From assembly GCA_943788895.1 (NCBI GenBank), contig CALSRZ010000003.1:1-64000 (forward strand): DNA of 64,000 nucleotides, in the 5' to 3' direction. Positions 1 to 64,000 of this stretch are shown one piece after another. The position numbers and the translations under genes are program-made. The notes below the pieces were generated by a model that worked only from the letters and a program-made list of their open reading frames with translations, had not been told where the DNA came from and did not search any database. This DNA comes from an uncultured Pseudomonadales bacterium. Its GTDB lineage: Bacteria; Pseudomonadota; Gammaproteobacteria; Pseudomonadales; Porticoccaceae. Each line of letters begins with the position of its first letter. The stretch's first letter is position 1.

Positions 1-159
1 ACCTTATTGTGAGAAACTTTGGTTGTGAATAAGATTGATCATATAGTATCTCAATGCGGGGATTGGCGTAGAATAAGACCCGCCGGTCTAACTCGCTTTA
101 GACCCCATTCAACTTTTTTGATCACACATTTTTTACAAACAAAGCCAAAGAGAAACATT

Positions 160-453
160 ATGACAACCTCCACCGAACTGGAAGCCGCAACCTTTCGCAG
201 ACTGCTAAAACATCTGGATGATAATAAGGATGTGCAGAATATTGATTTAATGATACTCGCGGGGTTTTGTCGCAACTGTTTAAGCAAATGGTATCTCGCC
301 GAAGCCGAAGAGCGCGGTATGGACATAACCCATGACCAAGCCCGCGAAACTATTTACGGCATGCCCTACAGCCAGTGGAAGGAAAATCACCAACCACCGG
401 CAACAGAAGAACAGCTCGAAGCTTTTGCCAAGCGCCAACAGAAACAGCCCTGA
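160..453 (+). CDS. DUF1244 family protein
   Basis: A 97-residue cytosolic protein of the DUF1244 family, whose biochemical role is unknown. The central block with QNIDLMILAGFCRNCLSKW followed by a YGMPYSQWK segment is the family signature and fills most of the protein, so it is full length. The reading frame stays open upstream to position 19, but the ATG at 160 is preferred because the conserved region starts shortly after it and family members are about this size. No signal peptide or membrane segment is visible. Its stop codon lies inside a run of 18-bp direct repeats. It converges on cysK. I see no clear promoter in the 159 bases upstream, which otherwise hold nothing recognisable. Confidence 0.85.
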   Translation: MTTSTELEAATFRRLLKHLDDNKDVQNIDLMILAGFCRNCLSKWYLAEAEERGMDITHDQARETIYGMPYSQWKENHQPPATEEQLEAFAKRQQKQP

Positions 454-512
454 GCCAATAAACAGCCCTGAGCTATAAACAGCCCTGAGCCAATAAACAG
501 CCCTGAGCCAAT
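442..512. repeat. 18-bp tandem repeat (about 4 copies) at the DUF1244 stop codon
   Basis: Four head-to-tail copies of AAACAGCCCTGAGCCAAT occupy 442-459, 460-476 (one base shorter, CTAT variant), 477-494 and 495-512. The first copy contains the last coding codons and the TGA stop of the DUF1244 gene, so the 3' end of the gene has been duplicated three times into the gap before the cysK stop. A similar 18-bp stop-codon duplication occurs after yqeY and a 12-bp one at the tsaE/amiB junction. Confidence 0.9.
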
Positions 513-522
513 AAAAAGCAGC

Positions 523-1605
523 TTACTCGTTTAAATGGAAGCTCGGCGTCGATTCGGATAGCGCCACTTCATCGGCATTCATATCCTCACCGACATCCTC
601 AAACAGTGGCGAGGACAGATAGCGCTCACCTGTATCCGGCAACATACAGAGAATAACCGTACCCGGTCGCCGCTTCTGGGCTATATCCAGGGCCACGGCA
701 AAGGTCGAGCCACCAGATATACCCGTAAAGATCCCCTCTTTTTGGGCGAGCATCTTTGAGGCCTCAATACCATCCTCCGCAGCAATCGGCACCAGCTGAT
801 CAAAGCGTTTGTCATCGATAGATTCCTGAAGAACCTGAGGAATAAAATCTGGTGTCCAACCCTGAATCATATGAGGCTGAAAAGCCGGGTGACTGCCTGA
901 GGGAGAACCATCTGCAGCGCGCTCCTGGGCAGTACCACTTTCAATTAGCTGAGCATTAATTGGCTCACTAAGAATAATTTTTGTCTCTGGGCGCTGCTGT
1001 TTTAAACTTTCGCGACACCGGCAAAGGTGCCACCAGTACCGTAACCAGTCACCCAATAATCCAGATTGCTATCGCTAAAGTCCGCGAGAATTTCACGAGC
1101 TGTGGTATTTGCATGAATCTTCGCATTGGCATCAGTCTCAAATTGACGGGCCAAAAACCAACCATTAGCCTCGGCCAGCTCGACCGCTTTAAGATAGCAG
1201 CCCATCGCCTTATCGGCCTTGGGAGTCAAAATAACCTTGGCCCCAAAAAAACGCATCAACTTGCGCCGCTCAATCGAGACACTGGTCGGCATAGTTGCCA
1301 CAAAGGGATAACCCTTCGCCGCACAGACCATCGCCAAACCTACACCGGTGTTACCACTGGTTGCCTCCACTACCGTCTGCCCGGGCTTGAGTTCGCCACT
1401 GCGTTCCGCCTCCTCAATAATACTAATCGCCAAGACGATCCTTGACCGATCCCGCCGGATTAAAGAACTCGGCTTTAACATAGAGATCGACGCCTTTAGG
1501 CGCCAGTGAATTAATCTTTACGCAGGGGGTATTGCCGATAGTCTCTAAAATACTGCTGTAGAGCTGCCCTCTGCCCTCTGTGGTTCGTGCGGCCTGATTG
1601 GTCAT
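523..1605 (-). CDS. cysK: cysteine synthase A (O-acetylserine sulfhydrylase), two frameshifts
   Basis: A PLP enzyme that makes cysteine from O-acetylserine and sulfide. Three overlapping reading frames together give one complete protein. The N-terminal piece has ETIGNTP and NPAGSVKDR, whose Lys is the PLP-binding residue. The middle piece has [15 protein letters not shown] and the TGYGTGGTF phosphate loop. The C-terminal piece has [12 protein letters not shown] and [14 protein letters not shown]. The first break lies near 1435, where an extra G in CTTGGCG separates KDRL from AISIIEE. The second lies near 1030, where a T seems to be missing from a GTTTAAAA run. Both look like single-base sequence errors because the flanking protein is fully conserved, but a real pseudogene cannot be excluded from sequence alone. 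The start is the ATG at 1605. Confidence 0.85.
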
Positions 1606-1813
1606 GGAAGTATCCCCTGTTTAATTTTCTGTGACAAAAGCCCCTAGCTAATAAAAGTTACTAACTAAAAAAGTATAGCCGCAGATGATTAGGGAGATCG
1701 GTAATCTTGTCAATACGGACCAGTAATCAAAATATAAGGGGGATATGATTAATATATTTTGGCTTTATCAAGGCGCTGTAGTCGAGAATTAAGTTAGTGC
1801 CGAGAGCGACTAC

Positions 1814-2394
1814 TTAATAGAAACCGATCTCTGAGATTTGAATATCGGCGCTGTGATCCCGACCAAAGGCCACCACACCAATACTGCGGATCGAGCTGGG
1901 TTTTATCTGACTTGCGAAGCCATTTACCTGAGGGAACAAAAGCACTTAAGGGAAGCTTGATAGTCTGCCACTGGTCGGTGACTTGAAAGCTGCCTTGGTA
2001 GTACTGCCATGGCAGCAGGGTTCCAGAGCTGCGCAGATGAATATAGTACTGTTGGCTATTGCCACGAACCTTTAGAGTACCACGCCAGCTGACTGTTGCG
2101 GTGGTGCCTTTGGCGATTGAGGTGCGAAACTGAATAAAGCCACCGTTGTTCTCGGTGCTTACCTGTCCGGTCATATGGGCAAAGCTTTCGCCCTGCTTCG
2201 GTTTTAAATGCCAACTGTCCCTGGGAGATCCCCCCCATAACCTGATCGCTGACATAGCTCCAGCGTGCCTGTGGTTGCGATTCGAAGTTTTCCATCATAA
2301 GTGGTTCCGCCATTACAGCTGTGGACAGGCCGGCAATGCTCAGCCACATAATAGCGGCCATATTTCTTACTGTTTGCTGAAGGATATTTTTCAT
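1814..2394 (-). CDS. CIA30-like secreted protein, two frameshifts
   Basis: Three frames join into a protein of about 190 residues with an N-terminal signal peptide (MKNILQQTVRNMAAIMWLSI, then cleavage near AVMAEP). Its body resembles the CIA30 (complex I intermediate-associated protein 30) / galactose-binding-like family: SYVSDQVMGGISQGQL at the front, FIQFRTSIAKG and YYIHLRSSGT in the middle, and SIGVVAFGRDHSADIQIS at the end. The bacterial family has no settled function; export suggests a periplasmic role. Frameshifts lie near 2190-2205 and near 1915-1925. The true C-terminus, reached only after both shifts, ends EIGFY with the stop at 1814-1816. The ATG at 2394 is chosen because it starts the signal peptide. 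The 208 bases between this gene and cysK show no recognisable element. Confidence 0.7.
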
Positions 2395-2410
2395 TTTCTG
2401 GCTTCTCTGC

Positions 2411-2660
2411 TCAGCGTTTGTATTGAGTGGGGCAGTATCCGCGACTGACATCCGGTGAACGCAGTTGCAGATGTTTGGTTTTACGGCTGGTGACACGCTT
2501 GCGCCAAAGGCGGAATGAACGCGGCTTTAACTCGCGGCGCATCAGGGTAGATAACCGCAGACTCATTGAGGTCAAAGCTGTTCTCTATGGCTTCAAATGG
2601 TGTGCGGTCTTCCCAGGCCATTTCGATGATGCGAGATACTTCACTGGTTTCTAACTGCAT
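2411..2660 (-). CDS. TIGR03643 (DUF2805) family small protein, one frameshift
   Basis: A short basic protein of about 82 residues. The conserved start SRIIEMAWEDRTPFEAI is followed, after a frameshift near 2550, by LMRRELKPRSFRLWRKRV and then TSRKTKH. These two blocks together are the signature of the TIGR03643/DUF2805 family, which is small and possibly nucleic-acid binding; its function is unproven. The open frame extends upstream to 2825, but the ATG at 2660 (MQLETSEV) lies just before the conserved block. The span is 250 bases, one more than a multiple of three, consistent with a single inserted base. Its stop lies only 16 bases from the start of the CIA30-like gene, so the two probably share a transcript. 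Confidence 0.75.
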
Positions 2661-2789
2661 AACTATACCTACACTATAAACTCTTATACGCAGGGTAATC
2701 AGGTTCAGATGAGTTGCCCAGGTGTTACATTTGCCGATGATTTCCGGTAGAGTCCGATCTTTATTTTTACTGAATCCTGGCTGCTTACA

Positions 2790-3272
2790 ATGACTGACAC
2801 TGAAACCATTAATATCGATAAACAAAAACTCTTTAATCTTGCTGCCAACCTGCTTGTCTGCTTTTCTTCAACAAACGCCGGAGCAGGCCAAGAAGGTCTT
2901 TAAGCAGCTTAAGCAGGAGACTGATCGTTAAGTCAGGTGAGCTTACTGCTGAAAAAACCGGCACCAAGATTGACGTTAAGCTTGAGCTTGATCGCAAGGA
3001 GTTCCAGGGGTCCTTCAACTTCCCAAGTTTTGAGCATGCGGTCAGGGCTTTGGTGCAGAGATTCCAGACTGAGTCGCGCAAGGATAAAGAGCTGAAAGAG
3101 GTTCAGACCCTAACCAATGAGAATACTGGTGGTCTGCTGTTTAATCTGCCGGCTCGGCATTGAGATTGATGGCCAGATGAATGTATTGATGGTTGCGGTT
3201 GAACCGCTGGTTGATGCGATTGTGGTTAAGCTGATTTTTGTTGATCCTGCACAGTTTGAGGTGCCTGAATAA
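2790..3272 (+). CDS. unrecognised small protein of about 160 residues, three frameshifts
   Basis: Not recognised as a family. It starts at the ATG at 2790 with MTDTETINIDKQKLFNLAAN, continues after a shift near 2860 as TPEQAKKVFKQLKQETD, after a shift near 2930 as ELTAEKTGTKIDVKLELDR with EFQGSFNFPSFEHAVRALVQ further on, and after a shift near 3160 as GIEIDGQMNVLMVAVEPLVD, ending FEVPE at 3272. The net shift is zero. Gene-like codon use and continuous charged sequence on this strand argue that it is a real gene. The opposite-strand frame over 2833-3081 is Leu/Ser-rich and looks like its shadow. No signal peptide or membrane segment is seen. It diverges from the TIGR03643 gene across a 129-base gap. 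Confidence 0.55.
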
Positions 3273-3303
3273 ACTGTCGGGGCGATTGGCAAGACTACTT
3301 TAA

Positions 3304-3585
3304 TCAGGCGGCGAGATTTTCGAGTATCTCGGGGTGCATTTGCGCTACTTTAATCAGGGTTACTGCGGCACTGTCAGGTTGCTTGCGCCCCTGTTCCCAG
3401 TCCCTGAGGGTTGCTACAGGAATCGCCAATAATTTTGCAAAGGCCGGCTGGGTCTTTTGAAGTTCCTTGCGAACAGCGATTACCAGCAGCTGTTCGGCTG
3501 ACCAGGTTTTAGCTGGAGCGCCAGCTTTGATTGCCAGAACATCATCTAACAGGGCCTGTCCTGCCTTGGTTAATTTCTTAGCCAT
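3304..3585 (-). CDS. HigA/XRE-type antitoxin-like regulator, apparently without a toxin
   Basis: A 93-residue helix-turn-helix protein. The C-terminal half carries the XRE fold typical of HigA/NadS antitoxins: QKTQPAFAKLLAIPVATLRD followed by WEQGRKQPD. Such proteins normally follow a RelE/HigB-like toxin and repress their own promoter. Here the upstream 170 bases contain no toxin frame on either strand, so it looks like an orphan. An inverted repeat TACGGC-TTT-GCCGTA lies 57 bases upstream and is a plausible operator. It diverges from vapBC. Assignment to the HigA-type subfamily is good; any regulatory target other than itself is unknown. Confidence 0.8.
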   Translation of the reverse strand: MAKKLTKAGQALLDDVLAIKAGAPAKTWSAEQLLVIAVRKELQKTQPAFAKLLAIPVATLRDWEQGRKQPDSAAVTLIKVAQMHPEILENLAA

Positions 3586-3641
3586 TGATTGCCTCCTTAA
3601 AATTTTTTAGCTTATGCACTGAAGATCGGTGATTAACCATA

Positions 3642-3656
3642 TACGGCTTTGCCGTA
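3642..3656. promoter_or_regulatory. candidate operator of the orphan HigA-type regulator
   Basis: A perfect inverted repeat TACGGC-TTT-GCCGTA lies between the XRE gene (start 3585) and the vapBC promoter. HigA-type repressors bind short inverted repeats in their own promoters, so autoregulation is a reasonable inference. Confidence 0.45.
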
Positions 3657-3683
3657 CTCAGTCAATTTTGAGCTAGCTAAACA

Positions 3684-3732
3684 CATATTGGCATATGCTT
3701 GACATATGCCAATATGGTTTTATACTGATAAT
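3684..3732 (+). promoter_or_regulatory. vapBC promoter with embedded palindromic operator
   Basis: A perfect 14-bp inverted repeat, CATATTGGCATATG / CATATGCCAATATG, with a 5-base centre spans 3684-3716. The centre and right arm contain the -35 hexamer TTGACA (3699-3704). A TATACT -10 (3721-3726) lies 16 bases further on, and a second possible -10, GATAAT, is at 3727-3732. A strong ribosome site AAGGAGG (3741-3747) precedes the vapB ATG. VapBC complexes binding such a palindrome would block RNA polymerase, the usual toxin-antitoxin autoregulation. Confidence 0.8.
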
Positions 3733-3755
3733 ATGCAACAAAGGAGGTCAAGACT

Positions 3756-3989
3756 ATGGCAACTGCAAGCATATTTAAAAATGGCCGCAATCAAGCGATA
3801 AGGCTACCTAAAGGGCTGGAATTTGAAGGTGTCTCAGAGGTTGAGGTTCGTCGTGAGGGTAATTCAATTATTCTTACCCCACTCCGCCAGACCTGGTTGA
3901 GTTTTGCGAATACGGCTGAGGCTGATAAGGATTTTCTCAAGGACAGAGAAGAGGTTATAGAACATGGACGAGTTAATTTTGATGACTAA
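3756..3989 (+). CDS. vapB: VapB-type antitoxin (AbrB/MazE fold)
   Basis: A 77-residue antitoxin that neutralises VapC and represses the operon. The N-terminal swapped-hairpin DNA-binding domain shows ASIFKNGRNQAIRLPKGLEF and VEVRREGNSIILTP, typical of the VapB/VagC group. The C-terminal tail from about residue 50 (SFANTAEADKDFLKDREE) is the acidic toxin-wrapping segment. The ATG at 3756 is 8 bases after a strong AAGGAGG ribosome site. The stop overlaps the start of vapC by 8 bases, implying translational coupling. The operator upstream is a 14-bp palindrome. Confidence 0.92.
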   Translation: MATASIFKNGRNQAIRLPKGLEFEGVSEVEVRREGNSIILTPLRQTWLSFANTAEADKDFLKDREEVIEHGRVNFDD

Positions 3990-4413
3990 AGAAACCTACA
4001 TGCTGGACACCAATACCTGTAGTTTTTTGATACGCAAAAAGCCTGAATACCTGCTCGAGAAATTACAACAAACGGCACAAGCTGGGCACCCAATCGTGGT
4101 GTCCACTATCACTTATGCTGAACTCACTTTTGGTGCCATTAATAAAAAAGCCAGCCCAAAGATGGCAGGTATTGTCTCAGAATTTGTAGAGCGGCTGGAT
4201 GGTATTATTGCTTGGGATAAAATAGCAGTTGAGCACTCTACCCGGATTAAAAAAGTACTTGAATCGCGCGGCACACCCATCGGACATAACGATACGCTGA
4301 TTGCAGGTCATGCTATTGCGATGGGCGCCATCTTGGTTACCGATAATGTTCGTGAGTTTTCAAGAGTGCAAGGATTGCAGCACGAGAATTGGGTAGTTCG
4401 AGAGAAGCACTAG
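3982..4413 (+). CDS. vapC: VapC-type PIN-domain ribonuclease toxin
   Basis: A PIN-domain endoribonuclease of the VapC family; known members cleave initiator tRNA or rRNA, but the target here cannot be read from sequence. The metal-binding acidic residues are all present: Asp in YMLDTNTCSFL, Glu in TYAELTFGA, Asp in GHNDTLIAGHA and Asp in LVTDNVREF, so it should be active. The start is taken as the ATG at 3982, which overlaps the vapB stop (ATGACTAA); a longer frame from 3964 would lie inside vapB. Length (143 residues) is normal. It converges on clpB with an 10-base gap. Confidence 0.92.
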   Translation: MTKETYMLDTNTCSFLIRKKPEYLLEKLQQTAQAGHPIVVSTITYAELTFGAINKKASPKMAGIVSEFVERLDGIIAWDKIAVEHSTRIKKVLESRGTPIGHNDTLIAGHAIAMGAILVTDNVREFSRVQGLQHENWVVREKH

Positions 4414-4423
4414 CTCCTACAAA

Positions 4424-6991
4424 CTAGCCAAACACTAAATCGCCATCTTTCAGATCAGCTTTAATCTCCGCACCCGGCGCAAACTTACCGGACAGAATAC
4501 TCTCGGCCAGTGGATTCTCAATTTGCTGCTGAATCACTCGCTTAAGCGGTCTGGCACCATAGACCGGGTCAAAGCCGGCTTCGAGAAGCTTATCCACTAC
4601 AGCGTCGCTAAGGGTTAACTTTAGGTCATGCTCGGCGAGACGGCGGCCGAGCAGTTCGAGCTGAATAGTGGCTATACCGCGCAGCTGCTCTTTGGCAAGG
4701 GGATGGAAAACCACCACCTCATCAACCCGATTGATAAATTCGGGGCGGAAATGACTGCTAACAACATCCATGACCGAGGATTTCATGACATCGTAATTCT
4801 CTTCTCCGGCGAGCATCTGAATCACATCGGAACCGAGGTTTGAGGTCATTACAATGACGGTGTTTTTAAAGTCGACGGTGCGCCCCTGACCATCGGTGAG
4901 GCGGCCATCTTCAAGAACCTGCAGAAGAATATTAAAAACATCCTGGTGAGCTTTTTCGACTTCATCGAGCAATAGCACTGCATAGGGTCGGCGGCGCACG
5001 GCTTCGGTGAGATAGCCACCCTCTTCGTAACCTACATAACCTGGAGGTGCGCCAATTAATCTGGCTACAGAGTGCTTTTCCATAAACTCTGACATATCTA
5101 TGCGCACCATGGCATCTTCACTGTCGAAGAGGAATTCGGCGAGTGATTTACACAGTTCGGTTTTACCGACACCGGTTGGCCCGAGAAACAGAAATGAGCC
5201 ATTGGGGCGGTTGGGGTCGGCCAGTCCGGCGCGGGAGCGACGCACGGCATTGGAGACGGCGATGACGGCTTCGCTCTGACCCATTACGCGTTTGTGCAGT
5301 GAGTCTTCCATACGCAGGAGTTTATCGCGCTCACCTTCGAGCATTTTCGAGATGGGAATGCCGGTCCATTTGGAGACTACTTCGGCGATCTCTTCTTCGG
5401 TGACTTTATTGCGCAGCAGTTGGGTTTCAACTTGCTCGGCATCCCCGGCGCTGTCTAACTGTTTTTCCAGTTCGGGGATAACGCTGTATTGAAGCTCGGC
5501 CATTTTTTCCAGATTGCCTACGCGGTGGGCGGCTTCAAGATCTACCTTGGCTTGCTCTAGCTCGGCTTTAATATGGGTCGCACCTTGCATCATGGCTTTT
5601 TCGGCTTTCCATATCTCTTCGAGGTCGGCGTATTCTCTACCGAGGGTGGAGATATCATCTTCCAGTTTTTTCTGGCGCTTGCGCGAGGCTTGATCCTTGT
5701 CTTTCTTAACTGCTTCGCGCTCAATTTTGAGTTGGATAAGACGGCGTTCAAGACGATCCATGGCTTCTGGCTTGGAGTCAATTTCCATGCGGATTCGGCT
5801 GCCGGCTTCGTCGATCAGATCAATGGCTTTGTCGGGGAGTTGGCGGTCGGTGATATAGCGCTGGGACAGTTTTGCCGCAGCGACAATTGCGCTGTCGGTC
5901 ATCTCTACGCCGTGGTGAACTTCATAGCGCTCTTTTAGGCCACGCAAGATGGCGACTGTATCTTCTTCGCTGGGTTCATCGACAAGTATTTTCTGGAAGC
6001 GGCGCTCGAGGGCGGCATCCTTTTCAATATATTGGCGGTACTCATCTAAGGTGGTGGCACCGACACAGTGCAGTTCACCGCGGGCCAATGCTGGCTTAAG
6101 CATATTGCCGGCATCCATAGCCCCCTCGGCTTTACCGGCGCCGACCATGGTATGTATTTCATCGATAAACAGGATAATTTGCCCTTCCTGTTTGGAGAGG
6201 TCTTTAAGCACGGCTTTTAAGCGCTCTTCAAAGTCGCCGCGGAATTTTGCACCGGCGAGCAGCGCCCCGAGGTCTAGCGTCAGGACGCGCTTTCCTTTGA
6301 GCCCCTCTGGCACTTCGCCATTGACGATACGCTGGGCCAATCCTTCGACGATTGCGGTTTTACCGACGCCGGGCTCGCCGATCAGTACTGGGTTATTCTT
6401 GGTGCGACGCTGGAGTACCTGAATGGTGCGGCGGATTTCATCGTCGCGCCCTATCACTGGGTCGAGCTTGCCGGACTCGGCGCGTTCGGTCAGGTCGATG
6501 GTGTATTTATCCAGTGCTTCGCGCTGGCTTTCGGCGTCGGGGTCGTTGACGGTATCGCCGCCGCGAAGTGTTTCAATGGCTTCTTTGGCTTTGTTGATAT
6601 CACCAAATTTTTTCAGGGTTTTGCCGACTATGCCTTTATCTTCTAGGGCGGCTACCAACACTATTTCACTGGAGATAAATTCGTCGCCCTTTTGCTGGGC
6701 GGCGCGATCGGCCATATTTATCAGACGGCCCAGATCCTGTGAGAGGTTGGCTTCGCCGGTTGGCGTGGTGACTTTTGCCAGCGTATCGAGTTGCGTATTT
6801 AGCGCTGCCTGAAGACCAGTAACATCAAAGCCTGCGCGGTTGAGTATGGGTCGAATACTTCCACCCTGCTGGTTGAGCAGTGCCAGTAATAGGTGGACTG
6901 GCTCTATGGCGGAGTGATCGTTGCCCACGGCTATTGACTGGGCATCGGCCAGTGCGCTCTGCAATTGGTTGGTCAGTTTGTCGATTCGCAT
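4424..6991 (-). CDS. clpB: ATP-dependent disaggregase ClpB
   Basis: A hexameric AAA+ chaperone that, with DnaK, rescues proteins from aggregates. At 855 residues it is full length. In order: an N-terminal Clp repeat domain (about 1-145), AAA module 1 with Walker [16 protein letters not shown] (about 205), a long charged coiled-coil middle domain (about 410-530) that marks ClpB rather than ClpA/C, AAA module 2 with [15 protein letters not shown], and a C-terminal domain with [13 protein letters not shown]. Upstream there is a good sigma-32 type promoter. It stands as its own unit between vapC (convergent) and the ccm operon (same strand). Confidence 0.98.
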
Positions 6992-7031
6992 TGTTAGCCT
7001 CTAAAGAATATTTTTTGTTGCTTAATAGATT

Positions 7032-7059
7032 ATTTGGGGACGACTGGAAGATTTTCAAC
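7032..7059 (-). promoter_or_regulatory. sigma-32 (heat-shock) promoter of clpB
   Basis: Read on the minus strand: GTTGAAA (7053-7059), a 13-base spacer, then CCCCAAAT (7032-7039), about 40 bases before the clpB ATG. This matches the RpoH consensus (CTTGAAA, 13-14 bases, CCCCATNT) closely and is the expected control for clpB. The -35 overlaps a perfect 14-bp palindrome CAACGCTAGCGTTG (7056-7069) of unknown meaning. Confidence 0.8.
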
Positions 7060-7090
7060 GCTAGCGTTGCAGTGCTTGATTAAGATCATG

Positions 7091-7109
7091 GGCTCCCAGG
7101 GAGGGAGCT
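7091..7109 (-). terminator. weak hairpin after the ccm operon
   Basis: GCTCCC / GGGAGC with a 5-base loop lies 40 bases after the ccmI stop and before the clpB promoter. There is no T-run, so termination is only a possibility. Confidence 0.3.
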
Positions 7110-7148
7110 ACGAGAAAATAAAGCTGTTTAAGTTAACTATTGAGTTAG

Positions 7149-8366
7149 CTACTGGGTACGCTGCTGAGAAATGCTGAGTTCGAGATTTATCTGATCGTCG
7201 CCAATAGCAATACTATCGCTGACGGCTTCCCAGTCACCGGCCTGAGGCGTTGCCGTTCCCGAGGTTGATAGTCTGGCTATCACGCGTACCTTTCCTGCAC
7301 TGGAGAGGCTGCGGCCAGCTATCAGCGCATCGCGATCACTGAGAAAGATTTTGCTTGGCAGTTGACTGGCGACAAGTTTGCGCGCGGCGATCGGCATGGG
7401 TGGGCCATCCGCTTCAATAACCGCGACAAAGACCATTTGATCTGCGGAGTACTGGATATTTTTATCGATGCTCAGGGCTATAGACAATTGCACGTCAGTG
7501 GTTGGCTCGCCCATCAATTGGCGGGCTTTTTGAATACCGTTTTGCAGGGCTTGCCAGTCGCCGCTGGATGGGTCTAGTTGCTGGGCTGCACCCTGCCAGA
7601 AGGTGATGGCCAATTTGTAATCTTTGCCTTCAAAGGCTTGGATGCCTTTTAAGCCAAGTACTGTCTGGTTGGATGAGTCCACGGCAAAGGCATTGTCGAT
7701 CGCGGTAATAACCGGCTGTGTAAATCTGTTGCCCTCGGCAAAAAACAGCGCCTGGGCATACTGCCCGAGCAGGTAGCTCTCTCTGGGTTCTATCCTTACT
7801 GTCTCGGAAAAATAATTTGCTGCGGCTGTCATATCGCTACGGGATACCGCTTCCTGAGCCAGAATCGTCCAGTAATAAATATTGTTGCGGCGCTGTTTGA
7901 CGCGTTCACTGATCATGGCAATCAATTGGCTATCCCAGACCATTTCCTGACCGGCATTAACCGACTGCCCCTGCTCTACGAGTTTATCGGCGATCTGTTC
8001 GTCGATACTGGCACCGAGGCTTTGGTAAATCCAGACTGTTGCCAGGGGAATAATAATCAGCAGAACCGGCAGCATCCAAAGACCCTGGCCGCTGCTGCTC
8101 CCAGTTTCAGTCTTTACAGCGGCGGTATTACTCAGCAGTAGCTGTTCGGCTTCGGCGACCATGGCGGTGTATTGCTGCTGGCTGATTTCACTGCGTTCCA
8201 GCTGCTGCTGATACTGTCGCTGTTGATCGCGGAAGATATCTATATTGGCCTGCTCAGATTGGCTGTGCTGATTTGATTCGATACTTTTTCGAGATACAAA
8301 CGGATAGACCAGAAATACACCGGCGAGGATTAGAATGACGATTATTCCCAGCCATAAAGTCATCAT
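7149..8366 (-). CDS. ccmI: cytochrome c maturation protein CcmI (TPR apocytochrome chaperone)
   Basis: Last gene of the ccm operon; 405 residues. Two N-terminal membrane segments (about 3-22 and 93-115) flank a cytosolic loop rich in Gln that includes RDQQRQYQQQLERSEISQQQ, as in CcmI/CycH proteins. The periplasmic part contains TPR-like helices (AVSRSDMTAAANYFSETVRI, QTVLGLKGIQAFEGKDYKLA), which bind the C-terminal helix of apocytochrome c, followed by a beta-rich C-terminal domain (about 285-400). It hands apocytochrome to the CcmFH haem ligation complex. It overlaps ccmH by 4 bases, so translation is coupled. Confidence 0.93.
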   Translation of the reverse strand: MMTLWLGIIVILILAGVFLVYPFVSRKSIESNQHSQSEQANIDIFRDQQRQYQQQLERSEISQQQYTAMVAEAEQLLLSNTAAVKTETGSSSGQGLWMLPVLLIIIPLATVWIYQSLGASIDEQIADKLVEQGQSVNAGQEMVWDSQLIAMISERVKQRRNNIYYWTILAQEAVSRSDMTAAANYFSETVRIEPRESYLLGQYAQALFFAEGNRFTQPVITAIDNAFAVDSSNQTVLGLKGIQAFEGKDYKLAITFWQGAAQQLDPSSGDWQALQNGIQKARQLMGEPTTDVQLSIALSIDKNIQYSADQMVFVAVIEADGPPMPIAARKLVASQLPSKIFLSDRDALIAGRSLSSAGKVRVIARLSTSGTATPQAGDWEAVSDSIAIGDDQINLELSISQQRTQ

Positions 8367-8836
8367 TTGGCATCTCCATTGGTGTTTTTTAGCAGCTCAC
8401 GCAGTCGCTCTTGGTCCTGTGGGTTGACCGGTGCTTTTTCAACCACGGTGATTTTCTGGCGCTTTAAAATCCGCACTAAAATCAGCAGGCCTATCAGCAG
8501 TAAAACGATGGGCGCGAGCCACAGCGCCCAGGTATTTTGTTTTACCTGGGGACGATAGAGAATAAAGTCTGAGTAGCGATCGCTGAGGTAGGTTTTAATC
8601 TCAGCATTGCTCTTGCCCTCTTCCAATAGAAGCTGCACCTGTCTGCGTAGATCTATAGAGATTGGTGAGTTGGAGTCGGCCAGGTTCTGGTTCTGGCACT
8701 TGGGACAGCGCAATTCTTGAACTAATTGCTGGTAGCGCGGGCGCAGAGTTTCATCGGAAAAATCCACCACATCGACGCCGGCAATCAGATCGCAGGAGAT
8801 CAACAATAAAAACAGCAAGCCAAACTTATTGATCAT
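8363..8836 (-). CDS. ccmH: cytochrome c maturation protein CcmH (apocytochrome thiol reductase)
   Basis: A membrane-anchored periplasmic thioredox protein of 157 residues. A signal peptide (MINKFGLLFLLLISCDLIAG) precedes the active-site motif LRCPKCQNQNLADS, in which the CxxC pair reduces apocytochrome haem-binding cysteines. A helical bundle and one C-terminal membrane segment (TWALWLAPIVLLLIGLLILV) follow. The length matches single-domain CcmH, with CcmI as a separate protein. It overlaps ccmG by 11 bases and ccmI by 4. Confidence 0.95.
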   Translation of the reverse strand: MINKFGLLFLLLISCDLIAGVDVVDFSDETLRPRYQQLVQELRCPKCQNQNLADSNSPISIDLRRQVQLLLEEGKSNAEIKTYLSDRYSDFILYRPQVKQNTWALWLAPIVLLLIGLLILVRILKRQKITVVEKAPVNPQDQERLRELLKNTNGDAK

Positions 8837-9389
8837 TGGCTTCGTCCACTAGCTGCTTGTAGAGGTCGCGGAATTCTTTATTCCAGATACGCTCGTCGAC
8901 AACACCCACGCGGCGGTGACGGATAATTCCCTGGGCATCAACCAGGTAGGTTTCCGGTGCGCCATAAACGCCAAGATCAATACCCAGTGTTCCACGGGGA
9001 TCAAAAATATTGAACTGGTAAGGGTTGCCACGTTCAACCAGCCATTCCTTTGCCAGTATGCGATTGTCTTTGTAGTTAAGCCCGATAATCGCCACGCCCT
9101 GCTCGGCGAGACCATTTAAATAGGGATGTTCGATACGGCAGGCAAAACACCAGGTGGCCCAGATATTGACCAGAATAACCTGACCATTTTCACTGTCGCC
9201 GCGAAAATCTGCTGTACTCAGTTGGCGCTGGGGGTCATTGAGTTCTTCCAGGACAAATTCCGGAAATGGCTGGCCTACCAGGGCTGATGGCAGCTCTTGG
9301 GGGTCTTTGCCGAGACTGGAAAATAGAAATGCGCCCAGTGCTATACAGATCAGCAGCGGCACAAACAGGGTTAATCTAATTCTATCCAT
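8826..9389 (-). CDS. ccmG: cytochrome c maturation thioredoxin CcmG/DsbE
   Basis: A periplasmic, membrane-tethered thioredoxin-fold protein (187 residues) that passes reducing power to CcmH or apocytochrome c. One N-terminal anchor (LTLFVPLLICIALGAFLFSS) precedes the redox motif WATWCFACRIEHP. The acidic GVYGAPETYLVD stretch contains the cis-Pro region typical of CcmG. The start ATG overlaps the ccmF stop by one base. Confidence 0.95.
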   Translation of the reverse strand: MDRIRLTLFVPLLICIALGAFLFSSLGKDPQELPSALVGQPFPEFVLEELNDPQRQLSTADFRGDSENGQVILVNIWATWCFACRIEHPYLNGLAEQGVAIIGLNYKDNRILAKEWLVERGNPYQFNIFDPRGTLGIDLGVYGAPETYLVDAQGIIRHRRVGVVDERIWNKEFRDLYKQLVDEANDQ

Positions 9390-11407
9390 TAGGCCACCGC
9401 TCCTTGCTTACTAGTTGCTGCATTCTTTTGACGGCGGCGACGATAGCGTTTGTCCATAACGGCGAGCAATCCACCGAGACTAATCATAAGGCCGCCGAGC
9501 CAGATACAGCGCACAAAGGGTTTTACATGCAGGCGGATCGCCCAGGCATCGCCTTTTAAGGGCTCACCGAGGGAGACATAGAGATCGCGGCTAAGGCTGC
9601 CATCTATATCCGCTTCGGTCATCACCTGATTACGCGCACTGTAATTGCGTTTTTCCGGATAGAGCACGGAGATTAGCTTGCCGTTTTTATACGCGGATAT
9701 CTGTCCGCGGCTGGCGGTGTAGTTTGGTCCCTGAATATTGTCGAGGCGATCAAAGTGGAACCTATAGCCGGCAACTTCCTGACTGTCTCCGGGCACCATA
9801 CGCAGGTCTTTCTGCACATCGTAGACGGTGCTAAGGCCGACACCTAGGGCACAGACGGCAATGCCGGCATGGGCACAGAGCATGCCCCAGTAGCTGGCGG
9901 AGAGTTTTTGAATATTGCCGATTTTAAAGCCGCCATTGCTGAGCTTGTCCCAGAGATCTTCAAGACTCATGGTTACAACCCAGAAGCTGATACCAATTGT
10001 GATCACGGCGGCAATTGAGTAGTTTGCCAAGGAGATTTCCTGAGCAAAAAATAGCGATAAAAATAGCGGCAGTATCAAGCCTGCAATCAGACTGATAATC
10101 ACTGGCAGTACGCCCTTCTGACGAAGAAGCTGCAGGTCGGTTTTTTTCCAGCGGGTGAATACGGCAAACCCCATGGCGATCATTAGACCGAGAGTCAGCG
10201 GCACAAAGAAGAAGTTAAAGTACGGCGGGCCTACGGAAATTTTGCCCATATCGAGGACATCGGCAATCAGTGGGTAGAGGGTGCCAACGAGGATCATCGC
10301 CGTGGCTGTGACCAGCAGTATATTGTTGAACAGCAGGTGCATTTCTCGCGACCAGCCGCTAAAGCTTGCGGCCTCTGAATGCCCTGACTGGCTCTGCATA
10401 TCCGGGCCACGCAGGGCAAATAATAGCAGTGAACCGCCGACCACCAGACCTAAAAAGGCGAGGATAAATACACCGCGCTCGGGATCACTGGCAAAGGCAT
10501 GTACCGAGGTGAGTACGCCGGAGCGCACTAAGAAGGTTCCGAGCAGGCTTAGGGAAAATGCCAGTATGGCCAGCAACAATGTCCAGCTGCGGAATACGCC
10601 GCGCTTTTCGGTGGCGGAGATACTGTGGACCAAGGCAGTACCAACTAACCATGGCATAAAGGAGGCATTTTCAACCGGATCCCAAAACCACCAGCCGCCC
10701 CAGCCCAGTTCGTAGTAGGCCCACCAGCTGCCGAGGGTGATGCCGATAGTCAGAAATACCCATGCGGTGTTGATCCAGGGTCGCGACCAGCGCGCCCAGG
10801 CACTGTCGAATTGTCCGCCAATTAGCGCGGCGACGGCAAAGGCAAAGGGCACAGAAAAGCCGACATAGCCCATATAGAGCATCGGTGGATGGATGATCAG
10901 GCCAATATCCTGCAACAGTGGATTTAGGTCACCACCTTCAACTGGAGAGAATGGCAGGATGCGGGCAAAAGGATTGGAGGTGAGCAGTAAGAACAGGGCA
11001 AAACCCACGGCGATAGCGCCGAGAATCGAGAGTACTCGCGCAGATAAAACCAGTGGCAGATGGCGGCTGTATATTGCTACGGCTGCAGACCAACCGGCGA
11101 GTATCAATGCCCAGAGCAGTAGCGATCCCTCGTGAGCACCCCAGACGGCACTGAATTTAAAGTGATCTGGCAACAATGTGTTGGAGTTGTTGGCAACATA
11201 TTGCAGGGAGAAGTCATCTTGCAGAAAGGCGGTGGCCAGACAGGCAAATGACAGGGCTAAAATCACAAATTGGCCAAGTGCTAGCGAATGGCCAAGGCGC
11301 ATCCAGGAGCGGTATCCGGCAAATGATCCAACCATGGGCACAATTGCCTGCACCACTGCCAGACAGAGTGCGACTATAAGTGCGCTATGACCAAGCTCTG
11401 CTGTCAT
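9389..11407 (-). CDS. ccmF: haem lyase subunit CcmF
   Basis: A polytopic inner-membrane protein of 672 residues that ligates haem from holo-CcmE to apocytochrome c. The WWD haem-handling motif is present (WGGWWFWDPVENASFMPWL), as are many hydrophobic segments along the chain and a large periplasmic loop near the C-terminus (about 520-625, ending LYVSLGEPLKGDAWAIRLHV). Size and order fit CcmF exactly. Start and stop overlap ccmE (4 bases) and ccmG (1 base). Confidence 0.97.
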   Translation of the reverse strand: MTAELGHSALIVALCLAVVQAIVPMVGSFAGYRSWMRLGHSLALGQFVILALSFACLATAFLQDDFSLQYVANNSNTLLPDHFKFSAVWGAHEGSLLLWALILAGWSAAVAIYSRHLPLVLSARVLSILGAIAVGFALFLLLTSNPFARILPFSPVEGGDLNPLLQDIGLIIHPPMLYMGYVGFSVPFAFAVAALIGGQFDSAWARWSRPWINTAWVFLTIGITLGSWWAYYELGWGGWWFWDPVENASFMPWLVGTALVHSISATEKRGVFRSWTLLLAILAFSLSLLGTFLVRSGVLTSVHAFASDPERGVFILAFLGLVVGGSLLLFALRGPDMQSQSGHSEAASFSGWSREMHLLFNNILLVTATAMILVGTLYPLIADVLDMGKISVGPPYFNFFFVPLTLGLMIAMGFAVFTRWKKTDLQLLRQKGVLPVIISLIAGLILPLFLSLFFAQEISLANYSIAAVITIGISFWVVTMSLEDLWDKLSNGGFKIGNIQKLSASYWGMLCAHAGIAVCALGVGLSTVYDVQKDLRMVPGDSQEVAGYRFHFDRLDNIQGPNYTASRGQISAYKNGKLISVLYPEKRNYSARNQVMTEADIDGSLSRDLYVSLGEPLKGDAWAIRLHVKPFVRCIWLGGLMISLGGLLAVMDKRYRRRRQKNAATSKQGAVA

Positions 11408-11916
11408 TCAGGGCTGTCCTTATAGTATTTTTTGTTCTCGCCATTAAGCGGCTCTTTATTAAGCTCTTCGCTAAGGGCTTCCTGCTTGCGCTTATAGGCT
11501 TCATTCATCGCATCGGCAACTTCGGGAGGTGTGTAGTTTTCGTCGTGCTTGGCAAGTATCTGGGTAGCCTGCAAAACTAAATTTTCATCAACTTTTCCTG
11601 AGGCTATCGCCGCTTCGCCTTCGGTAAATAGGTCGGGCAGTATGCCGGTGTATTCGACGGTCAAGTTGTCTATGCCATCGGTAATTTGAAACTGCACCCA
11701 GAGTGAATCGTCGGCACGTTTTAGACTGCCGTCAACGACCATGCCTCCAGCGCGAAGATAAACATCCTGCGGGGCTTCAGCGGAGACAATCTGTTCGGGG
11801 GTATAGAAGAAGTTGCCGTTTTCACGCAGCATATACAGCACTAATCCGACAACAACGGTGGTGGCGACAACAATTAATATAACCAGCTGTAGACGCTGTT
11901 TACGCAGTGGGTGCAT
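11404..11916 (-). CDS. ccmE: haem chaperone CcmE
   Basis: A membrane-anchored periplasmic OB-fold protein (170 residues) that carries haem covalently on a histidine. One N-terminal anchor (LQLVILIVVATTVVVGLVLY) is followed by the beta barrel (RAGGMVVDGSLKR, DNLTVEYTGILPDLFTEGEA) and the haem-binding motif LAKHDENYTPPEV, where the His and Tyr are the known haem contacts. The C-terminal tail is charged and flexible. It sits between ccmD and ccmF with 1- and 4-base overlaps. Confidence 0.97.
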   Translation of the reverse strand: MHPLRKQRLQLVILIVVATTVVVGLVLYMLRENGNFFYTPEQIVSAEAPQDVYLRAGGMVVDGSLKRADDSLWVQFQITDGIDNLTVEYTGILPDLFTEGEAAIASGKVDENLVLQATQILAKHDENYTPPEVADAMNEAYKRKQEALSEELNKEPLNGENKKYYKDSPE

Positions 11917-12131
11917 TAGCTCTCTCTCTGAGTATTTGTCGTTGAGGTCTGGCGAGCACGCTCGCGGAGAATATCTCTGGCGACTTCTTTAAGCAGTGCG
12001 CGGCGACTGAGTATGGGGGCCACTATCAGCCAGCCAAGAACCAGCAGTGAAATAATCACTGCCGACCAGACATAGATGCCGTGGCCGTCCATTGTCAGTA
12101 GGTCTTGAAAACTCGCAAAGTACATAGTCAT
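11916..12131 (-). CDS. ccmD: haem exporter accessory protein CcmD
   Basis: A 71-residue single-span membrane protein required to release holo-CcmE from the CcmABC complex. FASFQDLLTMDGHGIYVW before the membrane helix is the family mark. The C-terminal cytosolic tail is basic (LLKEVARDILRERARQ). It overlaps ccmC by 4 bases and ccmE by 1. Confidence 0.93.
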   Translation of the reverse strand: MTMYFASFQDLLTMDGHGIYVWSAVIISLLVLGWLIVAPILSRRALLKEVARDILRERARQTSTTNTQRES

Positions 12132-12877
12132 GACCGCGCCTCGGGCTCTATCAATTCACGCACCCAGGCCGTTTTGCGCTCGCGGCGCAGTATCTCGCTG
12201 CGGGTGTGCAATATCAGCGCCACGGCATAAAACAGATAGAAGCCGATAATCATCACCAGCAGCGGCAAAAACATATCTATATGCATACTCGGCGCGGAGG
12301 TAAATTTGATGGTGGCGGGTTGATGCAAGGTGTACCACCAGTCCACCGACTTATAAATAATCGGAATATTGACTGTGCCTACAAGTGCCAGTATGGCGCC
12401 GGCTTTACTGGCGGCATCAATGCTGTGATAGGCGTACTGCAGGGCCATTACGCCGAGATACAGAAATAGCAGTATTAACATTGAGGTAATACGCGCATCC
12501 CAAACCCAGTAGGTGCCCCAGGTGGGCTTGCCCCAGATAGCGCCTGTTAATAGTGCAATAAATGTCAGCGCGGCACCAATTGGCGCGGCGGATTTCATCA
12601 CCATATAGGAGAGCTTCATTTTCCAGATCAGACCTACGGCACCGGCGATAGCCATGATGTAGTAACCGGCAAGGGCTAAAAATGAGGCTGGCACATGGAT
12701 ATAGATAATTCTAAAACTGTTGCCCTGCTTGGCATCCGCTGGGGCAATTGCCAGACCCCAGACCAGTCCACTGATCAGTACCGCTGCCGCTATTAAAGCA
12801 AGCAGGGGCAGCCAGCGCGTGCTGGTCTGATAAAACCAGCGCGGTGATCCAAGACGGTGAAACCATTGCCAACTCAT
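12128..12877 (-). CDS. ccmC: haem transporter subunit CcmC
   Basis: A six-span membrane protein of 249 residues that loads haem onto CcmE. The tryptophan-rich haem site is clear (WGKPTWGTYWVWDARITSML), flanked by two periplasmic histidines (YIHVPASFLAL and AYHSIDAASKAG). It works with CcmA, CcmB and CcmD. The gap to ccmB is 14 bases. Confidence 0.97.
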   Translation of the reverse strand: MSWQWFHRLGSPRWFYQTSTRWLPLLALIAAAVLISGLVWGLAIAPADAKQGNSFRIIYIHVPASFLALAGYYIMAIAGAVGLIWKMKLSYMVMKSAAPIGAALTFIALLTGAIWGKPTWGTYWVWDARITSMLILLFLYLGVMALQYAYHSIDAASKAGAILALVGTVNIPIIYKSVDWWYTLHQPATIKFTSAPSMHIDMFLPLLVMIIGFYLFYAVALILHTRSEILRRERKTAWVRELIEPEARS

Positions 12878-12891
12878 ATCTTTTCCTTTCT

Positions 12892-13575
12892 CTAATTGGC
12901 GCTAGTAATGCGCAGCGCACCGGCCACAGCCAGTGGGCAAAGTGCTACAGAGGCGGCAAATAACGCCCCGAGTATGGCCAGCGGTGGCAGCCAGTTAAGC
13001 CCATCAATGGCATAGGTGACCGTCGCTGTTCCAAAAATAATCACTGGCATATACAGCGGAATAACCAGTAGCGATAACAACAGGCCGCCTTTGCGTAATG
13101 AGACGGTTAAGGCTGCTCCCACTGCGCCAGTGAGACTTAAACAGGCGGTGCCAAGTGCCAGACTACAGAGCATTGGCAGATAGCCAGCGGTCGGCAGTGA
13201 TAGCATCAGCCCCAACAATGGTGAAGCCAGTGTCAGCGGCAATCCGGTGGTCAGCCAGTGGGCGGTTATTTTACCCAACACTGGCATCGGCAGTAACTGT
13301 GGGGTTATTAACAGCTGCTCTAAGGAACCATCCTGATAGTCACTGGCAAATAAACCATCGACCGATAGCAGCGTTGCCAGCAGTGCCATTACCCAGATCA
13401 TGCCTGCGGCAATTTCTGCCAGCTGTGCAGACTCGGGGGTTAGCCCGAGGGGGATCAGGGTCGAGACCATCACAAAGAATATCAACGAACTGGCGGCTTC
13501 ACCGCGACGGCGATAGGCCAGTAACAGGTCGCGCTTTAACCATGCGCTGTATCCGCTGTTGATTGAGTGGGCCAT
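12892..13575 (-). CDS. ccmB: haem exporter membrane subunit CcmB
   Basis: A 227-residue integral membrane permease, the partner of the CcmA ATPase. The family features are visible: LLLAYRRRGEAASSLIFFVM at the start and DYQDGSLEQLLITPQLL in a cytosolic loop that contacts the ATPase, followed by four hydrophobic segments. The start overlaps the ccmA stop by one base. Confidence 0.96.
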   Translation of the reverse strand: MAHSINSGYSAWLKRDLLLAYRRRGEAASSLIFFVMVSTLIPLGLTPESAQLAEIAAGMIWVMALLATLLSVDGLFASDYQDGSLEQLLITPQLLPMPVLGKITAHWLTTGLPLTLASPLLGLMLSLPTAGYLPMLCSLALGTACLSLTGAVGAALTVSLRKGGLLLSLLVIPLYMPVIIFGTATVTYAIDGLNWLPPLAILGALFAASVALCPLAVAGALRITSAN

Positions 13576-14216
13576 TATGCTACCTGCCCCAGTTCTGAGC
13601 TCAGGCTATATTTACGCAGGTTGTTGAGGCTCAGATCTTGATGACTGGTCAGCACGACCGCCCCGCCCCGGTTGAGATGTTCTTGCAGGCGCTGCTCAAG
13701 GAAACTGACACCCTGCTTGTCGATGGCGGTAAAGGGTTCATCGAGATACCAGAGCGTGGCTTCACTGATCAGCAGGCGCGCCAGTGCCACTCGTCGGTGC
13801 TGACCGGCAGACAGTGCATAACAGGGAATATCGGTGTAACCGGACAGACCTACGCCATCGAGTGCTTCTGCGATTGTCAGCTGATTGGTTTTTACCGCGC
13901 TGTTAATCATCCAGCGCAGATTTTCCTCGGCGCTGAGGGTTAATTTTACTGCCGGTTGGTGACCTATATAGAGCATATCGGAGAGATATTGATAGCGGCA
14001 CTTGGATACGCCTACGCCGCTGTAGAGGATGCTTCCAGCACTGGGTTGCAGTGCCGTTGTCAGCAGTCGCAGCAATGTGGTTTTGCCGCTGCCATTGGCG
14101 CCTTCAATCTGCAGTATCTCGCCAGAATTCAGGCTCAGGTTGACCTTCTCAAGCAGACAGCTGTCGTCGCGCTCAAAGGCGAGATTATCTACTTTTAAAA
14201 GGGGTGATTGCGACAA
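13575..14216 (-). CDS. ccmA: haem exporter ATP-binding subunit CcmA
   Basis: First gene of the ccm operon. It is an ABC ATPase of 213 residues with Walker A GANGSGKTTLLRLL, signature ALSAGQHRRVALARLL and Walker B ATLWYLDEPFTAID, plus an H-loop His in VLTSHQDLSL. Ser-Ala-Gly in the signature is a small deviation seen in CcmA proteins. It energises holo-CcmE release. No promoter could be assigned confidently in the 150 bases upstream. Confidence 0.97.
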   Translation of the reverse strand: MSQSPLLKVDNLAFERDDSCLLEKVNLSLNSGEILQIEGANGSGKTTLLRLLTTALQPSAGSILYSGVGVSKCRYQYLSDMLYIGHQPAVKLTLSAEENLRWMINSAVKTNQLTIAEALDGVGLSGYTDIPCYALSAGQHRRVALARLLISEATLWYLDEPFTAIDKQGVSFLEQRLQEHLNRGGAVVLTSHQDLSLNNLRKYSLSSELGQVA

Positions 14217-14366
14217 CGGAAGTTCCCGGGCTCAATGAATTTTCTTGGTCGGGCATTATGCCAAAAATAGCTTACAAATGTTGCTAAAAATACGCTACCG
14301 CAAAATACAGTGTCTCGCTGAGCACCGCTTTGTGGGACAAGCCTTGTCTCGGGGACTAACGAGCAA

Positions 14367-14537
14367 CTAATCCAGGTCGAAGTCATAGTCACTGGTTTGT
14401 TTGTTGACCCTCGACTGTTCGAGGCGCTCTTCAAGACGCCGCCGTGCGCTAGCACAGAGTTCAACTTTGTCTCTGGGTGAGGCTGAAGCAGTTTCATCCT
14501 CAACGAAATCTTGATCAAAATCGTCATCGTCGTTCAT
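14367..14537 (-). CDS. small acidic/charged protein, possibly PA3496-like
   Basis: A 56-residue frame that starts at the ATG at 14537 with MNDDDDFDQDFVEDETASAS, has a basic predicted helix (ARRRLEERLEQSRVN) and ends in an acidic tail SDYDFDLD. Polar ends around one RRxxEERLE helix resemble the small PA3496-type putative regulatory proteins of pseudomonads; this is a tentative match from memory. It sits 150 bases upstream of ccmA on the same strand. Balanced codon use and the coherent sequence make it a plausible gene. Confidence 0.55.
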   Translation of the reverse strand: MNDDDDFDQDFVEDETASASPRDKVELCASARRRLEERLEQSRVNKQTSDYDFDLD

Positions 14538-14719
14538 ATTATCGCCTTAAAACCCTTATCAATGACCACAACACTGGTGACTAAATAGTGCGCAAAATGA
14601 TAATTTAGTGCGCCCCTGAAACTATCTCTTTTTTTACGGTCAAACCAGTACTTACAGACCAGCCGTATAAAATATAAATTTTAAGATTTAAATTTTTTCC
14701 CATCAGAGGAACGCCAACC

Positions 14720-15379
14720 ATGAAAAATCACTGCTTTTTGTTCTCTGCGATTATTGCCCCTGTTTATTGCACTCTTCTTACATGCCTGACCATTGCCCTT
14801 GTCGTCGCTACACCAGCTGCAAGCTATGCAGAGGAGCGCACCGCAACTTTTGCCGGCGGTTGTTTTTGGTGCTCGGAGAGTGATTTTGAAAAGCTTGATG
14901 GGGTTGTATCTGTCGCTTCTGGCTATATTGGCGGTCATGTCAAGAACCCGACTTACAAACAGGTTTCCTCCGGCCAAACAGGCCATACCGAGGGGGTGCA
15001 GATAATTTTCGACAATGACAAAATCAGTTACCAGATTTTGCTTGAAGAGTTCTGGAAGAGTATCGATCCGACCGATAGTGGCGGACAGTTTTGTGATCGC
15101 GGTCAGCAGTATCGCAGTGAAATCTTCTATCACAACGAGCGGCAAAAACAGGCTGCAGAAAGCTCCCTACAGGCGCTGGATAAAAGTGGCGAACTGGGCA
15201 CTCCAGTAGCAACAAAAATCACTGCTGCGAGTATTTTTTATCCGGCGGAGGACTATCATCAGGATTACTATCTAAAAAACCCAATACGCTACAATTATTA
15301 CCGCTGGGGCTGCGGACGCGACCAGCGGCTTGAAGAGCTCTGGGGAAAGGTTGTTGAGGCGAATAAGCCCGCTGGTTAA
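14720..15379 (+). CDS. msrA: peptide-methionine (S)-S-oxide reductase MsrA, exported
   Basis: Repairs oxidised methionine (S-epimer) in proteins. The catalytic motif TFAGGCFWCSESDF holds the nucleophilic Cys, and GYIGGHVKNPTYKQVSSGQT plus GHTEGVQI are standard MsrA blocks. Unlike the cytosolic form, this 219-residue copy begins with a signal peptide of about 37 residues ending PAASYAEE, so it should act in the periplasm. There is a GAGG ribosome site 9 bases before the ATG. Cys near the C-terminus (YRWGCGRDQRL) may be the resolving residue. It converges on uspE across a likely shared terminator. Confidence 0.93.
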   Translation: MKNHCFLFSAIIAPVYCTLLTCLTIALVVATPAASYAEERTATFAGGCFWCSESDFEKLDGVVSVASGYIGGHVKNPTYKQVSSGQTGHTEGVQIIFDNDKISYQILLEEFWKSIDPTDSGGQFCDRGQQYRSEIFYHNERQKQAAESSLQALDKSGELGTPVATKITAASIFYPAEDYHQDYYLKNPIRYNYYRWGCGRDQRLEELWGKVVEANKPAG

Positions 15380-15399
15380 TAAGCTATCAACGGGCTTTT
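15365..15399. terminator. bidirectional terminator between msrA and uspE
   Basis: AAGCCCG / CGGGCTT (7 bp, 19-base loop) followed by TTTT. The msrA stop codon lies within the loop. The opposite strand also reads AAAAGCCCG, so the hairpin could end both convergent transcripts. Confidence 0.5.
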
Positions 15400-15422
15400 A
15401 ATGGGCTCTTTGTAATGAGCTG

Positions 15423-16331
15423 TTAATGTACGACTAAAACATCGCCAAGCACATGATGAATGACTTTTTCCGAGGTGTTGCCAAATAGTTTGGCGGCCAC
15501 CTTGCCCGGCAGACTGCGAGCGGCGGCGCTACCTATAACCAGTACCCCACTGGCACCGACGGCATCGGCCATCTCTGTATCGACAAAGCCGGTTCTAACT
15601 TCGGATAAATCCGCTTCAATACCTATTTTATCCAGAGCTTCATTGAGTATCTGCTGGGCGCGCTCAAGGGCTTCCTCACCCATATCTGCCAGCGCGTAGG
15701 GAAACTGCCCGGGCATTGCTGGAACCGGTGCGACCATGACCTGAGAGTTTAACCAGTCGGGAATCACCGAGACTACATGCAGCTCCACCCCCAGAGCCAG
15801 AGAGAGATCCCTAGCCTTTAACAGGACTCGCTCACCCAGCTGGCGATGCTCTGGACTCTCCTCCAAAGTGCTAAAGGCGGCAACCACCTTATCTATAGGC
15901 TCAGCCGCATCATTGACCAACCACACTGGGCAGCTGGCTTCGCGAAGCAGATGCCAATCTTCGGGCGTGTGGAGAAATTCCGCTATACGGGAATGGCGAT
16001 GCACCGCTTTGACAATAAGATCTGCGGAGATTTTTTTCGCTTCGACTACAACACTGAAATGCCAGCGCCGTCCCCAGTGCATAGTCGATGAGAAACGACC
16101 ACCAAATTTGTCGGTAAGCACGCGCAGCTTAACCTCGGCCTCATCCAGAATTGCCTGCTTTACCTCGGCGTAATTATCAAAGCCAACATAACGATTCAGC
16201 TCTTCTATAGAGTCGTAGACAACCATAAACAGGTGGATATCTCCGCCATTGGTTGTGGCTACTTGAACAGCCTGCCCGAGGACATGCTCATCACTCTCCG
16301 AGCCATCCAGAACTACTAGAATATTTTTCAT
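15423..16331 (-). CDS. uspE: tandem universal stress protein (UspE type)
   Basis: A 302-residue cytosolic protein with two Usp domains. The first starts MKNILVVLDGSESDEHVLGQ and the second follows the VVAAFSTLEESPEHRQLGER segment at about residue 150. The second ends with VLVIGSAAARSLPG and VAAKLFGNTSEKVIHHVLGD. The Gly-rich end of domain 2 resembles the ATP-binding type. It is divergent from an fnr-like gene, the same pairing as uspE-fnr in Escherichia coli. An FNR box lies in the shared gap, so anaerobic control is plausible. Confidence 0.88.
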   Translation of the reverse strand: MKNILVVLDGSESDEHVLGQAVQVATTNGGDIHLFMVVYDSIEELNRYVGFDNYAEVKQAILDEAEVKLRVLTDKFGGRFSSTMHWGRRWHFSVVVEAKKISADLIVKAVHRHSRIAEFLHTPEDWHLLREASCPVWLVNDAAEPIDKVVAAFSTLEESPEHRQLGERVLLKARDLSLALGVELHVVSVIPDWLNSQVMVAPVPAMPGQFPYALADMGEEALERAQQILNEALDKIGIEADLSEVRTGFVDTEMADAVGASGVLVIGSAAARSLPGKVAAKLFGNTSEKVIHHVLGDVLVVH

Positions 16332-16416
16332 TTAACTCCCCTGTAAAGACCCTGTGGACATTATTTTTAGTGTAGTCGGCAAACTCTAACCCGGTGAAAA
16401 TCCAGTGAAAATCAAA

Positions 16417-16430
16417 CTGATTTAGATCAA
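16417..16430. promoter_or_regulatory. FNR/Anr binding site between uspE and fnr
   Basis: CTGAT-TTAG-ATCAA matches the FNR consensus TTGAT-N4-ATCAA in 9 of 10 positions. The site is 86 bases upstream of uspE and 63 upstream of fnr, so it could serve either or both (activation of uspE, autoregulation of fnr). Confidence 0.7.
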
Positions 16431-16492
16431 CTCAGCGTCTATACTTGTGATTAAAGGTTTGTGTTGGAATTTATTTTATTAAGGATGATATT

Positions 16493-17227
16493 TTGAAAAG
16501 CGTCGAGAATGTCTATACCAACCCGGTCAGCTGCCGTGACTGCCGAATGAACACCTTATGTATTCCTCTCTCACTCAGATCGGAGGAACTGTACAAACTG
16601 GACCAGATTATTCAACGCGGTAGCCCCTATAGAGAGAAACATGCCGTTTTTAACAGCGGCGAAAAATTCACTGCCGTCTACGCTATTCGCAGCGGCTCTA
16701 TAAAGTCATTCTGTATTGACAATGATGGCAGAGAGCAGGTGACAGGTTTCTATCTACCCGGAGAGATTTTTGGCTGGGATGGCCTTGCCGAAAACTATTA
16801 TCTAAATACAGCTGTTGCCATGGAAACCACTTCCGTCTGTGAGATCCCCTACAAACAGCTGGACCTTCTCAGCGCAACCATTCCCTCCATCCACAAACAT
16901 ATGATGAAACTGATCGGCAGAGAGATCGGCGCCGATCAAAAACTGATTGCTCTGCTGGCAGGAAATTCTGCTCATCAGCGCATCGCCAGCCTGCTGCTGA
17001 GCCTCTCAGCACGCCTGGCTCAACAAAAGCTCTCTTCAACCCGCTTTCGGCTGCCGATGTCCCGCGGCGAGATCAGCAACTATCTGGGCCTGACGGTTGA
17101 AACTGTCAGCCGTGGCTTTAGCCATTTCCAGAGAGAGGGCTACCTGCTAGTCAACAAGAAAGAGATCGAAATAATTGATAAGCCAGGTCTTGAGCAGCTA
17201 CTGACTAACCCCGAGGAATGTGCATAA
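16493..17227 (+). CDS. fnr: oxygen-sensing regulator Fnr/Anr
   Basis: A CRP/FNR-family regulator of 244 residues that switches genes at low oxygen through a [4Fe-4S] cluster. All four ligands are present: Cys residues in the N-terminal SCRDCRMNTLC and the internal Cys in TTSVCEIPY. The cyclic-nucleotide-like domain follows (ITGFYLPGEIFG-like stretch, read here as VTGFYLPGEIFGWDGLAEN). The C-terminal winged helix has MSRGEISNYLGLTVETVSR, with the Glu and Arg that read TTGAT half sites. The start is a TTG at 16493, 7 bases after AAGGA; the nearby ATG at 16487 is out of frame. An FNR box precedes it. Confidence 0.95.
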   Translation: MKSVENVYTNPVSCRDCRMNTLCIPLSLRSEELYKLDQIIQRGSPYREKHAVFNSGEKFTAVYAIRSGSIKSFCIDNDGREQVTGFYLPGEIFGWDGLAENYYLNTAVAMETTSVCEIPYKQLDLLSATIPSIHKHMMKLIGREIGADQKLIALLAGNSAHQRIASLLLSLSARLAQQKLSSTRFRLPMSRGEISNYLGLTVETVSRGFSHFQREGYLLVNKKEIEIIDKPGLEQLLTNPEECA

Positions 17228-17348
17228 ACTCCCTGCACCGGTATTGCCTCCACCAGTATTGATTGAGGTGAACTGCGGCGCGTCTTACAATGCGGTAAAT
17301 TTAGTGCCATAAAAATAACTGCCTAAAGCAAAAGCATTGGAATCCCGG

Positions 17349-18581
17349 ATGAAAATCTACCGAGTCGGCGGCGCCGTTCGCGACAAACTACTTAACTACC
17401 CCAGTGATGAAAATGACTGGGTAGTAGTTGGCGCAACCCCACAAAAAATGGTCGATCTCAACTATGTTCCTGTGGGCAGTGACTTTCCGGTTTTTATTCA
17501 ACCGGAGACCGGTGAGGAGTACGCACTGGCTCGCACTGAGCGCAAGTCCGGTCACGGCTATCAGGGATTTACCTTCCATGCCGACGAGAATATCAGCCTG
17601 GAAGAGGATTTAGTGCGTCGCGATTTGACGATTAATGCGATGGCTGAAGATCAGGACGGTTCGCTTATCGATCCCTACGGAGGTCAGCGCGACCTCGGCG
17701 ACAAACTGCTTCGCCATGTCTCCGATGCTTTTACTGAAGACCCTTTAAGAGTTTTGCGCGTGGCGCGCTTTGCCGCCCGCTACCATCACCTCGGCTTTAC
17801 CATTGCGCCGGAAACTGTGGATTTAATGACGTCGATTACCGCCAGTGGCGAGCTCGACTATCTGGTTGCCGAGCGGGTCTGGAAAGAGACCGAGCGCGCT
17901 CTGGGTGAGCGGTCGCCGGATATCTATATTCAAACCCTGCGCGACTGCGGGGCACTGAAAGCGCTGTTTCCGGAAGTTGACTGTCTATTTGGCGTGCCCC
18001 AGCGGGCGGATTTTCATCCGGAAGTCGACACTGGCATCCATATATTGATGGCATTGCAGCAGTCGGTGAAACTCTCTAATAACAGCGTAATTCGCTTTGC
18101 GGTTCTGGTTCACGACCTTGGCAAAGGTATTACTCCGGAACATATTTTACCCAGCCACTCCGGGCATGAAGCGCGCGGCGTGACTCTGGTCGAGAGTCTC
18201 TGTGATCGTTTAAAAGTACCCAACCATTTTCGCCAGCTGGCTGTGGCAGTGACCGAGTACCATCTGATGTGCCACAAGGCGCAGGCGTTGGAGCCGGAAT
18301 CAATTCTGGAACTGTTAAAAGGTATAGGCGCGCTTAAATCCAGCGATAAACTCGAAGACTTTATACTCTGCTGCGAGGCCGATGCCCGCGGCCGAACCGG
18401 TTTTGAAGAGCGCGACTATCCATCTGCGGATTATCTGCGTGCTGCGCTCAGTAAAGTGACCGATATCAGCATTGCCGATCTGGTGAAATCCGGGTTAGAG
18501 GGCGCCGAGATTGGTCGCCAATTGAGTCTGCGCCGTATTGCCTGCATTGCAGAGTTAAAACAAACCTACAACGCGAGCTAA
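17349..18581 (+). CDS. cca: multifunctional CCA-adding enzyme
   Basis: Adds and repairs the 3' CCA of tRNAs. The 410-residue length matches the gammaproteobacterial long form. The N-terminal nucleotidyltransferase shows MKIYRVGGAVRD, the catalytic Asp pair in DENDWVVVG and RRDLTINAMA, and the RNA-binding helices with EDPLRVLRVARFAARY. The C-terminal HD phosphohydrolase domain has FAVLVHDLGKG with metal-binding His-Asp. The ATG at 17349 begins the conserved MKIY; a TTG at 17337 would add four residues. It is 6 bases before the next gene, so the two are probably co-transcribed. Confidence 0.96.
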   Translation: MKIYRVGGAVRDKLLNYPSDENDWVVVGATPQKMVDLNYVPVGSDFPVFIQPETGEEYALARTERKSGHGYQGFTFHADENISLEEDLVRRDLTINAMAEDQDGSLIDPYGGQRDLGDKLLRHVSDAFTEDPLRVLRVARFAARYHHLGFTIAPETVDLMTSITASGELDYLVAERVWKETERALGERSPDIYIQTLRDCGALKALFPEVDCLFGVPQRADFHPEVDTGIHILMALQQSVKLSNNSVIRFAVLVHDLGKGITPEHILPSHSGHEARGVTLVESLCDRLKVPNHFRQLAVAVTEYHLMCHKAQALEPESILELLKGIGALKSSDKLEDFILCCEADARGRTGFEERDYPSADYLRAALSKVTDISIADLVKSGLEGAEIGRQLSLRRIACIAELKQTYNAS

Positions 18582-18587
18582 CCTTTT

Positions 18588-19340
18588 ATGGCGAATATTG
18601 ATAAAGATTCAACTCCAGTCGTTTTAATTACCGGCGCAGCCAGACGAATAGGCGCAGCCACGGCTGAGCTTTTCCACAGTGCTGGCTATCAGGTGATTAT
18701 TCACTACAATCGTTCTGGAAGTGATGCCGACAGGCTCTGCGAGAAATTTAATCGCCTGCGTGACAATAGCTGCCTGTTGGTTCAGGCCGATCTCAATGAT
18801 ATGGCCGGCCTGCAGAAAATGATTGATCTGGTGGATTCACTGGGTCGTCTGGATGTGCTGATCAACAATGCCTCGAGTTTTTACCCAACACCCCTTGAGG
18901 GCTGTAACGACCAGCAGTGGGATGATCTGATTAACAGCAATCTCAAAGGACCGTTCTTTCTGTCCCAAGGTCTGGCACCCCAGCTGCAAAAAAGCCATGG
19001 CAGCATTGTTAATATCTCGGATATGCACGCGCGACAGGCACTTAAAAATCACCCCATATATACGGTCGCCAAGGCCGGCAATATCGCGATGACCAAATCT
19101 ATGGCTCTGGAGCTGGCACCTAATGTGCGGGTGAATAGTGTTGCCCCGGGTGCAATCCTCTGGCCCGAACATGAGTTGGACGATACCAATAAGCAGAATT
19201 CAGTGCTGAGCAAGGTGCCCATGGGACGTTTGGGTTGTGAGGCGGATATTGCCGAGACGGTGTTTTTCCTGGCGGTGAATGCGAGCTATATGACCGGCCA
19301 GACTATTGCTGTGGATGGCGGTAGCTCCAATAGCCTGTAA
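18588..19340 (+). CDS. pteridine reductase (FolM-like short-chain dehydrogenase)
   Basis: An SDR enzyme of 250 residues. The cofactor loop VVLITGAARRIGAATAELF has the extra Arg typical of NADPH-dependent pteridine reductases (TGAARRIG rather than TGASxGIG). Catalytic residues are Ser/Asp in NISDMHA and Tyr-x3-Lys in YTVAKAGN. The C-terminal TGQTIAVDGGSSNSL closes the fold. The likely reaction is reduction of dihydropterins (dihydromonapterin or dihydrofolate). The pterin genes folK and folB lie nearby on the other strand, which supports the call. It follows cca by 6 bases and converges on the SEFIR-EAL gene with a 14-base gap. Confidence 0.88.
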   Translation: MANIDKDSTPVVLITGAARRIGAATAELFHSAGYQVIIHYNRSGSDADRLCEKFNRLRDNSCLLVQADLNDMAGLQKMIDLVDSLGRLDVLINNASSFYPTPLEGCNDQQWDDLINSNLKGPFFLSQGLAPQLQKSHGSIVNISDMHARQALKNHPIYTVAKAGNIAMTKSMALELAPNVRVNSVAPGAILWPEHELDDTNKQNSVLSKVPMGRLGCEADIAETVFFLAVNASYMTGQTIAVDGGSSNSL

Positions 19341-19354
19341 GCGCTTCCGACAGG

Positions 19355-21496
19355 CTACCAGCCTAACTTTTGCTTGATTTCATCGTGCTTGGCTTTGTCC
19401 AGGCGCTCCAGTGGTTCATGGCTTGCCATGGCCAGCGCATGACCCTGGATATAATCCACTTCGAGATCGTTGACCAGGGCTGAAAGGGTAATATTCTTTT
19501 CTACTTCTTCATCCAGCCCTTCAACAATAACCCGAAATAGTCGATTGTGAGATGCATCCTTGGTGCTGACTAACTGGGCAATCATCTCTGCCGCGAAGGC
19601 AGGTTGATACAACAGCACCTCGCGATCCACTTTGACAAAGTCGGGCATAATTTTTTGCACTCTAAGCAGTGAGCTATAACCTGCACCAAAGTCATCAATG
19701 GCTATCTGTACGCGCTTTTCCTTGAGCTGTTCTTTGGCACTGATAAACGCCTCCAGATTCTGTTCTTCATTGTCACCGGCTCTGATCACGCCTTTTTCCG
19801 ATAACTCCAATACCAGTTTGTCGCCGGGAAATTTAAGCTCTTCGAGTATTTTGTAAAGCTCATCTCTATACCCAGCACGGAGAATGGTGCTGGAGTACAA
19901 ATTGACGGTAAGCATCATTAACTTGCTGAACGAGCGACGCTTGCTCTTGACCAGCTGATCGAGATATTTGGTTAATGCGGTTCTTAAAATATAAATATCA
20001 AGCTGGGTCTGAAACCTTAGACCCCATAACTCTGCGGCTTTAAAAAGCCAGCCCGGAACCAGGTTATCGACCCGCGCCAGTGCCTCAAAGCCAATAATAT
20101 TAAAGCTCTTACCCGAGGCGCTAAACTGAATAATTGGTTCGTAATGGACATCTACCGAGCTGAGCTGCTGGTTAAACAATGCATAGCGGCGCTCGTACAT
20201 TTCATCACTGACAAAGTTGTAAACTGTCTTAAAGTTATCATAGACATGCATGCGAATTTCATCGGCTTTCGGGCTGTCAGTGAAACCATTGGTTTTTTCA
20301 TAGATGGACGATAAGACAATCTGAAAACTTGCATCAATTTTGATTGCCTTATCAATCCCATTGATAAGTAGTCCAGCTATATGGCCCTGAGTGACGGAGC
20401 TGTCAAAAACCAGCGGTACATAGGCAGAATTATTCTTAAAAACAGAGCGCGAAGCGTTAAACACCAGGGCTAAATTTTGACCAAATAGTTCGCTGTATTC
20501 GTCGCGGAGAGTTTTGATTTGCCGCGCGGAAACCTCCCCGCGCTTGCTGGTATGAAACTGCTCCATATTCTCTATAAAAGTGCATGAGCTGGCATTAAAG
20601 GCGGCACAAATCGCCTTTAGATAATCTTTTATAGCGTAGTCTTTAGAGCCCAGTCGCGTCAGTCCATTGAGTATGCTTTCAAGTAATATTTCACTCTGCT
20701 CAAAACTGGAGGAGACCAGGGAGACATCTCTATAGCTTTTGTCTGAAGAGCTTTTATCTGAAGAGCTTTTGTCAGGACCTGTCGACAGAGGCTCGTCACC
20801 AGCTTCTCCACTTACTGCTGAAAGCCAGCCTTTCTCTGCCTTAAACTGTTTTGCATTGCCGTAGATCAGATTGAGAACATCAGCAAATGGGGTGGGTTGA
20901 GCCGATATATTGTCTCTTTCTGGCCCTGACCTTTCGCTTGATAAGGGGATACCCTCAGTGCTCCTAAGGCGCTCAGGCATCTCGCCGCGAGGCGGTTTTT
21001 TGTGGTACTCACGCCCGTAAACAAAGAACAGTAAGCGGTCGTAGTTGAGCTCAAAATCTTCCGCATCAGAAAAATCAATATAAAACCGCGAGCTCAAATA
21101 GTTCGGTATGCAGCCATTGCCATCTTCATTTTTCTCACAGGCCAGGGCAAAAAATTTCTCTTGGGTAGTGTCATTGGCAATGCAATTTACCATCAACTCT
21201 ACCTCGTTACCGACCCCACCTATTCTTCCATCGGCCTTTTCCTTGTATTTGCCATCACAAACTATCAGTACCTTATCGACTGTTGGATCAGTAACCATCT
21301 GCTCCATAAATACGTACATTTCGTGGCCATAGCGCAGATCCCAGCGATCCATAATAACTTCAACGCCATCCTTGAGAAGGCGCTCAGCGAGATCGACAAC
21401 CCAACCTTTATGGCGATCATCAGTCTGACTGTAGGAGATAAATAGTTTGGGATATTCTGTTTCAGAATTGGCTGTAAATAACGGCATCGATAGCAT
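19355..21496 (-). CDS. SEFIR (TIR-like) + GAF-like + EAL c-di-GMP phosphodiesterase fusion
   Basis: A 713-residue soluble protein. Residues about 15-160 look like a SEFIR/TIR-type domain: PKLFISYSQTDDRHKGWVVD, DGVEVIMDRWDL, VDKVLIVCDGKYKEKAD and GGVGNEVELM. A low-complexity linker (about 185-260) includes the repeated SSDK. A middle region (about 265-440) resembles a GAF-like sensor (weak). Residues 455-705 are an EAL domain with the full catalytic set by spacing: E471 (FEALARV), N532 (TVNLYSS), E564 (LVLELSE), D601-D602 (IDDFGAG), K622 (FVKVDR), E659 (VEGLDE) and Q684 (IQGHALA). It should therefore hydrolyse c-di-GMP. There are no GGDEF or membrane segments. It lies 96 bases after folK on the same strand, so it may have its own promoter. 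I do not recognise this domain combination as a named family. Confidence 0.82.
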   Translation of the reverse strand: MLSMPLFTANSETEYPKLFISYSQTDDRHKGWVVDLAERLLKDGVEVIMDRWDLRYGHEMYVFMEQMVTDPTVDKVLIVCDGKYKEKADGRIGGVGNEVELMVNCIANDTTQEKFFALACEKNEDGNGCIPNYLSSRFYIDFSDAEDFELNYDRLLFFVYGREYHKKPPRGEMPERLRSTEGIPLSSERSGPERDNISAQPTPFADVLNLIYGNAKQFKAEKGWLSAVSGEAGDEPLSTGPDKSSSDKSSSDKSYRDVSLVSSSFEQSEILLESILNGLTRLGSKDYAIKDYLKAICAAFNASSCTFIENMEQFHTSKRGEVSARQIKTLRDEYSELFGQNLALVFNASRSVFKNNSAYVPLVFDSSVTQGHIAGLLINGIDKAIKIDASFQIVLSSIYEKTNGFTDSPKADEIRMHVYDNFKTVYNFVSDEMYERRYALFNQQLSSVDVHYEPIIQFSASGKSFNIIGFEALARVDNLVPGWLFKAAELWGLRFQTQLDIYILRTALTKYLDQLVKSKRRSFSKLMMLTVNLYSSTILRAGYRDELYKILEELKFPGDKLVLELSEKGVIRAGDNEEQNLEAFISAKEQLKEKRVQIAIDDFGAGYSSLLRVQKIMPDFVKVDREVLLYQPAFAAEMIAQLVSTKDASHNRLFRVIVEGLDEEVEKNITLSALVNDLEVDYIQGHALAMASHEPLERLDKAKHDEIKQKLGW
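20734..20773. repeat. 15-bp in-frame tandem repeat in the SEFIR-EAL linker
   Basis: On the plus strand AGCTTTTGTCTGAAG is repeated about 2.7 times (20734-20748, 20749-20763 with one change, 20764-20773 partial). On the coding strand it gives repeated DKSSS units in the linker between the SEFIR and middle domains. The unit is a multiple of three, so copy-number changes would alter linker length without breaking the frame. Confidence 0.85.
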
Positions 21497-21592
21497 CCTT
21501 GCTTCGTAAAATTGATTGAATCAGACCACCTTACCAGTGGCTCAAAATCAGTATAGCCTGAGAATTTATCTCTGTGTGATATAGCTAATAAA

Positions 21593-22108
21593 TCAGTTGG
21601 CAGCGGTAATATTTTCACCGCGCCAGATAAAATCCACCGGCCACAGCTTCTGTTTGTCTTTATCAAATTGCTGCCAGTGCTGAGAGTAACTCTGGGCGGT
21701 TACCGGGTGCTGGCTGTGCGCGGCAATCTCGGCAAGGGGCAGCAACACAAAGGCATTTTTTAATACCTCGTCGCGGGGCAACTGGATGCCGTCGATCTCT
21801 CCGACCCTATCGTCGACCGTAAGAATATCTATATCCAGACTGCGTGGACCAAATCGCGGGCCGCTGCGATCACGACCATTCTGGTCTTCAATTGATTTGA
21901 GAATTTTCGACACTTGGCCCACAGGCAGCGATGAGTGGATACCGACCACTAAATTGTAAAAACTGTCTCCTGCAAAGCCCACCGACTCACTTTCATAAAC
22001 CGAGGAGAGCAGCAACTCTCCAAAGTTCTCTGCCAGAGCATCCAGCGCTGCGGTGATGCGCCGCTGGCGATCAATATTGCTACCCAGGCTGAGGTAGATC
22101 AGCGCCAT
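21593..22108 (-). CDS. folK: 2-amino-4-hydroxy-6-hydroxymethyldihydropteridine pyrophosphokinase
   Basis: Transfers pyrophosphate from ATP to 6-hydroxymethyl-dihydropterin in folate synthesis. Family blocks: IYLSLGSNIDRQRRI at the N-terminus, then NLVVGIHSSLPV, the catalytic loop RFGPRSLDIDIL with its metal-binding Asp pair, and LPRDEVLKNAFVLLPLAEI. It is 171 residues, normal length. It overlaps folB by one base (TAATG), and the product of FolB is its substrate, so the order is that of the pathway. Confidence 0.96.
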   Translation of the reverse strand: MALIYLSLGSNIDRQRRITAALDALAENFGELLLSSVYESESVGFAGDSFYNLVVGIHSSLPVGQVSKILKSIEDQNGRDRSGPRFGPRSLDIDILTVDDRVGEIDGIQLPRDEVLKNAFVLLPLAEIAAHSQHPVTAQSYSQHWQQFDKDKQKLWPVDFIWRGENITAAN

Positions 22109-22464
22109 TAGGGCTTTACTCCGCGCTCAATCAAAATACCCACATCCTGAGATCCTCTAAGTGCGCCGGGTTTGCTGACACGCAGCTTTAACCAGGGCAC
22201 AGAAAATTCATTGGTCACTATGCCGGCGACTTCTTCCGCCATGCGCTCAACCAGTAAAAACTCGCTCTCTTCAATAAACTTTATCAGTCGCTTGGCGATC
22301 GATTTGTAGTTTAGGGCATACTGAATATCGTCAGTTTCAGCAGCTTTGCGAATATCGTGGGCCATCTCCAGATCGAGACTAACAATCTGCTTTACCTCGC
22401 GCTCCCAGTCGTAGATACCAATTATGGTCTCAATTCGCAGGTCTCTTATATAGACAATATCCAT
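22108..22464 (-). CDS. folB: dihydroneopterin aldolase
   Basis: Cleaves or epimerises 7,8-dihydroneopterin ahead of FolK. It is 118 residues from the ATG at 22464, with [40 protein letters not shown] (which includes the pterin-contact region) and NYKSIAKRLIKFIEESEFLL (ending in the active-site helix). The catalytic Lys is in LRVSKPGALRG. The open frame runs upstream into tsaD, but 22464 fits the family N-terminus and overlaps the tsaD stop (ATGA). Confidence 0.95.
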   Translation of the reverse strand: MDIVYIRDLRIETIIGIYDWEREVKQIVSLDLEMAHDIRKAAETDDIQYALNYKSIAKRLIKFIEESEFLLVERMAEEVAGIVTNEFSVPWLKLRVSKPGALRGSQDVGILIERGVKP

Positions 22465-23504
22465 CAAATTCTTTCCTGTGGCTGTATCAGTTGATCCAGT
22501 GGCCAACGCGGCGTTGCCGAGATTTCCAATTTATTTTTTTCGCCGGCGAGCAAACGCTGGCAGCCGGCATAGGCAATCATCGCACCATTATCAGTGCAAA
22601 ACTCGTGGCGGGCATAGAATACTTTTGCGCCATCTTTGGCCAGAGCGACTTCAAGTTTGTTGCGCAGTCGCAGGTTAGCTGAAACACCACCGGCAATCAC
22701 CAGGGTTTTCATTGCGGTCTGCTGCATGGCTCTGCGGCATTTAATCACCAGCGTGTCGACCACTGCCTCCTGAAATCCAGCACAGATATCCGCCATGGTC
22801 TGATCGTCAGGTAGCACATCGTCGCCGCGATTTTTTTCGATAAGGTTGCGGGTAAAGGTTTTTAGCCCTGAAAAACTAAAATCCAGACCCGGCCGATCGG
22901 TCATTGGGCGTGGAAAAGAAAACCGTTCGATATTGCCAGACTCGGCCATTGCCGCCAGTCGCGGGCCGCCGGGGTATTCCAGGTCGAGTAATTTGGCGGT
23001 CTTATCAAAGGCTTCGCCCGCCGCATCGTCAATCGATTCACCGAGCAGCTCATACTCACCAATCCCGGTAACAGAAACCAGCTGGGTGTGGCCTCCGGAG
23101 ACCAAGAGAGCAACAAAGGGAAATGCCGGTGGATTCTCTTCAAGCATGGGTGCCAACAGATGACCTTCCATATGATGCACACCTAATACAGGTATTTTCA
23201 GGGTATAGGCCATCGCTGTCGCCACTGAACCACCGACCATTAGAGCACCCATCAACCCCGGACCAGCGGTGTAAGCAATGCCATCGAGCTCAGCTTTGCT
23301 GATATTGGCTTCGTCGAGAACCTTTTCCAGCATAGGCAATATTTTGCGTACATGATCTCGCGAGGCGAGTTCTGGCACCACACCACCGTATTCGGCATGG
23401 AGTTTGACCTGCGAGTACAGAGTATGCGCCAATAGCCCGCGATCACTGTCATAGACAGCGACGCCGGTTTCATCGCAGGATGTTTCTATTCCTAACACAA
23501 GCAT
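22464..23504 (-). CDS. tsaD: tRNA N6-threonylcarbamoyladenosine transferase TsaD
   Basis: Transfers the threonylcarbamoyl group onto A37 of ANN-decoding tRNAs, in complex with TsaB and TsaE (tsaE is also in this window). Motifs: [19 protein letters not shown], the iron-binding [21 protein letters not shown], and [11 protein letters not shown] with [18 protein letters not shown] near the C-terminus. It is 346 residues, full length. It is the first gene of a tsaD-folB-folK run and diverges from rpsU, the usual arrangement. Confidence 0.97.
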
Positions 23505-23687
23505 TTATTCTGGCCCTGAAGCGTAATTTGCGGACATTGGCAGCGCCCGCTGGAAGGCGTAACTTTAAACCCTCTGCAGCCCTGTGTGAACCGGTACTTT
23601 GCTCTGGCCAATTAAGCGGTGAAAAGCGTGCAAAAAGCTTTGCATCAAACAGGCTATGTGTATAGACTACGCGCCCTTAAGAGTCAG

Positions 23688-23726
23688 CTAAGAAATAGTT
23701 CTTAGTGACAGATCGTTTTAAACGAT
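23688..23726. promoter_or_regulatory. inverted repeats in the tsaD-rpsU intergenic region
   Basis: The 270-base gap between tsaD and rpsU holds two short inverted repeats upstream of rpsU: CTAAGAA-ATAG-TTCTTAG (23688-23705) and ATCGTTT-T-AAACGAT (23712-23726), then an AT-rich stretch with several TATATA-like -10 candidates. They are probably promoter or operator elements of the macromolecular synthesis operon; no exact promoter can be fixed. The rest of the gap shows nothing clear. Confidence 0.35.
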
Positions 23727-23774
23727 TTTATATATGACCATTTATATATAACCAATTAACAGGATTGATAATAG

Positions 23775-23990
23775 ATGCCAAGCGTTCGACTTAAAGAAAA
23801 CGAGCCCTTTGACGTAGCATTACGTCGCTTTAAACGTTCATGCGAGAAAGCCGGTATTCTGGCTAAAGTACGCAGCTGTGAGTTCTACGAGAAGCCCACA
23901 TGGGAACGCAAGCGTAAAGCTGCTGCCGCTGTTAAGCGCAACCAGAAAAAAGTATCTCGCGAATCACGCAAGTTTACTCGACTCTACTAA
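23775..23990 (+). CDS. rpsU: 30S ribosomal protein bS21
   Basis: A 71-residue basic ribosomal protein that helps the 30S subunit engage mRNA near the Shine-Dalgarno helix. The sequence [20 protein letters not shown] and the Lys/Arg-rich C-terminus ending SRKFTRLY are diagnostic. It is the first gene of the classic rpsU-dnaG-rpoD cluster, here with yqeY inserted, as in many gammaproteobacteria. A hairpin and a T-tailed terminator directly follow, which would let rpsU be made in excess over dnaG. Confidence 0.98.
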
Positions 23991-24016
23991 GTAAAACTCT
24001 ATAACCAGAGTTTTAC
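23991..24016 (+). terminator. hairpin directly after rpsU
   Basis: A perfect 10-bp stem GTAAAACTCT / AGAGTTTTAC with loop ATAACC begins at the base after the rpsU stop. There is no T-run, so it may act as a 3'-end stabiliser or processing site rather than a terminator. Confidence 0.5.
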
Positions 24017-24035
24017 CTATTGAGTTAATTCAAAG

Positions 24036-24056
24036 AGCGCCTGATCGGCGCTTTTT
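24036..24056 (+). terminator. intrinsic terminator between rpsU and yqeY-dnaG
   Basis: AGCGCC-TGATC-GGCGCT followed by TTTTGTG. It is placed like the T1 terminator between rpsU and dnaG in Escherichia coli, which keeps primase levels low. Confidence 0.7.
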
Positions 24057-24100
24057 GTGTTTCTGGAAAACAAGAATTCCATTTTAATCGGAGAATTAAT

Positions 24101-24544
24101 ATGTCATTAAAACAGCAGCTCAAAGACGCTATGAAAGATGCTATGCGCGCCAAAGATAAAGAGCGCCTGGGCGCTATCCGTCTGGTACTGGCGGAGATAA
24201 AGCGTATCGAAGTAGACGAGCGAATCGAGATTGAAGACGCACGCACACTGGCAGTACTGGACAAAATGGTTAAGCAACGCCGCGATTCCATTACCCAGTA
24301 TGAAAGCGCTGGCCGTCAGGAACTGGCCGATGTCGAAATCGCTGAGATTGCGGTTATTCAGGACTTTTTGCCCACAGCATTAACCGAAGCGGAAATTGCT
24401 GAGCTTATTGCACAGGCTATTGCCGACACTGGTGCAGAATCAATGCGCGATATGGGTAAGGTGATGGGTATTATCAAGCCTAAGATTCAGGGTCGTGCTG
24501 ATGCTGGCGCTGTTAGCGGGCTGATTAAGAAAGCCCTTAGCTAA
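24101..24544 (+). CDS. yqeY: GatB/YqeY domain protein
   Basis: A 147-residue helical protein of the YqeY family, related to the tRNA-binding tail domain of GatB; its exact role is unknown. Features: SLKQQLKDAMKDAMRAKDKE, LGAIRLVLAEIKRIEVDER, QRRDSITQYESAGRQELAD, and the tail DMGKVMGIIKPKIQGRADAG followed by AVSGLIKKAL. It lies between rpsU and dnaG as in many gammaproteobacteria. Its final codons and stop are included in a run of 18-bp tandem repeats. Confidence 0.93.
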   Translation: MSLKQQLKDAMKDAMRAKDKERLGAIRLVLAEIKRIEVDERIEIEDARTLAVLDKMVKQRRDSITQYESAGRQELADVEIAEIAVIQDFLPTALTEAEIAELIAQAIADTGAESMRDMGKVMGIIKPKIQGRADAGAVSGLIKKALS

Positions 24545-24613
24545 TAGAAAGCCCTTAGCTAATAGAAAGCCCTTAGCTAATAGAAAGTTCTTAGCTAACT
24601 AGAAAGCCCTTAG
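24529..24613. repeat. 18-bp tandem repeat (about 4.6 copies) at the yqeY stop codon
   Basis: GAAAGCCCTTAGCTAATA repeats at 24529, 24547, 24565 and 24583 (last copy diverged), with a partial fifth at 24602-24613. The first copy includes the final yqeY codons and its TAA stop (24542-24544). The remainder of the gap to dnaG holds a short CGCC/GGCG hairpin near 24670-24690. Confidence 0.92.
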
Positions 24614-24725
24614 TGATGTGGGCATGAGCTTTTCCTAACAAAAAGCCCCGAGCACCACCGCTAGTTTATTTCGCCGACGAAGGCGTTACACTATAGCTAA
24701 CAAACCAGAGCATCTTGTAGCGCCA

Positions 24726-26663
24726 ATGGCCGGACGAATTCCACAAACATTTATTGATGACCTGCTCGATCGCATTGACATAGTCGATGTGGTCAATGGT
24801 CGTGTCCCGCTAAAAAAGGCCGGCAAGAACTACAAAGCCTGCTGCCCCTTCCACGAAGAGAAAAGCCCCTCATTTACCGTCGCCCAGGACAAACAGTTCT
24901 ACTACTGCTTTGGCTGTGGTGCTGGCGGCAATGCCCTCGGCTTTGTGATGGAATTTGACCGTCTCGATTTTCTGCCCGCCGTGGAAATGCTGGCTAAGAA
25001 TGCCGGCCTCGAAATTCCTCGCGAAGCGGCACAGGACCCTCAGGTCAGCAGACAAAAAGACAGCCTCTACTCGGTACTTGGCGAGTCAGATAAATACTTC
25101 CGCCAGCAATTGCGCCAACATCAGGCCGCTGCAGGTGCCGTCGATTACCTCAAAGGTCGCGGCCTAAGCGGCCAGGTCGCCGGACAATATGGCGTTGGCT
25201 ATGCGCCACCGGGATGGGACAATCTGCTAAAAGCCGTGGGCACAGACCCAGAGCGCATCGGACTGCTCGATGAGTCCGGCATGCTGGTCACCAAGCCCGA
25301 AGAGAAAAAACAGTACGACCGATTTCGTCACCGCATCACCTTTCCGATCCGCGATCAGCGTGGTCGCACCGTGGGCTTTGGTGGTCGAGTGCTGGATGAC
25401 AGCACGCCAAAATACCTTAACTCACCAGAGACACCGGTGTTTCACAAGGGCAGAGAGCTCTATGGGCTCTACGAGGCGCGCCAGAAACTCAAAGAGATCC
25501 CCTGCCTGATTATGGTTGAGGGCTATATGGATGTGATCGCCCTGGCTCAGTTTGAGATCAATAATGCCGTGGCAACTCTGGGAACAGCGCTGACCGAAAG
25601 TCACTTGCAGAAAATCTTCCGCTACACCTCGGAGATTGTGTTTTGCTTCGATGGCGATAAAGCCGGCCGCAAAGCCGCCGCTCGGGCTCTGGAAACCGCG
25701 CTGCCGGAGATGCGTGATGGCGTTTCCGCCAAGTTTCTGTTTCTGCCCGACGGCGAAGACCCGGACACCATGGTTCGCCAGCTTGGCAAGCAAGATTTTA
25801 TGGAGCAGGTAAACAGCGCCCTACCGCTTTCAGAGTTCCTATTTGAACAGCTTAGCGATGGCATCGATGACAGCACTGCAGATGGCAAGGCGCGACTGAG
25901 TAAAGTCTGCGCACCGCAGATCAATCGTATTCCCCAGGGTGTTTTCCGTCAGCTGATGCTGGAAGAGCTATCTCGACGCACCGGTATTTCGGCGGATAAT
26001 TTGCGCGACTATGTGGCCACCCATAAGCCGCCCCAGCAGTACAATGCTGAACCCAGCAGCCCTCAATCTCAGCCTCAACAACCCGAGTCATACGGCGAGG
26101 AGCCGCCAGAAATATACGGTGGTGTGGACTATGAGCCCTACCCCGAAACCCCAACGGCGCGAACCAATAAAATTCGCCTGTCACCGGTAAAGTTTCTGAC
26201 TGCCCTGCTGATCAATCACCCGCAGCTGGCCGAATATGTCGACGATATTGAGATTCTTAGTGTCTCTGCAGATAGCGATATGGCACTGTTTCTAAAAATT
26301 CTCGCACTGATTAACAGTGAATCCCAGTGCACCAAAACCTCGCATATCTTCGCGCGCATGCAGGCTAAGCAAAGCGATCCTCAGGAGCTACAGCTGCTGA
26401 GAACCCTTGCCGGCAGTGAGCTGCATCAGCCACCTAAAGGCACTGGACGGGATGATGATCAGGAATTTAATGACACCCTGGCCCATGTGATGCGCGATGC
26501 TTTTGAAGCCCTTCCCGGCGAGAGAAAAGCGACATTTTTGCTCTCTCAGGAAAGCCTCAGCGAACGCCAAATCAAACAGCTGCTTAAGATTCATATGCAA
26601 CTGGGCGACGACAGTCAAACTCTAGAATTAAAAAACAAGATAAAACAACGACTTGTAGTCTAG
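24726..26663 (+). CDS. dnaG: DNA primase DnaG
   Basis: Makes RNA primers at the replication fork. It is 645 residues. The N-terminal zinc domain shows CCPFHEEKSPSFTV and YYCFGCGAGGNALGFVM (CHC2 ligands). The central TOPRIM catalytic core has IMVEGYMDVIAL and the metal site FCFDGDKAGRKAAARALETA. A variable Gln/Pro-rich linker (about 435-485) leads to the C-terminal DnaB-interacting helical domain. The start ATG at 24726 has only a weak ribosome site, in keeping with the low expression known for dnaG. It is followed 111 bases later by rpoD. Confidence 0.98.
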   Translation: MAGRIPQTFIDDLLDRIDIVDVVNGRVPLKKAGKNYKACCPFHEEKSPSFTVAQDKQFYYCFGCGAGGNALGFVMEFDRLDFLPAVEMLAKNAGLEIPREAAQDPQVSRQKDSLYSVLGESDKYFRQQLRQHQAAAGAVDYLKGRGLSGQVAGQYGVGYAPPGWDNLLKAVGTDPERIGLLDESGMLVTKPEEKKQYDRFRHRITFPIRDQRGRTVGFGGRVLDDSTPKYLNSPETPVFHKGRELYGLYEARQKLKEIPCLIMVEGYMDVIALAQFEINNAVATLGTALTESHLQKIFRYTSEIVFCFDGDKAGRKAAARALETALPEMRDGVSAKFLFLPDGEDPDTMVRQLGKQDFMEQVNSALPLSEFLFEQLSDGIDDSTADGKARLSKVCAPQINRIPQGVFRQLMLEELSRRTGISADNLRDYVATHKPPQQYNAEPSSPQSQPQQPESYGEEPPEIYGGVDYEPYPETPTARTNKIRLSPVKFLTALLINHPQLAEYVDDIEILSVSADSDMALFLKILALINSESQCTKTSHIFARMQAKQSDPQELQLLRTLAGSELHQPPKGTGRDDDQEFNDTLAHVMRDAFEALPGERKATFLLSQESLSERQIKQLLKIHMQLGDDSQTLELKNKIKQRLVV

Positions 26664-26706
26664 TATAAGAAATTAAGCGTACTTCTAATAAACCCCTAAA
26701 TTACTT

Positions 26707-26735
26707 CAGACAGGGGGTATATTTTCCGCTATAAT
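26707..26735 (+). promoter_or_regulatory. candidate sigma-70 promoter of rpoD
   Basis: A perfect TATAAT (26730-26735) lies 17 bases after CAGACA (26707-26712; TTCAGA also overlaps). It is 40 bases before the rpoD ATG, within the dnaG-rpoD gap, matching the extra rpoD promoter known in this operon. Confidence 0.5.
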
Positions 26736-26774
26736 TGCGCGCTATTTTTCAGCCTCAAAACAGTATTTGAAACT

Positions 26775-28616
26775 ATGACCGACGTTACTCAAAAACAACA
26801 ATCCGGCATTAAAGATCTTATCGCTAAGGGTCGCGAGCAGCGCTACCTGACTTATGCTGAAGTAAATGATCACCTTCCCGAAGATATCGCCGATCCGGAA
26901 CAGGTCGAAGATATCATTCAGATGATCAACGATATGGGTATTACCGTTTTTGAAACGGCCCCAGATGCTGAAACTCTGCTGATGCTTTCCGGGGACAATA
27001 CTCCCGATGAAGTCGCCGCCGCTGAAGCTGCCGCCGCTCTGGCATCGGTTGAATCTGAACAGCACCGCACCACTGACCCAGTCCGTATGTATATGCGTGA
27101 GATGGGCTCGGTTGAACTGCTGACCCGCGAAGGCGAAATTGAAATCGCCAAACGAATTGAAGAGGGAACCCGCGAGCTGATGGCTGCGGTTTCCGACTGG
27201 CCAACCACCGTTGGCACGATTATCACTGAATACGAGAAAGTCGAAGCCGGCGAACGCAAGCTGGTCGATATTATCAGTGGCTACCTGAATCCCATGGAGC
27301 ACGTACCATCAGCCCTGGCGCAGCAGCAAGCCGCTGAAGCGCTGAAGCTGGAGAATGGCGACACTGAGGAAGAAGACGAAGAGGAAGAAGAACAACACGA
27401 AGGCGGGCTTGACCCGGAAGTAGCTTTCGAGCGTTTTGATGCCATTCGCAAGCAGCTGAAGAAAACCGAAAACTCTATCTCTCGCTACGGTCGCGACAGC
27501 GATTCCGGCAAGAAAAACATCGCCGAATCTGGCCGACCTCTTTAAGTATCTGAAACTGACACCGCGTCAGTTTGATCCGCTGATTGCCAAAGTTCGCATC
27601 ACTGTAGAGCGTGTTCGCTCTGAAGAGCGCAAGCTTATGAGACTCTGTATTCGCCTCGGCAAGATGCCGCGCAAAGAATTTATCACTAAGTTCCCAGGCA
27701 ACGAAGCCAACCTTTCATGGGTTACTGAACTGGCTAAATCAGACGAGCCTTGGGCTGAGAAAGTTGCCAACCAGGAAATTGATATTCTTGCGCTCACAGC
27801 GCAAGCTGGCGCAAATTGAAAAACACAGCGGCATGAATGTCGCCGCGATTAAAGATATCAACCGTCGTATGACCATGGGTGAAGCCATGGCCCGTCGCGC
27901 CAAGAAAGAGATGGTTGAGGCCAACCTGCGTCTGGTTATCTCGATCGCCAAGAAGTACACCAACCGTGGCCTGCAGTTCCTCGACTTGATTCAGGAAGGC
28001 AATATCGGCCTGATGAAAGCGGTTGATAAGTTTGAATATCGTCGCGGTTACAAGTTCTCCACCTATGCAACCTGGTGGATTCGTCAGGCGATCACCCGAT
28101 CGATTGCCGACCAGGCGCGCACCATCCGTATTCCGGTACATATGATTGAGACTATCAATAAGCTCAACCGTGTATCTCGCCAGATGCTTCAGGAAATGGG
28201 TCGCGAGCCCACTCCGGAAGAATTGGCAGAACGTATGGAAATGCCTGAAGACAAGATTCGTAAAGTGCTTAAAATCGCCAAAGAGCCGATCTCCATGGAG
28301 ACGCCGATTGGTGAAGATGAAGATGCCAGCATTGGTGATCTTATCGAAGATACCACTATCGCCCTGCCCTTGATGAAGCGACCAGCAATAACCTCACCGA
28401 GTCCACCCGTGATGTTCTGGGCAGCCTGACGCTAGAGAAGCAAAGGTACTGCGTATGCGCTTCGGTATCGATATGAATACAGACCACACGCTGGAAGAAG
28501 TCGGCAAGCAGTTCGATGTAACCCGTGAGCGTATTCGTCAGATTGAAGCCAAGGCACTGCGCAAGCTGCGTCACCCGACTCGCTCGGATCATCTGCGTAG
28601 CTTTATTGACGAGTAA
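26775..28616 (+). CDS. rpoD: housekeeping sigma factor RpoD (sigma-70), four frameshifts
   Basis: The primary sigma factor, about 613 residues once the frames are joined. Region 1.1 starts at the ATG at 26775, and region 1.2 has [20 protein letters not shown]. An acidic non-conserved insert ([14 protein letters not shown]) follows. Region 2 has [20 protein letters not shown] and [14 protein letters not shown]; region 3 follows; region 4 has [19 protein letters not shown] and ends LRSFIDE. Breaks fall near 27525 (before [10 protein letters not shown]), 27797 (an extra T in CTTGCGC before [10 protein letters not shown]), 28365 (a missing C near GCCCTG, before DEATSNNL) and 28435 (ACGCTAGA lacks a G, before [10 protein letters not shown]). 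Because rpoD is essential and every block is otherwise conserved, these are most likely sequence errors. Confidence 0.95.
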
Positions 28617-28631
28617 GAAAGAGTTAAATAC

Positions 28632-28796
28632 TGAATTTTTGGTTTAGAGCAACGCCGCGATAAGCCAAAAAGGCAATGTCAGGTTTAAACGCCGAATTTT
28701 TGGCTTAGCGCAAGCGCGCAGCGATTGAAGGAGCATACATCGGTATGTGACTGAGAGAGCGAAGCCGCGCAACGCCGCGATTAGCCAAAAAGGCAA
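28632..28796. repeat. intergenic palindromic repeat elements after rpoD
   Basis: The 190-base gap between rpoD and the tRNA contains two related elements. AACGCCGCGA-T-AAGCCAAAAA (from 28651) and AACGCCGCGA-T-TAGCCAAAAA (from 28771) are direct repeats 120 bases apart. Each is the right arm of a long imperfect hairpin whose left arm is TTTTTGG(T/C)TTAG (28636 and 28697). A small inner hairpin, CATAC-ATCG-GTATG, lies at 28735-28747. It looks like a repeated extragenic palindrome family; it may also end rpoD transcription. Confidence 0.6.
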
Positions 28797-28806
28797 GTTT
28801 AAAAAA

Positions 28807-28883
28807 GGGCCCATAGCTCAGTTGGTTAGAGCAGTCGACTCATAATCGATTGGTCGTAGGTTCAAGTCCTACTGGGCCCACCA
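28807..28883 (+). tRNA. tRNA-Ile2 (CAT anticodon, lysidine type)
   Basis: A 77-base cloverleaf with encoded CCA. The acceptor is GGGCCCA / TGGGCCC, the D arm GCTC/GAGC, and the anticodon loop CTCATAA with CAT at 28841-28843. The variable loop is TGGTC and the T arm GTAGG-TTCAAGT-CCTAC. A CAT anticodon could mean Met or Ile2. The anticodon arm and variable loop closely match enterobacterial ileX (CGACTCATAATCG, then TTGGTCG) and not elongator tRNA-Met, so AUA-reading Ile2, modified by TilS, is preferred. Its position just after rpoD fits pseudomonad-like synteny. Its 3' end is echoed in each unit of the following array. Confidence 0.9.
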
Positions 28884-28884
28884 T

Positions 28885-29560
28885 TCTCACCTACGGTTCG
28901 ATGTTGAACCCGTAGGACTAATCCAGTCAGCTCTCTTTATATCTTCGATAATGTCGCTGCCGTTCGGCTGTTACAACAGCCTCACCCTACTGGGCCACTC
29001 CTTAGTCTCACCTACGGTTCGATGTTGAACCCGTAGGACTAATCCAGTCAGCTCTCTTTATATCTTCGATAATGTCGCTGCCGTTCGGCTGTTACAACAG
29101 CCTCACCCTACTGGGCCACTCCTTAGTCTCACCTGCGGTTCGATGTTGAACCCGTAGGACTAATCCAGTCAGCTCTCTTTAACTCTTCGATAATGTCGCT
29201 GCCGTTCGGCTGTTACAACAGCCTCACCCTACTGGGCCACTCCTTAGTCTCACCTACGGTTCGATGTTGAACCCGTAGGACTAATCCAGTCAGCTCTCTT
29301 TAACTCTTCGATAATGTCGCTGCCGTTCGGCTGTTACAACAGCCTCACCCTACTGGGCCACTCCTTAGTCTCACCTTCGGTTCGATGTTGAACCCGTAGG
29401 ACTAATCCAGTCAGCTCTCTTTATCTCTTCGATAATGTCGCTGCCGTTCGGCTGTTACAACAGCCTCACCCTACTGGGCCACTCTCTAGTCTCACCTACG
29501 ATTCGATGTTGAACCCGTAGGACTAACCCAGTCAGCTCTCTTTAACTCTTCGATAATAAG
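28885..29560. repeat. 121-bp tandem array (5.6 units) with tRNA 3'-end copies
   Basis: Units start at 28885, 29006, 29127, 29248, 29369 and 29490 (partial, ending near 29560), all exactly 121 bases apart and about 97% identical. Each unit holds a strong hairpin, CCTACGGTTC / GAACCCGTAGG, around GATGTT (one bulge; arms vary slightly in units 3, 5 and 6), a second perfect hairpin GGCTGTT-AC-AACAGCC, and at its end CCTACTGGGCCAC, which copies the tRNA-Ile2 3' end (CCTACTGGGCCCAC). No open frame runs through it. The structure resembles the repeats behind Escherichia coli tyrT (rtT RNA), where every unit also carries the tRNA tail. Confidence 0.93.
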
Positions 29561-29567
29561 TAAATCA

Positions 29568-29593
29568 GCCTAAGCCCAACACAGGACTTAGGC
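29568..29593. terminator. hairpin ending the tRNA array / fasciclin gene
   Basis: GCCTAAG / CTTAGGC with a 12-base loop lies between the last repeat unit and the stop of the minus-strand fasciclin gene. T-rich sequence follows on both strands but no clean T-run, so it may be a shared terminator. Confidence 0.4.
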
Positions 29594-29610
29594 CGACATT
29601 GTCATTTTGA

Positions 29611-31833
29611 TTACAAAGGTCTCTGAATTAAATTATCAGTAATCACCGTATCAATCACATGAATCACACCATTGGTTGTGTAGATATCAGTGGTTGTCAC
29701 ATTTGAACCCTGAACCTGCAGAGACACCTGCTCCTGACTCACCGACCACCAAACACCACCTAATCCATCGCCATTGTTGTCACCAGGGGCCGAATCACTT
29801 TGGAAGAAATACAGCGGGCGACCCAGATAAGCGGCCTGTTTGGAATCGTCATCTCTGGTGATAATGCTCAGTCCGGGAATATTGCTGACCTCATCATCAG
29901 TGACCAGCACCGGAGGCCATGCCACTGCACAGACACTACTACAGGCACTACTGGAAGTTCCAAGATCCTCATCGAAAACATAGAGCGTATAACCCGGTTG
30001 CGCGCTATTGCTGCCACCGACAAGCATTTCCATTTCACTGTTATAAGCGACTTCGTCGTTTGCAGCATTGGTTGTCTGGGTGAAGTTAACCAGATTGACG
30101 CTAACATTATCACCGCTGGCAGCTCCAACATCTGTGCCATTGGCTGCAAAGGCGTTTAATGCATTGATTTCGGCACCGGAGACAACATGATTTAACAGCA
30201 CACTACTCAGGGTGGTTGTATCTGCAAGCAGATCGCTCAGAGCAGTGCTTTCAATCTTTGCAAAGGCATCATTGGTTGGCGCAAATACAGTGAAAGTTGC
30301 ATTCTCATCGGCCAGGGTGGTGACCAGATCAGCCGCGGTAAGTGCATCGACAAGTGTTGAGAATCGAGGATCGGAGGTTGCCACATCGACAATACTCACA
30401 GTCGGTTCAAACTTAGTTGCCAGAGGTAAAATAACTTGGTCAATCACATGGATAACGCCGTTATCAGCCGTTATATCGGTGAGTGAAACTGCTGATTTAT
30501 TGGCATATAGAGTCCCATCAGACAGTGACAGAGATATATCCTGATTAACGGCCGTGGTTACCATCTTATTGGCCGACTGAGCAATCGTAACAGCCGTGTC
30601 CTGAAGAACTATGCCATCGGGCAGCACATGGTTTAAGAGGATGCCTGAAAGAGTAACTGTATTTGCAAGCAGGGAATCAATGGTTTCCTGTCCTAGAAGC
30701 GCAAAGGCATCATCTGAGGGGGCAAATACCGTGAAGTTTGTCTCTGGATCATCGAGCACTGTATCCAGACCGGTTGCCTGCAATGCAGCTACTAAGGTGG
30801 TGAAATTTCCATTGGCCATGGCGACATCGACAATAGACATCGCGGGGCCCGGCAATTCAACATCTGCAACCACCACCATATCAATCACATGGATCACGCC
30901 GTTGCTGGCATAGATATCCTTTACGGTTACCGTGGCACCACCAAATAACAGGCTGTTAAGAGCATTGTTGATCGAAACCGGAATAGCCGCGCCGGAGAGT
31001 GTCGATGCTGACTGCCCATTGAGGGAGAAAGCGGTTGTCGACAATACCTCAGCTTCAACAACATGCTGTAGCAGTATATCTGCCAGCACATCCGGGTTGG
31101 CCAGTAAGTTGGCGATAGTTTCTGCACCAATCATGGCAAAGGCTTCATCTGTAGGTGCAAAGACAGTAAATGATCGGCTTTCATCAGCCAGTGCAGCATC
31201 TAATCCAGCTGCCTGAAGTACTGAAACCAGAGTATCGAAAGAGCCGGCGGCAATGGCGGTTTCGACAATATTCAGGGTTGGCTCTGCTCTATCTGCCAGC
31301 GGCATTAAAACCGCATCAATCACATGGATAATGCCATTATCTGCCTGGATATCAGTGACTGTAACCGTAGCAAGATTGACCAGTAAATTTTCACCATCCA
31401 GAGATAAACCAACTTGATCGCCATTGACCATCTCTACAAGGGTACCGGCACTTGCCACTGCAGTTGATGCATCTACTTCTCCACTGATAACGTGGTAGGT
31501 AAGAATATCGGTGAGCGTATCTAGATCATTGAGCAGCCCATCTATGGTTTCCTGACCCAGAAGCGCAAAGGCATCATCGGTGGGGGCAAATACGGTAAAG
31601 GAGCCACTGGTATCGGAGAGAGTGGCATCCAGCCCGGTTGCCTCAAGTGCCGCAACCAGAGTGGTAAAGTTTCCATCGGCAACGGCGACATCAACAATCG
31701 TTGTGGCAGTCGGTTGCGGGGTTGTATCTATTGGGGTATCTGTCTCATGAATACTGCTGGTGTTGCTGCTTCCGCAAGCCTGTAAAAAAAACAGACTTAC
31801 AACTGCAATGCTGAATAATTTAAACTTTTTCAT
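29611..31833 (-). CDS. lipoprotein with four fasciclin (FAS1) domains and a nested secreted-repeat domain
   Basis: A 740-residue surface or periplasmic lipoprotein. The signal peptide ends in a lipobox (FFLQACGSS). Four FAS1 adhesion domains begin near residues 44, 190, 338 and 480, each with IVD/E..A...F.TLV...L, FTVFAPT(D/N)(D/E)AFA and a closing NG(V/I)IHVID. In the fourth, about 110 residues are inserted before the last strand: YTLYVFDEDLGTSSSACSSV then CAVAWPPVLV and LGRPLYFFQSD. This matches the secreted-repeat family with Yx(F/W/Y)xxD motifs (PF03640 type). Neighbouring FAS1 units are close enough to have arisen by duplication. The gene stands alone. FAS1 proteins mediate cell-cell or matrix contact; the ligand here is unknown. 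Confidence 0.9.
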   Translation of the reverse strand: MKKFKLFSIAVVSLFFLQACGSSNTSSIHETDTPIDTTPQPTATTIVDVAVADGNFTTLVAALEATGLDATLSDTSGSFTVFAPTDDAFALLGQETIDGLLNDLDTLTDILTYHVISGEVDASTAVASAGTLVEMVNGDQVGLSLDGENLLVNLATVTVTDIQADNGIIHVIDAVLMPLADRAEPTLNIVETAIAAGSFDTLVSVLQAAGLDAALADESRSFTVFAPTDEAFAMIGAETIANLLANPDVLADILLQHVVEAEVLSTTAFSLNGQSASTLSGAAIPVSINNALNSLLFGGATVTVKDIYASNGVIHVIDMVVVADVELPGPAMSIVDVAMANGNFTTLVAALQATGLDTVLDDPETNFTVFAPSDDAFALLGQETIDSLLANTVTLSGILLNHVLPDGIVLQDTAVTIAQSANKMVTTAVNQDISLSLSDGTLYANKSAVSLTDITADNGVIHVIDQVILPLATKFEPTVSIVDVATSDPRFSTLVDALTAADLVTTLADENATFTVFAPTNDAFAKIESTALSDLLADTTTLSSVLLNHVVSGAEINALNAFAANGTDVGAASGDNVSVNLVNFTQTTNAANDEVAYNSEMEMLVGGSNSAQPGYTLYVFDEDLGTSSSACSSVCAVAWPPVLVTDDEVSNIPGLSIITRDDDSKQAAYLGRPLYFFQSDSAPGDNNGDGLGGVWWSVSQEQVSLQVQGSNVTTTDIYTTNGVIHVIDTVITDNLIQRPL

Positions 31834-32187
31834 TTCGTTCCCCTCGAGCTATATATTCTTTATTTTTGTTTTTGAGTTACGCTCGAAAAATCACTACAGA
31901 TCACAGGGGCAATTTAGGGAGACTTAAACATTAAGGATTGGCTAGCAATCTGACACTTGTGCCTGGAAGAGAGAATGTAGATACAGCGAGGTTTTTGGGG
32001 GTTAACTATGGTTCTGAAGTTGCGGATTTAAATTAGAGATTTTTAAACCCTTCTTTAGGAAAGGGACATTACTTATATTGCTTTAAACAACCCCTCGATA
32101 AATTCATTTTAATCTACTATTTAAGCCTTATTGGATATTTTTTTACCAATCAATTACTATTTAATTTATACATTAAATTTGTTGCTT
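31834..32187. other. AT-rich intergenic region, divergent promoters expected
   Basis: The 354 bases between the fasciclin gene (minus) and the leucine-rich-repeat gene (plus) contain no gene or RNA I can support. Both genes start outward from here, so both promoters should lie inside, but the sequence offers too many AT-rich -10-like hexamers to choose. Base composition becomes clearly more AT-rich from here to about 36.4 kb. Confidence 0.5.
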
Positions 32188-33639
32188 ATGATTATGTTAA
32201 GACCCTCGCTTAGCCTCACCCTGTTAATTTCTTTACTTTCCTTAACTAGCGTTCATGCGTTGAGCAACAATACATATACCTATAATCTAGACTTCCAGGG
32301 AATAACCATTACGGGCTGCGTTGATATATGCCCAAATAATTTGATTTTGCCCGAGACGATTGACGGATACCCTGTAACCGGTATTGGAGAAGAGGCTTTT
32401 GATGGTAGCCCACTGACTAATATCGCTATTCCTAGCAGTGTAACCCACATAGGGGCTTATGCTTTTGCTAGCGGTCAACTAACCAGTGTTACCATTCCAG
32501 ACAATGTGACATTTATCGGAGGCGGAGCTTTTAGTTACAACCAGCTTACCTCTGTAACTATACCAGACAGTTTAGTCTATCTTGGAGGGTACGCGTTTAC
32601 CGACAATCGACTTACCACTGCAACTATCCCAGACAGTGTAGTCTTTCTTGGACCATACGCGTTTCACGACAATCAGCTTACCAGCGTTGAGATTGGCCAG
32701 AGTGTAGCCAAAATTTATTCTAGTACTTTTGAGGGCAATCAGCTCACCGCTGTCACTATTCCAGATAGCGTAACAAGCATTGAAGAAAGAGCTTTTAGAA
32801 GCAACCAGCTTTCCGTGGTCATCATTGGCAATGGTGTGACTGATATCGGTGACCACACATTTTCAGGTAACCCACTCTCCAGTGTCGCCCTTGGTCAAAG
32901 TGTAACTAGTATTGGGGTAGATGCTTTCGCAGGGGGTCAGCTTACCCAGATTACCATTCCAGATACTGTGCTCAAGATTAAAATGGCTGCATTTGCAAAT
33001 AATCAGCTTACCAGCGTCACTCTAGGTCGAAACTTGGCCCTTATTGAGGGTATGGCTTTTTACCAGAATCAACTTACTCAAGTTACTATTCCGGACAGTA
33101 TGAAATATATAGGATGGGGGGCATTTTCTGAGAACAATCTAACCAGTGTATCCTTGGCCGATAGCGCACATCGGATTGATGAAGAAGCATTTTCGTCAAA
33201 TCAAATTACCCATATCACTCTGGGCGACAGTGCCATAAGTATTCATCCCACAGCAATTGAATGGAATAACGTTAGCACAGTGCATTTCTCTGGTAACCGA
33301 CCTAATGCTTTATCCCCATTTAATAGCAATAGTGTCGACACAATTACCTACTGTTCAAACACCTCAGGCTGGCCGGGTGAGCCTATGGAAGGAATAACAT
33401 TTGAATTGAGAGATGTTTGCGAATCAGAAGATAATAATGGAAATAACCATACTGTATCCGCTTCCGTTTGGGACATCGACAACAGTGGCAGTGTTGATGC
33501 CTTGACCGATGGTCTACTGTTAATGCGGTACTTTTTTGGTTTCCGAGGGAACGCTCTGATTGAGGATGCTATAGATTTAAATGGCACAAGGACAGATGCC
33601 TCCGAAATCGAAGCACACATAGAATCACATATGCTCTAG
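32188..33639 (+). CDS. secreted BspA-like leucine-rich-repeat protein with dockerin-like tail
   Basis: A secreted protein of 483 residues. A signal peptide (SLSLTLLISLLSLTSVHALS) is followed by about 14 LRR_5 / BspA-type repeats of 23 residues, of the form (L)T.V.IP(D/N)SV..IG..AF..NQ. It ends with a dockerin-like calcium-binding motif WDIDNSGSVDALTDGLLLMR and YFFGFRGNAL, a tail common in marine gammaproteobacterial secreted proteins. The frame extends upstream to a TTG at 32131, but the ATG at 32188 (or the one at 32194) sits directly before the signal peptide. BspA-type proteins bind host or matrix proteins; here the partner is unknown. Lower GC than the flanks suggests recent acquisition. 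Confidence 0.85.
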   Translation: MIMLRPSLSLTLLISLLSLTSVHALSNNTYTYNLDFQGITITGCVDICPNNLILPETIDGYPVTGIGEEAFDGSPLTNIAIPSSVTHIGAYAFASGQLTSVTIPDNVTFIGGGAFSYNQLTSVTIPDSLVYLGGYAFTDNRLTTATIPDSVVFLGPYAFHDNQLTSVEIGQSVAKIYSSTFEGNQLTAVTIPDSVTSIEERAFRSNQLSVVIIGNGVTDIGDHTFSGNPLSSVALGQSVTSIGVDAFAGGQLTQITIPDTVLKIKMAAFANNQLTSVTLGRNLALIEGMAFYQNQLTQVTIPDSMKYIGWGAFSENNLTSVSLADSAHRIDEEAFSSNQITHITLGDSAISIHPTAIEWNNVSTVHFSGNRPNALSPFNSNSVDTITYCSNTSGWPGEPMEGITFELRDVCESEDNNGNNHTVSASVWDIDNSGSVDALTDGLLLMRYFFGFRGNALIEDAIDLNGTRTDASEIEAHIESHML

Positions 33640-33708
33640 CCATTTTCTTTTACATGCACTATTCGAGAAGCGTATCAATTAGCGCTAAAAAAATTAAAGC
33701 AAAGTTAA

Positions 33709-34035
33709 TTAACTGGCTGGTGTTTTCAATACCTGTACGACCGACCTAGTAAATTCAGGAATGGTTTGAGCAGTCTTCAAAAGGTTATTCAACAACAAAT
33801 ATAATTCAGCTTCTGCCCTATCAGGCGCCTGCCTGTAAAGGACATCAAGAAAGTCTCCCTGCCCCGAAAGCAAATCGTATGAAATAGAAACATAGTTCTC
33901 CAAAACAAAATCGAAAAGAATGAAATCTTCGTAAACTAGATTGTTGTGGTATTCGTCATTGATATCTTCGCATAGCGTTTCTGTTGTAGCGAACAGGAAC
34001 ACCAAAAAGGCGGGTATAAAAAATCTGGATGTCAT
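33709..34035 (-). CDS. small exported protein, possibly DUF3015-like
   Basis: A 108-residue protein with a signal peptide (MTSRFFIPAFLVFLFATTET). The mature part has FVLENYVSISYDLLSGQGDF then LDVLYRQAPD, which resembles the C-terminal half of DUF3015 proteins (a membrane-proximal helix with a GQGE-type motif); this is a weak match. The longer frame starting at 34197 would overlap the PEGA gene; the ATG at 34035 begins the signal peptide. It lies 46 bases downstream of the PEGA lipoprotein and is probably co-transcribed. Confidence 0.6.
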   Translation of the reverse strand: MTSRFFIPAFLVFLFATTETLCEDINDEYHNNLVYEDFILFDFVLENYVSISYDLLSGQGDFLDVLYRQAPDRAEAELYLLLNNLLKTAQTIPEFTRSVVQVLKTPAS

Positions 34036-34081
34036 AGATAAAAAATGCTGCGGAAATATACTTTCCGCAGCACTTAGATGA

Positions 34082-34459
34082 TTACATTTCTTTTTTAACA
34101 AGTGTAACCATGTACTGACCAGGCTCATATTTGTTAATTGCACCTGTTGCAGCGTCGGTAGTTGTACCAAAGGCTCCGCCGGTGACCAAATTCCCAAGGA
34201 AGGTCATGTTCATAGTTGTTGCCATTGGAATCATTCTATCTTCGTGTCCTTCTTTTTTGAAGACTAAAACATTTCCTTTGGCACGCTTTACCGCTGTTGA
34301 GAATGGCGTTTTACCAATAGTGACACCATTAAGTTGAACTTCGGCTCCAGAAGGAACTGAATCGAAAGTCAATATCTGGGTATCCCCATCAAAAATCGTT
34401 GCACAACCTGCAAGCAGAGCTGCAGATAAAAAAGTTAAAGCTGTTTTATAGCTGAACAT
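34082..34459 (-). CDS. PEGA-domain lipoprotein
   Basis: A 125-residue lipoprotein with lipobox LSAALLAGCATIFDGDTQIL. A PEGA domain (about 30-75) shows FDSVPSGAEVQLNGVTIGKT and PFSTAVKRAKGNVLVFKKEG, a small beta domain found in surface proteins. A hydrophobic Gly-rich segment (MTFLGNLVTGGAFGTTTDAA) follows and may contact the membrane. It heads a two-gene unit with the small exported protein and diverges from the DUF4105 gene. AT-rich codons match its neighbours. Confidence 0.82.
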   Translation of the reverse strand: MFSYKTALTFLSAALLAGCATIFDGDTQILTFDSVPSGAEVQLNGVTIGKTPFSTAVKRAKGNVLVFKKEGHEDRMIPMATTMNMTFLGNLVTGGAFGTTTDAATGAINKYEPGQYMVTLVKKEM

Positions 34460-34588
34460 AAAAACTCCAATATGGTAAAAAGTGTTATATTTATGATTAT
34501 TTTGTTAATTTAAATCCAGTTTTGCATAGGTATGCTAGCAGATATTCATTAATAAAACACACTGAATCCTATATAAGAATTATAAAAA

Positions 34589-36505
34589 TTGACTGCAAAT
34601 AAACCAATCAATCTATTACTAGTACTATTTTGGCTGCTTATATTTATAGCGCTATCTGCTTTTAGTAAGTTAGCTCAGTCTGACGTTGGCTCACCGGGCT
34701 TTTCGAAACAGATCCTTGAAGAAATCAATCTTGCTAAGCCCTATGAAAATTCCAGCTGGGTAGCATTGATGGGCGGCAAAGTTCGCAAAGGGTTCTTCGC
34801 TGAAGGGTATATAGCTACAGAAGATGGGAATGACTTTTACACAGCAAAATATAATGGCGATAATTGGCTGAAAGATGAATTCTTGATTGCTTTAAAAAAT
34901 TTGTTAGATCCAGCCTCAAAACAAGCGTTTTTTTGCAATTACCCTGCTCGTAGCTTTTGGATACTAAATAATTTCTCAGATTATTTTGAGAGCACAGCCT
35001 CTCCAAGCTGCCCGGATGTAGATAAATGGGTGTCAAGATTCACCCATTATGAGCTCAGCCTGGCGTTTGCCAGCTCTGATTTCTCTCAGCCAGCATCAAT
35101 TTTTGGGCATACATTTATAGCACTCCATCGTGGTGAGGCCGAGTTTTTGGATGGCTACGCTATAAATTATGCTGCAAACTTTGAGGATCAAGCCAACAGT
35201 ATCAACTATTTTGTCAATGGCTTAGTAGGGGCATACCCAGGTGTTATTAACATTACGCCTCTCTATAAAAAAATTAAAGAATATACGGTGGAGAGCCAAA
35301 GAAGCATCTATCTCTACAAGTTAAAATTAAGCGAGAAGCAAAAAAGACAATTTATTTTAACGCTCTGGGAAAGGAAAAAAGCAAAGTTTGATTATCTATT
35401 TGTCTCTGAAAATTGCTCCTATGCTATTTTAAAATTACTGCAGATTCTTGAACCTTCCATCGAGGTTCCTCGGGGCTTATTGGGACAGGTAATCCCTTTT
35501 GAAACGGTACGATCAGTGGAGAATGCCAAGCTTATCGACTTCTCATCTGTGACCTATCCATTTGCCAAGAAAATCCAAAACAACCTGCATAGACTCTCTA
35601 GCGACAGTAAAAAATTACTGCTGGCCCTAATCAAACAGAGAATTACTTTTGAAGAGTGGCTAGCTAGAAAACAGGGAATAACCAGCTTAACTGCACTGCA
35701 ATACCTTAATTTACGAATACAACAGGACGATGTAGATAGGGTCTATGCTCGTAAGCTGAGAAACCTCCTGACTGAGAACGCCTTATTAATGGCTGAATCT
35801 AAGGGTTCCAACTCCATTGTTCAAGAATTGCCTACATACACTGACTTATTCCAAACACATCTTCCAAATAGGGTGTCAATTGCTCTAAAAAACTCGAATA
35901 TTCAAGGTAACTTTTTAGATCTCAACCTACGCTGGGCATACCATGATTTTCTCGACCCTGTATCCCCTCTCTTAAACAGTTCATCGGTCGAAGCATTTTC
36001 TGGCACATTCAGAGTCAGCAATGGAGACACCAGCCTAGAGAGGCTTGATATTATATCGGTCAAGTCTCTGCCCAATTATTCGAATTTATTTCCCAAGAAA
36101 TCGACGAATTTTAATATCGAACTTACCCGTTCCGATCTAACCAATGACAAACTGGGATTTAATCTGGCTTGGGGGCGAGGGCTGAGCAAGCATACGGGGG
36201 ATGGCGGTATTTTCTATGGCTTGATCAATTTTGAATGGCTCTACAGTTCACAATTGCTTCATTCCAACGCCATAGGCTATTCCTCAGAGCTTGGCTACAA
36301 CAGGAGTTTATCCAGTAATTCTCGTTTATTTATAAAAGCCCATCGAAAATGGTATCCAAACGAAAAGTACAGGGAAACTCTTTTCTATACTGGCGTAAAT
36401 TTTTTCGTGAATGAAAGGACTGCAATCACTGCTGAATTATTTAGCAAAGATAGTACCGTCGGTTCAGAGACAATAGCAGGTATGCGGCTTAATCATTTCT
36501 TTTGA
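34589..36505 (+). CDS. DUF4105 periplasmic/outer-membrane protein
   Basis: A 638-residue envelope protein. An N-terminal signal segment (LLLVLFWLLIFIALSAF) precedes a DUF4105 domain (about 130-320), marked by ASIFGHTFIALHRGE, GYAINYAANFEDQANSINYF, YLYKLKLSEKQ and FVSENCSYAIL. The conserved His and Cys resemble the NlpC/P60-like papain-type fold proposed for this family. The C-terminal 200 residues are beta-rich with alternating aromatic residues and end NHFF, like an outer-membrane barrel. The start is a TTG at 34589, chosen because the signal peptide starts there; the ribosome site is weak. It overlaps the PepSY gene by 13 bases tail to tail. Confidence 0.85.
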   Translation: MTANKPINLLLVLFWLLIFIALSAFSKLAQSDVGSPGFSKQILEEINLAKPYENSSWVALMGGKVRKGFFAEGYIATEDGNDFYTAKYNGDNWLKDEFLIALKNLLDPASKQAFFCNYPARSFWILNNFSDYFESTASPSCPDVDKWVSRFTHYELSLAFASSDFSQPASIFGHTFIALHRGEAEFLDGYAINYAANFEDQANSINYFVNGLVGAYPGVINITPLYKKIKEYTVESQRSIYLYKLKLSEKQKRQFILTLWERKKAKFDYLFVSENCSYAILKLLQILEPSIEVPRGLLGQVIPFETVRSVENAKLIDFSSVTYPFAKKIQNNLHRLSSDSKKLLLALIKQRITFEEWLARKQGITSLTALQYLNLRIQQDDVDRVYARKLRNLLTENALLMAESKGSNSIVQELPTYTDLFQTHLPNRVSIALKNSNIQGNFLDLNLRWAYHDFLDPVSPLLNSSSVEAFSGTFRVSNGDTSLERLDIISVKSLPNYSNLFPKKSTNFNIELTRSDLTNDKLGFNLAWGRGLSKHTGDGGIFYGLINFEWLYSSQLLHSNAIGYSSELGYNRSLSSNSRLFIKAHRKWYPNEKYRETLFYTGVNFFVNERTAITAELFSKDSTVGSETIAGMRLNHFF

Positions 36506-37884
36506 TTGTTTACAAAAATCCGTTTATTTCGCAAAGCTTCAAATAAACAAATAATCACAAAACTAATGCCTGCTGCAGGCAATAACAGGCCAAATATAAT
36601 TATCAAAGCGACAAAACCAGGAGAGGTTGCGGTGGCACTCGTTGAGCTAGCCTGCGCAGGCTTCCGCAACCACCAGGCATAGAGCCCAAAGCAGCTGATG
36701 CAGATAACCGCAAGTGCTGTGAGCACGCCAAGCAACTGGTTAAACCAACCAAACAATGCACCCTCGTGCAGTGAAACTCCCTGGGAGACAAAGCGCTCTA
36801 CAGGGTGATGGTCTTTAAACCCTATGCGCATAATCTGCTCGCCAGAGTATTGATCGTAGTGAATGGTTTCGCGCTGGGATCGCTGCCCGGGCATTGAACG
36901 CACTGTCCATACACCATTATCGGGTTTTGGCGAGACGATCTGCACTGGATGCACCAGCTGAACGACTTCCGCTTTAATGCGAATATCATTTAAGACATTT
37001 AGGTTTAACCCATCGAGATCGACACTGGGTGCTGATCCATGGTGGCCGTGATGGTCATGGCCGTCATGACTCGAATCGGTAATTTCCCATAGATTGCTTT
37101 TGGGAATACGGGCAATCGTAGATTCGGGAGATTTTGATTTAAGGGTGACAAACCACTCCTGCCCCGGCCCACTGATACCTGCAATTTCTTTAACCCGATC
37201 AAAACCTGAACCCCAGAGTTGCGTCCAGGGCAGACCTGAAAGCAGCAGTACAATTATTGGCACTGTAAACCAGATACCGGCTACCGAATGAAGATTGCGC
37301 ATCTTCTTTACTCGAGGCTGGGCGTTTAATTGCGCCACCAGTATCTGTCGGCGATTAATTTTATTTTCCGGCTTGGATAGCCACAGGTAGAGACCCGTAA
37401 TAACCAGAATAATCAGCCAGCTGGCCATCAACTCAACCACATAGGAACCGGCATTGCCGAGCAGTAATTCGCTATGCAGTTTTTTTACCAGATAGATAAA
37501 ACGCTGATCGCTGAGTTTGCTGGCCAGAACCTGACCGGTCAGGGTATCAATCCAATACAGGCTGGTTTCACCCTGAGTATTTTGCAGCTCAATCTCCAGG
37601 CTGCGATCACCGGGCTTATCGAGTATCAGGCGTTTGAAGCTTGAGTCCGGATTGGCTGCCAGCAGTGTTTTAATCTGCCTGTCCAGAGCAATGGACTGAG
37701 CGCCCTGCTCCACCACCGGTGCCAAGGCATTGATAGTGGCTTCTTCGTAGTTTTCTATCTGTGGTTTAAACAGATAAATCGCACCGGTAATTGATAATAG
37801 GATTGCAAAGGGACAGACCACCAGCCCGGCGATAAAGTGCCAGCGCCACAGGCGCTGGCGAAACAGCGGTGATCTATTCGACAT
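36493..37884 (-). CDS. PepSY-domain membrane protein with His-rich loop
   Basis: A 463-residue inner-membrane protein of the PepSY-associated TM family (PiuB-like), often tied to iron-siderophore reduction or uptake. Features: RLWRWHFIAGLVVCPFAILL (first membrane span with the family HxxxG), KKLHSELLLGNAGSYVVELM, RNLHSVAGIWFTVPIIVLLL, and SLHEGALFGWFNQLLGVLTA, with conserved His in each membrane-proximal helix (likely haem or metal ligands). A periplasmic insert, SSHDGHDHHGHHGSAP (about residue 270), is a likely metal-binding loop. It lies 3 bases downstream of the TonB receptor and is surely co-transcribed. Confidence 0.88.
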   Translation of the reverse strand: MSNRSPLFRQRLWRWHFIAGLVVCPFAILLSITGAIYLFKPQIENYEEATINALAPVVEQGAQSIALDRQIKTLLAANPDSSFKRLILDKPGDRSLEIELQNTQGETSLYWIDTLTGQVLASKLSDQRFIYLVKKLHSELLLGNAGSYVVELMASWLIILVITGLYLWLSKPENKINRRQILVAQLNAQPRVKKMRNLHSVAGIWFTVPIIVLLLSGLPWTQLWGSGFDRVKEIAGISGPGQEWFVTLKSKSPESTIARIPKSNLWEITDSSHDGHDHHGHHGSAPSVDLDGLNLNVLNDIRIKAEVVQLVHPVQIVSPKPDNGVWTVRSMPGQRSQRETIHYDQYSGEQIMRIGFKDHHPVERFVSQGVSLHEGALFGWFNQLLGVLTALAVICISCFGLYAWWLRKPAQASSTSATATSPGFVALIIIFGLLLPAAGISFVIICLFEALRNKRIFVNNQKK

Positions 37885-37887
37885 CGC

Positions 37888-40191
37888 TTATTGTCCTAAC
37901 TGGTATTTGGCTTGCAGATGGAAGGTGCGGCCCGGCCATGGGTGATAGACATAGGCCTGCTCGTTAAACAGATTGTCGATACCGGCACTGAGTTTTAACT
38001 GCTCGCTTGTCTGCCAGTTGAGTTTGGTGCCGACAAAAAGATAGCCATCCTGCGAACCAAAGACATTGTCCTCTGTATCACTGTTATCCAACTGTCCGTA
38101 GCTGTCACTGGCATAGCGAACTGTGCCACCGAGATTCCAGCGCGCTGCCAGCTGATAGCTGAGCAGCAGATTGCTGCGCCACGCCGGTGAGCGGGGGAAC
38201 TGCTTGCCTTCAAAGGCCGGATTAAACACATTGTCGGTAATTTCAGCATCTGTATGGGTCAGGTTAAAGCGCAGATCCAGCGGCAGGGATAACAGCTGGC
38301 GTTGCTCCCAGATAAACTCGGCACCGCTGGTTGTCACCTCCCCTACTGGCAGGAATGTTGAGGTGCCGTTGGTGGCGCGCTGGTTAAAGATGACATCATC
38401 AATCACTTCATGGAACAGATTTACCCGCACTGAGCCATTGTCGATGGACTGCTCAAAAGAGAGGTTGTGGAAAACGCCATCTTCCGGCTCAAGGGTGGGA
38501 TCGGAGATGGCTGCAGCGCCTGCCCCCTGGGTATCGTTAACATAGAGCTCTTCAATCACCGGGAAGCGCAGCGCTTTTGCCGCTGAATAGCGCAGCTGCT
38601 GGCTGTCGTTGGGTACCCAGGCAACCGATAGTTTCGGCGATAAACCGCTCTCTGAGCGTTCAGGGGTTTGCGTGGCACCGATAAAGCCCTCGGTGGCTTC
38701 CCATTCTTCATAGCGCAGCCCCAATGAGAGATCCCAGGCATCTGAGATGGCGTAACCGTAGTGGGCAAACAGGGCCACTGTGCTGGCTTTACCACCGCTA
38801 TCGGCGCGACCAGTTGCTGCGTCACCATCGGTTTCATCGCTATCGCGAAGCGCGCTAATGCTGTTGTAGTCGTCGACGATATAATTTAATTCGTAGTCAT
38901 CGTAATGCAGCCCTACTGATAGTCGCTGCTGATCATCATCTAACAATGTGTCGGTAGAGAACTTAAGATCAAATATCTGCCAACCGGTATTCTCATATTC
39001 GGTAATGCGGGCTTTATAAGCCTCATTATCGGCGACAAAGTATGGGGAGTCAGGATGGTTGCCGGAGCGCACTTCAACATCGTCGAGAATACTAAAGTAG
39101 CTATAAAACGCATCGCTAACCCATGCGGAATTCATCTCGACACTGACACCGAGCCCCAACAGCAGGCTGTTGCGCTCTTGGCTGCGCTGCTGAAAGCGGC
39201 TGCTGCCATACTGATAGGTATCATAGACCTGACCGTCGATATCGACTCTGCGCTCAAAGAGCGGGTTGCCGTCACTGTCGCGCAGTAGATTGCTCTGTTG
39301 ATTTTCATTGCGACTGCGCTCTTCATAGGCAATTGAGCCGCGCAATTGAATGCGATCCAGATCGTAAAACAGCTTAGTTTTAAATAGATCGGTTTTTGAA
39401 TTTTCCGGGCCGGAATCACCAAAGTAAACGCCAGCATCGCCAAACTCATTGATGCCCTGCACTGAACCGGAGGTTGCTGTGCCTGTTGCGGTTCCAGAAC
39501 CCGCTTTGGTAAACAGCTGGGTTTGCGGCTGACCTTCGTTATCCATTCTGGTGTAGGAGAAAAACACGCCGAGATCGCCGATCTTGTTTTCATAGGAGGC
39601 GAAGCTGCGGTAACCGATAAAACTATCCTCTGAGCCAAGAGTTTTATATTGCTGGGAAAAATAACCGCTCTCTAATACAACGCGCTCTGCACTGGGTCTG
39701 CGTGTATTAACATTGACCACGCCGCCCATTGCATTGCCGCTGTACTCGGAAGAGAAGGCACCATAGATCACTTCAACATTGTCGATCTCGCTGGGTGACA
39801 CCAACGACCAGCGCGGCGCACCGCGAAAGCGCGTCTGCAGATGATAGTGCAGTGGCATACCGTCAACAAAAACCATCGACCTGGTGGTTTGGAACATATT
39901 TGAACCACGTATACCAATAACGCCATTGGCATCGCCGATAAAGCGCTTGCGGACAATTAAACTGGGTTCCTGAGCCAGGGCATCTTCGACAGTGGTGATA
40001 TTGACCACCTCGAGCTGCTCGGCGCTAATGGTGCTGGTGGGGCTTACCAAGGTGGTATCTTTAAACACTTGATTGGCTATCACTGTTACTTCTTCAAGGT
40101 CAGAAACCATCTTGGAAGCAAAAGTGGTATTCGCAATAACAATCCCTGTGGTCAAAGCAATATATTTCATTGCCGTGTAAAAACAATCCAT
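37888..40191 (-). CDS. TonB-dependent outer-membrane receptor
   Basis: A 767-residue receptor. After a signal peptide (MKYIALTTGIVIANTTFASK from the second Met, which may be the real start at 40170) comes the plug domain with the TonB-box-like EEVTVIANQ, then GIRGSNMFQTTRSMVFVDGM and IDNVEVIYGAFSSEYSGNAM followed by GGVVNVNTR. The rest is a 22-strand barrel ending LGIDNLFNEQAY-like (read as AGIDNLFNEQAYVYHPWPGR) and FHLQAKYQLGQ. The coupled PepSY protein suggests uptake of a metal chelate, but the ligand cannot be told from the sequence. I saw no clear Fur box in the 100 bases upstream. Confidence 0.92.
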   Translation of the reverse strand: MDCFYTAMKYIALTTGIVIANTTFASKMVSDLEEVTVIANQVFKDTTLVSPTSTISAEQLEVVNITTVEDALAQEPSLIVRKRFIGDANGVIGIRGSNMFQTTRSMVFVDGMPLHYHLQTRFRGAPRWSLVSPSEIDNVEVIYGAFSSEYSGNAMGGVVNVNTRRPSAERVVLESGYFSQQYKTLGSEDSFIGYRSFASYENKIGDLGVFFSYTRMDNEGQPQTQLFTKAGSGTATGTATSGSVQGINEFGDAGVYFGDSGPENSKTDLFKTKLFYDLDRIQLRGSIAYEERSRNENQQSNLLRDSDGNPLFERRVDIDGQVYDTYQYGSSRFQQRSQERNSLLLGLGVSVEMNSAWVSDAFYSYFSILDDVEVRSGNHPDSPYFVADNEAYKARITEYENTGWQIFDLKFSTDTLLDDDQQRLSVGLHYDDYELNYIVDDYNSISALRDSDETDGDAATGRADSGGKASTVALFAHYGYAISDAWDLSLGLRYEEWEATEGFIGATQTPERSESGLSPKLSVAWVPNDSQQLRYSAAKALRFPVIEELYVNDTQGAGAAAISDPTLEPEDGVFHNLSFEQSIDNGSVRVNLFHEVIDDVIFNQRATNGTSTFLPVGEVTTSGAEFIWEQRQLLSLPLDLRFNLTHTDAEITDNVFNPAFEGKQFPRSPAWRSNLLLSYQLAARWNLGGTVRYASDSYGQLDNSDTEDNVFGSQDGYLFVGTKLNWQTSEQLKLSAGIDNLFNEQAYVYHPWPGRTFHLQAKYQLGQ

Positions 40192-40299
40192 AGTAAAAAA
40201 ATCCAGTCAGTTGAAATCGACTGCAATTTTACCAAGAGTAAAAAGCTGGCAATATGTGACAAATTGTCGCAGTTGCCGCTGAGCTATAGCGGCTTGAAC

Positions 40300-41985
40300 C
40301 TACCTCAGGACTGCGCTGGCACGATCGAATAAGTTTCCGGCATGGTTTATCACATGGAAGATAATACTCTGCTCATTGCTGCCGGTTACCAGATGGGCAC
40401 CGGGACCAGTGGCATAGATCGCCACATCCTCGCCGCCATGGGTCTCTGACTCTCTAGGCACCAATGTTTCCTGATGAAATCCGGCGGTTTCAGTGTCTAC
40501 TTCGCTCAGATCATGGCGACCGGCAACTGGACCACTGTGGTAGCTACGATCTGCATCTGTCTGATCCGACATATCCCTAAAACCCAAACCATTGGCATAA
40601 CCCAGCGTGGTATATGGCAACCCATCTGCAGCCAGTGCCGGCACATCAGAGCCTATACTGACCACCTTGCCGAGTATTGGATTTCCGCGCTTGGGATAAC
40701 CCGCCATGGTAAATACATGACTGTGATCAGCGGTAACAATAATCAATGTCTCCTCGGCATCGGTACCATCGATAGCAGCCTGAACAGCGCGGGAAAATTC
40801 GATGGTATCGCTGAGAGCGGCATAGGCACTGCCGGCATGATGGCCGTGATCAATTCTGCCGGATTCAACCACCAGTAGGAAACCCTCGGGGTTATTGTCG
40901 AGAATATCGATCGCCGTAGCGGTCATCTCGGTCAGTGAGGGTTCGCCACCAATATCGTTTTTACGGTCTGCGGCATAGCGCATATGGGATTCATTAAACA
41001 GCGCAAACAGATACTCGGTATTTTCACCATCCAGAGCGTCAAAACCGGCTCTGTCTTCAATATAGACACCGGATGGGTAGAGACTGCCCCACTCTTCCAC
41101 CAGATTGCGGCCGTCGGTGCGGTCCCCTTCTATCTCGCTGGTGGCGTCGGCGCTGTTGGCGGATTTAATGTTGGGTAAAAAATGACGGCGGCCACCGCCC
41201 ATAACTACTTCTATGCCATTTGTTACATGATCATTAGCCGCGCCGCCATATCTGGCTTGGAGGTTGGCTTTAAAATTAATCAGCTGCGAGGCGATATCCT
41301 CGCAGCCAGCGGCGATTGCTGCGTCTGGCAGCATAGAATTATCTTCCCAATCGCGCTCGGGAGATTTGGCATAGGTTGCCGCCGGGGTGGCGTGGGTAAT
41401 ACGCGCAGTAGAGACAATACCAGTGGATAGTCCGGCGATCTCAGCCAGCTCCAGGGCGGTAAAGAGCTGATTTCCAGCGACTGATTCGCAGTCCCCGCGG
41501 ACAACATCTTCATCCACACCCAGAGTGCCGGCATCGGTTTTAACACCGCTGATCATAGCGGTCATGGTTCCCGCAGAATCGGGCGTCTGCGCATCTACAT
41601 TGTAAGTTTTAGACAGGCCAACAAAGGGAAAGCGATCAAAGCTAAGGCTATTCTCCTCACCGGACATGCCCTTCTGCTGACCGTCGAGAATACGCGCCGC
41701 TGTTACCGTCGACACACCCATACCATCGCCAACAAATAGAATAATATTTTTTGCTGAACCGGGCTGGGTTGCTATACGTTGAATATGACTATTGCTTTGG
41801 GCCACTGCTGCAGCCGATTCTGTGTACCAGCTATTGGTGGTTGTATTGCGAAGCGCACTGTCAATCGACTGACTATTAATGCTGTCACTGACACTCGTGG
41901 TTTTAATCTCAGTATTGTTAGTAATCAACCATCCGCCAAGAAGTAGCAAGACAGCGAGAGGAAGAAGTAACAGTGATTTATTCAT
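40300..41985 (-). CDS. phoA: alkaline phosphatase (PhoA family)
   Basis: A 561-residue exported phosphomonoesterase. An N-terminal membrane anchor or signal (LLLLPLAVLLLLGGWLI) leads to the catalytic domain: the metal Asp in IILFVGDGMGVST, the nucleophile Ser in TPDSAGTMTAMISG, THATPAATYA, the zinc-binding VVESGRIDHGHHAG, VTADHSHVF, and the final His in ESETHGGEDVAIYATGPGAH. The ATG at 41985 follows a GGA ribosome site; the upstream ATG at 42006 has none. Transcribed alone, it frees phosphate from organic esters, which fits life in phosphate-poor sea water. No Pho box was identified with confidence. Confidence 0.92.
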   Translation of the reverse strand: MNKSLLLLPLAVLLLLGGWLITNNTEIKTTSVSDSINSQSIDSALRNTTTNSWYTESAAAVAQSNSHIQRIATQPGSAKNIILFVGDGMGVSTVTAARILDGQQKGMSGEENSLSFDRFPFVGLSKTYNVDAQTPDSAGTMTAMISGVKTDAGTLGVDEDVVRGDCESVAGNQLFTALELAEIAGLSTGIVSTARITHATPAATYAKSPERDWEDNSMLPDAAIAAGCEDIASQLINFKANLQARYGGAANDHVTNGIEVVMGGGRRHFLPNIKSANSADATSEIEGDRTDGRNLVEEWGSLYPSGVYIEDRAGFDALDGENTEYLFALFNESHMRYAADRKNDIGGEPSLTEMTATAIDILDNNPEGFLLVVESGRIDHGHHAGSAYAALSDTIEFSRAVQAAIDGTDAEETLIIVTADHSHVFTMAGYPKRGNPILGKVVSIGSDVPALAADGLPYTTLGYANGLGFRDMSDQTDADRSYHSGPVAGRHDLSEVDTETAGFHQETLVPRESETHGGEDVAIYATGPGAHLVTGSNEQSIIFHVINHAGNLFDRASAVLR

Positions 41986-42074
41986 AGTTTTTCCAGATGT
42001 AGACATTTTTTTACAAGCTTATCTGGAGATTATGACAGTAAGGAGATAAAAAAAGGTAATGGAAAAAAACAGAT

Positions 42075-42326
42075 TTAATCTAAGTCCAACAACTCGTCAA
42101 TACTGAGATTGTGAGCTTTGGCGATTTTAAACAGTTGCCAGAGAGAAACTATGGCTGTGGGATCCTGCTCCATACGCTGATATTGACGAACCGAAAGTTC
42201 GTAGTCGGCCATATCTTCCTGAACCAGATTACGTTTATTGCGCAACGTCACTATGCGCTTTTGCAGTTTTTCCTGAAACTGTAAAAACTCATCGTAGTAG
42301 ATTGAATCTGCGTTTGGGCGCTGCAT
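42075..42326 (-). CDS. small XRE-type helix-turn-helix regulator
   Basis: An 83-residue DNA-binding protein. The helix-turn-helix runs RIVTLRNKRNLVQEDMADYE then LSVRQYQRMEQDPTAIV and SLWQLFKIAKAHNLSIDELL, a standard XRE/Cro fold with an N-terminal helix added. It lies upstream of the alkaline phosphatase on the same strand, 89 bases away, and diverges from a lipoprotein gene. Targets are unknown; it may control either neighbour. Confidence 0.8.
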   Translation of the reverse strand: MQRPNADSIYYDEFLQFQEKLQKRIVTLRNKRNLVQEDMADYELSVRQYQRMEQDPTAIVSLWQLFKIAKAHNLSIDELLDLD

Positions 42327-42536
42327 AACGGTTTGCTCAAATTCCTCTTGACCTTGCTAGCCAAGCTTGGCATATTCAAAATTAGAGCAACACGCCATGC
42401 CTGACGTAGAATCTAAAGAGCGCGGCGCAACTAGGAAGTGCTTATTTTGCAAAAAGAATCAGGGAGCTCCACGGGGCTCCTTAGAACTAAATACAAGAAT
42501 CTAAGAGCAATAATTTAATAGCAAGGAGCTAAAATC

Positions 42537-42944
42537 GTGAAGCTAATGGTGTCTTTAAAACTACTCTTGACCACTCTAATCTTGTCCGGCGTATTAACCG
42601 GATGTGCTACAAATTCTACGCAACACAGTTACAAACTGGATTACTACACCCTGACCCACAGTGCGGTTTTCACGCAGAGAGAGACAATTAATGCCTTGCT
42701 TAAAGAGGCCGAGGCCGAACCAAACGACTCAACCGCTACCCTGTTAAATAACTATTGTGATCTGGTCGAACGGCATATTATTTACGTATCGGAAGATAAT
42801 ATTCCCCAACAGTGCAGCAGCCGAACAGTCAATCACCTGACCCGCAGCTGCGCCATGAAATTTCATCAATGTACCCGTATGTGCTCACTGCGCAGCAATG
42901 ACTGCCAGTCCTGTATAAAACGTTCCAGGGAATGCCTTGAGTAA
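42537..42944 (+). CDS. small Cys-rich lipoprotein
   Basis: Not recognised as a family. A 135-residue protein with a lipoprotein signal (LLTTLILSGVLTGCATN). The C-terminal 45 residues hold seven cysteines in CSSRTVNHLTRSC, FHQCTRMCSLRSN and DCQSCIKRSREC; together with one further Cys (NYCDL) they are likely to form disulfides or bind metal. The start is a GTG at 42537, 9 bases after AAGGAG. It is followed by a perfect 13-bp hairpin. Its 211-base upstream gap, shared with the XRE gene, shows nothing clear beyond an A-rich stretch. Confidence 0.65.
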   Translation: MKLMVSLKLLLTTLILSGVLTGCATNSTQHSYKLDYYTLTHSAVFTQRETINALLKEAEAEPNDSTATLLNNYCDLVERHIIYVSEDNIPQQCSSRTVNHLTRSCAMKFHQCTRMCSLRSNDCQSCIKRSRECLE

Positions 42945-42983
42945 CTGAATCCCTAGGTATACCCTTTTGGATTGTTCTCCCCC

Positions 42984-43012
42984 CATAAGCGCTGTAAGCT
43001 ACAGCGCTTATG
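42984..43012. terminator. 13-bp perfect hairpin after the Cys-rich lipoprotein
   Basis: CATAAGCGCTGTA-AGC-TACAGCGCTTATG is a perfect inverted repeat in the 186-base gap before the glycerate-kinase-like gene. No T-run follows, so it could be a Rho-linked terminator, an mRNA stabiliser or an operator. Confidence 0.55.
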
Positions 43013-43130
43013 CATAGCTTCTGCATTCCCATTACTGATAAACCAGATAAACCGGAAACAGCTCTCTACTTTTATCTGAAGATTTATCAAAGTACGAATC
43101 CCTAAAACCACCGAGAACCAGAGCACTTTT

Positions 43131-44075
43131 ATGACCCCCGTAGAAAAACAGTTTCTTCAGCGCAACCAACTTCCCGACAGCTACCTCGACAGTGCCAACA
43201 AATGGTTTGCACCTCTAGTGGAAGATTTTAAGAAACCGGGTAAATCAGCCTTTATTATCGGTATCAATGGTACTCAGGGTTCGGGTAAATCGACCCTCGC
43301 TGACTATCTGTGCACCATGCTCGCTGAGCAGGGCCTGAAGACGGTTTCACTCTCGCTGGATGACTTTTACCTGACTCGCGCCGAGCGAAAAAACCTCGCT
43401 GCCACTGTCCATCCACTGCTAAAAACCCGCGGTGTGCCGGGCACCCATGATATAGCTCTGGCACTACAGACCATCGACAGCCTAAGAGAGGGATCTGGGC
43501 AGACATTGATTCCACGCTTTGATAAAAGTACCGACGACCGCCATTTGGATGCTGATTGCGATCTGGTTGATGGCGCTGTAGATGTGATTATTTTTGAAGG
43601 CTGGTGTGTAGGTGCCAAGCCACAGCCTGAAGAGGCTCTGGCGCAAGCGGTTAATAGCCTTGAACTGGAACGGGATGCCGATGGCAGCTGGCGCAACTTT
43701 GTCAACAATGCCTTGGCCAGAGATTACCAGCCGCTTTTCAACGGTATTGATAAGCTGATAATGCTCCGTGCGCCCTCTTTCGACACAGTATTTAACTGGC
43801 GTTTAGAACAGGAACAGAAAATGATTGCGCGCTTGGCTGAGCAGAGCGAAGCCGACCGTTCAGGGATTATGTCGGAAGCGCAGATTGCCGAGTTTATCGC
43901 TCATTACCAACGCATCACCGAATTTAGCCTTGCGGAGATGCCAGACCGTGCCGATTATCTCTTCCAGCTGGACTCGCGGCGACAGATTATTGAGTTATTC
44001 CAAACTCGGCTGTGCATAAATGAGTTTTGGTCTAGGATTATTTGCAATAGCTTTAAGGTTTTCATCTATAACTGA
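43131..44075 (+). CDS. D-glycerate 3-kinase-like P-loop kinase
   Basis: A 314-residue cytosolic kinase of the plant GLYK / YggC-like family. Walker A is IGINGTQGSGKSTLADYL. The family blocks SLDDFYLTRAERKNLA, LLKTRGVPGTHDIALA, IPRFDKSTDDRHLDADCDL and VIIFEGWCVG are all present, which favours glycerate kinase over uridine or pantothenate kinase. The predicted reaction phosphorylates D-glycerate. The last 30 residues (after LDSRRQI) are not conserved and might be an extension. It may share transcription with the next gene, 41 bases downstream. Confidence 0.75.
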   Translation: MTPVEKQFLQRNQLPDSYLDSANKWFAPLVEDFKKPGKSAFIIGINGTQGSGKSTLADYLCTMLAEQGLKTVSLSLDDFYLTRAERKNLAATVHPLLKTRGVPGTHDIALALQTIDSLREGSGQTLIPRFDKSTDDRHLDADCDLVDGAVDVIIFEGWCVGAKPQPEEALAQAVNSLELERDADGSWRNFVNNALARDYQPLFNGIDKLIMLRAPSFDTVFNWRLEQEQKMIARLAEQSEADRSGIMSEAQIAEFIAHYQRITEFSLAEMPDRADYLFQLDSRRQIIELFQTRLCINEFWSRIICNSFKVFIYN

Positions 44076-44116
44076 ATGAACGTTATAAAACCAAACTGGA
44101 GAATAGGAAGATCATC

Positions 44117-44497
44117 ATGGAATACAGCATCGCAATTATTCTGGTCGCACTACTGCAATTTATTTTCTTTACTGGCCGCACCGGTTTTAGCCGTGGAAAA
44201 TATGATATCAAGGCACCAAAGACTACAGGCAATGAGCGCTGGGAAAGAATCTACCGGATCCAGCAAAATACCATGGAACAGCTGGTGATATTTATTCCGG
44301 CGACGGTTATTTTCAGCCTGTATGTGAGCGAGACCTGGGTTTTACTGCCGGGAATTTTATTTGTTGTCGGCCGCCATATTTACTCGCGACTCTACCTGCA
44401 GAGCCCCGAAAATCGAGGCCCAGGCATGGTGTTGAGCCTGTTTAGCAATATTGCGCTTGGTGGTAGGCGGTTTAGTCGGTCTGTGCCTAAGCCTGTT

Positions 44498-44501
<4 letters not shown>
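44117..44501 (+). CDS. MAPEG-family membrane protein, one frameshift
   Basis: A membrane protein of about 128 residues in the MAPEG (eicosanoid/glutathione metabolism) superfamily. It has four hydrophobic segments and the family loop [20 protein letters not shown] followed by [10 protein letters not shown], then [19 protein letters not shown]. Near 44460 an extra G shifts the frame; without it the protein ends [17 protein letters not shown] with the stop at 44499-44501, as expected for the last membrane helix. As printed, the frame runs on to 44518. The corrected stop overlaps the purA stop, tail to tail. Confidence 0.82.
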
Positions 44502-45813
<1,312 letters not shown>

Positions 45814-45835
45814 TTACGCTGCCAAAACTGTCCGT

Positions 45836-47014
45836 TTAGGCGAGCTTTTGAATAACAAATTGACCCTCTACTTCTACAAGTAGACGATCACAATTTACTT
45901 CACTGTAGTCAATGTGCTGGCCTTCGAAACCCTGTACCACACGGTTGCCCTGGCTGCGCAACAGAGCGGTCTGCTCGGCTGCCTGAGGGTTTGCGCTATG
46001 GGGTACAAAGATGCCGGGCACAGAACTGTGGCCACTGACACTTTGGCTAACCAGTGACTTCAGATTAAATGCAAATCCTGTTGCGGGACGCGGGCGACCA
46101 AATGCTTCGCCAACGTGATCATAACGTCCACCATTTCCCAGTGCCTTGCCGTAACCCTGGACATAGGCGGCAAAAACAATACCGGTGTGATAGTGGTAAC
46201 CGGGCATTTCGCCCAGATCTAAATAAACACTGACATCTCGGTCGGCTATGGCTTCCACTACAGCTTCAAGCTGCGCTATAGCATCGAGTACAGGTTGCGG
46301 CGCACCGGCGAGTTTTTCTTTGGCGGCGGCCAGCACTTCGACACTACCGGTCAGACTGGGCAATATATTTAACCAGTTGGCCAGCTGTGGATCGCTGATA
46401 TTGCGCTCTATCCACTGGCTCAGCTCGCGGCTGGCCTTGCGCTGTAATAGTTCAAACAGTTGGGACTCTAAATCTTGATTGAGGTCGGCATCCGCCAACA
46501 GGCCGCGGAATATATCCACGTGGCCGAGATCTAGGTGCACATTTTTAACACCGGAGGTTTTTAAACTTTGCAGAAACAGTTCGATCACTTCGATATCGGC
46601 GGCCATAGTGGCTTCACCAAACAATTCGACACCCAGTGAAATTGGCGTGCGTGATTCCAGCGGGCCGCGCGGACGTGTATGCAGAACTGTGCCTGCATAA
46701 CAGAGTCGACTCGGACCTTCGCGGCGCAGGCTGTGGGCATCCATTCGGGCGGCCTGAGGTGTGATATCGGCACGAATGCCCATCATGCGACCACTGAGCT
46801 GGTCGGTAATACGGAATGTCATCAGGTCGAGATCGGAACCGGAACCGCTGAGCAGTGAATCGGTAAATTCAACCATTGGCGGGATTACCAGGTCGTAACC
46901 CCAGTTGTGATAGAGGTCGAGAAGTTGACGACGCAGATACTCTACTACCTGAGCGCGCTCTGGAAGCACCTCATCAACACCGTCTGGCAGTAACCAACGA
47001 TCTGCAATTGTCAT
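45836..47014 (-). CDS. hisZ: ATP phosphoribosyltransferase regulatory subunit HisZ
   Basis: A 392-residue class-II aminoacyl-tRNA-synthetase-like protein that activates short-form HisG in histidine synthesis and confers feedback control. Motifs: RWLLPDGVDEVLPERAQVVE, VIPPMVEFTDSLLSGSG, MGIRADITPQAARMDAH, RLCYAGTVLHTRPRGPLESR (the ligand-facing arm), and GRYDHVGEAFGRPRPATGFA. The position before purA and after hfl genes matches many gammaproteobacteria. The gene is complete. Confidence 0.95.
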   Translation of the reverse strand: MTIADRWLLPDGVDEVLPERAQVVEYLRRQLLDLYHNWGYDLVIPPMVEFTDSLLSGSGSDLDLMTFRITDQLSGRMMGIRADITPQAARMDAHSLRREGPSRLCYAGTVLHTRPRGPLESRTPISLGVELFGEATMAADIEVIELFLQSLKTSGVKNVHLDLGHVDIFRGLLADADLNQDLESQLFELLQRKASRELSQWIERNISDPQLANWLNILPSLTGSVEVLAAAKEKLAGAPQPVLDAIAQLEAVVEAIADRDVSVYLDLGEMPGYHYHTGIVFAAYVQGYGKALGNGGRYDHVGEAFGRPRPATGFAFNLKSLVSQSVSGHSSVPGIFVPHSANPQAAEQTALLRSQGNRVVQGFEGQHIDYSEVNCDRLLVEVEGQFVIQKLA

Positions 47015-47078
47015 GGTGGTCTTTAAACCTCTACCTGTAAAACCCTTTGACGCTGAGCGATATCCGCGGGGATATGTC

Positions 47079-47270
47079 TCAACGCAATAAAAATAATAAG
47101 CCGGCGCCAGCTAACATGCTAAAAAAGCCCACTGCGCGCATGGTTCTGTCGTCAACCGTGGCTAACAGCTGGACCATATTCCGCCATCTGGCTGGGGATA
47201 AAAAGGGGATTATCCCTTCTAACACTAGCATCAGGCAGATTGCTGTACCAATATCTTTAAGCACGACCAT
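47079..47270 (-). CDS. yjeT: DUF2065 (YjeT-like) membrane protein
   Basis: A 63-residue protein with two membrane helices (VVLKDIGTAICLMLVLEGII and AVGFFSMLAGAGLLFLLR) joined by PFLSPARWRNMVQLLATVDD, the YjeT/DUF2065 signature. Function unknown. The ATG at 47270 gives the family N-terminus; the frame is open further upstream to 47303 but would then cover the terminator. It sits between hflC and hisZ as in other gammaproteobacteria. Confidence 0.88.
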   Translation of the reverse strand: MVVLKDIGTAICLMLVLEGIIPFLSPARWRNMVQLLATVDDRTMRAVGFFSMLAGAGLLFLLR

Positions 47271-47300
47271 TAACCACAATAAGCATCCCCAAAATCGGCA

Positions 47301-47329
47301 CAAAAAAACCGGGGCGAACCCGGCTTTTT
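47301..47329 (-). terminator. intrinsic terminator after hflC
   Basis: On the minus strand, CCGGG-TTCGC-CCCGG is followed by TTTTTTT, giving a clear Rho-independent terminator 86 bases after the hflC stop. The plus strand also has CTTTTTG after the stem. Confidence 0.75.
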
Positions 47330-47355
47330 GGATTTTAACAAAGTGCTATCAATGT

Positions 47356-47385
47356 GTCAGAAATTTTTACATTAAAATTTCTGAC
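47356..47385. repeat. 12-bp perfect hairpin between hflC and its terminator
   Basis: GTCAGAAATTTT-TACATT-AAAATTTCTGAC. A second inverted repeat, AATAATCG / CGATTATT (about 47394-47419), overlaps the hflC stop. Together with the terminator they form three hairpins in a row, probably protecting the 3' end of the mRNA. Confidence 0.6.
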
Positions 47386-47414
47386 GATAGCCGAATAATC
47401 GACGCAGGCGCCGA

Positions 47415-48284
47415 TTATTTACCACTCTGCTTGTTCAGGTATTTAAAGAAATCACTGTCTGGCGCAATTAGCATCACATCGCCTTTGTTGGCAAAGGAGA
47501 GCTTGTAGGCATTCAAACTGCGCATAAACGAGTAAAACTCTGGATCCTGCTGATAGGCATCAGCATAGATACCTGCCGCTTCTGCATCTCCAGTACCGCG
47601 CAGTTGCTCGGCATCACGATAGGCGTTGGCCAGTTCGATGGTGCGTTCACGATCTGCAGAGGCGCGAATTCTCTCGGCTTTTTCCTTACCGGTTGATCGC
47701 AGTTCGCGAGCTTCTTTCTCTCGCTCGGCGGTCATACGGCGGAATACCTGGCTGCTGACTTCCTGAGGCAGGTCGATACGCTTAACTCGAATATCGACAA
47801 CTTCAATACCCAGACTGTCACGCACTGAGGCATTTAGCTCCGAGGTAATATCTTCCATCAGTGCATCGCGCTCACCAGAGACCACTTCGTGCAGGGTACG
47901 GGTACCAAACTGATTTCTCAGCCCGTTGTTAACACGATTGGCCAGACGGTTGTGAGCTACTGTCTCAACGCCACCAGTGGCCTTGTAGTAAGTCTCAACA
48001 TTGGCGATACGCCACTTGGCATAGGAATCTACAATCAAGCGCTTTTTCTCAACGGTAAAGAAGCTCGCTGGCTGTGCATCTACGGTGAGGATTCGCGCGT
48101 CAAATAAGCGCACATCATCGGCCAATGGCAGCTTCACGTGGATACCGGGCTGAATATCGGCTTCAACAAGCTTACCAAAACGCAGTTTTACACCGCGCTG
48201 AGTTTCGCTGACAACATACAATGTGCTGCTGGCGATAATCAAAAGAACCGCCAGAGTAATAACAGACTTTAATAAATTGCTCAT
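47415..48284 (-). CDS. hflC: FtsH protease modulator HflC
   Basis: A 289-residue SPFH/prohibitin-family protein with one N-terminal membrane anchor (SVITLAVLLIIASSTLYVVS) and a large periplasmic domain. Motifs: RGVKLRFGKLVEADIQPGIH, VDIRVKRIDLPQEVSSQVFR, MTAEREKEARELRSTGKEKA and DRERTIELANAYRDAEQLRG. With HflK it forms a cage around FtsH that limits its access to membrane substrates. It overlaps hflK by 4 bases. Confidence 0.97.
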   Translation of the reverse strand: MSNLLKSVITLAVLLIIASSTLYVVSETQRGVKLRFGKLVEADIQPGIHVKLPLADDVRLFDARILTVDAQPASFFTVEKKRLIVDSYAKWRIANVETYYKATGGVETVAHNRLANRVNNGLRNQFGTRTLHEVVSGERDALMEDITSELNASVRDSLGIEVVDIRVKRIDLPQEVSSQVFRRMTAEREKEARELRSTGKEKAERIRASADRERTIELANAYRDAEQLRGTGDAEAAGIYADAYQQDPEFYSFMRSLNAYKLSFANKGDVMLIAPDSDFFKYLNKQSGK

Positions 48285-49399
48285 CGTCTTCTCTCCGAAT
48301 TTGATTCTACGTTGCGCTGCAGTTTCTCAATAACCTGGTTAGAGATTCGATCAATCAGCTCTTCGCTGGTGGAGTCATCTCTAAGCTTGGTTTGACTGCC
48401 CTGCTGGATAAGTTTGTCGAGGGGCAGATAGAGCATATTGTTGCCGCTCTCTGCATCGACAAGGATCTTGGTGCTGTTGACCATGACCTGCTCAACTGCA
48501 TCCAGGTAGAGACGCTCACGGGTCACTTTTGGGGCTTTTTCGTACTCGGTGAGCAAGTTGACGAAGCGCTGGGCTTCACCCTCTGCCTTGGAAACTACCT
48601 GAGACTTATAACCCTCAGCTTCCTCGCGCATACGCTGAGCGGCACCACGGGCTTCAGGAATAATACCGTTGGAGTAGGACTGGGCTTCGTTGACCAGGCG
48701 CTCTAAATCTTCACGGGCTTTAATCACGTCATCGTAAGCCGACTTAACCTCGGTTGGCGGTCGCGCTTCTTCGATATTAATTTTTACCACGTTGATACCA
48801 CTGCGATAAATATTTAAATACTCTTGCAACTTCTCGGCTGTGCTCAGCGCTATTTGCTCACGGCCAGTAGAGATAACACCATCCAGACCTGTGCTACCTA
48901 CAACATGACGCAGGGCACTGTCAGTGGCGTGCTTAAGACTGATTTCCGGGTCGCGAATATTGAGTACAAAGGCTTTGGCATCGGCGATGTTGTATTGCAC
49001 AGTGAGTGATATCTCGACGATATTCTCATCCTGGGTAAGCATCAAACCACGGGCAGAGTACTGCCGCTCTTCGGTGACTCGAACAGTGGTCACTGAATCG
49101 ATCAACTTGGGGTTCCAGTGCAGACCAGAACCAACGGTATCGTGATATTTACCCAGTCGCAAAACTACTGCCTGCTCTTTTTCGTCAACCTGGTAGAAGC
49201 CCATCAGGCCCCACAGGATAATGACAACGACAAACACAACCGGCAACAGGCTTTTGCCCTCGGTGCCACCGGAACCGCCACCAAAGCCACTAAACTTTTT
49301 CTTCAGCGCATTCAGCGCCTCATCCAAATCTGGTGGGCCGTCATTGTTTCTGTTGCCGCCCCATGGGTCTTTACCGCCACCCGGTTCGTTCCAGGACAT
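48281..49399 (-). CDS. hflK: FtsH protease modulator HflK
   Basis: The larger partner of HflC, 372 residues. The Gly/Asn/Pro-rich cytosolic N-terminus (MSWNEPGGGKDPWGGNRNND) is typical. A membrane anchor (LLPVVFVVVIILWGLMGF) and the SPFH domain (QAVVLRLGKYHDTVGSGLHW, DENIVEISLTVQYNIADAKA) follow, then the long helix with AREDLERLVNEAQSYSNGII. The gene is complete. Gap of 112 bases to hflX, with no clear promoter. Confidence 0.97.
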   Translation of the reverse strand: MSWNEPGGGKDPWGGNRNNDGPPDLDEALNALKKKFSGFGGGSGGTEGKSLLPVVFVVVIILWGLMGFYQVDEKEQAVVLRLGKYHDTVGSGLHWNPKLIDSVTTVRVTEERQYSARGLMLTQDENIVEISLTVQYNIADAKAFVLNIRDPEISLKHATDSALRHVVGSTGLDGVISTGREQIALSTAEKLQEYLNIYRSGINVVKINIEEARPPTEVKSAYDDVIKAREDLERLVNEAQSYSNGIIPEARGAAQRMREEAEGYKSQVVSKAEGEAQRFVNLLTEYEKAPKVTRERLYLDAVEQVMVNSTKILVDAESGNNMLYLPLDKLIQQGSQTKLRDDSTSEELIDRISNQVIEKLQRNVESNSERRR

Positions 49400-49511
49400 A
49401 ATCTATCTCCAAAATAAGTAATATTAACCAGCTGCTGTGTTAGCTCTGGCGCAATTCTAAATCCTTTAACTTTAACTAGCTACTATCTAACCAGTGAATA
49501 ACTCTAACTAA

Positions 49512-50807
49512 TTACAATGCGACCAAATCTTCTAACTTCAACCCTGCCGCCTTGAGAAGACGGGAAAAGTCCATCTCCTGAAGTTTAACTTCTAAATTGA
49601 TGCAGCCGTTGTCATCAACCTGTTCACTTAAAACTGCTTTGTGGCTATACATTGCTGCTCGCAGTGCACCATGCTTGGGCAAAAGGTGCAGCGTCTTGTG
49701 TACCAGCTGACCCGGGAGGCGTTCGCTAACCGCCTGAAACAGCAGATCAAAGCCTTCGTCATTCAATGCCGAAAGCCACACCGCTACCGGCTGACCCTCG
49801 GCATTGCGTTCGATCCGCGACACAGAGTCCTCGAGCAGATCGATTTTGTTATACACCATCAATGTCGGCAATCGATGTGCATCAATCTCTTTGAGCACCT
49901 CTTCTACCCTTTTAATATTAGTCGCTCTATCCTCGGCTGCAGCATCAACCACATGCAGCAGTAGATCTGCATTGGCGGCCTCTTCCAGCGTGGCGCGGAA
50001 TGCATCGACCAAGCGGTGGGGAAGATGGCTGATAAAGCCTACGGTGTCGGCAAAGATAACCGGGCCTTTTTCGGCCACATCGACTTTGCGCATAGTTGGA
50101 TCCAGGGTTGCAAACAGCTGGTCGGCGACATAAACATCGGCCTCAGTCAGCTTGTTAAACAGCGTGGATTTACCCGCATTGGTATAGCCGACCAAGGAGA
50201 CCGCTGGAATCTCAGCGCGATCTCTGGCTCGGCGACCCTGGGCGCGCTGCTTGCGCACTTTTAACAGGCGCGCCTGAATTGATTTGATCCGATCTCGGAC
50301 CATACGTCGATCCGACTCAAGCTGGGTTTCACCTGGTCCGCGCAGACCAATACCACCCTTCTGACGCTCGAGGTGGGTCCAGCCGCGAATCAGTCTCGAG
50401 GAGAGGTGCTGCAACTGCGCCAGTTCAACCTGCAGCTTACCTTCATGGGTACGCGCCCGCTGGGCAAAGATATCGAGAATTAAACCTGTGCGATCGAGAA
50501 CCCGACATTTTAATTCGGCTTCAATATTGCGCTCTTGGCTGGGAGAGAGATTGTGGTTAAAGATAACCAGCTCGGCATCGCTGCTTTTAACCGCTGAGCA
50601 AATTTCGTCAAGTTTGCCGGTGCCGACAAAAAACTTGGCGTGAGGTGCCGAGCGCGATCCAGTGAGAAACTCAACTGGATCACCCCCTGCAGATATCACT
50701 AACTCTTCAAATTCGCGTGGATCTTCAGGTTCCGACTCGCTATTCAGTTTTAAGTGAACAAGAACCGCTCTTTCGCCAAAATCTGGCCGTTCAAAGAATA
50801 GTGACAC
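49512..50807 (-). CDS. hflX: ribosome-associated GTPase HflX
   Basis: A 431-residue GTPase that splits stalled or heat-damaged 70S ribosomes. The N-terminal HflX domain has SAGGDPVEFLTGSR and VFDR-like (VLDRTGLILDIFAQRARTHE); the coiled linker GPGETQLESDRRMVRDRI is followed by G1 LVGYTNAGKSTLFNKLT, G3 DTVGFISHLP and G4 YNKIDLL. It lies 10 bases downstream of hfq, so co-transcribed. Confidence 0.97.
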   Translation of the reverse strand: MSLFFERPDFGERAVLVHLKLNSESEPEDPREFEELVISAGGDPVEFLTGSRSAPHAKFFVGTGKLDEICSAVKSSDAELVIFNHNLSPSQERNIEAELKCRVLDRTGLILDIFAQRARTHEGKLQVELAQLQHLSSRLIRGWTHLERQKGGIGLRGPGETQLESDRRMVRDRIKSIQARLLKVRKQRAQGRRARDRAEIPAVSLVGYTNAGKSTLFNKLTEADVYVADQLFATLDPTMRKVDVAEKGPVIFADTVGFISHLPHRLVDAFRATLEEAANADLLLHVVDAAAEDRATNIKRVEEVLKEIDAHRLPTLMVYNKIDLLEDSVSRIERNAEGQPVAVWLSALNDEGFDLLFQAVSERLPGQLVHKTLHLLPKHGALRAAMYSHKAVLSEQVDDNGCINLEVKLQEMDFSRLLKAAGLKLEDLVAL

Positions 50808-50817
50808 TTAGTGTTTC

Positions 50818-51108
50818 TTAATAATCGTCGTCAGAGAAATTTCCGTTATCGAAACCACCCTGAGGATCGCCTGAAGATGCACTGGCACCAGACGCTGGAA
50901 GTTTGACTGCGCGGGAAGGCACAATCGTTGAAATTGCGTGTTTGTAAACCATCTGGCTCACGGTGTTTTTTAGCAGTACAACAAACTGATCAAATGATTC
51001 TACCTGTCCTTGTAGCTTAATGCCGTTAACTAGAAAAATGGATACTGGAACACGTTCTTTTCTTAAGACATTAAGAAAAGGGTCTTGTAAATTGTGCCCT
51101 TTTGACAT
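50818..51108 (-). CDS. hfq: RNA chaperone Hfq
   Basis: A 96-residue Sm-like hexameric RNA chaperone for small RNA regulation. The Sm1 motif is present ([20 protein letters not shown] and [18 protein letters not shown]), as is Sm2 ([11 protein letters not shown]). The C-terminal tail ends in acidic residues (NFSDDDY), as in forms that autoinhibit the rim. It sits between miaA and hflX, the conserved order. Confidence 0.98.
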
Positions 51109-51191
51109 TTATACTTCTCCTTTAAATACTCAAACAACGTTGCAATTTTGCAACAAAAAAAACGCAGGTCAAAATCGACCTACAACTAATA

Positions 51192-52199
51192 TTAACCTTC
51201 CCTGTTCTTAACGTATATGGGCGCATCAGAAAGCTTTTTCAAGGCCAACGGCAACATTCTATCAACTGAAAGGAATTCTGTCTCAGTATCCGTTTGAATT
51301 TCGCAGCTTCCCGGCCAGTTTCGCAACCAGGTAATCTGTCTTTTCGCCAGCTGGCGAGTTGCTGCTATGGCTTTCTCGACCGCCTCATCCAGGCTGCACT
51401 GGCCATCCAGATACTGCCAAAGCTGTCGATAACCCACCGAGCGAATCGCCGGCAGAATCGCCGTGCAGGTCGCCGCGCTGATAGAGCGCCATCACCTCAG
51501 CTTCAAAACCCTGACTCCATCATCGATTTAAATCTATCTTCTATACGCTGATGGATGAGCTTGCGGTTCACTGGCATCAACGCCAATTGCTTGATCGCAT
51601 ATTTTTCCGAAATAGCGCCAATATTTTCTTCACACCGCAGTGTCGACATGGGTACACCGCTAACCAGATAGACTTCCAGAGCACGCTGGATACGCTGGGA
51701 ATGATTGGGGTGCAACCCGGCGGCAGTGTCCGGATCAACTGCCTGCAGCTGTTTGTAGACAGCGGGCCAGCCTTCAGCTGTCCGCCTGCTGCTGAATCTG
51801 GTCGCGGATTTCAGGATTGGCCTCGGGCATTTTCGACAGGCCTTCGAGCAGCACTTTAAAATAGAGCATGGTGCCGCCGACTAACAATGGGATATTTCCA
51901 CGGGAGGTAATCTCTGCCATCACGCGGGTCGCATCGGCGAGAAAATCTGCCGCTGAATAGGCATCCAGCGGATCGCGAATATCAATTAAATGATGGGGAG
52001 CTTTTTCAAGGGTCGCGCGATCCGGTTTGGCGCTACCTATATCCAGCTGGCGATAGACCTGCGCCGAGTCGACATTGATTAACTCCACCGGAAAATGATC
52101 CTGCAGGGCAATCGCCAGATCGGTTTTACCGCTGGCAGTTGGTCCCATGACAAATATTGCAGGCGGTTTTTCAGAGACTGCCACTAGTTTATCGCCCAC
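51192..52199 (-). CDS. miaA: tRNA dimethylallyltransferase MiaA, two frameshifts
   Basis: Adds the dimethylallyl group at A37 of UNN-decoding tRNAs. The first frame has [17 protein letters not shown] (P-loop), [19 protein letters not shown] and [19 protein letters not shown]. After a shift near 51785 the middle reads [20 protein letters not shown] and [17 protein letters not shown]. After a second shift near 51460 (an extra T in GATTCTG) it reads [16 protein letters not shown] and [17 protein letters not shown]. Joined, about 335 residues, slightly long because the start at 52199 adds a few; MGP at residue 18 is an alternative core start. Both shifts look like single-base sequence errors. It overlaps mutL by 11 bases. 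Confidence 0.93.
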
Positions 52200-54015
52200 G
52201 CAAAAACAGTTTATCTAACTGGTCGAGGGTCATCTGAGACCAGGTGGGTCGGCCGTGGTTGCACTGGCCACTTCTCTCCGTGGCTTCCATATCCCGAAGC
52301 AGGCCATTCATTTCCGGAATGGTTAGCTTGCGGTTGGCGCGCACTGAACCATGACAGGCCATGGTCGAGAGTATTTCATTGATATGATCTCTAATTCGCT
52401 CTGAGGTACCGTGCTCGAGCAGATCTGAGAGGACATCGCGCAGCAGAGCTTCAACTTCTGAGCCACGCAGTATTGCCGGTATCTGACGCACGATAATACT
52501 TTCAGCGGCGGCGCGCTCAATGGTAAATCCAAGCTTGGTGAAAATAGCATTGTTCTGCTCGGCAGCATCGGCCTCGCGCTGACTGACCGCCAAACTCTCC
52601 GGGACTAATAGTGGCTGGGAAACAAGTCCCTGATCATCAAAGTCACGCTTCATGCGCTCATAGGTAATTCGCTCATGGGCCGCGTGCATATCGACAACTA
52701 TTAATCCCTCGCTGTTTTCCGCGAGAATATAGATACCTTTAAGCTGGGCTATGGCATAGCCCAGAGGCGGAACATCCTGCTCAGCATTAAAGTCCAGCGG
52801 TGTTTCCGGAAGACTGGCCTGATCAGTGGAGTAAAGGCTCTGGTAGGCGGCCATCGGGGCCGCAGCACCATGGCTTGACGGGCGATGATCGGAAAACTGC
52901 ATGGAAGGCTGCCACTGACTGTTCTGCTGAAGAGCCTGCTGATCTGACTGCGGAGAAAACGGCTGCCCGGAATTACCAGGAATAGAAGAATCATTGGACT
53001 GCAGATGATCTTGGGGCCGATCTTCAGCCAACGCTTTCTTGATGGTCGACGAAATAAAACTATGAATCGAGCCACTCTCGCGAAAGCGCACCTCATGCTT
53101 GGTGGGATGCACATTGACATCCACATCTGCCGGCGTGATTTCCAGAAACAGCACATAGGCCGGATGCCGCCCATGGTAGAGAACATCTTGATAGGCCTGA
53201 CGCACCGCGTGGGAAACTACCTTGTCACGTATGGATCGACCATTGACAAAGAAGTGCTGTAGATCTGCCTGACTGCGGGAAAAGGTTGGCAGCCCAATCC
53301 AGCCCCAGAGACGCAGGCCGTGGCGGTCGTTGTCGACATACAGTGCCTGCTCCATAAAAGGTGCGCCGCAGATATCCGCAACCCGTTTCTCCTGCTCCAA
53401 CTGGGTAGCTGCAGGTCGCAAGCTGAGTTGAGCGCGCTGGTTATGCCGCAGATTAAAGGCGACATCGAAACGGCTTAGGGCAAGTTTTTTAATACTCTCA
53501 TCAATGCGGTTGTATTCGGTTTTTTCGGTGCGCAAAAACTTGCGTCGCGCCGGGGTATTAAAGAACAGATCGCGAACTTCGACACTGGTGCCCACAGGAT
53601 GAGAGGCTGGCTGGATATCAACTTCCATATCACGCCCTTCAGAGACCGCTTTCCAAGCTTTGTCCTGACCATGATTGGAGGTCAGGCTCAGTCGCGATAC
53701 AGAGGCGATACTGGCCAGGGCCTCACCGCGAAAGCCCAGTGAGGAGACCGCTTCGAGATCTTCGAGATTGCCAATCTTGCTGGTTGCATGACGGCTTAGC
53801 GCCAGAGGTAGATCGTCTTCGGCAATACCACAGCCATCGTCACGAATTCTAATGAGCTTTACGCCACCCTGCTCTATATCTATATCGATACTCTGGGCGC
53901 CAGCATCCAGACTGTTCTCAACCAGCTCTTTGAGTACTGAAGCGGGACGCTCAACCACTTCACCCGCAGCAATCTGATTGGCCAATTGCGGACTGAGAAC
54001 CTGGATAACGGACAT
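52189..54015 (-). CDS. mutL: DNA mismatch repair protein MutL
   Basis: A 608-residue matchmaker protein of mismatch repair. The GHKL ATPase domain has [34 protein letters not shown] and RDDGCGI, plus [11 protein letters not shown] and [10 protein letters not shown] proline/glutamine-rich linker (about 330-415) leads to the C-terminal dimer domain with [12 protein letters not shown], the DQHA(X)2E(X)4E type endonuclease motif, [12 protein letters not shown] and CNHGRPTW. This implies a MutH-independent, self-nicking MutL as in pseudomonads. Overlaps miaA by 11 bases. Confidence 0.97.
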
Positions 54016-54093
54016 AAGGGGTGACCTTTTATTTACTGTTTAGCTGTTTTTGACGATATTTAAGTGCGCTTTCTTTACCTGCCTCACCTGTAC

Positions 54094-55428
54094 TTACTGG
54101 TGGGCGGGAATCAATATTTTTTGGCCCACTTTGATGGTGCTGTTACGCATTTTATTGTAGCTTAAAATATGTGTAACCGAGGTGTTGTAGCGCTGGGCAA
54201 TCTCCGACAATGTGTCGCCGCGGGCAATGGTATAACTGCGCTGACGCTTGCCTTTATTTACCGCCAGCGATGTGCCCTCAGGCGTGTTATCCATATAGTA
54301 ACTGACCAGTCCGTTATAGATCGCGGCGGCCATCTTTTGCTGGTAGGCCCCGCTACTCAATTGTCGGGCTTCTTTGGGGTTGGATATAAAGCCGGTTTCG
54401 ATCAACAGTGAGGGGATATCCGGCGATTTAAGCACTAAAAATCCCGCCTGCTCGACACGCTTTTTATGTAATCTGGCCACGCCACCCATATTCTTTAAGA
54501 CATATTTTCCGGCATCGAGGCTACTGATCAAGGTTCCTGTCATGGACAGATCCAATAGCACCTCGCGAAGAGCTGCATCTTTATTATCTAGGTTTAATGA
54601 GCCCTCGGCACCGCCAATTAAATCCGCACGGTTTTCCTTTTTCGCCAAGAAGCGTGCCGCTTCACTGGTAGCGCCCTTGGTGGACAGTGCATAGACTGAG
54701 GCACCGTTTGCCTTGGGGTTGGTAAAGGCGTCGGCATGAATAGAGAGAAAGAAATCCGCGCGACTTTTGCGGGCAATTGCCGTGCGTTTGCGATGGGCCA
54801 GATAGTAGTCGCCGGTGCGCACCAGTTCGCCGCTAAAGTCCGGGTGTTTATCAAAGAGTTTTTCCAGACGTCGAGCTATTTGGAAGGCGACTACTTTTTC
54901 GCGAATACCTTTTGGGCCAAGTGCACCGGGATCTTCCCCACCGTGACCGGCGTCGATAGAAATAACAATCTTGCGATTGGCTTTTGGCAGCACTTTTTTC
55001 GCGGGCTTATTGGCCACTTTAGCTGTATCAAAAAGATCGACAACCAATCTATCGCCATACTGTTCGTTGGCTTTAAGGGTAAAGTTATTTACCCGCACCC
55101 TGGTCTTTAATTCCAGAACAATACGCAGATTTGAACCATTGCGAACACCGGAACGAATTTTACTGATAGGGGTTGGAGAGATTTCCAGCTTGTCCAGATT
55201 TGCTTTTAGCTCTGCACCCTCAATATCAATAACCAGGCGACTCGGGTTATCCAGAGTGAAGACTTTGTAGTCAAAGGTATCGCTGATATCGAATACCAGT
55301 CGGGTATTATCCGGCGCTCGCCAGATTCGCGCGCTGTCTATATCGGCGGCAAAAATTGGGGCGGCAATAAAAAGTATTGCCGTAAATATAAATGCTGCTG
55401 TTATCTTTAAGCGCAATTTAAATCCCAT
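54094..55428 (-). CDS. amiB: N-acetylmuramoyl-L-alanine amidase AmiB/AmiC-type with LysM
   Basis: Cleaves peptidoglycan crosslink stems at the septum. The 444 residues start with a signal peptide (ITAAFIFTAILFIAAPIFA). An N-terminal AMIN targeting domain (about 30-130, IDSARIWRAPDNTRLVFDIS) follows, then an Amidase_3 zinc domain (about 150-375) with ISIDAGHGGEDPGA, LVRTGDYYLAHRKR, SIHADAF and SLLIETGFISNPKEA (the catalytic Glu). A C-terminal LysM module carries YTIARGDTLSEIAQRYNTSV. A tandem duplication at the tsaE end leaves only 35 bases between the two genes. Confidence 0.95.
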   Translation of the reverse strand: MGFKLRLKITAAFIFTAILFIAAPIFAADIDSARIWRAPDNTRLVFDISDTFDYKVFTLDNPSRLVIDIEGAELKANLDKLEISPTPISKIRSGVRNGSNLRIVLELKTRVRVNNFTLKANEQYGDRLVVDLFDTAKVANKPAKKVLPKANRKIVISIDAGHGGEDPGALGPKGIREKVVAFQIARRLEKLFDKHPDFSGELVRTGDYYLAHRKRTAIARKSRADFFLSIHADAFTNPKANGASVYALSTKGATSEAARFLAKKENRADLIGGAEGSLNLDNKDAALREVLLDLSMTGTLISSLDAGKYVLKNMGGVARLHKKRVEQAGFLVLKSPDIPSLLIETGFISNPKEARQLSSGAYQQKMAAAIYNGLVSYYMDNTPEGTSLAVNKGKRQRSYTIARGDTLSEIAQRYNTSVTHILSYNKMRNSTIKVGQKILIPAHQ

Positions 55429-55434
55429 TTTTAT

Positions 55435-55476
55435 AGCTCTTCTATTAGCTCTTCTATTAACTCTTATTTTAGCTCT
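55435..55476. repeat. 12-bp tandem repeat at the tsaE stop / amiB start
   Basis: Plus-strand AGCTCTTCTATT occurs at 55435-55446 and 55447-55458, then diverged as AACTCTTATTTT (55459-55470) and AGCTCT (55471-55476). The TTA at 55464-55466 is the tsaE stop, and the last unit encodes the final tsaE codons (LEELK). The copies fill the gap up to the amiB start. Confidence 0.8.
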
Positions 55477-55988
55477 TCCAGCTGCGAGATAATCTTATAA
55501 CCCAAATCACCGCCTGCTCTAAAACCAAGGGTTCGACCCTCATCTGTTTGGATAATTCCAATCTCTATATCGGCAGCGGGTAAAAACCCCTGCCCGCGCT
55601 CGGGCCATTCTATCAAGCATAGGCAGGCTTCTGCCAGATAGTCGCGAAAGCCCATATATTCGAGCTCTTCCGGGTCGATTAAACGGTAAAAGTCAAAATG
55701 GCACACTCTGCCCAATGGCAACTCATAAGGCTCCACTAAAGTGTAGGTGGGGCTCTTAACCGAACCGCTATGACCGAGACCATTGAGTATGCCGCGACTA
55801 AGGGTAGTTTTACCGGCGCCCAAATCACCGCTGAGCGAAATTAGCAGCGCCTGTTTAGCTGCTGTTTCACTATTCAAACTGTGGACATCTCTAATTGCCC
55901 TGGCGATCTTGCCGCCAAACTGCAGCATCAATGATTCACCCGGCACTGTGACGGTTAAGCTTTCCCCATATGAGGCAGCCTCTGTCAC
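55464..55988 (-). CDS. tsaE: tRNA threonylcarbamoyladenosine ATPase TsaE
   Basis: A small P-loop ATPase (174 residues) that resets the TsaBD complex during t6A synthesis. Motifs: SGDLGAGKTTLSRGILNGLG (Walker A), VKSPTYTLVEPYEL, FDFYRLIDPEELEYMG and LIEWPERGQ. The C-terminus is 20 residues longer than the minimum. Start overlaps nnr by 4 bases. Its partner tsaD is 33 kb away. Confidence 0.96.
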   Translation of the reverse strand: MTEAASYGESLTVTVPGESLMLQFGGKIARAIRDVHSLNSETAAKQALLISLSGDLGAGKTTLSRGILNGLGHSGSVKSPTYTLVEPYELPLGRVCHFDFYRLIDPEELEYMGFRDYLAEACLCLIEWPERGQGFLPAADIEIGIIQTDEGRTLGFRAGGDLGYKIISQLEELK

Positions 55989-57496
55989 AGATCGGCACCA
56001 TTTAGAATCGCGGTTATAAAGCCGCCGATATCAGTGGCAGTAAGTCCACGGGCACCGCGCTCCTCAACCGCCAAATCCGCCGCTGCCGAATGCAGACAAC
56101 AACCCAGCTGGGCGGCCTGAGATGGCGCGAGACCCTGAGCTAAGAGACCACCGACAATCCCGGACAACATATCGCCCATTCCTGCAGTCGCCATACTTGG
56201 GTTGCCATAGGGACAGACACTGATCAGTTCACTATCGCCACTGGCAATAAGCGTTCCGGCACCCTTGAGAAGCACTACTGCATTAAACTTTTTCTGCAAC
56301 TGGCGCACCGCAGAAAAACGATCGCCCTGCACTTCTGCAACACTAATATTTAAAAGTCGTGCCGCTTCAGCCGGATGGGGTGTCATCACCCAGTGGCTGC
56401 CATCGGGCTTGGGCACTACCCTTCCCTCGGCAATAATATTTAGCGCATCGGCATCCACTACCATCGGCAGTCCACTGGCAACGGCTTTTTGCAGCAGCTG
56501 TTCAGACCAGGGTGAGCGTCCAAGACCTGGGCCGACAATTAAGACTGTTGGCTTATCCAACAGAGGCTCTAATTCCTGACCGGAAATAATACCGCTGGCC
56601 ATTATCTCTGGCTGGCGAGCCAAAATTGCCGCGACATGTTCGGGGCGAGTGGCGACACCAACCAGTCCGGCACCAGTGCGCAGGGCTGATTCTGCGGCCA
56701 TCAGTCCGGCACCGCCGTAACCATGATCACCGCCAATTACCATGGCGTGTCCAAATTGATTTTTATAGGCATCTGCATCGCGATCTGGAAAGACCTCAAG
56801 CAGATCATCGAGATTCATTAACGCGGAACTGCAGGGCTGTTGCTGAAAAAGCTGCTCATCAATATCCAGTGAGTGATAAATGATTTCACCGCAGAGGGCC
56901 GGTCCACGACCGCTGAACATACCCTGCTTGGCGGCGATAAAGGTTACGCTTATATCAGCTTTTACCGCTGCACCTGCAGCACTGCCAGTATCACTACAAA
57001 GCCCTGAGGGTAGATCGATTGAAAGTACAGGAAGCGCGGCATTGTTTATACAGTGGATAGCATCTGCGTAGAGTTCACGTACAGGCTGTTGGAAACCCGT
57101 TCCCAGCAGTGCATCGACAATTACACCTTCATCAAGATCTATATCCGCAGAAAATGCGACAAGGGAAACACCAGCATTTGCACTATAGTCTCTGGCCAGT
57201 GCCGCGTCGCCAGAAAGCTTTTCTTTTGCAGCTAACTCTATAACCCGAACGGAAATGCCTTTTTCAGCAGCCAGTGCTGCAACTATATAGCCATCGCCGG
57301 CATTGTTGCCGGAGCCACAAAAAACTGTGATTACCGAGGGCGCCCCCCAGGCATCGAGCAGCTCATCAAATGCGGCGCGAGCGGCGCGTTTCATTAAAAC
57401 GATGCTCGGGATCCCCAGCTGTTGAATCGCCAGACCATCCAGTTGACGAACAGATTTTGAATTATATAGAGCGTCTTGAATAACAATGTGCGACAT
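55985..57496 (-). CDS. nnr: bifunctional NAD(P)HX epimerase/dehydratase Nnr
   Basis: Repairs hydrated NAD(P)H. The 503-residue fusion has an N-terminal YjeF_N epimerase domain (about 1-215) with VFCGSGNNAGDGYIVA and LPSGLCSDTGSAAG, and a C-terminal carbohydrate-kinase-like dehydratase domain (about 230-500) with GGDHGYGGAGLMAAESALRT, VGPGLGRSPWS, VMTPHPAEAARLL and NPSMATAGMGDMLSGIVGGL. It is the first gene of the nnr-tsaE-amiB-mutL-miaA run and diverges from queG across a 56-base gap. Confidence 0.96.
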   Translation of the reverse strand: MSHIVIQDALYNSKSVRQLDGLAIQQLGIPSIVLMKRAARAAFDELLDAWGAPSVITVFCGSGNNAGDGYIVAALAAEKGISVRVIELAAKEKLSGDAALARDYSANAGVSLVAFSADIDLDEGVIVDALLGTGFQQPVRELYADAIHCINNAALPVLSIDLPSGLCSDTGSAAGAAVKADISVTFIAAKQGMFSGRGPALCGEIIYHSLDIDEQLFQQQPCSSALMNLDDLLEVFPDRDADAYKNQFGHAMVIGGDHGYGGAGLMAAESALRTGAGLVGVATRPEHVAAILARQPEIMASGIISGQELEPLLDKPTVLIVGPGLGRSPWSEQLLQKAVASGLPMVVDADALNIIAEGRVVPKPDGSHWVMTPHPAEAARLLNISVAEVQGDRFSAVRQLQKKFNAVVLLKGAGTLIASGDSELISVCPYGNPSMATAGMGDMLSGIVGGLLAQGLAPSQAAQLGCCLHSAAADLAVEERGARGLTATDIGGFITAILNGADL

Positions 57497-57552
57497 GTTC
57501 GCGAGTTCCCAGTAAGATTACCGCGATTATATGTCAGATTAGCCCTGAAACC

Positions 57553-58665
57553 ATGACCGAAACAAATAAGCTCGATGATCTAGCGAAAAATATTAAAGCC
57601 TGGGGGGAAACTTTGGGCTTTCAGCAGGTGGCTATTTCAAAACCAGATCTCGACCAGGCTTCCGAGCGTCTTTTACGCTGGCTGGAAAACGGTTTTCAGG
57701 GTTCAATGCAGTGGATGGGCGCCCATGGTGACAAGCGCTACAAAGTCGATAAGTTGGTGGATAATACGGTGCGGGTTATCTCTGTGCGTATGGACTATCT
57801 TACCGACAGCAATATGATCGCCGTGCTTAAAGATGACAATAAAGCTTATATATCAAGGTATGCCCTGGGTCGTGACTATCACAAACTGATCCGCAAACGA
57901 CTTGCCGACCTGACCAAAAAAATCGAGGCCGAGATAGATCGACTCGGCCTTACCGATCTGCAATTAAACCAACGACCCTTTGTCGATAGTGCGCCGGTGA
58001 TGGAAAAGCCGCTGGCGGCTCAGGCCGGACTTGGCTGGATTGGCAAAAACACCTTGCTGTTAAATGACAAAGTCGGCTCGTGGTTTTTTCTTGGGGAGAT
58101 TTATATCTCGCTAAAATTGCCGGTCGACGATAACCAGCAGACCGATAAGTGCGGTAACTGTCGCGCCTGTTTAAAAGTCTGCCCGACTGATGCTTTTCCG
58201 GAACCCTATGTTCTGGATGCACGCAGATGTATTTCCTATCTAACTATTGAGAGTCAGGAACCAATTCCTGAAGAGCTGCGACCGCTGATGGGCAATCGGG
58301 TATTTGGCTGTGATGACTGCCAGATAATCTGCCCCTGGAATCGCTATTCATCAAAGACTCAGGAAATCGATTTTAGCCCGCGGCACAATCTGGATAATTC
58401 CGATTTAGTGACTCTCTTTGAGTGGACAGAAGACGAGTTCAATCAAAAAACTGAAGGCTCGCCTATTCGACGTATTGGCTTTCAGCGCTGGTTGCGCAAT
58501 CTCTCTGTGGGTCTCGGCAATGCGCCGCCATCAGAGCGAATTATCAGCGCTTTGCAACAGCGAGCCGATGATGATTCAGCGCTGGTTCGTGAACATGTTG
58601 AATGGGCGCTGCAAGAACAGCAGCGCAAGTTTAATACCGCCGAAGAAATACCTACAGGCGAATAA
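57553..58665 (+). CDS. queG: epoxyqueuosine reductase QueG
   Basis: Last step of queuosine synthesis in tRNA, a cobalamin- and two [4Fe-4S]-dependent reduction. It is 370 residues. The N-terminal B12 domain shows [10 protein letters not shown]-like (read as [18 protein letters not shown]) and [20 protein letters not shown] followed by GKNTLL. The ferredoxin part has [19 protein letters not shown] and [11 protein letters not shown], and HEAT-like repeats end the protein ([14 protein letters not shown]). Divergent from nnr; tail overlap with orn of 14 bases. Confidence 0.97.
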
Positions 58666-59212
58666 ACACTTCCCGGTAATAGACCAATTCGCGAATAGAG
58701 TCGTGAATATCATCCATAGCCAGATGGCTGCCGCGTTTCTTAAAGCCATTGGATAACTCGGGCTTCCAGCGCTGCACCAGCTCTTTAAGAGTGCTGACAT
58801 CGAGATTTCGGTAGTGAAAGAAGGTTTCCAGTTCGGGCATATAGTTGGCCAGAAAGCGTCGATCCTGACAGATTGAATTGCCGCACATAGGCGATTTTCC
58901 CGCCGGTACCCACTGTGCTAAAAACTCGATAGTCGCCGCTGCCGCTTCAGCTTCAGTGGTGGTGCTCTGACGAACTCGCTCGGTAAGACCGGAGCCGCCG
59001 TGCTGGCGTGTATTCCAATCATCCATACCCTCTAACAGCTGATCCGACTGATGGACGGCCAATACCGGGCCCTCGGCGAGAATATTGAGGTCTTTATCGG
59101 TGACCACTGTGGCAATCTCAATAATGCGATCGCGCTCGGGGCTGAGACCTGTCATCTCTAAGTCGATCCAGATAAGGTTCATTGGATCGGGATTTTGCGG
59201 TGATTTGGTCAT
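58652..59212 (-). CDS. orn: oligoribonuclease
   Basis: A DEDDh-type 3'-5' exonuclease (186 residues) that degrades 2-5 nt RNAs, including pGpG produced from c-di-GMP by EAL enzymes. Motifs: [11 protein letters not shown] (two metal acids), [19 protein letters not shown] and [14 protein letters not shown] (catalytic His and Asp). It is complete. Tail to tail with queG. Of note, the SEFIR-EAL and HD-GYP proteins in this window would feed pGpG or GMP to this pathway. Confidence 0.97.
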
Positions 59213-59358
59213 TTAAAATTTTCCGTGAAATGTCAGGTCAGGGTTAGCAAAATGTTACTTCAGCCGGATATGCTATATCCTTGCGAACCAGAACGCCAGA
59301 GAGAGTACTGACCAAGGTATTTAATCAGGTGTTTATCGAACAGTTAAAGAGAGCTTGA

Positions 59359-60381
59359 ATGGCCAAACGCAATCTCAGCCTACGACAAAAAAACCGCATC
59401 CAGTCAATTCAGGAGCGTCGTCGTGAGCGTGCCATGCTTAAAAACACCATCAGTGATGATGAGCTGGAGAATCTAACTCAGCTCGGCCCAGAGGTGCGCG
59501 GTACGGTTATTACCAACTTTGGCGCACAGATTGATATTGAGGGTCTGGAAGGCAGCTATAAGGACAAAATTTACCGCTGTCATATCCGCGCCAACCTGGA
59601 ACCGCTGGTCACCGGAGATACGGTAATCTGGCGCCACGCGGAGCCCAATGGCGTGATTGTCGCCCGCGAGCCGCGTAACTCTGAGCTACTGCGCCCAGAC
59701 CCCTACGGCAAACTTCGCCCTGTAGCGGCCAATGTGGATCGCATTGCAATTGTATTTTCCGCTAAGCCAACCGCTTACAGCAACCTTATCGATCGCTATC
59801 TGATCGCCTCTGAAGCACAGAATATCCAGCCGGTATTAGTCGTCAATAAGATCGATATGCTCGAGGGCGGTGAGCACCCCTATATTGAGCAATTAATGGC
59901 TGACTATAAGACCGTTGGCTATGAGGTTCTTGCAGTTTCGACCAAGACTGGCGCCGGTATGGATGAACTGAAAGATTATCTGGCAGCGCACACCTCTATC
60001 TTTGTCGGTCAATCCGGGGTCGGAAAGTCTTCCCTGATCAATCAGCTGCAACCGGATGCCAATATCCTTGTCGGAGGACTCTCTGAGGGTACTGACAAGG
60101 GCACCCATACCACGACCGCCTCAAGACTCTTTCACCTTGAAAATGGCGGCCACTTAATTGACTCTCCAGGTATTCGCGAATTCGCGGTGACCAATCTGAG
60201 TGACGAACAGATTATTGATGGCTTTATTGAATTTAGGCCGTTTCTCGGCCGGTGCAAATTTCGCGACTGTAAACACCGGGTCGAACTCGGCTGCGCCCTT
60301 TTAAAGGCGTCACAGGAAGGCAAAATACTCGATGTGCGGCTGATGAATTATCGCAATATCCTTGCTAGTCAGGATGAGTAA
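59359..60381 (+). CDS. rsgA: small ribosomal subunit biogenesis GTPase RsgA
   Basis: A circularly permuted GTPase (340 residues) for late 30S assembly. An OB-fold region (RGTVITNFGAQIDIEG, YRCHIRANLEPLVTGDTVIW) precedes G4 VVNKIDML, then G1 FVGQSGVGKSSLINQL and G3 DSPGIREF. The zinc-binding tail is RCKFRDCKHRVELGCALLKA with the Cys-Cys-His-Cys order. A basic N-terminus (KRNLSLRQKNRIQSIQERRR) is typical. It begins a plus-strand run with rhdA and psd, as in pseudomonads. Confidence 0.97.
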   Translation: MAKRNLSLRQKNRIQSIQERRRERAMLKNTISDDELENLTQLGPEVRGTVITNFGAQIDIEGLEGSYKDKIYRCHIRANLEPLVTGDTVIWRHAEPNGVIVAREPRNSELLRPDPYGKLRPVAANVDRIAIVFSAKPTAYSNLIDRYLIASEAQNIQPVLVVNKIDMLEGGEHPYIEQLMADYKTVGYEVLAVSTKTGAGMDELKDYLAAHTSIFVGQSGVGKSSLINQLQPDANILVGGLSEGTDKGTHTTTASRLFHLENGGHLIDSPGIREFAVTNLSDEQIIDGFIEFRPFLGRCKFRDCKHRVELGCALLKASQEGKILDVRLMNYRNILASQDE

Positions 60382-60429
60382 TAATGTTAAACTCCGCCGC
60401 AGAAAAACAGCCTGTTAGCGAATTGTAAA

Positions 60430-61248
60430 ATGACTAATCCTATTCCCCGTCTACTAGAACCCTGCGAACTGGAAGCGATTCTTGATCGCGATAATTTATT
60501 GATTATCGATCTGTGTAATCCGGCTCTCTATCAACAAAAACATGTTCCCGGCGCGGTGCATTTATCCGGCAGCCTATTGATGGCTGGCACAGCGCCCACG
60601 CCAGGCAAACTGCCATCAGTGGAGCAGTTGAGTAAAATTATTAGCTATCTGGGTATCAGCGCTGAGACCCATGTGGTGATTTACGATGATGAGGGCGGCG
60701 GCTGGGCCGGTCGTATGGCCTGGACATTGGATTTGCTTGGCTACAGCAATTGGTCATACCTGAACGGCGGTATTGTCTCCTGGGTTAAGGAAGGTTTTCC
60801 CACCCAGAGTGAAGCAAACCAGCCGGCCAGCCAAAGTACCGAAGCCAACCTGGCCAATCCAGCAGTGCGCAGCGATGTAGAGCTGATCACCAGTAAACTT
60901 GAAGATGATAACTTTGCAGTCTGGGATGCTCGCAGTCCCGCTGAGTACCGTGGCGATATGGTTCGCTCGGCTCGCGGCGGCCATATTCCCGGCGCAATCA
61001 ATATTGAGTGGACCAGCCTGATGGACCAGCAGCGCAATCTGCGTCTTCGCGAGGATGCCCAGGCTATTCTCGATGCTGCAGGGTTAACTCAGGATAAAGT
61101 AATAACCACCCATTGCCAGAGCCACCACCGCTCGGCATTTACCTATATGGCTGCGCGGATTCTCGGCTACAGCAATATCAGCGCATACGACGGTTCTTGG
61201 GCTGAATGGGGAAATCTTGACTCTACAGCAGTTGAGCTCGGCGGTTAA
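60430..61248 (+). CDS. rhdA: thiosulfate sulfurtransferase, RhdA-type rhodanese
   Basis: A two-domain rhodanese (272 residues) that moves sulfane sulfur. The N-terminal inactive domain shows LIIDLCNPALYQQKHVPGAV and the C-terminal catalytic domain VWDARSPAEYRGDMV with active-site loop THCQSHHRSAFTYM. A CQ(T/S)HHR loop is that of Azotobacter RhdA rather than the CGSGVTA of SseA, so rhdA is the better name. Ends AYDGSWAEWGN. Located between rsgA and psd, the same order as in pseudomonads. Confidence 0.92.
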   Translation: MTNPIPRLLEPCELEAILDRDNLLIIDLCNPALYQQKHVPGAVHLSGSLLMAGTAPTPGKLPSVEQLSKIISYLGISAETHVVIYDDEGGGWAGRMAWTLDLLGYSNWSYLNGGIVSWVKEGFPTQSEANQPASQSTEANLANPAVRSDVELITSKLEDDNFAVWDARSPAEYRGDMVRSARGGHIPGAINIEWTSLMDQQRNLRLREDAQAILDAAGLTQDKVITTHCQSHHRSAFTYMAARILGYSNISAYDGSWAEWGNLDSTAVELGG

Positions 61249-61304
61249 GTAAGCCAGATAATTTAAAACTAAAGTTAGAAACTAAAAATCATGAGTTACA
61301 AACT

Positions 61305-62159
61305 ATGAATCATCGCGCAGAATTATTTGTCGCACTACAGCGACTGCTCCCAAAGCATGCCCTTTCGAGACTTATCGCCAAGGCTGCGGAATCGCAAACA
61401 GTCTGGCTAAAAAACGCCTTAATTGAGCGTGCAATCGCTTCATTCGATATCAATATTGATGAGGCCGAGAGCGATGATATTAATGACTATAAGAACTTTA
61501 ATAGCTTCTTTACTCGCGCCTTAAAAGACGGTGTCCGCCCCATAGATAATGACGATCAGGCTGTTGTCTCTCCCGCTGATGGCGCGGTTAGTCAGGCCGG
61601 CCCCATCAATCATCATAAAATTATTCAGGCTAAAGGCAGCGACTATTCTGTCAGCCGCCTGCTAGGTGATTCACAACAGGCGAAGAGTTATGAAAATGGC
61701 AGTTTCGCCACTATCTATCTTTCACCTCGCGACTACCACCGCGTGCATATACCTGCTGCTGGCAAGCTAATCAGTACTCGCTATATTCCCGGCGATCTGT
61801 TTTCGGTCAATGATCAAACCGCGCAGGCACTGCCCAATCTATTTGCCCGCAACGAGCGATTGGTCTGTGAATTTGAATCAGAGAACGGTAACTTTGTGGT
61901 GGTTTTTGTTGGTGCAATGCTGGTGGCTGGTATTGAAACTGTCTGGGGTGGCTTTGAAACACCGGGGCGCGGTGCTATAAGAGAGACTGACTTTTCCGAT
62001 CGCGATCTGAGCTACAAAAAAGGTGATGAGATTGGCCGCTTTAAGTTTGGCTCTACCGTTATTCTGTTATTCCCGGAGGACGGAATTCGCTGGCAGGATT
62101 CATTGATGCCTCAGGCTGATGTTCAGATGGGCGAAAAGATTGCGGTTTTTAATAGTTAG
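61305..62159 (+). CDS. psd: phosphatidylserine decarboxylase proenzyme
   Basis: Makes phosphatidylethanolamine. At 284 residues it has normal length. Motifs: FNSFFTRALKDGVRPID, VVSPADGAVSQAGPI, ATIYLSPRDYHRVHIPAAGK and the self-cleavage site KFGSTVILLF, where Ser becomes the pyruvoyl group (GST, here preceded by Phe instead of the usual Leu). Membrane associated. It ends 16 bases before the end of the HD-GYP gene (convergent). Confidence 0.96.
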   Translation: MNHRAELFVALQRLLPKHALSRLIAKAAESQTVWLKNALIERAIASFDINIDEAESDDINDYKNFNSFFTRALKDGVRPIDNDDQAVVSPADGAVSQAGPINHHKIIQAKGSDYSVSRLLGDSQQAKSYENGSFATIYLSPRDYHRVHIPAAGKLISTRYIPGDLFSVNDQTAQALPNLFARNERLVCEFESENGNFVVVFVGAMLVAGIETVWGGFETPGRGAIRETDFSDRDLSYKKGDEIGRFKFGSTVILLFPEDGIRWQDSLMPQADVQMGEKIAVFNS

Positions 62160-62175
62160 AGAGCGCTAAAGGAAA

Positions 62176-63627
62176 CTAGAGAGAAAGCCGCTGCTTAAGG
62201 GCGGAGAGAAAGCCGCCACTTGATGCTGCCTTTGCGCCTCCCAATCCACCTCCCAATGCCAGCAATCCAGACATAGGGGTATCGAAGGGCTTGGCTATCA
62301 GTCGATTTAATAACTGATCATCAACATTCAATTTCTCTGGGTCAATATCTCTGATAATCGCCAACTTGCTTACCTCAAAGGATCGACGAGCGCCAAAGTT
62401 ACGCAGCTGAGCGCGAGATTTTTCTTCATTTTTGAGGTCGACAAAAATATAGTTCGGTTCATCAGCGCTGTTTTCGCTCTTCTCAAACACTGCCACTCTG
62501 GGTGACAGTCGTGATTTCGGGTTTTGCTCAACCACCATTCCCCTATCGCCAGTGGACAACTCGACCACTGTTCCAGCGGGATAGAGTCCCACCGAGCGGA
62601 TAAATTCAATCACCAGATCTTCAGCAAAATCCTGACCACGAAGTTCGTAGAGCCTGCCGGTTGCTTTGGATGGAGTAAGAGTCTCGGCTACTTCCCGGGG
62701 ATTACACAGGCGGTCAAATTCCGAGGCAATTCCAGCGATAGCGGCCAGAAAAGGGATTCGCTTTCCCGAACAGCCTTTGGGAAAACCACTGCCGTTATAG
62801 CGCTCACAGTGAAATTTAATAATATTCAGCACGCGCCGATTATCAAAATCTGACTGCTTGAGGTTCTCGACACTGGCGCTAACAAAACTGCGGTATTCGG
62901 CCTCTTCATCTGAATTTCTATCGACTTTGCGCAACAATGCGCGATCCATGCCAGCTTTGCCGACATCCTTTAGCAGGGTCGCCAGACAGAGGTCTTTTAA
63001 CTGTTCTATATCCAGGCCAATATGACGAGCAAACTGGGTAGCCCATAGAGAGGAGCGAATACTGTGATCGTGAGTATGGGGGTCTTTGGCGCGCAGCCTC
63101 AATAGCCAGGTAAAGGCATCGGGGCAGCGCACAACACTATCAACCATATCATCGACAGTCTCCTGGAGCTGATCGAGATTAAAGTGACCACCTTTGGTGA
63201 TTTGACGAGTTGCAACACTCAGGCACCCCACCAGATTATTCATCACTCGTCGCGCCGCCGGTATCTCTTTTGCCAGTTCAACGGTTTTATTGTAAATATA
63301 AGGTTTTACTACAAAGCTGCGCGGTGCAACGCTGCGGGGGTTTTTATTCGGATTGATAGGGCTGCTATCGACAATCACTGATGAGCGATTATTTCGATGC
63401 ATGGGGTTTGCTGAACCTGCGGTTTTCAGATCGAGGGGGGAAGCCCCTTTAGCCACATCGATATAGACATAATCACAGTAGGCTTTAACTCTTGAGGCGT
63501 CGGCGATACTCTTAATCATAAACCCCTGAATGGGAAATGGGGTTTCAGCCCAGGGCTTATCCAGTGCGGAAACAAACATTCCCACTTCGAGTTCGTGAAT
63601 AAAAACTTTTAGTTGCTGAAGAGACAT
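62176..63627 (-). CDS. DUF3391 + atypical HD-GYP domain protein
   Basis: A 483-residue soluble protein. N-terminal DUF3391 (about 1-100: VFIHELEVGMFVSALDKPW, IQGFMIKS). A HD-GYP-like domain (about 170-350) is recognisable from HTHDHSIRSSLWATQFARHI, LATLLKDVGKAGMDRALLRK, FHCERYNGSGFPKGCSGKRI and LAAIAGIASEFDRLC, but key residues differ: the HD pair is KD, HHExxDGxGYP reads HCERYNGSGFP (His to Cys, Asp to Asn, Tyr to Phe). Catalytic c-di-GMP hydrolysis is therefore doubtful; binding or a regulatory role is possible. Such variants are known in the DUF3391 group. A variable C-terminus (about 400-483) ends in a Gly-rich segment. Confidence 0.85.
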   Translation of the reverse strand: MSLQQLKVFIHELEVGMFVSALDKPWAETPFPIQGFMIKSIADASRVKAYCDYVYIDVAKGASPLDLKTAGSANPMHRNNRSSVIVDSSPINPNKNPRSVAPRSFVVKPYIYNKTVELAKEIPAARRVMNNLVGCLSVATRQITKGGHFNLDQLQETVDDMVDSVVRCPDAFTWLLRLRAKDPHTHDHSIRSSLWATQFARHIGLDIEQLKDLCLATLLKDVGKAGMDRALLRKVDRNSDEEAEYRSFVSASVENLKQSDFDNRRVLNIIKFHCERYNGSGFPKGCSGKRIPFLAAIAGIASEFDRLCNPREVAETLTPSKATGRLYELRGQDFAEDLVIEFIRSVGLYPAGTVVELSTGDRGMVVEQNPKSRLSPRVAVFEKSENSADEPNYIFVDLKNEEKSRAQLRNFGARRSFEVSKLAIIRDIDPEKLNVDDQLLNRLIAKPFDTPMSGLLALGGGLGGAKAASSGGFLSALKQRLSL

Positions 63628-63760
63628 AGCTTTCTACCAGATCTGTGCGACTAATATGCCAAAACACCTTGAACAAGAAATGTAACGCTTTGAACAATCC
63701 AAAAGCGTGTTCAGGTATCAGTTTTAACAAATATAGACTAAGAACTGGTCGAGCTATGGG

Positions 63761-64000
63761 CTAGTTTTCAGAAAATCTGTGAACTGCATCCACAAAGACT
63801 TTTACATTGTCCGGATCGATATCTGGCGTGATGCCGTGACCCAGATTAAACACATGTCCGGAACCCTGACCAAAGCCGCGCATTATGCTTTCAACCTGCG
63901 CTTCAATGGTGGCTGGATCAGCGCGCAGTACGGCGGGATCCATATTGCCCTGCAGTGCGACCTGATGACCAACGCGGCTCTTGGCTGCGGCAATATCCAT
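63761..64000 (-). CDS. hemE: uroporphyrinogen decarboxylase, C-terminal part only
   Basis: The last 79 codons of hemE; the rest lies beyond the window edge. [20 protein letters not shown] with DPAVLRADP and [20 protein letters not shown] is the conserved UroD C-terminal region, including the GHG loop and NxGH type motif. The enzyme decarboxylates uroporphyrinogen III in haem synthesis, which supplies the ccm-loaded cytochromes. The stop is at 63761. The 133 bases between it and the HD-GYP start show nothing clear. Confidence 0.95.

Follow-up and report, generated by a model that had tools for sequence, protein, structure and literature searches.

Does the array of 121-bp repeats behind a tRNA gene in the 64,000-nucleotide stretch of DNA from a marine SAR92-type bacterium analysed here (the window) belong to the same kind as the tRNA-distal repeats of Escherichia coli tyrT? 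The tRNA gene was detected by ARAGORN and Rfam. ARAGORN names it Met (CAT), while we take it to be tRNA-Ile2, given its sequence type and its location behind rpoD. TRF placed an array with a period of 121 bp, 5.6 copies and 97% matches at 28885–29557 (Table 1), as the original prediction had it. Exact copies of CCTACTGGGCCAC start at 28986, 29107, 29228, 29349 and 29470 and form the ends of the five complete units. That every unit ends in a copy of the tRNA 3' end is therefore true for these five, but not for the truncated sixth. Likewise, the copy had been described as almost identical to the tRNA tail: CCTACTGGGCCAC and the tail of the tRNA, CCTACTGGGCCCAC, indeed differ by one deleted base, but the copies in the window array lack the CCA of the tRNA (it is kept in two relatives, G018 and G002), and the spacing from the tRNA tail to the first unit tail is 118 instead of 121. 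Allowing for up to two mismatches, CCTACTGGGCCAC was found six times in the window (five unit copies and the tRNA itself), compared to a mean of 1.15 and a maximum of 4 in shuffled sequences; together with the TRF result this rules out a chance repeat. That is, we identified tandem units distal to a tRNA, the complete ones of which end in its 3' end.

Table 1. Coordinates of the tRNA gene, the repeat units and associated features in the window.
Feature	Positions	Strand	Basis
tRNA gene, anticodon CAT, read as tRNA-Ile2	28807–28883	+	ARAGORN, Rfam
Unit 1, 121 bp	28885–29005	+	
Unit 2	29006–29126	+	
Unit 3	29127–29247	+	
Unit 4	29248–29368	+	
Unit 5	29369–29489	+	
Unit 6, truncated, without tail copy	29490–29557	+	
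First copy of the tRNA 3' end, CCTACTGGGCCAC	28986–28998	+	exact match
Hairpin H1 of unit 1, CCTACGGTTC/GAACCCGTAGG, recurring every 121 bp	28890–28916	+	predicted fold
Hairpin H3 of unit 1, GGCTGT/ACAGCC, recurring every 121 bp	28966–28981	+	predicted fold
Inverted repeat with minus-strand T-run, likely terminator of the convergent fasciclin-domain gene	29564–29597	-	scan

The two hairpins expected for each unit were recovered as H1 and H3 of the predicted fold, with a weaker hairpin (H2) in addition. A single unit reached a minimum free energy of -30.3 kcal/mol versus -23.0 for shuffled sequences (z -2.1), and the tRNA folded together with two units gave a z of -4.7. No open reading frame of 30 or more amino acids overlaps the array, which rules out a coding array. 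Scanning 28600–29700 revealed neither a sigma-70-like promoter nor a terminator-like site on the plus strand; the sole terminator-like site lies on the minus strand (29597–29564), with shuffles averaging 0.8. Two genes follow behind the array, with fasciclin and leucine-rich-repeat domains. GCTCTCTTTAAC might be read as boxA-like; in the window's genome, the longer pattern is confined to the array and one other place. A known RNA family was rejected as an explanation, the tRNA alone reaching an Rfam gathering score in the window, and so was a phage or virus origin (no match in two pattern scans of viral contigs).

In E. coli, tyrT/tyrV (rtT, RF00391) shares with the Ile2 array tandem units behind a tRNA and on its strand, rich in hairpins and ending in a copy of the 3' end of their own tRNA. 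An additional E. coli unit is located between the two tRNAs. The systems differ in period (178 bp in E. coli versus 121 bp), in the tRNA and in sequence; the E. coli units keep the CCA that is missing from the Ile2 copies in the window, and one of them contains the tpr reading frame. The RtT model matched four units at E. coli tyrT/tyrV, each of which ends in the tail copy, but gave no match on 28600–29700 at E values up to 5. The tyrT architecture with a different sequence, as originally proposed, is supported. Since the array is not matched by RtT and not significantly by model R1 (see below), we classify it as a new tyrT/rtT-like variant, not as a member of RtT. We give an even chance to the analogy in full, namely that the array is a tRNA-distal repeat working like E. 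coli tyrT/rtT, including a function at the RNA level.

The role of rtT, which dates to a 1991 paper (cited in PMC4986893), is still loosely defined. In the passages concerned of PMC4986893, the RtT RNAs Arrc20 and Arrc21 of Actinobacillus pleuropneumoniae are tRNA-linked and were detected by northern blot; the RtT RNAs of this species are described upstream of Asn- and Lys-tRNA genes, RtT is tied to many tRNA operons, and it is presented as acting on or modulating the stringent response. The tRNA linkage of RtT as such is, by these passages, not new. Unlike for the Ile2 array, the same passages on Pasteurellaceae RtT mention neither a tandem array nor a cognate tail copy. An E. coli cell-division mutant strain that had lost RtT and one tyr tRNA gene was viable, according to a passage in PMC12584984.

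We then looked at relatives. BLAST searches covered 93 other genomes, 49 of them from the same genus as the window's genome (G000). G017, a single contig (OX044363), contains a homologous array of 5.6 units of 121 bp, and G018 (SAR92 clade bacterium H231, JAOALC) one of 3.6 units of 113 bp, three of them identical, with an exact tail copy. In G002 (JAFMBY), two contigs each carry one unit plus part of a second, whereas G038 (JAHEHL) has half a unit only, at the same place. In G018 and G002, the tail copy matches without a difference as far as CCAT. A sixth BLAST match (24 nt in G056) was attributed to chance. Given the separate arrays in G017 and G018, an assembly artefact is unlikely to be behind the array. 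Overall, Ile2-type units occur in 5 of the 50 genomes of the genus according to BLAST and, by pattern, in three of 390 genomes of the order samples, all three within the genus. R2 recovered such units in two of 194 genomes of the order sample, plus two places without a tRNA; as those in G091 and G156 were taken as false (no tRNA in the 3.1 kb fetched), R2 E values near 4e-4 are unreliable. G011 and G021 gave just a weak R2 match behind the tRNA (15–17 bits). On a contig labelled Halieaceae, a single 99-bp unit (R2 31.5 bits), whose tail copy is exact, stands behind the tRNA. Its hairpins differ, while CACCT, GGACTA.TCCAG and TCACCCTACTGGGCC are unchanged; by eye, no rpoD end is present in the 640 bp upstream of it.

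A search for arrays behind other tRNA genes of the clade had also been proposed. RF00005 detected 31, 37 and 39 tRNAs in G000, G017 and G018, respectively, and ARAGORN 31, 37 and 38 (fetched stretches, duplicates removed). Searching with the 12-nt T-stem/acceptor core (at least 11 of 12 positions matching), we found a copy of the cognate 3' end no more than 700 bp downstream of 18 of the 106 tRNAs (seven in G000, six in G017, five in G018) versus none upstream (0 of 106). Foreign cores, used as control, matched in 10 of 3,590 tests. The Met hits, one in G000 (+90) and one in G017 (+89), may represent a decayed second tRNA. Strict cognate copies stand behind 10 isoacceptors in these three genomes, and the Ile2 array also has its copy within 700 bp downstream on the same strand. 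This outcome of the proposed check, like the homologous arrays in relatives, supports part of the original interpretation.

By eye, a common layout can be recognised in the units that stand behind tRNAs for Arg, Leu, Ser, Ala, Lys and Tyr. CCA comes first, frequently with a terminator-like hairpin after it, then an arm similar to the reverse complement of the end of the tRNA, and GGTTCGAC.AA; next come hairpins, then ATCAATCC or a related sequence, and lastly the tail or what is left of it. E. coli tyrT/tyrV shows this layout, too. An apparent terminator precedes the unit behind many other tRNAs (by eye), so that transcription there would need read-through. Compared to such tRNA-distal units, those of the Ile2 array are shorter and have no terminator-like site before them. 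Some single units fold with an anti-tail:tail helix (Ser-TGA, Tyr of G018, E. coli). As a general rule this closing helix was ruled out, since cognate and foreign tails scored alike: among 49 distinct places (52 of 72 typed), mean pairing was 6.76 of 12 for cognate versus 6.53 for foreign tails, and at least 9 of 12 positions paired in 3 of 49 cognate versus 73 of 2,262 foreign combinations. The suggestion that the repeats serve as a general bait for tRNA enzymes was not upheld: the copies match the preceding tRNA, those of Ile2 are without CCA, and anti-tail pairing is not general.

Model R1 was trained on ten units behind eight isoacceptors from G000, G017 and G018; the R1 hits in these genomes and the covariation rows include the training units, whereas those in other genera and families do not. 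At E values up to 0.05, and with 150 of the 784–1,038 first-look candidates per genome scored (a lower bound), the three genomes contain at least 59 R1 places, 52 of which have a tRNA no more than 1.2 kb upstream. At least 9 of 31 tRNAs in G000, 12 of 37 in G017 and 6 of 37 in G018 have one or more R1 units (for this linkage, two partial tRNA-Val matches of G018 were left out and 37 of 39 kept). Seven places lie elsewhere: by eye, two follow an apparent tRNA 3' half, a third is located in the T-loop of a tRNA remnant and a fourth in the D-loop of fragments of tRNA-Ser(GGA), whose intact gene lies further downstream; two more precede tRNA genes by 50 and 123 bp, and the last is not close to any tRNA. 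Based on 40 of the 59 places, R1 units stand behind 13 isoacceptors. Their right flank agrees more closely with the cognate tRNA than with foreign tRNAs (6.05/10 versus 3.64/10; at least 8/10 in 12 of 40 cognate versus none of 797 foreign comparisons), and so does the T-stem 3' half (full fit in 20 of 37 versus 24 of 328, three tRNA-Val rows left out). Within the first R1 helix, all eight pairs changed on both sides among 63 distinct rows, in 88 cells versus a shuffle mean of 21 and with none of 500 shuffles as high, in an alignment that was fitted to the helix and leans towards it.

Across the order, R1 was found at 73 or more places in at least 26 of 86 genomes (own included) and at least 18 families including that of the window, at E values up to 1e-5 and with 49 candidates scored under stricter filters, again a lower bound. 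We fetched 28 of the 55 order places outside G000 (the top place per genome for 25 genomes, plus three second places). The nearest tRNA is upstream in 21 of the 28, at 61–88 nt in 19 cases and at 229 and 253 nt in two; five of the other seven run into a CCA-type tail. Ile2 units are absent among the R1 matches at E values up to 0.05: they scored 9.0–13.8 bits (E 0.1–2 in a small search), and the four E. coli units 7.6–13.8 bits. The array is real and is one instance of a more widespread pattern of structured repeats linked to tRNA genes, with rtT as the known example. Somewhat short of an even chance, in our judgement, is the further step of an order-wide structured RNA family located in the T-loops of partial tRNA copies directly behind (rarely before) many tRNAs, usually with a cognate piece; such a family, undetected by Rfam above threshold in the loci scanned, would include rtT and the Ile2 array as divergent branches. 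If true, it would amount either to a general layer in the biology of tRNA transcripts or to a module that parasitises tRNAs.

In a rival account, a mobile hairpin module might enter tRNA loops (the T-loop, rarely the D-loop) with local duplication that leaves one tRNA intact; the arrays would be footprints left by it, and an RNA function, if there is one, would come second. The Ile2 units, with GTAGG before and CCTAC after the insert, can be read in this way, as T-stem halves around an insert. By eye, three tRNA-Val copies interrupted in the T-loop by a module precede an intact tRNA-Val in G018 (C4:594755-595353), modules occupy the D-loop of 5' fragments of tRNA-Ser(GGA) upstream of the intact gene (G018, C4:81000-83000), a tRNA remnant of G017 carries a module in its T-loop, and the module in the units behind tRNA-Phe of G017 and G018 looks inverted. 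Moreover, one R1 place (23.3 bits) is oriented opposite to its tRNA, the tRNA-Phe of G000. Yet the strand of the tRNA is shared by 51 of the 52 linked places and by all 21 such places of the order sample. Y1 transposases (PF01797), the sole mobility family sought, were not found in G000 (93% complete) and are single in G017 and G018, and we rejected them as the mover. We consider a mobile module unlikely.

Somewhat more doubtful still is neutral tandem duplication downstream of the tRNA, with gene conversion alone keeping the units alike. It would account for the identical copies in G018 and for the higher identity of units inside G000 (97.1%) compared to that between G000 and G017 (91.6% on average). 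The recent expansion or conversion that had been proposed from the high identity finds weak support in the first value, but identity is 92.6% within G017 and hardly lower between the genomes. In the best BLAST matches, which as local matches favour the conserved part, units of G018 and G002 are 77% and 80% identical to those of G000. Fourfold sites of dnaG and yqeY (codons agreeing in the first two bases) are 58.6%, 42.3% and 44.3% identical to G000 in G017, G018 and G002, respectively. By this measure, the non-coding unit is better conserved than silent sites, and conversion inside one genome does not explain 77–80% between genomes with 42–44% at fourfold sites. Neither does neutral duplication fit the linkers GGACTA.TCCAG and TCACCCTACTGGGCC, unchanged on the Halieaceae contig.

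Compensatory changes in the Ile2 units are few. Among seven units, 88.8% of the cells of H1–H3 pair and four pairs changed on both sides (shuffles: mean 1.7, with 6 of 500 reaching four). Pair types show no excess (5 versus 5.2 in shuffles), and with partners slid by -3 columns there are still three pairs with both-sided changes. H1 alone, on 12 sequences, has one both-sided pair (83 of 500 shuffles), a weak sign.

The 3' side of tRNA-Ile2 looks like an integration hotspot: an open reading frame of 310–329 codons lies directly behind it in G004, G033, G008, G016 and G048 (that of G004, L068:4251-5237, is a Pfam phage integrase and the other four begin alike), partial tRNA-Ile2 copies occur about 0.5–3.6 kb away in several genomes, and the half unit of G038 adjoins an apparent integrase remnant (by eye). 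That the units are attachment-site remnants of elements integrating there is nevertheless quite improbable, as the partial copies measure 43–73 nt and not 13–16, the unit is conserved, E. coli tyrT shows the plan without an annotated integrase in the 2 kb seen, and there is no integrase among the two genes behind the window array, with their fasciclin and leucine-rich-repeat domains.

For the tyrT/rtT-like reading speak the homologous units that G017, G018 and G002 carry at this position (half a unit in G038), unit identity above that of fourfold sites, the both-sided pair changes in seven units together with the covarying R1 helix, the Halieaceae-contig unit with its exact tail copy, the cognate tails and R1 units behind other tRNAs with their same-strand bias, and the plan of E. 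coli tyrT along with the northern blots of A. pleuropneumoniae RtT (passages in PMC4986893). Against it we count the rarity of Ile2-type units in the genus and order samples, the lack of significant recognition of the array by RtT and R1, pair types as in shuffles with three pairs for slid partners and a weak H1, the apparent terminators before units behind many other tRNAs, and the viable E. coli mutant without RtT (passage in PMC12584984).

Judged from sequence, the tRNA and the units most likely share a transcript, from which the units are freed as structured RNAs. A complete unit would be a structured segment (H1, the weaker H2 and H3) whose end repeats the T-stem and acceptor 3' strand of the preceding tRNA. 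Co-transcription with tRNA-Ile2 is suggested by the scan, in which no plus-strand terminator lies between tRNA and units. Maturation of the tRNA 3' end may then free the trailer in one or more RNA pieces of about 120 nt, while tail copies and whole units would allow recombination or slippage to alter the copy number and homogenise the units. A putative RNA function, within the tRNA transcript or in trans, would keep the unit conserved, as it is observed to be.

What appears to be new are R1 units and strict cognate tails behind many isoacceptors in one marine genus, with strong covariation. In the literature searched, which left most subscription papers out of reach, we found no description of cognate-tail repeats behind many tRNAs. 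tRNA-distal repeats across isoacceptors, with R1 in 18 families, offer natural replicates for asking what their role is. Among known RNAs, AaHKsRNA22 (RF02902), a name not found in the literature searched, matched units behind the tRNAs for Leu, Ser and Ala in the window's genome below threshold (best match 34.9 bits, E 0.004, cut-off 39.8) and gave no match on the Ile2 array at E values up to 5. The 3' ETS of leuZ is a tRNA spacer RNA sponge that is released from a tRNA transcript; unlike the Ile2 array, it is not known to be tandem or to carry a tRNA tail copy. Integron attC and Vibrio repeats are of similar length, with GTTRRRY and RYYYAAC ends and gene cassettes; the Ile2 array contains no open reading frame of 30 amino acids.

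Some minor observations concern the surroundings of the locus. The rpoD gene (26775–28615) is split over reading frames, most likely by indel errors, which are probably present in the window assembly. Between rpoD and the tRNA, at about 28660–28795, lies one copy of a second repeat. In relatives, tandem repeats lie upstream of the tRNA: 125 bp x 3.9 in G017, 116 bp x 2.2 in G018, 123 bp x 2 in G010 and 260 bp x 2.4 in G035. Finally, the minus strand at 59333–59354, upstream of an orn-looking gene, reads GCTCTCTTTAACTGTTCGATAA, one letter off the array's GCTCTCTTTAACTCTTCGATAA.
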